From IMG/VR virus record IMGVR_UViG_3300033148_004038, positions 1 through 23,894 of that record: a DNA stretch of 23,894 nucleotides. One strand, 5' to 3'. A program made the position numbers and the translations under genes. Positions 1 through 23,894 of this stretch are shown here, piece after piece. The notes beneath the pieces were generated by a model. It did no database searches and was not told the DNA's origin. It saw nothing but the letters and a program-made list of their open reading frames with translations. How positions within the stretch are numbered: position 1 is the stretch's first letter; the number at the start of each line of letters is the position of its first letter. The stretch comes from a virus.

Positions 1-627
1 GATGTAGAAGCAGAAATCATGGCAGCTTTAGCGCAAGAAATTACCGCTGAAATTGATCAAGAAATTCTACTTTCTTTACGTTCACTAGCAAGCACAGAGT
101 TTACATATGATCAGTCACTAGTTTCTGGTACTGCTACATTTGTAGGCGACGAACATGCTGCATTAGCAGTATTGATCAACCGTACAGCTAACCTTATCGC
201 TACACGTACACGTCGTGGTGCAGGTAACTATGCAGTTGTTTCACCAGCTTCATTAACAGTATTACAATCAGCTACTACCTCTGCATTTGCACGTACAACT
301 GAAGGTACTTTTGAAGCACCAACAAACACTAAGTTTGTAGGTACTCTTAACTCAGCAATGAAAGTGTATGTTGATAGCTATGCTAATGACACTACACCAG
401 TTCTAGTTGGTTATAAAGGATCAAGCGAAGCAGACGCACCAGCGTTCTACTGCCCTTACATTCCTTTAATGAGTTCAGGTGTTGTTCTTGATCCAAGTAC
501 ATTCGAACCAGTTGTAAGCTTCATGACCAGATACGGTTATGTTGAATTGACCAACACTGCATCCAGCTTCGGCAATGCAGGCGATTACTTAGGTGAAGTA
601 GGCGTTTCAAACTTATCATTTAGTTAA
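1..627 (+). CDS. Major capsid protein, gp23-type, C-terminal part (5' truncated)
   Basis: The frame is open from base 1, so the gene begins before the window; 208 codons are visible. The end of the protein has the look of T4-like gp23: a VGYKG segment, then an AFYCPYIPL segment, then a V-x-F-M-T-R-Y-G-Y stretch near the C-terminus. In T4-like phages gp23 forms the hexamers of the head shell and is cleaved by the prohead protease at its N-terminus, which is not visible here. Near the window start lies an amphipathic helix-like segment, LAQEITAEIDQEIL, echoed in the small proteins at 9220-9414 and, more weakly, at 7543-7812. The gene is followed at once by a strong terminator. The family call rests on recalled motifs, not on a search. 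Confidence 0.88.
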   Translation, partial: DVEAEIMAALAQEITAEIDQEILLSLRSLASTEFTYDQSLVSGTATFVGDEHAALAVLINRTANLIATRTRRGAGNYAVVSPASLTVLQSATTSAFARTTEGTFEAPTNTKFVGTLNSAMKVYVDSYANDTTPVLVGYKGSSEADAPAFYCPYIPLMSSGVVLDPSTFEPVVSFMTRYGYVELTNTASSFGNAGDYLGEVGVSNLSFS

Positions 628-652
628 TAGCTAGTTGATAGTTAAACAAATC

Positions 653-680
653 AAAAGCACTCTTCGGAGTGCTTTTTTTT
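653..680 (+). terminator. Rho-independent terminator after the capsid gene
   Basis: A perfect 10-bp stem (AAAAGCACTC / GAGTGCTTTT) closes a TTCG tetraloop and runs into eight T residues. It lies 25 bases after the capsid stop codon. The A-run on its left side means it could also terminate the convergent minus-strand gene that ends at 687. Confidence 0.93.
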
Positions 681-686
681 GACTTA

Positions 687-845
687 TTATTTGTTCATGT
701 ACTCTGAATAGAGTTCGTTGTAAGCAAGATATTGGTCCTTGCAATCAAAATATGATATGTCCGCATCATCAAATTCTTCTTCTAGTTCACTAATGGTTGG
801 ATATTTCAACCTAAGGAATTCTTTCCATTTCTCTCTATCTGTCAT
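687..845 (-). CDS. Small protein of unknown function, family-B-like
   Basis: This 52-residue acidic protein has no recognised function. The reading frame is open to a TTG at 890, but I prefer the ATG at 845. From there the protein starts MTDREKWKEFLRLKYPTI, which matches the K-Y/F-G core of the family B proteins of the small-gene array at 2163-4666 (an F replaces the W eleven residues after the K). No clear ribosome binding site is visible before either start. It is convergent with the capsid gene and lies about 75 bases downstream of a MotA-box-like promoter repeat. Its separation from the main array suggests family B members are dispersed copies. Confidence 0.55.
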   Translation of the reverse strand: MTDREKWKEFLRLKYPTISELEEEFDDADISYFDCKDQYLAYNELYSEYMNK

Positions 846-924
846 TGTATTTTTGAATTGGTTACTGGCTCTGTGTTGCGTATAAGTCAACGTGTTGTCT
901 TATATCACCTGCTTTGACAGATTA

Positions 925-953
925 AGTTTATATGTTTTTATGCAAGAAAGCAA
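925..953 (-). promoter_or_regulatory. Repeat copy 1: MotA-box-like middle promoter candidate
   Basis: This 29-bp element matches 1468-1496 at 27 of 29 positions. Read on the minus strand it has TTGCTTTC, a 13-bp spacer, then TATAAA. That is the layout of a T4 middle promoter (a box with core TGCTT, 11-13 bp, then a -10). It lies upstream of the small minus-strand gene ending at 687. The motif match is seen; its use as a promoter and the presence of a MotA protein are inference. Confidence 0.45.
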
Positions 954-967
954 TTAATTTGGTATTA

Positions 968-1318
968 TTAAAACGTTCCTTCGTGTACGGGCTTACCCAG
1001 CTTTTCCATATTCTGTTTCATGTTAAACGATCCCCTAGACTTACCGTTCCATATCACAAGTAGTTCGTCGCCGTATTCTGCCATTTGTTTGTTGCGTATA
1101 TGTCCAGCGGCTTTGCCGTACAGATCCCATTCTGCAGGAAACGGCTTTACGGGAATGCCATTCTCTTTAGCCCACAGCTCGCCAGCAGTATCAATACCTT
1201 TAGCGCACCCAGATACAACTTCAGTTATGTTTTCAATTCCTAGAAAGTTAATAAAGGCTTGAATGCCTTCGCTATCTATATCTGTTAGGTGTCTGCCACC
1301 TGCTATTATAAGTTTCAT
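968..1318 (-). CDS. DUF2493 / SLOG-superfamily (YspA-like) nucleotide-binding protein
   Basis: This 116-residue protein has the layout of the DUF2493 branch of the SLOG (DprA/YpsA-like) Rossmann fold. It has an N-terminal IIAGGR strand-turn, a VSGCAKGIDTAGELWA glycine-rich loop (about residues 35-50), an F-P-A-E-W-D-x-Y-G-K-A-A-G-x-x-R-N segment, and a C-terminal S-R-G-S-x-N-M. SLOG proteins bind nucleotides or nucleotide-derived ligands. The function of the phage members is not established. The length is normal for a single-domain member. An AGGA ribosome binding site lies at 1325-1328. The gene has a long leader with inverted repeats (1340-1459) and a MotA-like promoter candidate beyond it (1468-1496). 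Confidence 0.8.
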   Translation of the reverse strand: MKLIIAGGRHLTDIDSEGIQAFINFLGIENITEVVSGCAKGIDTAGELWAKENGIPVKPFPAEWDLYGKAAGHIRNKQMAEYGDELLVIWNGKSRGSFNMKQNMEKLGKPVHEGTF

Positions 1319-1339
1319 TTTGTCATCCTGTGTGATTTA

Positions 1340-1459
1340 GTAAGCAATAGGCAGCCCGGTTAACTTGATGAGTGTTGACTCGGTTACTGTACCTACGTGT
1401 TAACTTCGTTAACTCTCCGGTAAAGTCTCCTCGTGAACACTGATCTACGTATCGCTTAC
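1340..1459 (-). promoter_or_regulatory. Structured leader candidate upstream of the SLOG gene
   Basis: This non-coding stretch holds nested inverted repeats: GTAAGC/GCTTAC (1340-1345 with 1454-1459), AGTGTT/AACACT (1371-1376 with 1436-1441), GACT/AGTC (1377-1380 with 1424-1427), CGG/CCG (1381-1383 with 1417-1419), and a hairpin GTTAAC-3 nt-GTTAAC (1399-1413). A third GTTAAC at 1359-1364 next to CCGG could pair instead with 1408-1420, so two exclusive folds are possible. It lies between the MotA-like promoter and the SLOG start, so it would be the 5' leader of that mRNA. No known riboswitch class was recognised. The rest of the gap 1319-1568 holds promoters only. Confidence 0.35.
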
Positions 1460-1467
1460 ACCAGCTG

Positions 1468-1496
1468 AGTTTATATGTTTTTATGTAAAAAAGCAA
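1468..1496 (-). promoter_or_regulatory. Repeat copy 2: MotA-box-like middle promoter candidate
   Basis: This is the second copy of the 29-bp repeat, in the same orientation as 925-953, with two base changes. On the minus strand it reads TTGCTTTT, 13 bp, TATAAA, and points into the leader of the SLOG gene. Both copies sit upstream of minus-strand genes, which supports a promoter role over chance. Confidence 0.45.
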
Positions 1497-1510
1497 CTAA
1501 AATGGTAAGA

Positions 1511-1540
1511 TTGACAACCATTGTTTTTATGTGCTACGCT
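1511..1540 (+). promoter_or_regulatory. Sigma70-type promoter P1 of the small-gene array
   Basis: A perfect TTGACA (1511-1516), an 18-bp spacer and TACGCT (1535-1540) preceded by TGC, an extended -10. The TGTGCTACGCT block recurs at P2 (3079-3089) and nearly so at P3. It lies 28 bases before the first array gene. Confidence 0.7.
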
Positions 1541-1568
1541 AATAAACAATTGCGACAAGAGTTAAGTT

Positions 1569-1766
1569 ATGATTGAATATAAATTTGCAAATCCAAAAGC
1601 ATTTGGTAATCACTGGCGCCCTGTATCACGATTTAAAACTAATGATTGGGATTTTGACTTTTCCTATTACATGTACAGGGTATTCAATGTAGTATTCGAA
1701 AAGGATAGTGCAGAATTCCGGAGCGCATGTAAGCAAGCAGAATTTATGAGAAAGCTAACGAAATGA
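1569..1766 (+). CDS. Small protein of unknown function, first gene of the array
   Basis: This gene encodes 65 residues with a W-D-F-D-F-S-Y-Y-M-Y aromatic centre (about residues 28-37) and a basic C-terminal helix ending FMRKLTK. I recognise no family and no membrane segment. The ATG follows an AAGAG ribosome binding site and promoter P1. Its stop overlaps the next start as ATGA, so translation is probably coupled. It may be an early host-directed protein, as is usual for such genes in T4-like phages; that is context only. Confidence 0.65.
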   Translation: MIEYKFANPKAFGNHWRPVSRFKTNDWDFDFSYYMYRVFNVVFEKDSAEFRSACKQAEFMRKLTK

Positions 1767-1981
1767 TCAAATTGGAATTTCAATTTAATTCATGCGACAA
1801 ATATTACTTAGTCGAAGTGTCACACACTGATTCGATTGATGATAAGATTGCATGGTGCAAAGCACAAGAATCAGACGGTAAATTTTATCACTGGAATGAG
1901 AGCTTTGCACCGTATACTACTTGTCCATGGTGGTTTGAATATGAAGTAGATGCATTACTATTTAGGTTGAGTTGGGCATGA
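1763..1981 (+). CDS. Small WWFE-type protein
   Basis: This 72-residue protein ends with PWWFEYEVDALLFRLSWA. The gene at 5162-5380 encodes a second protein with the same plan: a central A-W-C or K-W-C, an F-Y-H block, then W-W-F-E-x-x-x-D-A-x-x-F-x-L near the C-terminus. I recall small proteins with this ending in other aquatic T4-like phages, but know no function. The pattern of a strand, WWF-E and a short helix suggests a compact alpha/beta domain. The start overlaps the previous stop as ATGA and its own stop overlaps the next start in the same way. Confidence 0.75.
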   Translation: MIKLEFQFNSCDKYYLVEVSHTDSIDDKIAWCKAQESDGKFYHWNESFAPYTTCPWWFEYEVDALLFRLSWA

Positions 1982-2163
1982 TATACGCACGAGATAAAGC
2001 TGACACGAGATATTGGATGTCGTTTGATCGGCCGCTAAATATCACACCACTGGATTTTCATATCTACGATTTTAAAATTGATGATAAGATATACACACAG
2101 TATTCTGAGTTGTTCCAACATGCATTTGATAAGGAATTAACATGGCAAAGAATGAAAGCGTGA
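1978..2163 (+). CDS. Small protein with a C-terminal family A motif
   Basis: This gene encodes 61 residues of unknown function. I chose the ATG at 1978, which forms an ATGA overlap with the previous gene, over an upstream TTG at 1972. The last eleven residues are DKELTWQRMKA, matching the family A motif (D-K-E-L-V-W-D-R-L-K) found at the N-terminus of other array proteins. The preceding part is rich in aromatic and acidic residues (YDFKIDDKIY). The DNA of the motif also contains the ATG at 2142 in another frame. Confidence 0.65.
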   Translation: MIYARDKADTRYWMSFDRPLNITPLDFHIYDFKIDDKIYTQYSELFQHAFDKELTWQRMKA

Positions 2164-2327
2164 TGACGCACGAACAGACGCAACTTAAAATCATTATGAT
2201 TTTAAAGTACGGAAATCTCAATGAAGCATTTTGGTCGGGTGATAAATTTATCCCTGCAGAAAATAGAATACTTGAAATTAATTTAATGGAAACTACAAGG
2301 CACACAAATGTCAAAATCAAAGACTGA
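2163..2327 (+). CDS. Family B mini-domain protein
   Basis: This gene encodes 54 residues. The frame also has an ATG at 2142, but the ATG at 2163 shares its A with the previous stop (TGATG), the commoner coupling in this array. The segment IMILKYGNLNEAFW (residues 11-24) is the family B core, though the K-to-W distance is nine rather than eleven. The second half, with N-x-M-E-T-T-R, lacks the usual second helix. It overlaps the next gene by 20 bases. Function unknown. Confidence 0.6.
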   Translation: MTHEQTQLKIIMILKYGNLNEAFWSGDKFIPAENRILEINLMETTRHTNVKIKD

Positions 2328-2505
2328 AGTAATGTTAAAATTAAAGTACGGCACTATTTCCAATGCCTTCAGGTATTGGTTTAATACACCCAGCGATAAA
2401 GAGCACGGGCTAACTGCTGATGAAGTGCAATTCGTTAATAAATGGGATGATAAAATGAGGGCCGCAGGTAAAGGGTTCAAGATAGAGATGTATGACCCAC
2501 TCTGA
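2308..2505 (+). CDS. Family B mini-domain protein
   Basis: This 65-residue protein is a clear family B member: LKLKYGTISNAFRYWF (residues 10-25, K13 and W24), a short linker, then a helix beginning G-L-T-A-D-E-V with a downstream W. The predicted form is helix-turn-helix of about 45 residues with a conserved K-Y-G-T turn. It overlaps the neighbouring genes by 20 and 14 bases. The function is unknown; no DNA-binding signature is convincing. Confidence 0.7.
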   Translation: MSKSKTEVMLKLKYGTISNAFRYWFNTPSDKEHGLTADEVQFVNKWDDKMRAAGKGFKIEMYDPL

Positions 2506-2716
2506 TCCAAACGTATTTGATTATATTAAATACTATTCGTTACCGTTTGACCAAAAGTTAGTATTGGTACGCAATGGTAAGCACCTTGAGGTCTTTAAAG
2601 ATGATTCTGACCCAACGATCTCAGAAGTTGCTAAAACGGTAATAGCGCACATGGGTAAAAAAGGTGCTAAGTTGCCTATCCATGTTACATTAAAATCGGA
2701 CTTAGATAATTGGTAG
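2492..2716 (+). CDS. Small protein, divergent family B
   Basis: This gene encodes 74 residues. The N-terminal part, VFDYIKYYSLPFDQKLVL, loosely fits the family B core (hydrophobic strand, K-Y, turn), but the W is missing. The later part, P-T-I-S-E-V-A-K-T-V-I-A-H-M, could be the second helix. It starts inside the end of the previous gene and ends three bases before the next ATG. Its link to family B is tentative and its function unknown. Confidence 0.6.
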   Translation: MTHSDPNVFDYIKYYSLPFDQKLVLVRNGKHLEVFKDDSDPTISEVAKTVIAHMGKKGAKLPIHVTLKSDLDNW

Positions 2717-2718
2717 AC

Positions 2719-3051
2719 ATGACAGACGCCGACGTACAATTATTTCTAACTTTGAAATTCTCTAGTATGCCAGAGTTAGTAGATGCCCTGCGATATGCGG
2801 TAGGTGTTGGCCCGTTACATTCTGCAACAGATGCCGCAGTTAACGAAGTACTTAAAGAATGGGCAATACAAGGTTGTCCAGAGAAAATTGTAATACCTGA
2901 CAACAAAGCATCTCTTTTCTTATGTTTTAAATTTGGCACAGTTAAACAAGCATATGAATATTGGGTAAGTGTAGCGCCAGGAGAGCCACACGGCCTCTGT
3001 GATGCTGAATTAACAATAGTAATGGACTACGTTGCACCTCCCCGAAGTTAA
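2719..3051 (+). CDS. Tandem family B protein (two mini-domains)
   Basis: This gene encodes 110 residues from the ATG at 2719 (an upstream TTG at 2710 is less likely). It holds two family B units in tandem: residues 6-50 with LFLTLKFSSM, where the W position is L24, and residues 64-107 with LFLCFKFGTVKQAYEYW (K71, W82), each followed by a second acidic helix. A tandem copy shows that the unit is a real, separately inherited domain. It is the last gene before promoter P2, and its 3' end is followed by an inverted repeat. Function unknown. Confidence 0.75.
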   Translation: MTDADVQLFLTLKFSSMPELVDALRYAVGVGPLHSATDAAVNEVLKEWAIQGCPEKIVIPDNKASLFLCFKFGTVKQAYEYWVSVAPGEPHGLCDAELTIVMDYVAPPRS

Positions 3052-3059
3052 CAAAAAAT

Positions 3060-3089
3060 TTGACTTTTGCTTGACAAGTGTGCTACGCT
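3060..3089 (+). promoter_or_regulatory. Sigma70-type promoter P2
   Basis: TTGACT (3060-3065), an 18-bp spacer, then TACGCT (3084-3089) with the TGC extended -10, identical in -10 block and spacing to P1. A second TTGACA at 3071-3076 is too close to serve this -10. Confidence 0.6.
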
Positions 3090-3110
3090 GTTAACGCGAA
3101 AAGCGTAGCA
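3081..3110 (+). repeat. Perfect 9-bp inverted repeat over the P2 -10
   Basis: TGCTACGCT at 3081-3089 is repeated inverted as AGCGTAGCA at 3102-3110 with a 12-bp centre. The left arm is the -10 block itself, so the repeat spans the expected start point. It could be an operator, or a hairpin in transcripts reading through from P1. There is no T-run, so it is not a simple terminator. Confidence 0.55.
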
Positions 3111-3127
3111 AACGGAAGGTAGGTGAA

Positions 3128-3319
3128 ATGGACGACGAACAGTTCGAAACCTTTTTTATTATTAAATATGTCACTATGGATGCGGCCATGTTAAACTGGC
3201 TAACTAATCCCATTGAATTTACAGCCGAAGAGTCAGAGTTCTTTGACCGATATACAAAACGCAGGTTCCCTAATTTAAATCTAATCAGTTCTACCGATCC
3301 GTTTGACAAACCGGAATAA
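3128..3319 (+). CDS. Family B mini-domain protein
   Basis: This 63-residue protein is nearly all family B: TFFIIKYVTMDAAMLNW (residues 8-24, K13 and W24), then F-T-A-E-E-S-E-F-F-D as the second helix and a basic KRRFP. The ATG has a good AAGGTAGG ribosome binding site and is the first gene after P2. Its final codons contain the -35 of P3. Function unknown. Confidence 0.75.
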   Translation: MDDEQFETFFIIKYVTMDAAMLNWLTNPIEFTAEESEFFDRYTKRRFPNLNLISSTDPFDKPE

Positions 3320-3331
3320 GTGTGCTATCGT
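3303..3331 (+). promoter_or_regulatory. Sigma70-type promoter P3
   Basis: A perfect TTGACA (3303-3308), 17-bp spacer, TATCGT (3326-3331) with TGC before it. The -35 lies in the last codons of the previous gene. GTGTGC and GCGCAC flank the region as an imperfect inverted repeat, echoing P2. Confidence 0.6.
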
Positions 3332-3370
3332 AACCGCTGTAAGCGCACTCAAATCAAGAGCGGGATAAAC

Positions 3371-3610
3371 ATGACAACGGATCAGGACCATATAGTCACA
3401 ATGCTACTCATTAAGCATGGCGGTTTTGCAAACCTGGTTGATCTGTGGCTGTATGCAAATGAGAACCTATCTAAAGATGAAATTGAAGCGGTTAGCCAAT
3501 TCTTAGAAGATGATCGCCAAGCTAAACCGCATGACGCAAAACTCAAAAACAGCGACGAGTATCCCTACATAACATTCAAATTGAGACTCGAACGTGATAC
3601 AGATTCTTAG
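3371..3610 (+). CDS. Family B mini-domain protein
   Basis: This gene encodes 79 residues from the ATG at 3371. The frame stays open upstream to 3320, but that part overlaps promoter P3. The core is TMLLIKHGGFANLVDLW (K15, W26), followed by N-L-S-K-D-E-I-E-A-V as the second helix. A charged tail of about 30 residues follows, ending LRLERDTDS. A GAGCGGG purine run precedes the start. It overlaps the next gene by 17 bases. Function unknown. Confidence 0.7.
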   Translation: MTTDQDHIVTMLLIKHGGFANLVDLWLYANENLSKDEIEAVSQFLEDDRQAKPHDAKLKNSDEYPYITFKLRLERDTDS

Positions 3611-3824
3611 ACGCTTCCTTCCTACCAAACGCCCAGATATTTCGCAGGATGATTACGATCAAGCTAAAACATTTCTGTTACTCAAATTTGGTACAATGAA
3701 CCAAGCAGCCAGTACGTGGTCACATTCACAACACAAAGAAGATTACACCGTTGCCCAAGCTGCCGTTATTAAGGTTTGGATTAAGGATCGAATGGGATTA
3801 ACGCACAGCACAGGCCCGAAATAA
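3594..3824 (+). CDS. Family B mini-domain protein with basic N-terminal extension
   Basis: This gene encodes 76 residues, probably from the GTG at 3594; there is no ATG before the conserved core. A basic N-terminal extension (ILRRFLPTKRP) precedes the family B unit TFLLLKFGTMNQAASTW (K31, W42) and a second helix with Y-T-V-A-Q-A-A-V-I. Its stop lies directly before the -35 of P4. Function unknown. Confidence 0.7.
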   Translation: MIQILRRFLPTKRPDISQDDYDQAKTFLLLKFGTMNQAASTWSHSQHKEDYTVAQAAVIKVWIKDRMGLTHSTGPK

Positions 3825-3826
3825 AG

Positions 3827-3855
3827 TTGCATTTTAGGCTATCCCTTGTTATACT
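3827..3855 (+). promoter_or_regulatory. Sigma70-type promoter P4
   Basis: TTGCAT (3827-3832), 17-bp spacer, TATACT (3850-3855). This is the best -10 of the four and lies 32 bases before the next start. No terminator is seen between here and 11693, so this promoter may serve the whole distal array. Confidence 0.7.
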
Positions 3856-3887
3856 TCGTGTATTACTAATGGATCTGGGTACTGATT

Positions 3888-4193
3888 ATGACGGCCAAAA
3901 AGAACAAAATTAGAGCATTGCAGCATGAGCTGACTGAGAAGAATCAAATGATTCAGAATCTGCAGACAACTATTAGAATGCGCGATCGCGCAATGGAAGA
4001 AATAAAGCTGAAAATAGACGATCAGCTCGGACGCATTTATTGGCAATGCGAGCAAATCACAAAACACTTCACCAAAGAATTTACCTGGATGGAATTAACA
4101 GACGATCCAGATTCTCAGTTCAAATATTTAAAGCGATCACTTAAATCTATAAAACACATGGCAGAATTGCACGGAGACAAATCGGATGAATAA
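3888..4193 (+). CDS. Small coiled-coil protein of unknown function
   Basis: This gene encodes 101 residues. The N-terminal 45 residues (KIRALQHELTEKNQMIQNLQ onward) have heptad-like spacing of L, I and M and many charges, as in a coiled coil. The C-terminal half, with H-F-T-K-E-F-T-W-M-E-L and a basic helix, is not recognised. It is the first gene after P4 and has a weak ribosome binding site. It overlaps the next gene by eight bases. It carries neither array motif. Confidence 0.65.
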   Translation: MTAKKNKIRALQHELTEKNQMIQNLQTTIRMRDRAMEEIKLKIDDQLGRIYWQCEQITKHFTKEFTWMELTDDPDSQFKYLKRSLKSIKHMAELHGDKSDE

Positions 4194-4512
4194 AGACCAG
4201 TTTCAGTTAATACAAATAATCGAACAATGCGATGCTGAGAAAGCAGAGTTTCTAAAGCGTATTGTATTACGAGCAAGTCAAGGTTATGATTATGCAGTTA
4301 AGACAGACGCCCAAAGTCTACACGGCGAACTTGCACTAGTGATTGTCACTGAAGGACAAGGTACGTCGTACGGCAAGAAAAATCTCAGCAGAACAGAACA
4401 AAGAGGTGGCGACTTGTACACAGGCATCCACCATAAGTTACGTGAACCAAAAACTATTAATGATTTTGATTGGTCGGGTTATGACAAAGAAACAAGTCTC
4501 TACAACGAATAA
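4186..4512 (+). CDS. Small protein of unknown function
   Basis: This gene encodes 108 residues. The N-terminal part is a helical stretch (QLIQIIEQCDAEKAEFLKRI), then a predicted strand ALVIVTEGQG, a polar middle and an acidic, aromatic C-terminus. I recognise no family. The start overlaps the previous stop. The end overlaps by 32 bases the next gene, whose own frame is open back to 4343. That makes the exact extent of each gene a little uncertain. Confidence 0.55.
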   Translation: MNKDQFQLIQIIEQCDAEKAEFLKRIVLRASQGYDYAVKTDAQSLHGELALVIVTEGQGTSYGKKNLSRTEQRGGDLYTGIHHKLREPKTINDFDWSGYDKETSLYNE

Positions 4513-4666
4513 AGAATCACTAAAGTTGTATTTGATTTTAAAGTACGGGTCGGAACGAAAACTATTCGGCATGTGGTTTGCTCATCAGATTAATCCTGAT
4601 ACAGTAACACCGCAAGGCGATATGAAATTGATTGGGGAATTATTTCATCATGAGTACAGAGACTGA
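4481..4666 (+). CDS. Family B mini-domain protein
   Basis: This gene encodes 61 residues from the ATG at 4481, chosen because it places the family B core near the N-terminus as in its paralogues. The frame itself is open from 4343. The core is LYLILKYGSERKLFGMW (K21, W32), followed by N-P-D-T-V-T-P-Q-G-D-M as the second helix. It is the last family B member before family A takes over. It overlaps the next gene by 17 bases. Function unknown. Confidence 0.7.
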   Translation: MTKKQVSTTNKESLKLYLILKYGSERKLFGMWFAHQINPDTVTPQGDMKLIGELFHHEYRD

Positions 4667-4832
4667 CAAAGAAAAAGTCTGGAAACGACTGAAGCATGTT
4701 GCTACACCGTTTCTTGCTGACATGGATGTTAACAGTTTGTACCCATGGCAAGCTGATGTAATGGTAGGTCTTGAACGAATGGAAGGAGACGCTAAGAATG
4801 TCACGATCAAAGTTCTTAAAAACAGACGATAA
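4650..4832 (+). CDS. Small protein with N-terminal family A motif
   Basis: This gene encodes 60 residues from the ATG at 4650 (an in-frame TTG at 4632 is less likely). Residues 6-17, DKEKVWKRLKHV, are the family A motif. The body contains SLYPWQADVM, similar in style to a Y-P-W-Q loop, and a basic end. It overlaps the next gene by 35 bases. No family is recognised for the body. Confidence 0.65.
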   Translation: MSTETDKEKVWKRLKHVATPFLADMDVNSLYPWQADVMVGLERMEGDAKNVTIKVLKNRR

Positions 4833-5016
4833 AGAAGTAATGTGGAAGAAGTTGTCCACGTTGCCTGTTAGTCAAGGCGAAAAAGATATAATGTACTTCC
4901 GGCAGACGCTAGGTAGAGCTTTCCGCGCAGGATTCAAGAAAGGTGAAGTATCTGTGATTGCAGCCCAGTCTAACAAAGGCAAGTCTATGTTGTTTGATCT
5001 TGAAGCTAGGCTGTAA
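4798..5016 (+). CDS. Family A protein carrying a Walker-A-like fragment
   Basis: This gene encodes 72 residues from the ATG at 4798, which has an AAGGAG ribosome binding site. The family A motif DDKEVMWKKL lies at residues 10-19. The second half, FKKGEVSVIAAQSNKGKSML (about residues 45-65), looks like the strand and P-loop of DnaB- or RecA-type ATPases, with A in place of the first G of GxxxxGKS/T. The rest of an ATPase (Walker B and beyond) is missing; the next gene starts three bases after the stop. It may be a remnant of a helicase-like gene or a small nucleotide- or helicase-binding mimic. Function unknown. Confidence 0.6.
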   Translation: MSRSKFLKTDDKEVMWKKLSTLPVSQGEKDIMYFRQTLGRAFRAGFKKGEVSVIAAQSNKGKSMLFDLEARL

Positions 5017-5018
5017 AA

Positions 5019-5165
5019 ATGGATAAAGATAAAAAGAAAGTTTGGAAGAAGTTAACACATGTTCCAACGTATGTTAAGCCGGGCGTTACGGTTCGCACAG
5101 TTGATTTTTCAGTTGTGATTAAACCCGGCAGTACTGATTTTACTGTGCTACCAATTAAGAAATGA
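5019..5165 (+). CDS. Very small protein with N-terminal family A motif
   Basis: This gene encodes only 48 residues. It begins MDKDKKKVWKKLTHV, the family A motif, then P-T-Y-V-K-P-G and two predicted beta strands (VRTVDFSVVIKPG, DFTVLPIKK). The ATG is two bases after the previous stop and its own stop overlaps the next start as ATGA, which supports it as real. It shows that the array contains family A genes shorter than usual gene-calling limits. Confidence 0.65.
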   Translation: MDKDKKKVWKKLTHVPTYVKPGVTVRTVDFSVVIKPGSTDFTVLPIKK

Positions 5166-5380
5166 AATGGTGCAACCCGCCTAAAGAACATAGAGCACAG
5201 TGGGCCACTGTGTCACCACCGGGGCGTGGTTATATTAAGGAAGCACATAAGTGGTGCATTGAACAAACGGGCACTACCTGTTTTTATCACCACTACACTA
5301 ACACACGTTGGTGGTTTGAGGATAAAGCAGATGCGGTTATGTTTGCATTAATGTTTACTGGTAAAGGCAATGAACAATAA
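5162..5380 (+). CDS. Small WWFE-type protein (second copy)
   Basis: This 72-residue protein is a paralogue of the one at 1763-1981, of equal length. It has H-K-W-C, C-F-Y-H-H and R-W-W-F-E-D-K-A-D-A-V-M-F-A-L in the same order, but a quite different N-terminus (MKWCNPPKEHRAQWA). Four Cys/His-rich positions might bind a metal, but no clear pattern supports this. It is joined by ATGA to the previous gene and overlaps the next by 11 bases. Function unknown. Confidence 0.75.
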   Translation: MKWCNPPKEHRAQWATVSPPGRGYIKEAHKWCIEQTGTTCFYHHYTNTRWWFEDKADAVMFALMFTGKGNEQ

Positions 5381-5627
5381 AGAATTAGTATGGGATAGAT
5401 TAAAGAACGGGATACTACCGCCCTTAAATGCAGTACGTTTTCATGGTAATGGTATAGCAACTAATTTCAACAGCGCATGGATAGCAGACGGTGTGTACAA
5501 GGTTACAGTTAACGACGTTGCACAATCGGTATACAGAGATTTTCAGATAGAGAACAACGATGTAATTTTTCGCCAGCCACCACCCGAGTATGCTAAAATT
5601 CGTGTTGAAGTGTATCCACATGAATGA
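5370..5627 (+). CDS. Small protein with N-terminal family A motif
   Basis: This 85-residue protein starts MNNKELVWDRLKNGI, the canonical family A motif, then P-P-L-N. The body looks beta-rich (SAWIADGVYKVTVNDV, then RDFQIENNDVIF and RVEVYPHE), perhaps a small beta domain. The DNA encoding the motif matches that of the next gene at 28 of 29 bases (5377-5405 with 5627-5655), a sign of recent duplication or conversion. Function unknown. Confidence 0.75.
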   Translation: MNNKELVWDRLKNGILPPLNAVRFHGNGIATNFNSAWIADGVYKVTVNDVAQSVYRDFQIENNDVIFRQPPPEYAKIRVEVYPHE

Positions 5628-5943
5628 TAAAGAACTAGTATGGGATAGATTAAAGCATGGTGTAAAACCCATTGACTTAGATGAGATGTTATCAAGAGAT
5701 CTTGAAGAGTTAAGGAAAGGTTATATTGAGATGCAGAAAGAAATGGAGAAAACACTAAATGAAGAACGTAAACAAGTTCATACGGGAACTATCATCCCAG
5801 GACAAAAAGACGCTATCACAAAAAGCCTTAAAGGTAGCAGAGGAAGCGGGAGAGCTTGCGAAAGTGGTGCTGCCATTCGACAACGCAAGCGGGACTATAC
5901 ACAGATTTATAGACAAAAAGCGTATACTAGAAGAGGTAGTTGA
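5620..5943 (+). CDS. Family A protein, reading 185 bases into the MazG gene
   Basis: From the ATG at 5620 the protein starts MNDKELVWDRLKHGV, then an acidic helical part (DEMLSRDLEELRKGYIEMQK). After about residue 46 the frame continues over the 5' end of the MazG gene in another frame, giving an unstructured basic tail with no hydrophobic core. This looks like loss of a stop codon rather than a real domain, so the useful protein is probably the first 45-50 residues. The start overlaps the previous stop by eight bases. Confidence 0.6.
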   Translation: MNDKELVWDRLKHGVKPIDLDEMLSRDLEELRKGYIEMQKEMEKTLNEERKQVHTGTIIPGQKDAITKSLKGSRGSGRACESGAAIRQRKRDYTQIYRQKAYTRRGS

Positions 5944-6718
5944 CGTACATTTAACAGCTATTTCTATTGCGTATAGCTTAGGCTTTACTGACGAAGAAAT
6001 TGAAGATATGATTCTGCATAAGGCTAAGAAATGGGCCGACATACAAAAGGCAGAAGCAAAAGTACAAGGTAAGATCCCATATGAGATTCATATTACTGTT
6101 GAGGTAGCTGAATCAAATGATGTGTTTAGTGATCATTGTAGAACGTTAGATGTCAAACCAATTGTTTTAGCATTACAGAAAAACGATACCTCTATTAGAG
6201 ATGTCATGACGTCATCAGTTCATATGGGTAATAACAGAAGTGCTTACGAAGAAATGAAACGCATATCAAATGGGCTTTGGATGCAAGGTTACGAAGTAGT
6301 ACGTGAAAAGATTGAAACAGTTCCATGGCAACCAGCAGCAACAACAGCAAAGTACGGTAACTTGAAGATGCCAGAAGATTGTTACTTTGAAACACACATT
6401 GGGGTTAACTTAGAAACTAGTCAACCGGACCGTAAGAAAGCATTGCAGGATATAGCAGATTATTTCAACGCGCACATGTCTCGTAATGCATTTAAAATGC
6501 ACGACGATGGTACATACATGCAAATGATAACGTTCAGGAAGTACGAAGGAACATTTGAATCATTTGAAGGCGAAGCTAATACATTAAATGGAATGATCAT
6601 CTTGGAAGGCTTCGAAGTTGAAAAACGGGTTACAGAGTTTTCGATATACGATACAAAAGTCAGCCACGATGCAGCATGGTTAACAAAGGAACCGGCTAAG
6701 GAAGATGTTCAACTTTAA
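5759..6718 (+). CDS. MazG-like NTP pyrophosphohydrolase with a duplicated C-terminal domain
   Basis: The 319-residue protein begins with an all-alpha MazG-like domain (residues 1-100). E28-E29-x-x-E32 (EEAGE) and E58-E59-x-x-D62 (EEVVD) are the metal-binding pairs expected for this superfamily, and a K-A-K-K-W segment lies at 88-92. Such enzymes hydrolyse nucleoside triphosphates to monophosphates, and in phages may act on the nucleotide pool or alarmones. Residues 107-308 hold two similar units: the first from YEIHITVEV to a P-W, the second from YFETHIGVN to a D-A-A-W. Both have a strand with E-x-H, a helix, and a G-[YF]-E-V strand. I do not recognise this domain. A TAA lies immediately before the ATG, which fixes the start. 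It overlaps the next gene by 14 bases. Confidence 0.75.
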   Translation: MKNVNKFIRELSSQDKKTLSQKALKVAEEAGELAKVVLPFDNASGTIHRFIDKKRILEEVVDVHLTAISIAYSLGFTDEEIEDMILHKAKKWADIQKAEAKVQGKIPYEIHITVEVAESNDVFSDHCRTLDVKPIVLALQKNDTSIRDVMTSSVHMGNNRSAYEEMKRISNGLWMQGYEVVREKIETVPWQPAATTAKYGNLKMPEDCYFETHIGVNLETSQPDRKKALQDIADYFNAHMSRNAFKMHDDGTYMQMITFRKYEGTFESFEGEANTLNGMIILEGFEVEKRVTEFSIYDTKVSHDAAWLTKEPAKEDVQL

Positions 6719-6962
6719 CGAATTTTGCAAAACAAAAAAGTGCCCAAATTATATTGTGTACGAACTGCAGGCCCGCGCATGTCATACATGCGACTTATAT
6801 GGATTTACATTTGACATTACTGTATATCCCGAAACGTGTATACACTTAGCAGAAATCAAAGAAGTAGCGATTGATGCAAAGACAAAAGATAACATGTGGA
6901 AGAAATTAAATAAAATAAAGGAAGAGAAGAAAGAGAATGATATTTCCAAAAGAGTTTTTTGA
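6705..6962 (+). CDS. Cys-rich small protein with C-terminal family A motif
   Basis: This gene encodes 85 residues. The pattern K-x-C-P-N-Y-I (C13), C26-x-x-C29, then G-F-T-F-D-I-T-V-Y-P-E-T-C45-I-H47 suggests a zinc-ribbon-like knot. The same order of blocks occurs in the protein at 7805-8125. After it, residues 60-71 (TKDNMWKKLNKI) are a family A motif, here C-terminal and followed by a charged tail. Zinc binding is inference. It overlaps both neighbours (14 and 26 bases). Confidence 0.7.
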   Translation: MFNFNEFCKTKKCPNYIVYELQARACHTCDLYGFTFDITVYPETCIHLAEIKEVAIDAKTKDNMWKKLNKIKEEKKENDISKRVF

Positions 6963-7287
6963 AAAAATAGAATACTTTGAACATTCCATGCATCATAAAG
7001 CTGGAACTCAAATATTCGACAAGTTTACTATTCACTTTAAAGCATGGTGGAGACCTAGACGGAAAATCTTAATCAAGCGGAACGTTACTGATTACGATAA
7101 AGATACTGGGGTGTTCACGCACAATTCTACTCCCGGGTCAGCCGATCTGTACAATCAGTTAAATGGTTGGGCAACACAAACACACGATGAAAAGCTAGAT
7201 AGTGTTAAGAATAAGTACGTTAAAGATGAAAACAATGATAATGTGTTAGTATTAAAACCAAAGCCTAAGGATTTAGACGATGAGTGA
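6937..7287 (+). CDS. Small protein of unknown function
   Basis: This gene encodes 116 residues. The N-terminal half has F-T-I-H-F-K-A-W-W-R-P-R-R-K-I-L-I-K (about residues 30-47), aromatic and basic, which could bind nucleic acid. The middle has Y-D-K-D-T-G-V-F-T-H, and the C-terminus is acidic (KPKPKDLDDE). I recognise no family. A GAGAAAGAGA purine run precedes the ATG. The stop overlaps the next start by eight bases. Confidence 0.65.
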   Translation: MIFPKEFFEKIEYFEHSMHHKAGTQIFDKFTIHFKAWWRPRRKILIKRNVTDYDKDTGVFTHNSTPGSADLYNQLNGWATQTHDEKLDSVKNKYVKDENNDNVLVLKPKPKDLDDE

Positions 7288-7546
7288 ATGGATAGAACCA
7301 AGACAGTACGCACTAGTAAAGTTTGATTTTAGTTCGCTGCCAAAGGAATATCACCGGGGTTATCCGTTTTCGGCCAATCATCGTTACATATACGTAGGTG
7401 AGATACCTAACATGGAAGGTCATTGTATCGTAATGGACGAGAAAGGTAAAATCTATACCGGGTATCATACAGAGAACTTTGTTGAACTTACAGAAGACGA
7501 AATGGACAATGATGAATACATGCCGGTTGGATTTCTTTCATTATGA
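7280..7546 (+). CDS. Small beta-rich phage protein of unknown function
   Basis: This 88-residue protein looks like a small beta barrel: YALVKFDF, YIYVGEIPNMEGHCIVMD, then G-K-I-Y-T-G-Y-H-T-E-N-F-V-E-L-T-E-D-E. Similar G-Y-H-T-E-N-F-V-E-L-T-E-D-E endings occur, as I recall, in hypothetical proteins of other T4-like phages. The strand-turn pattern would fit an SH3- or KOW-like fold. No motif from the array is present. Its stop overlaps the next start as ATGA. Confidence 0.7.
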   Translation: MSEWIEPRQYALVKFDFSSLPKEYHRGYPFSANHRYIYVGEIPNMEGHCIVMDEKGKIYTGYHTENFVELTEDEMDNDEYMPVGFLSL

Positions 7547-7812
7547 AAGAGACAGCATTACAAGTACATCAACGAAAAATTCGTAACGGTCTTCGCAAGC
7601 AGGCTGAAGCGTACCAACGTGACAAGGAAAAGATCTGGGATCGCCTTAAAGAAGTTAAACCACCTCCGCGAACACTAAAAGCCAATTGGACGATTGAGGA
7701 AGCAGTAGACATTCAATCATTGCATAGTTTTGATTTAGAAAAAGAATTAGCAGATGAATTGGCAGCCGAGTTAACGAAAGAAATACTATTCACGGGTACT
7801 AGAAATGAGTAA
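7543..7812 (+). CDS. Family A protein with a capsid-helix-like C-terminus
   Basis: This gene encodes 89 residues. The family A motif RDKEKIWDRLKEVKPPP sits at residues 26-42, after a basic helical N-terminus. The C-terminal segment, D-L-E-K-E-L-A-D-E-L-A-A-E-L-T-K-E-I-L (64-82), is an amphipathic acidic helix similar in plan to LAQEITAEIDQEIL of the capsid protein and closer still to that of the protein at 9220-9414. It is joined to its neighbours by ATGA (upstream) and an eight-base overlap (downstream). Function unknown. Confidence 0.7.
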   Translation: MKETALQVHQRKIRNGLRKQAEAYQRDKEKIWDRLKEVKPPPRTLKANWTIEEAVDIQSLHSFDLEKELADELAAELTKEILFTGTRNE

Positions 7813-8125
7813 AATATCCTTAGACGAAATGTGCCGCGAAGTGTTTAAGTGCAAGAACTACATTGAGTGGGAGTACGAATACGTCCTTGAAGACTATAAT
7901 ATGCGGCACGAGTCTAGCATGATTTGTGTGTCATGCACTGAGGTAGGACAGTCTTACAACATTGATGAATATCCAGATAATTGTCCGCATAAAAAAGAAC
8001 TAGACAAATACATTGCTAAACGAGAAAAAGAAAATACAGCGTTTGAATTGAAATGTGAACAAGAAAAGATGTGGTTAAAATTGGGGGAGGACGAAGACAA
8101 TTGGAACAAAGCAAAGATGTTCTGA
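7805..8125 (+). CDS. Cys-rich small protein with C-terminal family A-like motif
   Basis: This 106-residue protein is a paralogue of the one at 6705-6962: K-C16-K-N-Y-I-E-W, C41-x-x-C44, G-Q-S-Y-N-I-D-E-Y-P-D-N-C60-P-H62 in the same order. C10 and C16 with C41, C44 and C60 could hold one zinc ion. At residues 85-93, EQEKMWLKL is a degenerate family A motif, again C-terminal to the Cys domain. So the fusion of the two parts predates the duplication. Function unknown. Confidence 0.72.
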   Translation: MSKISLDEMCREVFKCKNYIEWEYEYVLEDYNMRHESSMICVSCTEVGQSYNIDEYPDNCPHKKELDKYIAKREKENTAFELKCEQEKMWLKLGEDEDNWNKAKMF

Positions 8126-8505
8126 CTAAGTCTCAAAGGGAAGTGTGGGGAACACTTAAGGATCCATGCTGGGGTAAAATAAGGAATAATGGAGATCTTG
8201 TTGTACATATAGCACAGTCAGAAAAACAAAACAGAGTCACAGATCGGCTGGGCGATTATATGTTTAGCCTTGCTACAAAATTATTTGAAACTAGAACCTT
8301 AACGCAAGGATACATACATATCAAGGATGATGTAATAGCTGATGCAGTCAGGCAAATGATTTCATCTTATAGTCGATTTGATGTGACTAGGTGTAATAAT
8401 GCATGTTCCTACTTAACAATTGTTACGTTGGGTGCCTTTGCACAATCGGTAAGCAGGGAAAATAAACAACAAGCGATAAAAAAATGCCTAGCAGAACTGA
8501 TATAG
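8071..8505 (+). CDS. gp55-like late sigma factor homologue
   Basis: This gene encodes up to 144 residues from the ATG at 8071; a TTG at 8101 after a GGGGGAGG purine run is an alternative start. The C-terminal 90 residues follow the gp55 pattern of T4-like phages: D58-R-L-G, G-Y-x-H-I-K-D-D-V-I-A-D-A-V (80-93), R-F-D (102-104), C-N-N-A-C-S-Y-L-T (108-116) and A-F-A-Q-S-V-S-R-E-N-K-Q-Q (122-134). In standard gp55 proteins I recall K-N-P-F-A-Y-F-T and K-K-E-K-K-Q at these places. gp55 directs host RNA polymerase to TATAAATA late promoters, and such promoters are present downstream. The N-terminus has a weak family A motif (KSQREVWGTLK, 20-30). It could be the functional sigma or a diverged paralogue. 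Confidence 0.62.
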   Translation: MVKIGGGRRQLEQSKDVLTKSQREVWGTLKDPCWGKIRNNGDLVVHIAQSEKQNRVTDRLGDYMFSLATKLFETRTLTQGYIHIKDDVIADAVRQMISSYSRFDVTRCNNACSYLTIVTLGAFAQSVSRENKQQAIKKCLAELI

Positions 8506-8669
8506 TAGATGACAAGGAACTAGTCTGGGACCGGTTAAAGCATGGTATTAAAGAAGAGGTATTCGTTGTCAATGGATTTTCTAACCCTATTATAGGCGCG
8601 ACATATTTTAATATGCTTGATAAGAAGATGTACGTGTATGATGGCGAAGCCTGGATTGTAATAGTATGA
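8484..8669 (+). CDS. Family A motif joined to a fibre-like segment
   Basis: This gene encodes 61 residues. The family A motif DDKELVWDRLKHGI lies at residues 9-22, with the DNA close to that at 5620. The C-terminal part, G-A-T-Y-F-N-M-L-D-K-K-M-Y-V-Y-D-G-E-A-W (38-57), matches the common phage fibre and structural element G-x-x-Y-F-N...Y-x-Y-D-G-x-x-W, also seen as Y-E-Y-F-D-G-T-S-W in the large fibre at 13871-18676. It overlaps the previous gene by 22 bases and the next by an ATGA. Function unknown. Confidence 0.68.
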   Translation: MPSRTDIVDDKELVWDRLKHGIKEEVFVVNGFSNPIIGATYFNMLDKKMYVYDGEAWIVIV

Positions 8670-8962
8670 ACACACTTATACTAATTGCAGCATTAACCGG
8701 CCATACTTATATGAGTACCGATAACTTCACCGAGTTAGAATCTATGTGTTATCAGAATGCAATGATTGGATATGACTCAGTAATTAATAGTCGTGTAGGT
8801 GTAACTCCTGAACATGCAATACGATTAACAGACAATAAAGAAATTAGAAATTTAATTTGGAATGCCTATTTGTGGACAGCATCGCCACACGAATACGCAA
8901 TTAAGACGTTCACGGCGTGTTTACAAACTAATGATAAATATATACTAAAATTAAAAGGATAA
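8666..8962 (+). CDS. Small protein with possible signal peptide
   Basis: This gene encodes 98 residues. The N-terminus, MNTLILIAALTGHTYM, is short and hydrophobic and could be an export signal, though it lacks a basic n-region. Two Cys (about residues 28 and 85) could pair if the protein is exported. The rest, with T-P-E-H-A-I-R-L-T-D and L-I-W-N-A-Y-L-W, is mostly helical. I recognise no family. A periplasmic role is inference. The next gene follows four bases after the stop. Confidence 0.6.
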   Translation: MNTLILIAALTGHTYMSTDNFTELESMCYQNAMIGYDSVINSRVGVTPEHAIRLTDNKEIRNLIWNAYLWTASPHEYAIKTFTACLQTNDKYILKLKG

Positions 8963-8966
8963 AAAA

Positions 8967-9293
8967 GTGGAACACATTATTATCATCGGCAAGACAATCG
9001 ATGGTGCAGTATTTAGACCTAGGAACTGGACTACCCGCATTGCGGTTTCGGTTTTTGGAAAGAACAAAAGATTACAATATCATAAACACATTAGCCCGGT
9101 CTGGGTTGATAGCGAAAACGTTGCAGGATTACGAGTAAACAAAGTATTGCAAACAGAAGAGCCATTATTGTATAATCATTTAATGGGGTTTGCTAACAGC
9201 AACAACTTGGCAATAGATTATGGCAAAGAAATTATCAAAGAAAAAGACAGAAGTGTGGGATCGTTTAAAGAACGGGATACCGCCACAGCGTAG
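8967..9293 (+). CDS. DUF3579-like protein
   Basis: This gene encodes 108 residues from a GTG at 8967 with an AAAAGGA ribosome binding site. The pattern I-x-G-K-T-x-D-G-A-V-F-R-P-R-N-W-T-T-R-I, F-G-K-N-K-R-L-Q-Y, I-S-P-V-W, and L-M-G-F-A-N-S-N-N-L-A resembles DUF3579, a family I recall mainly from betaproteobacteria (consensus F-R-P-S-D-W-A-E-R and F-L-M-x-F-A-x-D-N-x-L). Its function is unknown. The last 25 residues overlap the next gene in another frame and go beyond the usual family end, so they may be read-through. If the family call holds, it hints at gene uptake from the host. Confidence 0.58.
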   Translation: MEHIIIIGKTIDGAVFRPRNWTTRIAVSVFGKNKRLQYHKHISPVWVDSENVAGLRVNKVLQTEEPLLYNHLMGFANSNNLAIDYGKEIIKEKDRSVGSFKERDTATA

Positions 9294-9414
9294 CGGCACT
9301 GAGATCATTGAAGATATGATCGCAACTCAACTAGCTAAAGAAATCAGAACCGAAATTGATAATGAGATACTTGGCGGTCTGGTCAAAGCGTATCACGAGG
9401 TAAGCAAAAAGTGA
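9220..9414 (+). CDS. Family A motif joined to a capsid-helix-like segment
   Basis: This gene encodes 64 residues. A lysine-rich start leads into TEVWDRLKNGIPPQ (10-23), the family A motif. Residues 38-51, LAKEIRTEIDNEIL, match LAQEITAEIDQEIL of the capsid protein at 10 of 14 positions. The encoding DNA matches at 29 of 42. It begins 74 bases inside the DUF3579-like gene and ends in a GTGA overlap with the IscA-like gene. It may be a capsid-binding or capsid-mimicking peptide; that is inference. Confidence 0.68.
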   Translation: MAKKLSKKKTEVWDRLKNGIPPQRSGTEIIEDMIATQLAKEIRTEIDNEILGGLVKAYHEVSKK

Positions 9415-9728
9415 ACTTAACAGAAGCAGCAGAAGAAAAAGTAATTGAACTAATCAAACACGAAACCGACGCCATTGCGTTACGTATTGGAGTTGTTGGT
9501 GGGGGTTGCAGCGGGTTTAACTATGCATTTGGATTCGCATCTAAAATTGAAGATGGCGACATTGTAGTAAATGATTCAGATGCTATTGTAGTTGTTGACC
9601 CGATGAGCTTTCAGTACCTAGCCGATGCCACAATTGATTATACTAAAAACATCGAAGGCGAACGCTTTGTAATATCTAATCCAAGCGCGACAACCACATG
9701 CGGTTGCGGAACAAGTTTTAGCGTATAA
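9411..9728 (+). CDS. A-type iron-sulfur carrier protein (IscA/ErpA/HesB family)
   Basis: This 105-residue protein has the three Cys of the A-type carriers in the expected places: C33 in G-G-G-C-S-G-F and C97-G-C99 in the C-terminal T-C-G-C-G-T-S-F. Length and spacing match bacterial IscA/ErpA. Such proteins accept Fe-S clusters from scaffolds and pass them to target enzymes in the cytoplasm. The GTG start overlaps the previous stop as GTGA. The gene precedes an IscU scaffold by 12 bases. IscA and ErpA cannot be told apart here. All key residues are kept, so it is likely active. Confidence 0.92.
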   Translation: MNLTEAAEEKVIELIKHETDAIALRIGVVGGGCSGFNYAFGFASKIEDGDIVVNDSDAIVVVDPMSFQYLADATIDYTKNIEGERFVISNPSATTTCGCGTSFSV

Positions 9729-9740
9729 GGAGAGACAAAT

Positions 9741-10154
9741 ATGGCATACAGCGATAAAGTATTAGACCATTACGAAAATCCACGTAACGTGGGCAAGATG
9801 GACGCTGACGATCCAACTGTTGGCACTGGGATGGTCGGAGCACCAGCTTGTGGTGACGTTGTAAGACTACAAATTAAAGTTAATAACGAAGGCATAATCG
9901 AAGATGCAGTATTTAAAACATACGGCTGCGGTTCTGCTATTGCTACTAGTTCATTAATGACTGAGTGGCTTAAAGGCAAAACAGTAGAAGAAGCTAAGAA
10001 AATTAAAAATGTAGAGCTTGCCGAAGAGTTAGCTTTACCGCCAGTGAAAATACATTGTTCTGTATTAGCAGAAGATGCGATCAAAGCTGCGATAGATGAC
10101 TTCCAAGGTAAATCAGCAGATAACCCTTGTGCATGTAACCCGCCCGAAGAATAA
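9741..10154 (+). CDS. iscU: IscU-type iron-sulfur cluster scaffold
   Basis: This 137-residue protein is a near full-length IscU. It keeps C37 and D39 (G-A-P-A-C-G-D), C63 (Y-G-C-G-S-A-I-A), and H105-C106 after L-P-P-V-K (99-103), the sequence bound by the chaperone HscA. IscU builds [2Fe-2S] clusters with sulfur from IscS. No IscS, ferredoxin or HscA/B gene is in the window, so the host would have to supply them. The C-terminus adds a short N-P-C-A-C tail with two extra Cys. A GGAG ribosome binding site lies in the gap after the IscA-like gene. The two form one transcription unit with the array. Confidence 0.93.
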   Translation: MAYSDKVLDHYENPRNVGKMDADDPTVGTGMVGAPACGDVVRLQIKVNNEGIIEDAVFKTYGCGSAIATSSLMTEWLKGKTVEEAKKIKNVELAEELALPPVKIHCSVLAEDAIKAAIDDFQGKSADNPCACNPPEE

Positions 10155-10186
10155 TACAACTGTAGAAAATACAATTAAATAGTTAC

Positions 10187-11032
10187 ATGAGTTGGAAACA
10201 AAGAGACCGTTTACACAAAACAAGTTCACGTACCGCGTGGGATCAAGAATTACCACTGAGCGGAATGTATCCTCCCAACTTGACGGTTAATTGGCTAGAC
10301 ACAGACTCCATTGATAGCGCCAAGTTCGAGCGCGACATTACATATACGTTTAACGAACACGGCTTTCGTTCAGACAGTTTCTACGATGAACCAGATTTTA
10401 GAATTGTTACATGCGGATGCAGCATGACAGTTGGTGTTGGGGTAAATGATGATGAAACATGGCCGGCTATGTTAAAAGAAAAAGTTGAAGAGTTTACAGG
10501 TCAAACAGCATCTAATTGGAACCTTGCCACTAGTGGTGCAAGTACAGACTACGTCACACGTACCTTATACAAAGTAGATACGTGCCTTTATCCAGACTTA
10601 GTATTTGTTTACTGGCCTCCAATTACAAGACTGGAGCTACCAACTTCGTATGAAGAAGGTAAAGTAATACAATCAGCCATTGGCGATCAGGATTTTCCGA
10701 AGTTATTAGTAGACGAAGATTATCTACTATTTAATTTTAAGAAGAATCTTAATTTCTTAGAGAGTTTGTATAATAATCACAGTGCAAGATTCTATTCTAA
10801 TCCTGTAGTCGAAACGCTAGTGCAAAATCAGATGCAAGACAACAATCCATTTGTTATGAACACTGATGCCCGTGACGGTATGCACCCAGGCCCAGACTGG
10901 CATGAGCGTGTAGCAGAATATTACTTCCAAGCAGCTAAACCTACTATTGAACATATTATTAAATGCCGTGCAAGCGATAAGATGAAAGAAGCTAACGGCA
11001 TCCCGTACGACAAAAATCTTAAATCTGTATAA
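10187..11032 (+). CDS. SGNH/GDSL-hydrolase-like protein
   Basis: The 281-residue protein has the block order of the SGNH hydrolase fold: T-C-G-C-S-M-T-V-G (nucleophile S79) near residues 75-83, a block with N-L-A-T-S-G-A-S-T-D, a strand L-V-F-V-Y-W-P-P-I, and D230-G-M-H233 as the likely acid and base. Such enzymes are esterases, including sugar deacetylases. In a virion cluster one could modify surface sugars, but many phage copies are uncharacterised. Replacement of the usual N in the third block makes activity uncertain. No ribosome binding site is clear before the ATG. A weak late-promoter-like ATTAAATA lies at 10174-10181. The stop overlaps a late promoter. Confidence 0.68.
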   Translation: MSWKQRDRLHKTSSRTAWDQELPLSGMYPPNLTVNWLDTDSIDSAKFERDITYTFNEHGFRSDSFYDEPDFRIVTCGCSMTVGVGVNDDETWPAMLKEKVEEFTGQTASNWNLATSGASTDYVTRTLYKVDTCLYPDLVFVYWPPITRLELPTSYEEGKVIQSAIGDQDFPKLLVDEDYLLFNFKKNLNFLESLYNNHSARFYSNPVVETLVQNQMQDNNPFVMNTDARDGMHPGPDWHERVAEYYFQAAKPTIEHIIKCRASDKMKEANGIPYDKNLKSV

Positions 11033-11035
11033 ATA
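11028..11035 (+). promoter_or_regulatory. T4-type late promoter
   Basis: An exact TATAAATA lies across the stop codon of the SGNH-like gene, about 90 bases before the start at 11127. This is the -10 element read by gp55-type late sigma factors. Confidence 0.75.
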
Positions 11036-11126
11036 AGCGTACATAATTACTAAGGTGACTTAGTTTATGCGGATCCAACCGCGTAGCCCTAGAACGGCAA
11101 TTCTTAAAACAAAGGAGAATTTTAAA

Positions 11127-11666
11127 ATGGGAAGACCACTAAACAAAAGATATTTTGGTAGCACAGCAGATGGCACCGAAATCGAAGTAAGCTACTGGGA
11201 CGGCGCTCCAACAGTTGGCTATATCGTTAAACAAATGGGTTCTAAAAAGTTCCGCGTTACTACCGATGGTGTTAACACGTTTGTATGTTTTCTAAAAGAT
11301 GATGGCGCACCAGCAGTAGACGGCGATATGACAATCACTGTAACTGATGATGCAGGCACTCCACAGTTAGTCAGCAAAATTGCAGCACATAAAGTAACAC
11401 TTGCAACCGGCGAAGTTGTTGGTTGGACATTTACTGCAAATGTTGCGGATGATGATCGCGGTACAATTGAAGAATCAGCTGGCTTTGTAAGCGGCGATCC
11501 TATTAGTGTTGTTGACGCAGTTAATGGTACGTTATACATTATTGTTGAACCAGGCGACACTGTCTTTACAGGCTTCGGCGCAGCTGATAGCAATGCAGGT
11601 ACTACTTTTACTATGGCTAATAGCCCAGGTACTGGTACAGGCACCGTTGCAGAGTACACAGCGTAA
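11127..11666 (+). CDS. Predicted virion structural protein
   Basis: This gene encodes 179 residues from the ATG at 11127, with an AGGAG ribosome binding site ten bases before; the frame is open from 11067 but that part lacks one. It begins MGRPLNKRYFG, a start I recall from hypothetical structural proteins of marine T4-like phages. The C-terminus has G-D-T-V-F-T-G-F-G-A-A and P-G-T-G-T-G-T-V-A, echoing the G-T-T-D-F-T-x-I-G and G-A-G-T-G-T-G-T-A modules of the fibre at 13871. It is therefore probably a tail or fibre-associated protein. A terminator follows 27 bases after the stop. Confidence 0.7.
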   Translation: MGRPLNKRYFGSTADGTEIEVSYWDGAPTVGYIVKQMGSKKFRVTTDGVNTFVCFLKDDGAPAVDGDMTITVTDDAGTPQLVSKIAAHKVTLATGEVVGWTFTANVADDDRGTIEESAGFVSGDPISVVDAVNGTLYIIVEPGDTVFTGFGAADSNAGTTFTMANSPGTGTGTVAEYTA

Positions 11667-11692
11667 CTTAATTTTTAATTAAATTATTATCG

Positions 11693-11729
11693 AACCTCTT
11701 GTGTGATAATTACATGCAAGAGGTTTTTT
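11693..11729 (+). terminator. Rho-independent terminator
   Basis: A 9-bp stem (AACCTCTTG / CAAGAGGTT) with a 15-base loop, followed by a T-run. It is the first terminator seen downstream of the small-gene array and may end its transcripts as well as those of 11127-11666. Confidence 0.88.
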
Positions 11730-11753
11730 AATGAATTGTGAATTCTTAATTCA

Positions 11754-11761
11754 CATAAATA
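11754..11761 (+). promoter_or_regulatory. T4-type late promoter
   Basis: CATAAATA lies 23 bases before the start at 11785 and just after a terminator. It has one mismatch to TATAAATA. Confidence 0.6.
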
Positions 11762-11784
11762 ACGTATAACTGGAGCACTAAAGA

Positions 11785-12450
11785 ATGAGTCTAAACAAAC
11801 GAATCAAAGGCGATTACACTATTGAATCTATTGATTCTGGTAACAAAATCATTATGCACCAAGCCGGTGGTATTACTATTGCTGGTGACTTAACAGTAAC
11901 AGGCACATCAACAGCAGTAGAATCAGTTGATACAACAATTACAGATAACACACTTACTTTAAATGCAGGTGAATCTGGCCCAGGTGTATCACTAGGTACA
12001 GCAGGTATAGAAGTTGATCGTGGTGATGGTGTTACTGCAGGTGAAGAAACAGTTGGTATTAGATATAACGAAACTACTGATATTTGGGAAGCAACCGATA
12101 ATGGCACTGCATATTATCCACTAGATTCAGGGCTAGGCACTGGCATCGATAATGTTGTAGAAGATTTAACACCACAACTTGGCGGCGCACTAGACGTTAA
12201 CGGACAATCAATTGTAAGTGTGAGCAATGGCGATATTGTATTAGCAGCTAACGGAACTGGTGCAGTACAACTTGATTCAGACTTAATGCTTAAAGAACAA
12301 GCAGGCGACGAAACACCACTTGCAAGTTATAATAAACTTTATGCAAAAGCAGTTGGCGCCGGCGGTTCAGGTTTGTATTTCTCAAATCTGTCCGAAACAG
12401 ACGAATTAGTTTCAAAGAAGAAAGCCATTGTATATGGCATAATATTTTAA
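11785..12450 (+). CDS. Tail-fibre or virion structural protein
   Basis: This gene encodes 221 residues. The N-terminus, with G-D-L-T-V-T-G-T-S and T-I-T-D-N-T-L-T-L-N-A-G-E, matches the start of the fibre at 13871 (S-G-N-L-T-V-N-G-T and S-I-E-D-P-I-I-R-L). A G-I-R-Y-N-E-T-T-D-I-W-E segment follows. The end, GLYFSNLSETDELVSKKK, is of a kind I recall in marine phage structural proteins. It opens the fibre cluster behind a late promoter and has an ACTGGAG ribosome binding site. A role in fibre assembly or attachment is inferred from the shared modules. Confidence 0.7.
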   Translation: MSLNKRIKGDYTIESIDSGNKIIMHQAGGITIAGDLTVTGTSTAVESVDTTITDNTLTLNAGESGPGVSLGTAGIEVDRGDGVTAGEETVGIRYNETTDIWEATDNGTAYYPLDSGLGTGIDNVVEDLTPQLGGALDVNGQSIVSVSNGDIVLAANGTGAVQLDSDLMLKEQAGDETPLASYNKLYAKAVGAGGSGLYFSNLSETDELVSKKKAIVYGIIF

Positions 12451-12464
12451 AAGGTTAATAATAA

Positions 12465-12776
12465 ATGGCAATTTCAACAGTAGATGTAGCAGTAGTACAA
12501 ACTATAACTTATACGAGCAGTGGCGATACCGCTGTAACATTTATGTCGCTATGCAATCATGGCGGCGCGCCTGTAGTTTGCGACATACATATTATTCCTA
12601 ATGGGGATACAGCAGATACTGGTAACCTGCTAATAAAAGATCTTGAAATTATCGCAGGTGACACCTATATTTTATATCAAGGTGGTGAAAAACTACTATT
12701 TGCAACAGGCGATTTTGTTTCGGTAATATCAGATATAGCAACGGTTACGGCGATAACAAGTAACGTAGGAATTTAA
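12465..12776 (+). CDS. Small virion protein
   Basis: This 103-residue protein is beta-rich throughout: T-Y-T-S-S-G-D-T-A-V-T-F-M, V-C-D-I-H-I-I-P-N-G-D-T-A-D, and L-E-I-I-A-G-D-T-Y-I-L. The same plan (strand, cysteine-asparagine turn, I-P-x-G, A-G-D-T) occurs in small structural proteins of other marine phages as I recall. It has an AAGG ribosome binding site and ends just before the next ATG. The job is probably as a tail or baseplate accessory protein. Confidence 0.62.
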   Translation: MAISTVDVAVVQTITYTSSGDTAVTFMSLCNHGGAPVVCDIHIIPNGDTADTGNLLIKDLEIIAGDTYILYQGGEKLLFATGDFVSVISDIATVTAITSNVGI

Positions 12777-12777
12777 G

Positions 12778-13200
12778 ATGGGATACTTCATTAAGAAGGA
12801 TAAGCACGGTAGCGAAGGCTTTGTATTGCCGTCAGGCACAACTGCCCAACGCCCTGTTACCCCACTCGCAGCGACATTAAGATATAATACATCAACTGAC
12901 AGCCTAGAATATTATAATGCGGCATTGTCCGCATTTGTAGACTTAACAATCTCCGGTGATGTAACTGCGGTTGTTGACGAGATAGCTACTGCGGCAGCAA
13001 CATTAGCATATACGATGTCTGTTACAGAAACTGATCCAAAAAATATAATAGTTTTTATACAAGGTGTTTATCAAACACCAACAATAGCATACTCGGTATC
13101 AGGAACAACCATTACATTTGTGAATCAGCCACCAACTGGCGGTAGTGAAACTATTGTAATCGTTCATGGCGCATTTGGAACAAACGTTCCGACGCAATAA
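12778..13200 (+). CDS. Fibre-associated structural protein
   Basis: This gene encodes 140 residues. Its N-terminal half has L-P-S-G-T-T-A-Q-R-P, then R-Y-N-T-S-T-D-S-L-E-Y-Y-N, which matches P-S-G-T-T-A-E-R-P and R-Y-N-S-T-I-N-E-Y-E-Y-F in the large fibre. Its C-terminal half, IIVFIQGVYQTPTIAYSVSG, is a module of about 50 residues also found at the ends of the next gene and in the large fibre. The start follows the previous stop by one base. It is likely a small fibre component built from shared modules. Confidence 0.68.
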   Translation: MGYFIKKDKHGSEGFVLPSGTTAQRPVTPLAATLRYNTSTDSLEYYNAALSAFVDLTISGDVTAVVDEIATAAATLAYTMSVTETDPKNIIVFIQGVYQTPTIAYSVSGTTITFVNQPPTGGSETIVIVHGAFGTNVPTQ

Positions 13201-13213
13201 AGGATAAAATGTA

Positions 13214-13789
13214 ATGGCGGTTACCTTATTAAGCGGCGGGATGCTACAAGCTGATTTGATACGCGGCGAAGATCTTAGCATTGAATCCAATTTAATATAT
13301 TTTGATGTTACAAATAATCGAATTGGTGTAAACCAAGCGATCCCAGCAACCGATTTTGATGTTAATGGCGACATCAAGTCAACTACAGCAACCGTAGGCG
13401 ACATTGCATTATTTAATACTACATTAAATGCGACGGTCGGCAACTTAACACTTACTTCAACAGCAGGCAACATATCGGTCAGCAATAAAAGAATCCTATT
13501 GTGTGCAGATCCTGTCGGTGTATTAGACGTTGTTAACTTGCAAACCCTTACCGCAGCGGTAGGTAGTGGCGAAGTTACACCCGTGTCACAACAAATTATT
13601 CCAGACGGTATAACTGCTATCTTTACGCTAAATAAAGTTGCAACAACAGATTCCATCCTAGTTATTGTTAATGGTCTCGTTCAAGATCCAGCTGTAGGAG
13701 CAGCATATACAGTGAGCGGCACAACCTTAACACTAGCAGAAATTCCAATAGTTTCTGATACTATTTCAGTCAGATTCCTTTCAAATTAA
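13214..13789 (+). CDS. Fibre-associated structural protein
   Basis: This gene encodes 191 residues. The N-terminal part, S-N-L-I-Y-F-D-V-T-N-N-R-I-G-V-N and F-D-V-N-G-D-I, is the kind of fibre shaft unit seen in the large fibre. The C-terminal part, ILVIVNGLVQDP and YTVSGTTLTLAEIP, is the shared module with N-G-V/L-x-Q and V-S-G-T-T. An AAAGGAT ribosome binding site precedes the ATG. It ends 81 bases before the large fibre and behind no terminator of its own. Confidence 0.68.
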   Translation: MAVTLLSGGMLQADLIRGEDLSIESNLIYFDVTNNRIGVNQAIPATDFDVNGDIKSTTATVGDIALFNTTLNATVGNLTLTSTAGNISVSNKRILLCADPVGVLDVVNLQTLTAAVGSGEVTPVSQQIIPDGITAIFTLNKVATTDSILVIVNGLVQDPAVGAAYTVSGTTLTLAEIPIVSDTISVRFLSN

Positions 13790-13833
13790 TCATCCCAACA
13801 TTATGTACGCATAGTCGAATTCTGACTAAAATA

Positions 13834-13841
13834 TATAAATA
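13834..13841 (+). promoter_or_regulatory. T4-type late promoter for the large fibre
   Basis: An exact TATAAATA lies 29 bases before the fibre start at 13871. An AGGAG ribosome binding site follows at 13856-13860. Confidence 0.8.
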
Positions 13842-13870
13842 CGTGTAAAGCTAACAGGAGCTCTTAAGAC

Positions 13871-16800
13871 ATGGCTATTACACGAATTAAAAATAATCAG
13901 ATTACTGATACAACTATTACCGGCGCAAAGATTGTCAGTAATACGATTACCGCGGGATTGATAGAAAACGATTTAACTTATGGATCGAACCTAACAGTTT
14001 CGGGTAACTTAACAGTTAATGGTACAACACACACCATTAACACAACTAACACATCAATTGAAGATCCAATCATCAGACTAGCTTCACAAGCAAGTGGCGC
14101 TGGTACGGTTGATATTGGTTTCTTAGGCGAACGTGGCACTGACACTAATATTGCATTTGTGTGGGACGAAAGCGCCGACGCATTTGTAGCTGGTTTTACT
14201 AATGACGCAGACTCAAGCACTACAGTAACATTTACAGCTAAGGCAGATTTACAAGTTGCCGGACTTACAACAACTGGTACAACAACACTTGCTTCGTTAA
14301 GTGTTACGCCAGGCGCAACCAACCTAGTCGTACTTAATGCCACAGGTCTAGCAAGTTTAGATGGCGGCATTGACGTAGACGGAGTGTTTACTGTAGCAGA
14401 TGGCACAGGTAATATTAGCACATCGGGTACACTTGGTGCAGGCAATACAACAGTTGGCACACTTGATGCAACCGGCTTAGCATCACTAGATGGTGGTATT
14501 GATGTAGACGGCATATTTACAGTAGGAGATGGTACTGGTAACGTAAGTACAACAGGCACACTTGGTGCTGGAAATACAATAATTACAGGCACACTTGATG
14601 CAACCGCACTAGCAAGTTTAGATGGTGGTATTGATGTTGATGGCGTATTTACAGTAGCAGACGCCACTGGTAATATTGACACAACTGGTACACTTGATGT
14701 AGATGGTATATCAACCTTAGGCGTAATTAACGCAACCGGCTTAGCATCACTAGATGGTGGTATTGATGTAGACGGCATATTTACAGTAGGAGATGGTACT
14801 GGTAACATTTCAACCACAGGTACTTTAGGTGCAGGTGCATCAACACTAAGTTCAGCAACAATTTCGAACTTAACAGATAATCGCATTATTATTGCTGGCA
14901 CAGCCGGCGTCTTAGAAGATGACGGAAACTTAACATTCGACGGTACAACTTTTGAAGTTGGTACATCATTTGATGTTATATCAGCAAGTGGTAACACTGC
15001 AATTGGCGGTACATTAGATGTAACCGGCCTAGCATCACTAGATGGTGGTATTGACGTAGATGCAGCATTTACTGTAGCAGATACAACTGGTAATATTGCA
15101 ACCACAGGTAACTTAGATGTAATAACTGGTGTTACTACATTATCAAATCTTGTTATTGCTGAAGAAACAACCACAGCAGGTTCATTTGCGGTAAGCACAA
15201 CCTATGAAATCGTTACAGCAGGCACAACAGACTTTACGTTAATTGGCTCTGCGAACAGCGATGTTGGCACAATCTTTACAGCATCTGGTGCAGGTACAGG
15301 CACAGGTACTGCTAAATTAGCTTCAGTTATAGACGCAGGAGCAAACAGAATTACTGATGTTGCAGACCCAACGTTGGCACAAGATGCAGCTACTATGAAT
15401 TATGTTGATACTAACCTTGCTCTACTAGCATTTGATATGACGGATGGATCAAACACTGAAGAAATCGCAGGTGGCGCAACTATAACATTTAACGGCACTG
15501 CAAACGAAATTACAACATTAGTTTCAGCTACAGATACATTAACAATTGGTTTACCAAATGATGTTACAATTGGTAACAACTTAACTGTTACAGGTAATAT
15601 GGGCGCAGCAACAATAGGCGTATCGGGCATCTCAACAATGGGCGTTATTAATGCTTCGGGACTTGCTTCACTAGATGGTGGTATTGATGTAGATGGTGCG
15701 TTTACTGTAGCAGATGGTAGTGGTAACGTAAGTACAACAGGTACATTTAATGCAGACGGTCTTTCAACACTAGGTGCTATTACAATTGATGCCACAAGCA
15801 CACTTAACATGGGCGGTAATGTACTTACTAATGCTGGAGATGGTGTTGCTAATACTGACTTAGTTACTAAACAACAATTAGATGCAGCTCAAGCTGGTAT
15901 CTTAGTTAAAGAACAATGTAACGTTGCTACAGACGCCGCACTTCCAGCAGTAACCGCAGCAGGCGCAGGCGTTGGTAAAACTTTAACAGCAGACGCAGTA
16001 GGCATTTTGACTGTCGACGGTGTTGCAACGGTATTAAATGATCGTATCTTAATCAAAGATCAAGTTAACCAAGTAGATAATGGTATTTACGATGTTACAA
16101 CCGAAGGTACAGCAGGTGTTGCATTTATACTTACTCGTGCTACTGATTACGATGGTAACCCATCAGCAGAAGTACAAGAAGGTACATTCACATTCATTGA
16201 AAACGGTACTGCTAATGTTAAATCGGGTTGGGTATTGTTAGACGATGCTAACTTTACAGCAGGCGTTGCAAATGTCGACACCGCGCTAAATGAATTAGTA
16301 TTTGCACAGTTCCAGGGCTTGCCAGCTTACACTGGCGGCACAAACATTGATATTAGTGGACAGTCAATTAGTGTTTCACCACAAGGCGCAGCAAGTGGCT
16401 TAGATGCTGATTTACTTGACGCACAACACGGTGCATATTACTTAGACCACACTAACTTTACTAACGTTCCAGACCCAGTTATTACATTAGACGGCGACGC
16501 ATCCGGATCTGTTACATTAACAAATTTAACAAGTGGTACATTAACCGTTACAGTAGCAGATGACAGTCACAATCACATTATAGCTAACGTAGACGGTTTA
16601 CAAACTGCATTAGATGGTAAGTTAAATGATACTTCAGATACAGTAACTGGCACATTAACAATCGATACAGGCGGTACCATACTTTGGGCAACTGCTCCGA
16701 CAGCTGGTAGTCATTTGACAAATAGAGATTATGTTGATGGTTTATATAATACAGGTTGGGATTTATTTGATGGTACAACCACACAAACAATTGCAGGCGG

Positions 16801-18676
16801 CAACACATTAACAATTAACGGTACAACAAATGAAGTTGAAGCCGTAGTTACAGCTACAGATACATTAACAATTGGTTTACCAAATGATGTTACTATTGCA
16901 GCTTCATTAACAGTTACAACTGGTTTAGCAGCAAATGGTGGTATTACAGTAGATTCTACTGCATTTATTGTAGCAGATAGCACAGGTAATGTTACTACAG
17001 CTGGTACATTAGATGTAGCAGGTGTTGCATCACTAGATGGTGGTATTGACGTAGATGGCGCATTTACAGTAACAGATGGCACTGGTGCTATTGCAACCAC
17101 AGGTACATTAACTGTAACAAGTGATACTACTACATTATCACACCTTGTTATTACTGAAGAGAACTTGGCAGCCACAGCACTTAGCGCAGCAACTTCATAT
17201 GAAATTGTTACAATTGGTACAACTGACTTTACTGCAATTGGTGCAGCATCGAATACAGTTGGACTTATCTTTACAGCATCTGGTGCAGGTACAGGCACAG
17301 GTACTGCTAAACTAGCTTCAACAATTGATGCAGGCGATAACCGAATTGCTAACGTTACAGATCCAGTACTTGATCAAGACGCAGCAACTAAACTTTATGT
17401 TGATAGCGCATCGGCAGCTGGTTGGACAATAGATGATGGTAGTACTTCACAGGTTATTGAAGGTGGTGGTACATTAACAATTAATGGTACAACAAACGAA
17501 ATTGACGCAGTAGTTACAGCTACCGATACATTAACAATTGGTTTACCAAATGATGTTACTATTGCTGGTATATTAACAGTAAGCGGACAAGCAAACATTG
17601 ATAACGTTACTATTAACGGTAACGATATTACTGCAACGTCAGGTGAACTTACTATTAATGAAGCCGGCGCAGATATTAACTTCCGCGTTGAAGGCGATAC
17701 AGATACTAACTTATTGTTTATTGATGCAGGTACTGACAGTGTTAACATTGGTACAGCAACAGCACAAACTGATGTTAAATTCCAAATTGGAACTACAGAT
17801 TCGATGATTGCGCCAAGCGGTACTACTGCTGAACGTCCATCTGTTGGTATTGGTGGCATGTTCCGTTATAACTCAACCATTAACGAATATGAATACTTTG
17901 ATGGTACTAGTTGGAAGAGCTTTGGTGAAGAGTTTACAGTTATTGCGAGTGAAACTTTTGTAGGAACAGGCGCACAAACGGTTTACACATTAGGAACTAC
18001 TCAAACAACTGCTTCATGTATCGTTAGCATTAACGGTGTTATTCAAATTCCAACTACGGCATACGCTGTTTCAGGAACAACATTAACATTTACTGAAGCA
18101 CCAGCTAACACTGATGATATTGAAGTACGTGAAATAACAACAACCACTTCAATTGTTGAAGTAACAAACGGTAACAGCAGCTTGTTATCAGTTGGTTCAA
18201 CTTTTGATCTAACAGGCAGCATTGTTCCTACAGTTAACAACACATATGACTTAGGTTCAGGTTCAAACAAGATGGCTACAGTATATGCAACTACATTCAG
18301 CGGTGAGGCTACATCAGCTCAGTACGCTGATTTGGCAGAGAACTATACAGCAGACACAGAAATTGCACCGGGCACAGTAGTATGTTTTGGTGGTACTGCT
18401 GAAGTTACTACATGTAACACAGACGCTGATACAAGGGTGGCAGGCATTGTTTCAACTAACCCAGCTTACTTAATGAACAGCGAGCTAGATGGTGTTGCAG
18501 TAGCGTTACGTGGACGAGTACCATGTAAGGTAAGTGGCAGCATTAAGAAGGGTGACATGTTAGTAAGTGATGGAAATGGCGGAGCGCGAGCAGAAGCTAA
18601 TCCAGTACTTGGTTCAGTACTTGCTAAGGCCTTAGAAGATTCAGAAGGCGATGCAGTTATTGAAGTAGTAGTTTAA
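13871..18676 (+). CDS. Large repeat-rich tail fibre protein (1601 residues)
   Basis: The N-terminal domain has a D-P-I-I-R-L and G-F-L-G-E-R-G-T segment. A shaft of repeated units follows: LASLDGGIDVDG...FTVADGTGN occurs seven times, four of them in tandem from about residue 157 at 129-132 bp spacing, the others at about 385, 597 and 1052. T-I-G-L-P-N-D-V-T-I occurs three times within larger repeats. Residues 675-815 hold the common fibre unit D-R-I-L-I-K-D-Q-V...N-G-I-Y-D-V. Near the end are the shared N-G-V-I-Q and V-S-G-T-T-L module and a C-terminal domain (A-Q-Y-A-D-L-A-E-N-Y...P-G-T-V-V-C-F-G-G) shared with the next gene. It probably binds the host surface. The C-terminal domain may be a folding or self-cleaving chaperone, which is inference. 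Confidence 0.85.
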   Translation: MAITRIKNNQITDTTITGAKIVSNTITAGLIENDLTYGSNLTVSGNLTVNGTTHTINTTNTSIEDPIIRLASQASGAGTVDIGFLGERGTDTNIAFVWDESADAFVAGFTNDADSSTTVTFTAKADLQVAGLTTTGTTTLASLSVTPGATNLVVLNATGLASLDGGIDVDGVFTVADGTGNISTSGTLGAGNTTVGTLDATGLASLDGGIDVDGIFTVGDGTGNVSTTGTLGAGNTIITGTLDATALASLDGGIDVDGVFTVADATGNIDTTGTLDVDGISTLGVINATGLASLDGGIDVDGIFTVGDGTGNISTTGTLGAGASTLSSATISNLTDNRIIIAGTAGVLEDDGNLTFDGTTFEVGTSFDVISASGNTAIGGTLDVTGLASLDGGIDVDAAFTVADTTGNIATTGNLDVITGVTTLSNLVIAEETTTAGSFAVSTTYEIVTAGTTDFTLIGSANSDVGTIFTASGAGTGTGTAKLASVIDAGANRITDVADPTLAQDAATMNYVDTNLALLAFDMTDGSNTEEIAGGATITFNGTANEITTLVSATDTLTIGLPNDVTIGNNLTVTGNMGAATIGVSGISTMGVINASGLASLDGGIDVDGAFTVADGSGNVSTTGTFNADGLSTLGAITIDATSTLNMGGNVLTNAGDGVANTDLVTKQQLDAAQAGILVKEQCNVATDAALPAVTAAGAGVGKTLTADAVGILTVDGVATVLNDRILIKDQVNQVDNGIYDVTTEGTAGVAFILTRATDYDGNPSAEVQEGTFTFIENGTANVKSGWVLLDDANFTAGVANVDTALNELVFAQFQGLPAYTGGTNIDISGQSISVSPQGAASGLDADLLDAQHGAYYLDHTNFTNVPDPVITLDGDASGSVTLTNLTSGTLTVTVADDSHNHIIANVDGLQTALDGKLNDTSDTVTGTLTIDTGGTILWATAPTAGSHLTNRDYVDGLYNTGWDLFDGTTTQTIAGGNTLTINGTTNEVEAVVTATDTLTIGLPNDVTIAASLTVTTGLAANGGITVDSTAFIVADSTGNVTTAGTLDVAGVASLDGGIDVDGAFTVTDGTGAIATTGTLTVTSDTTTLSHLVITEENLAATALSAATSYEIVTIGTTDFTAIGAASNTVGLIFTASGAGTGTGTAKLASTIDAGDNRIANVTDPVLDQDAATKLYVDSASAAGWTIDDGSTSQVIEGGGTLTINGTTNEIDAVVTATDTLTIGLPNDVTIAGILTVSGQANIDNVTINGNDITATSGELTINEAGADINFRVEGDTDTNLLFIDAGTDSVNIGTATAQTDVKFQIGTTDSMIAPSGTTAERPSVGIGGMFRYNSTINEYEYFDGTSWKSFGEEFTVIASETFVGTGAQTVYTLGTTQTTASCIVSINGVIQIPTTAYAVSGTTLTFTEAPANTDDIEVREITTTTSIVEVTNGNSSLLSVGSTFDLTGSIVPTVNNTYDLGSGSNKMATVYATTFSGEATSAQYADLAENYTADTEIAPGTVVCFGGTAEVTTCNTDADTRVAGIVSTNPAYLMNSELDGVAVALRGRVPCKVSGSIKKGDMLVSDGNGGARAEANPVLGSVLAKALEDSEGDAVIEVVV
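14345..14866 (+). repeat. Four tandem fibre-shaft repeats (129-132 bp period)
   Basis: Unit starts are near 14345, 14474, 14606 and 14738. The DNA of copies 2 and 4 is nearly identical over about 75 bases, so conversion or recent duplication is likely. Further single copies lie near 15020, 15655 and 17022. Confidence 0.85.
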
Positions 18677-18695
18677 GCTAACAATAGCAACTAAC

Positions 18696-18723
18696 AAAGA
18701 AAGGGCTCCGGCCCTTTCTTTTT
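18696..18723 (+). terminator. Rho-independent terminator after the large fibre
   Basis: An 11-bp stem (AAAGAAAGGGC / GCCCTTTCTTT) closes a TCCG loop and ends in Ts, 20 bases after the fibre stop. Confidence 0.92.
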
Positions 18724-18725
18724 GA

Positions 18726-18733
18726 AATAAATA
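18726..18733 (+). promoter_or_regulatory. T4-type late promoter
   Basis: AATAAATA, one mismatch to TATAAATA, directly after the terminator and 24 bases before the start at 18757. An AAAAGGA ribosome binding site follows. Confidence 0.55.
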
Positions 18734-18756
18734 AAGCATACAAAAGGAATTTAGAC

Positions 18757-19914
18757 ATGCCATTAACTAGACCAAAGATGCACCAAATTGTTACTTCGAC
18801 ATTCGAGGTAAACGATCCAATACTATATCTTAATGCCGACCACAGTGGGGCCAATGCAAATGATCTAGGTATTATTATTAACCGAGGAACTTCGGGCGAT
18901 AACGTAGGGATCATGTGGGATAGATCAGCCCAGGCATTTGCACTAGTAACAACTACAGCAGACGGTGACTCAACAGGTGATTTAACCTTTTCTGCTTATG
19001 CTGATTTACAATGTCGCCAATTAGAATTACAGAACTTTGCATTTCCACTAGCAGACGGCGACGCCGACCAGGTGTTAGCTACTAACGGATCTGGTGTATT
19101 AAGTTGGGTGACTAAACAATCCACCGGAGCACAGATATTAGCTTCTTTAAAGACGGTTGATGTTGATGGCACCGCTGGCGTTAACGCAGGTACCTTGGCC
19201 AGCCAGCTACCTTCTGCAAGTGCAGGAAATAGTACAATAGTGCAACGTCACGCATCGGGTTACATATATGCTAATTACTTCAACACCACCCCGAATGATA
19301 TTACTGATGGGGCTATAACTAAAGTTCTAGCGGAATCTGGTGGCGATGGTTTCATGCGCCATGCTAGTGCATCTGTAATGCGAACCTTCTTAAACGTTGA
19401 AGACGGCGCTACAGCAAGCGGTGCACCAACTGGCAGCATTATACCAGCAGTTAACAACACGTCTACAATTGGCAACGGGTCGTTTAAATATCTTGGCATG
19501 TATGCAACGACTTTCTACGGTCAAAGTACTTCAGCACAATACGCTGATGTCGCGGAAATCTACGAAGCAGACAAAGCAATCGAACCTGGCACTGTAGTAT
19601 GTTTTGGGGGCGATGCAGAAGTTACCACCCAAGAAGAAGATCACAGTACTAATATTGTGGGCATTGTTTCCACCAATCCAGCTTACTTAATGAATAGTGG
19701 ATGTAAAGGCGAGTACGTCGTGGCTATCGCGCTACTAGGGCGCGTACCGTGCGCTGTAATCGGTTCTGTGTTAAAGGGCGACTTGTTGGTTTCGGCAGGT
19801 AACGGCGCAGCAAGGTCCGAGTCTAATCCAAAATTGGCGTCTATTATAGGCAGGGCTGTTGAATCGTTTGTTGGAGATCACGGTGTAATTGAAGTGCTAG
19901 TAGGGCGAGTTTAA
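18757..19914 (+). CDS. Short tail fibre with the same end domains as the large fibre
   Basis: This gene encodes 385 residues. The N-terminal part, with D-P-I-L-Y-L-N, N-R-G-T, M-W-D-R-S-A-Q-A-F and A-D-L-Q, matches the large fibre's N-terminal domain. The middle, with L-A-T-N-G-S-G-V-L-S-W, is unlike the shaft repeats. The last 150 residues (I-I-P-A-V-N-N-T, A-Q-Y-A-D-V-A-E-I-Y, P-G-T-V-V-C-F-G-G, G-I-V-S-T-N-P-A-Y-L-M-N) match the large fibre's C-terminal domain closely. It thus looks like a long/short fibre pair from gene duplication. Only two bases separate it from the next start. Confidence 0.8.
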   Translation: MPLTRPKMHQIVTSTFEVNDPILYLNADHSGANANDLGIIINRGTSGDNVGIMWDRSAQAFALVTTTADGDSTGDLTFSAYADLQCRQLELQNFAFPLADGDADQVLATNGSGVLSWVTKQSTGAQILASLKTVDVDGTAGVNAGTLASQLPSASAGNSTIVQRHASGYIYANYFNTTPNDITDGAITKVLAESGGDGFMRHASASVMRTFLNVEDGATASGAPTGSIIPAVNNTSTIGNGSFKYLGMYATTFYGQSTSAQYADVAEIYEADKAIEPGTVVCFGGDAEVTTQEEDHSTNIVGIVSTNPAYLMNSGCKGEYVVAIALLGRVPCAVIGSVLKGDLLVSAGNGAARSESNPKLASIIGRAVESFVGDHGVIEVLVGRV

Positions 19915-19915
19915 T

Positions 19916-20584
19916 ATGGCAATTAGGCAATATCGAACAGAATATTCGGGTGAATTTGTTATTACTAAAACTGTCTTTAAGAATGGTAAGAAAGAACAAG
20001 ACCGCGAATGGATAGAAAATCCAATTGATGTTTCAAGTACTAGCAAGCGGGCATGTTGTATTGTTCCACATAGCTCAATGCATGTACCTAGTTTAAAACA
20101 AATTGAAAAACACCCTGGCGGACTTCTCGGCAGGGATAAAATGCAGTTATACGCAATACATGATGCATGGCTAGAAATGAATCCAGACTTTTCTGTAATA
20201 TTAACGCAAGCAGAATTAGACGAAGTTATGAATAAGAATTATCAAGTCGACCACATAATTTATACTTCCCCAACATTAGTAGTTGCCAACCCTGGAGAGT
20301 TCTACTTAATACCACATGGGGTTTCGTTCCAGCCATCAGCTACAGTAATTTGGATTGCTTGCTTTGATGGGCATAAAGACATTTACTTGTTTGGATATGA
20401 ACAATACGATACTAACGGTGTTGATCAAATAAAATCAATTAATCAGATTAGTGATATAATGCAGACTTATAGTAGTGTAAACTTTCATCATGTGTCCAAT
20501 GGTGGATCACCAGACGCATGGCGACGTTGTATTAATTGTCGTACTATTTCAACACGCGAATTTGTGTCTGAGTGTGATGTTTAA
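19916..20584 (+). CDS. Protein of unknown function downstream of the fibres
   Basis: This gene encodes 222 residues. A central part with V-I-W-I-A-C-F-D-G-H-K-D-I-Y-L-F-G-Y-E-Q-Y looks like a Rossmann-type strand, helix, then I-Y-L-F-G-Y/F-D, as in some glycosyltransferase-like or MptE-like (DUF115) proteins. The C-terminus has C-I-N-C and E-C. It follows the short fibre by one base, so it may help build, glycosylate or attach fibres. This role comes from position only. It ends in a four-base convergent overlap with the NUDIX gene. Confidence 0.6.
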   Translation: MAIRQYRTEYSGEFVITKTVFKNGKKEQDREWIENPIDVSSTSKRACCIVPHSSMHVPSLKQIEKHPGGLLGRDKMQLYAIHDAWLEMNPDFSVILTQAELDEVMNKNYQVDHIIYTSPTLVVANPGEFYLIPHGVSFQPSATVIWIACFDGHKDIYLFGYEQYDTNGVDQIKSINQISDIMQTYSSVNFHHVSNGGSPDAWRRCINCRTISTREFVSECDV

Positions 20585-21018
20585 TCTGTGTACTGATCTT
20601 TTAAAGTATTAATACGTGTAAATATATCATCAATTTTTAAGGTAGCCCAGAAGCCCGGGTGCAATGGCTTAGGAATAATGTTAGAGTCTATCCATGCATA
20701 GCCAACGTGTTCGTGATTTAATACAGGAGTAAATTCTTTTTCGACAATGCAATAGAATGTATGATAGATAAAGAAGTCACCATCCGCAGTAAACTTTTCA
20801 ATTGGAATTAACTTTGTAGTCTTAGGCATGAAGCCCATTTCTTCTTCACACTCGCGTTCGATAGCTTCGAGTAACGTTTCACCTTCTTCTATCTTGCCAC
20901 CAGGTAATCCCCAATGCCCGTGATACTTTTTATCATCGCGCATTAAGTACAGATGTCTTTTTGTATCTTGTGAATAGAACCAAATACCAACAGCGTTAAT
21001 TTTGCTAGTGTTATGCAT
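20581..21018 (-). CDS. NUDIX hydrolase
   Basis: This 145-residue protein has a perfect NUDIX box, residues 41-63: G-x5-E47-x7-R55-E56-C-x-E59-E60-x-G62-F63. NUDIX enzymes cleave nucleoside diphosphates linked to another group, such as modified dNTPs, NAD, ADP-ribose or RNA caps; the substrate cannot be told here. H-W-G-L-P-G precedes the box. The start overlaps the gp15 stop as TAATG, so it is translated with a late structural gene, unusual for a housecleaning enzyme. Confidence 0.9.
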   Translation of the reverse strand: MHNTSKINAVGIWFYSQDTKRHLYLMRDDKKYHGHWGLPGGKIEEGETLLEAIERECEEEMGFMPKTTKLIPIEKFTADGDFFIYHTFYCIVEKEFTPVLNHEHVGYAWIDSNIIPKPLHPGFWATLKIDDIFTRINTLKDQYTD

Positions 21019-22406
21019 TACAGAACTATACCCCAGTTACCTCCAGGGTATATTCCTTCATAGCTTCGCTTCCATGCACCGTCTTTGTATTTAAATTGTA
21101 CTGCGGTTGTTAAGTTTGCGACATAAGATGTGTCGCCCTCAACTTGTTCTTCTGCATTAAACACAACTACCCAGTCGGTACCGTTATATTCAATGACGTC
21201 ATTCTTTGTTGCAGCAAGTGGAATACCACTTAGCCATGCATTAGCAACATCGGTGTTGTCAATATTACCTATATCATCAATTAGAAGGTACCGCTGTCCT
21301 GTTACAGCAGCAGGAAGACCAGCGCCGGGGCCAGACTCTAGCGGATCAATTACAGCATCAACAGGATCCATTGTGTTGCTTGGTAACGTGTCGTTATCAA
21401 CTGTAAACAATAATGTACCTGGTTCTGCAGGATGATATGCAACGGTGCCAATAACATCTGGCTCTCCGTCTACATCAGACTCAATGCGAACTTGTGATAT
21501 ACCGTCATTTAATGATCCGTACTCATCAATAACTGCTCTCCAAGATATGTCATTATCTTCTGGATTTGGTAATGCTGTGATGTCACCATTGTCGCCCGGT
21601 TCTTCTTGTGGCAATATGCGTAACTCGTCACCAAGTAATAAAATTTGATACCCGTGTGGTGTAATTTTAACCCTAGTGCCTAACAGTATGTTATCGGCAT
21701 TAATAGCATCTACGTATGAACCCGCCTCGTCATAAATGCTGGCAATAACTTTATGTATAACACCTTCTTTAGTAATACGAGCAGGCGGACTAATCCAAAT
21801 TGGTAAGCTGAACTTTAATGTTGCAATATCTATACTGTCGTCGTTGTTGGGTACTTGCCTAGAACTCCAATTTACGTCGTCTAGATCAACTACACTTAAA
21901 CTAGTCCAATCTAAGTAATTGTCCGTAGACTGTATTTCGAGTGATGGGTTAAAGAGTGTTAAAATTTGTTCTAGTAATTGCAGTTTCATATTTGTACTAG
22001 AAGTCCATACATCTAACTTCATGCCAAGTATATAAGGAACTGGCATCTGACGTTCTAAGTTAAATGCATTGCCCTGTGTTGTTTCGTATGTTTGTGATCC
22101 CTCGTCCCACTCACGTTGTTTAACTTGCTTTCTATCTACAAAGTAAGGTTCTTGTATACGTGGACGATCGTACTTTAATGAGTCAATATAAAAAGACATT
22201 GTTGGCGCACACGGAATATTGTTTGCAGAGTTTTCCTGCAGGATAACTTGTGCTTGCCTGCTTGCATCACCATAACGTATAGGAACACGTACAAGCGTTG
22301 GATAGCCCGCGTCGTCAAGCCCACCCTCTACTTCAAAGTTGCTAAACATTCTAGCAAACTGTAAAAGGAAACGTCTTATTTGTTGATCGTAAAAAAATTG
22401 TGCCAT
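21018..22406 (-). CDS. Tail sheath stabiliser / tail completion protein, gp15-like
   Basis: This gene encodes 462 residues. The start (FFYDQQIRRFLLQFARMFSN, then V-P-I-R-Y-G) and a later I-D-S-L-K-Y-D segment plus a P-I-W-I-S-P-P-A match the plan of T4 gp15 (Y-F-Y-N-S-S-F-R-R-Y, V-P-I-T-Y-A, and W-M-Y-P-P-V). gp15 caps the tail and holds the sheath to the neck. At over 270 residues for T4, the family is shorter, so the last 190 residues are an extension, which includes a Y-N-G-T-D-W segment typical of fibre-like structural units. It follows gp14 by two bases, as in T4-like phages. Confidence 0.8.
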   Translation of the reverse strand: MAQFFYDQQIRRFLLQFARMFSNFEVEGGLDDAGYPTLVRVPIRYGDASRQAQVILQENSANNIPCAPTMSFYIDSLKYDRPRIQEPYFVDRKQVKQREWDEGSQTYETTQGNAFNLERQMPVPYILGMKLDVWTSSTNMKLQLLEQILTLFNPSLEIQSTDNYLDWTSLSVVDLDDVNWSSRQVPNNDDSIDIATLKFSLPIWISPPARITKEGVIHKVIASIYDEAGSYVDAINADNILLGTRVKITPHGYQILLLGDELRILPQEEPGDNGDITALPNPEDNDISWRAVIDEYGSLNDGISQVRIESDVDGEPDVIGTVAYHPAEPGTLLFTVDNDTLPSNTMDPVDAVIDPLESGPGAGLPAAVTGQRYLLIDDIGNIDNTDVANAWLSGIPLAATKNDVIEYNGTDWVVVFNAEEQVEGDTSYVANLTTAVQFKYKDGAWKRSYEGIYPGGNWGIVL

Positions 22407-22408
22407 TA

Positions 22409-23614
22409 TTAATTATCTTTCTTTGGGTCTAGTAGATCACTTAGTGATTGTCTACTTGGAATATCACCGCGATCCGTTGTACTAACTGTATCGGTATTAT
22501 TAAAGAAGTTGCTACGTTGTGTGTCGCCGTCTAAGTATAAGTCGGTTCTTACGTTGTCTTCTACTTTAATCCAATTGGTACCATTGTATCTAAACAGTCT
22601 ATTCGGCGCATAGTCTAAGCGTAATACATGGTCGCCCACTGTTGGGTTAGTTGGGAATGATGTGCCTGGTGTAACAGGATAACCGTTTGGTGCAAGTCCA
22701 TCGCCATCTAAGTAACCTAATGTTAACTCGCCCTGTGTGTTTGTGGACGAAGTGCCGTAGTCAGCTGTGATGGTACCAATATCCGCAGTCACAAAAGTTG
22801 TATCAATTGGCAATCCGAATGTATCGACAGGCCTGCCTTCTTCATCGTACTCAACTATGTAAAAGTTACTTATGTCGTAACCACTAAGTGGTACTTCTAT
22901 TTCTGCTTGTGTAAGGATAGCATCGTTTAGTGCAAGGTTTTTATTGTGCTGACACATGTAATCTGCAAGTGTGCCACTGCCGTTACCCTCTCCATCGTCT
23001 CCATCGATCCCGCCGTCTGTATCTATGTAGTTTTGGAGAATATCGTCGTACTCTTGTGAACCGACAAGTGGTACAGCTTTGACACGCCATAAGTGAGGTA
23101 ACCATGTTTGGCTGAAACCTTCGCTTGCAAACGACGCATCGTTAATAACATAGAACTTTGGTAGTGCTTTTGGAATAGCATCGTTTAACGGATGGTAGTC
23201 TCTTAAATTTGGTATTTCGAGTACATCGCCATTCATTAGCTTGCGACCAATGTGGTCAATCATATCGTTGTAATGAAATGTGATAAACAATGTATCGTTT
23301 TGTAGGAATAGTCCAAATTGGCTTAAGTCGAAGTCAATATCTTGTGTGCGGTAAACACCGCGCATTGTATAAACATCATCTTCATACTCGCGATTGCGAT
23401 TCTCAAGTAGAAGCAAATCTTCTATAAACAGAGGATTTGTTTCGTTGTACGTTGGAAGTGTAGCATCGCCAGATGGTTCGGCAGTTGTTTTCGGACCTAG
23501 GTACTTGTGAACATGAATATCTAATCCACCCACCGTGTACTGTTCGCGAATTATATTATCGAGAAACCTAAAATCATCTGTTTTTTCTTGACGCCACAAG
23601 CTAAGTCTTGGCAT
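22409..23614 (-). CDS. Neck protein, gp14-like
   Basis: The 401-residue protein has the layout of marine T4-type gp14: L-L-E-N-R-N-R-E-Y-E-D-D-V-Y-T-M-R-G, then Q-D-I-D-F-D-L-S-Q-F-G-L-F-L-Q-N-D-T-L and G-R-K-L-M-N-G-D-V-L-E-I-P. gp14 sits in the neck joining head and tail. The C-terminal part contains Y-N-G-T-N-W, again a structural-protein element, and is longer than in T4 (256 residues). A late promoter lies 22 bases upstream. The pair with gp15 is on the opposite strand to the capsid gene. Confidence 0.82.
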   Translation of the reverse strand: MPRLSLWRQEKTDDFRFLDNIIREQYTVGGLDIHVHKYLGPKTTAEPSGDATLPTYNETNPLFIEDLLLLENRNREYEDDVYTMRGVYRTQDIDFDLSQFGLFLQNDTLFITFHYNDMIDHIGRKLMNGDVLEIPNLRDYHPLNDAIPKALPKFYVINDASFASEGFSQTWLPHLWRVKAVPLVGSQEYDDILQNYIDTDGGIDGDDGEGNGSGTLADYMCQHNKNLALNDAILTQAEIEVPLSGYDISNFYIVEYDEEGRPVDTFGLPIDTTFVTADIGTITADYGTSSTNTQGELTLGYLDGDGLAPNGYPVTPGTSFPTNPTVGDHVLRLDYAPNRLFRYNGTNWIKVEDNVRTDLYLDGDTQRSNFFNNTDTVSTTDRGDIPSRQSLSDLLDPKKDN

Positions 23615-23635
23615 ATTATATTCCTGCGTTTCATG

Positions 23636-23643
23636 TATTTATG
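23636..23643 (-). promoter_or_regulatory. T4-type late promoter for the gp14-gp15-NUDIX unit
   Basis: CATAAATA on the minus strand, 22 bases before the gp14 start at 23614. A GCAGGAAT ribosome binding site lies between. Confidence 0.65.
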
Positions 23644-23667
23644 CAGAAATATAACAGGGCGGAATTG

Positions 23668-23894
23668 TTAAGCGAAGTGGGCGATTATTTTATTATAATC
23701 TATGCCTGGGATTAGTGTATCTTCACGGGCTGAAACCATTGCCATGGATGTATATAGAATATTGTATTGACCTGCGAAATGTGTGTACGTGATTGTAGCA
23801 TAAAACTTATCATTCTCAATAATGAGCTTCGTCTTATTAGCAGCGTTAGCATGCCACTCGCCATACAATCGTTCATGTAACACGATGTAATCTT
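23668..23894 (-). CDS. Unknown protein, C-terminal part (5' beyond window)
   Basis: The frame is open to the window edge; a GTG at 23883 is a possible but unproven start, and the codons upstream of it (D-Y-I) also fit. The visible C-terminus has two or three predicted strands (KLIIENDKFYATITY, NILYTSMAM) and ends Y-N-K-I-I-A-H-F-A. I recognise no family. It ends 25 bases before the gp14 late promoter. In T4 gp13 would precede gp14, but nothing here resembles gp13. Confidence 0.5.
   Translation of the reverse strand, partial: DYIVLHERLYGEWHANAANKTKLIIENDKFYATITYTHFAGQYNILYTSMAMVSAREDTLIPGIDYNKIIAHFA

Follow-up and report, generated by a model that had tools for sequence, protein, structure and literature searches.

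A cluster of small genes with one shared peptide

The window, that is, the whole stretch of DNA analysed here, is a complete IMG/VR record of 23.9 kb, and its first position lies within the major capsid gene, gp23, of a T4-like phage of giant size. The encoded capsid protein is 78% identical to its counterpart in an isolate, Sinorhizobium phage Phosso (469 kb; host S. meliloti), and some 90% identical to the products of many aquatic metagenome contigs; no match was returned by a Megablast search of the window against phages. Between gp23 and a cluster of small genes on the plus strand lie opposite-strand ORFs and a bidirectional terminator, a 10-bp perfect stem with a T-run (653-676). The first-pass annotation had reported a short motif in twelve small genes, and all twelve (12/12) do carry it. 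This motif A, hereafter the tag, spans roughly 10 residues with the consensus [DEK]-K-E-x-[VIM]-W-x-[RK]-L-[KS]. The corresponding regular expression matched 13 of the 258 ORFs of the window, 12 of these on the coding strand, as compared with 0.17 matching ORFs on average, and never more than two, in 300 residue shuffles.

As had also been stated, the tag is N-terminal in most of these genes, internal in one (7543) and C-terminal in three (1978, 6705 and 7805). One of the named copies is weak, the C-terminal variant DKELTWQRMKA* (2128-2157) of the small gene 1978-2163, whose architecture matches that of the L007 and L094 proteins ending in MWEKLxx and VWEKLSD. An additional weak copy, TKEFTWMELT (4071-4100), was found inside gene 3888-4193, which encodes a small coiled-coil protein and whose orthologues in L094 and G031 retain the tag (FSKDIMWSKLG, FNKELAWMALC). 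Gene 1569-1766 ends in a variant of the motif that lacks the tryptophan.

The tryptophan is otherwise fixed, and the conserved leucine is written with many different codons. When copies were compared within genomes, the leucine codons differed in 114 of the 159 pairs with identical residues; most copies therefore appear to be old and conserved as protein, rather than recent DNA copies. The reported match of two copies at 28 of 29 bases is correct for 5370 and 5620, an exceptional pair, and the recent spread of copies that had been deduced from it is not borne out for most of them. The same synonymous variation rules out a DNA-level element such as a promoter or recombination site, and selection, as judged from the codons, is acting on the protein. 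A protein of G006 (L092) ending in EKTKMWDTLKSMPPP was weighed as a possible origin of the tag and rejected; we treat it as a coincidence or a distant lead, since the tag-bearing genomes showed no member of its family. L087-L090 and most matches to the pattern RKIxNGxRKQ were attributed to chance.

A first profile, built from the window copies and one L007 copy only, matched 3 of the 16 related contigs and phages in which it was searched. It then recovered nine copies in G015 (250 kb) and 12 in G031 (344 kb), two giant T4-like contigs. Our set for enrichment comprised 8,244 ORFs from the six frames of nine contigs of related genomes; from these, a broader profile retrieved small ORFs only, part of them its own seeds. 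Most of the G015 and G031 copies sit together in a single syntenic cluster located between gp23 and the equivalent of window gene 10187. Its gene order has been reshuffled between genomes, and orthologous fusions have been kept in three genomes, with diverged sequences and retained signature residues. No motif A was detected in Atu_ph07.

Segments of hallmark proteins attached to the tag

Three regions of the capsid protein gp23 (spine helix, N-terminal and C-terminal) are matched by tagged pieces. The clearest in the window is gene 7543-7812, in which an RKIxNGxRKQ extension and the tag (7621-7650) precede a spine-helix segment (7675-7788) matching phrog_138 (1.8e-8), Pfam Gp23 (33.1 bits, cut-off 24.4) and the gp23 of the clade (E 6.6e-9). 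Spine-helix pieces were also found in relatives, at G031:256677 (Pfam Gp23, 5.4e-12), at G032:17096 (4.6e-9) and at G015:156721, about 145 kb from gp23. In gene 9220-9414 the tag (9241-9270) is followed by the second half of the same helix (9307-9381); its matches are weak (55% identity over 22 aa with its own gp23, E 0.03; gp23 profile, iE 0.023), and so are those of its orthologues in G015 and G031. N-terminal pieces occur at G031:256994 (5.8e-6), G032:16930 (3e-4) and L094:7433 (Pfam, 1.2e-8), the tag of the last having F for W. Two N-terminal pieces align to residues ~90-131 of T4 gp23, the Gol region, and a third tagged piece covers the second half of this segment. Gol consists of 29 residues and is the most conserved part of gp23 (PMC3014915). 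The C-terminal pieces, recognised by 'YCPYIPL', are each weak singly (L094:6781 and G033/G034).

The gp23 profile of the clade selected 13 small ORFs among the 8,244 at iE <0.05; 11 of the 13 carry motif A and a twelfth has a degenerate, W-to-F tag. The overlap between tag and gp23 match has a hypergeometric probability of 1.5e-24, a figure inflated by orthology, as orthologues are not independent. The fusion of the tag to gp23 is not a matter of chance. A gp23 fragment with no recognised tag is present at G017:1099-1278. Matches are confined to segments of 16-55 residues, far from the full length of an HK97-type gp23. The gp23-helix pieces keep the residue at 59 of 110 positions conserved between T4 and this clade versus 30 of 133 variable positions (p 6e-7), as expected if mimicry has been maintained.

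A segment of the late sigma factor gp55 is also among the cargo. Gene 8071-8505 combines a tag (8131-8160) with a truncated gp55-like domain (8194-8502) which, together with its orthologues, matches phrog_234 at 4e-14 to 9e-22 (4.4e-14 for 8071 itself). Its AF2 model superposes on T4 gp55 in 7d7c_F (TM 0.63/0.66, rmsd 1.8 A), and both profile and model agree with a sigma-70 region 2 fold. The likeness to gp55 stops there: the match and the ORF end at profile position ~120-126 of 181, the C-terminal part, with which gp55 binds the sliding clamp, is missing, and these tagged pieces, truncated after region 2, stand apart from the full-length sigma genes present elsewhere in G015 and G031. All five sigma-fragment ORFs carry motif A (iE up to 0.01; two come from nearly identical contigs). 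The sole clear sheath-fragment ORF, G015:71300, carries it too, fused to the C-terminal domain of the tail sheath protein gp18 (phrog_10581, 9e-12; Pfam Phage_sheath_1C, 7.7e-5). Fusion of the tag to pieces of gp55, of gp18 and of three gp23 regions is thus shown for this clade.

Two further assignments are supported by rank and orthology, not by E-value alone. In gene 4798-5016, the tag (4828-4857) precedes a putative gp41/DnaB Walker-A segment, GFKKGEVSVIAAQSNKGKSMLF (4930-4995). Its G031 orthologue matches the DnaB-like helicase family phrog_19 (5.3e-5), and 4798 and two orthologues take the first three places among small ORFs with a P-loop profile of their own gp41 (iE 0.06-0.095, the next at 7.6). 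In gene 4650-4832, the tag (4665-4694) is followed by DMDVNSLYP (4716-4763), resembling motif A of the DNA polymerase gp43. The orthologues L094:6945 and G031:260112-260567(-) retain D-[IV]-x-S-[LF]-Y-P, and the three proteins are among the top five non-polymerase ORFs of the 8,244 for a gp43 motif-A profile. The L094 copy matches its own polymerase at a blastp E of 0.018, and a profile of the three pieces found no polymerase among PDB sequences; taken singly, the gp43 assignment is weak.

Tail-fibre proteins are less certain parents. The possible fibre domain (5433-5615) behind the tag (5376-5405) of gene 5370-5627 is suggested by a weak match of the L094 orthologue to phrog_11431, a virion structural protein (0.0087). 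The fibre-like segment (8580-8663) behind the tag (8511-8540) of gene 8484-8669 matches phrog_8309 (5.9e-4) and the tail-fibre family phrog_38058 (0.0066), and its G031 orthologue matches a tail fibre at 0.018. Both assignments stay weak because profiles of the phages' own fibres did not recover these tails. No parent was recognised for the short tail of gene 5019-5165 (tag 5028-5057), for the helical tail of gene 5620-5943 (tag 5626-5655), or for the Cys-rich domains of two genes with C-terminal tags seen in alignments, 6705-6962 (domain 6708-6857, tag 6882-6911; orthologues L094:7135 and G031:257765-258034(-)) and 7805-8125 (domain 7814-8002, tag 8057-8086). An AF2 model of the 6705 domain (pLDDT 82) had no match in the PDB. 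The attached parts had been described as unrelated to one another; this still applies to the Cys-rich members and some tails, and many of the others correspond to pieces of T4-type hallmark proteins. Judging from these similarities, most of the cargo derives its sequence features from hallmark proteins that the phage itself encodes.

Other tags and expression context

Phosso and G013 (374 kb) have no motif A, and the same gp23 segments are found there on other C-terminal tags. The Gol-region segment of G013 (Pfam Gp23, 28.8 bits, cut-off 24.4) belongs to a cluster of about 28 small proteins ending in '..DA..F.LRW[AS]'. Phosso gp170 contains a C-terminal gp23 segment (25.8 bits) and its own C-terminus resembles that of the G013 cluster; the Phosso ORF 182169-182855 contains a Gol-region segment (37.5 bits) and has the terminal sequence 'NPHLKDQFDKFQMLRKL'. 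Additional Gol segments are seldom seen: among some 2,480 gp23-bearing phage records, the segment was located at 2,502 places in 2,485 records. The phenomenon therefore seems confined to phages of this kind.

The T4-type late promoter TATAAATA is present in the window only before the fibre genes (11028 and 13834), as is also the case in G031, and a search of the window found none in the cluster. Its frequency in the window is no higher than chance, and its support comes from spacing, 29-39 bases ahead of structural genes. Because of this distribution, of the terminator and of the opposite-strand ORFs, the cluster probably lies outside the late gp23 operon.

Possible roles of the tagged fragments

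Each gene would thus specify a small protein of two parts, a portable tag and a brief mimic of a signature stretch from a conserved phage protein. A portable peptide with one partner remains the simplest reading of the tag. This keeps the general form of the docking or targeting peptide proposed in the first-pass annotation, the motif being short, portable, retained in relatives and conserved at the protein level. T4 internal proteins are a known case of many small proteins with one shared short capsid-targeting peptide, and offer a precedent for a motif that would send diverse cargo to the prohead or another phage hub, the resemblance to core proteins being secondary. The likeness is limited to the sharing of one short targeting-like peptide by many small proteins; here the tag is not always N-terminal, being C-terminal in 1978, 6705, 7805 and their orthologues, and the cargo consists of core-protein pieces. 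A gp21-type cleavage site, (L/I)-x-E within 25 residues after the motif, follows it in only 5 of the 12 genes, the cluster has no late promoter and it is separated from gp23. The prohead version therefore finds no support. Position independence would suit targeting in general, yet hallmark-protein fragments are far over-represented as cargo, and we regard this explanation as improbable.

Several pieces have only 16-50 residues and cannot fold like their parents, so recognition fits better than enzymatic function. It was previously established that Lit exclusion is triggered through Gol of gp23, and that Gol by itself is recognised as a short peptide (PMC3014915). Two of the tagged pieces cover this very segment and a third its second half; in T4, however, Gol lies within an intact gp23 and triggers defence, whereas here it is encoded by a separate, tagged gene. 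Among other sensors, CapRel recognises the capsid protein and Avs the terminase or portal (PMC9712102), the class of proteins imitated here, although these are host-side sensors; our search of the open-access literature brought up no corresponding decoy built by a phage from tagged fragments. We tentatively prefer, at less than even confidence, to see the tagged pieces as decoys that would occupy host immune sensors directed at conserved phage proteins, because short pieces can be recognised instead of their parents and bacterial sensors do recognise conserved phage proteins. In this scheme each segment would vie with its genuine counterpart for the factor that recognises it, all pieces would be led by the tag to one shared partner, and expression outside the late gp23 operon could allow decoys to precede the real proteins. 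The wider proposal of a counter-immune system, in which a library of imitations of a giant T4-like phage's own most conserved proteins, on exchangeable tags, feeds decoys to sensors of hallmark proteins, is slightly less probable. Lit, CapRel and Avs serve as analogies. The Cys-rich members and the several tails without recognised parent do not fit decoys well, nor does the untagged gp23 fragment of G017. Since conserved segments are found most easily, the bias towards signature segments may be partly a detection effect.

Next in our order of preference, and rather unlikely, the pieces would be dominant-negative poisons of co-infecting rival phages: those from capsid helix, sheath C-terminus, sigma-2, helicase P-loop and polymerase would each jam the matching assembly of a competitor, and the tag would recruit them to a complex or a protease. 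Alternatively, they would regulate machines of the phage itself. Every parent identified forms oligomers or binds partners, the gp55 piece is predicted to keep the sigma-2 fold yet ends without the C-terminal part, and the sheath piece is equally near to Rhizobium phage sheaths (55 bits) and to those of its own clade (54 bits). Poisons would nevertheless have to spare the phage's own proteins, and the pieces resemble their own clade; those from the polymerase and around 'YCPYIPL' are also too short to block an enzyme. Last, alongside prohead or hub targeting and with equally little credence, we place debris of gene birth, with recombination joining the tag as a start module to nearby gene pieces of little function. 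The position of the cluster between gp23 and fibre genes and its reshuffled order are in keeping with such an origin. Debris would hardly persist as orthologous fusions in three genomes with signature residues kept despite divergence, and its sources would include distant genes (gp55, gp43, gp41); moreover, tagged gp23 and sheath pieces are found 60-150 kb from gp23.

Our literature search, limited to open-access papers, and a jumbo-phage review (PMC7824862) gave no counterpart of tagged core-protein fragments. If the pieces are decoys, the imitated segments would amount to a catalogue, written by the phage, of the targets of bacterial immune sensors, including sensors not yet known (for polymerase, helicase, sheath and sigma factor). 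If instead they act by poisoning rivals, peptides that inhibit capsid, sheath, helicase and sigma function would already be at hand. With either reading, many 'hypothetical' small proteins of jumbo phages become testable, and the isolate Phosso has analogous genes.

Further shared motifs in the window and its relatives

A second motif, FLxLKYGSxxxA..W (family B), is common to many small proteins in the window at 2308-3824 and 4343-4666. Family B is also kept downstream of gp23 in the related loci L007 and L094 and in the 344 kb relative G031. Many small proteins likewise have in common the C-terminal motif [WF]xF..E.DA..F.L[RK]W, found in the window genes at 1763-1981 and 5162-5380 and repeated in about 28 copies in a block of the 374 kb contig G013 (L193, 4.7-11.5 kb). 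A gp23 Gol-region segment, a UvsX-like P-loop stretch and a weak gp23 helix are each carried by one member of this block.

Another C-terminal motif, NPALKDAWEKYQxxLKL, is borne by otherwise unrelated small proteins of the 250 kb relative G015 (L126, 104.0-105.9 kb and 211.7-212.9 kb) and of Sinorhizobium phage Phosso (L191, 4.2-5.9 kb). At the N-terminus, MIKIDWxxF...WFGWxW begins approximately nine small proteins in the related contigs G033 and G034 (L181 and L182, 1.7-5.4 kb), where they adjoin tagged gp55 and gp23 pieces.

A gp23 segment in Phosso

The Phosso ORF at 182169-182855 (PV764938.1) contains a gp23 Gol-region segment that is absent from the annotation, in which the gene starts at 182439. 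The true start probably lies further upstream, taking in this segment.

Iron-sulphur and SLOG genes

The phage carries two iron-sulphur genes, encoding an IscA-like protein (window 9411-9728; Pfam Fe-S_biosyn, 5.8e-15) and IscU/NifU-N (9741-10154; 3.8e-52). A YspA-like SLOG (YAcAr) nucleotide-binding protein is encoded on the minus strand at 968-1318.
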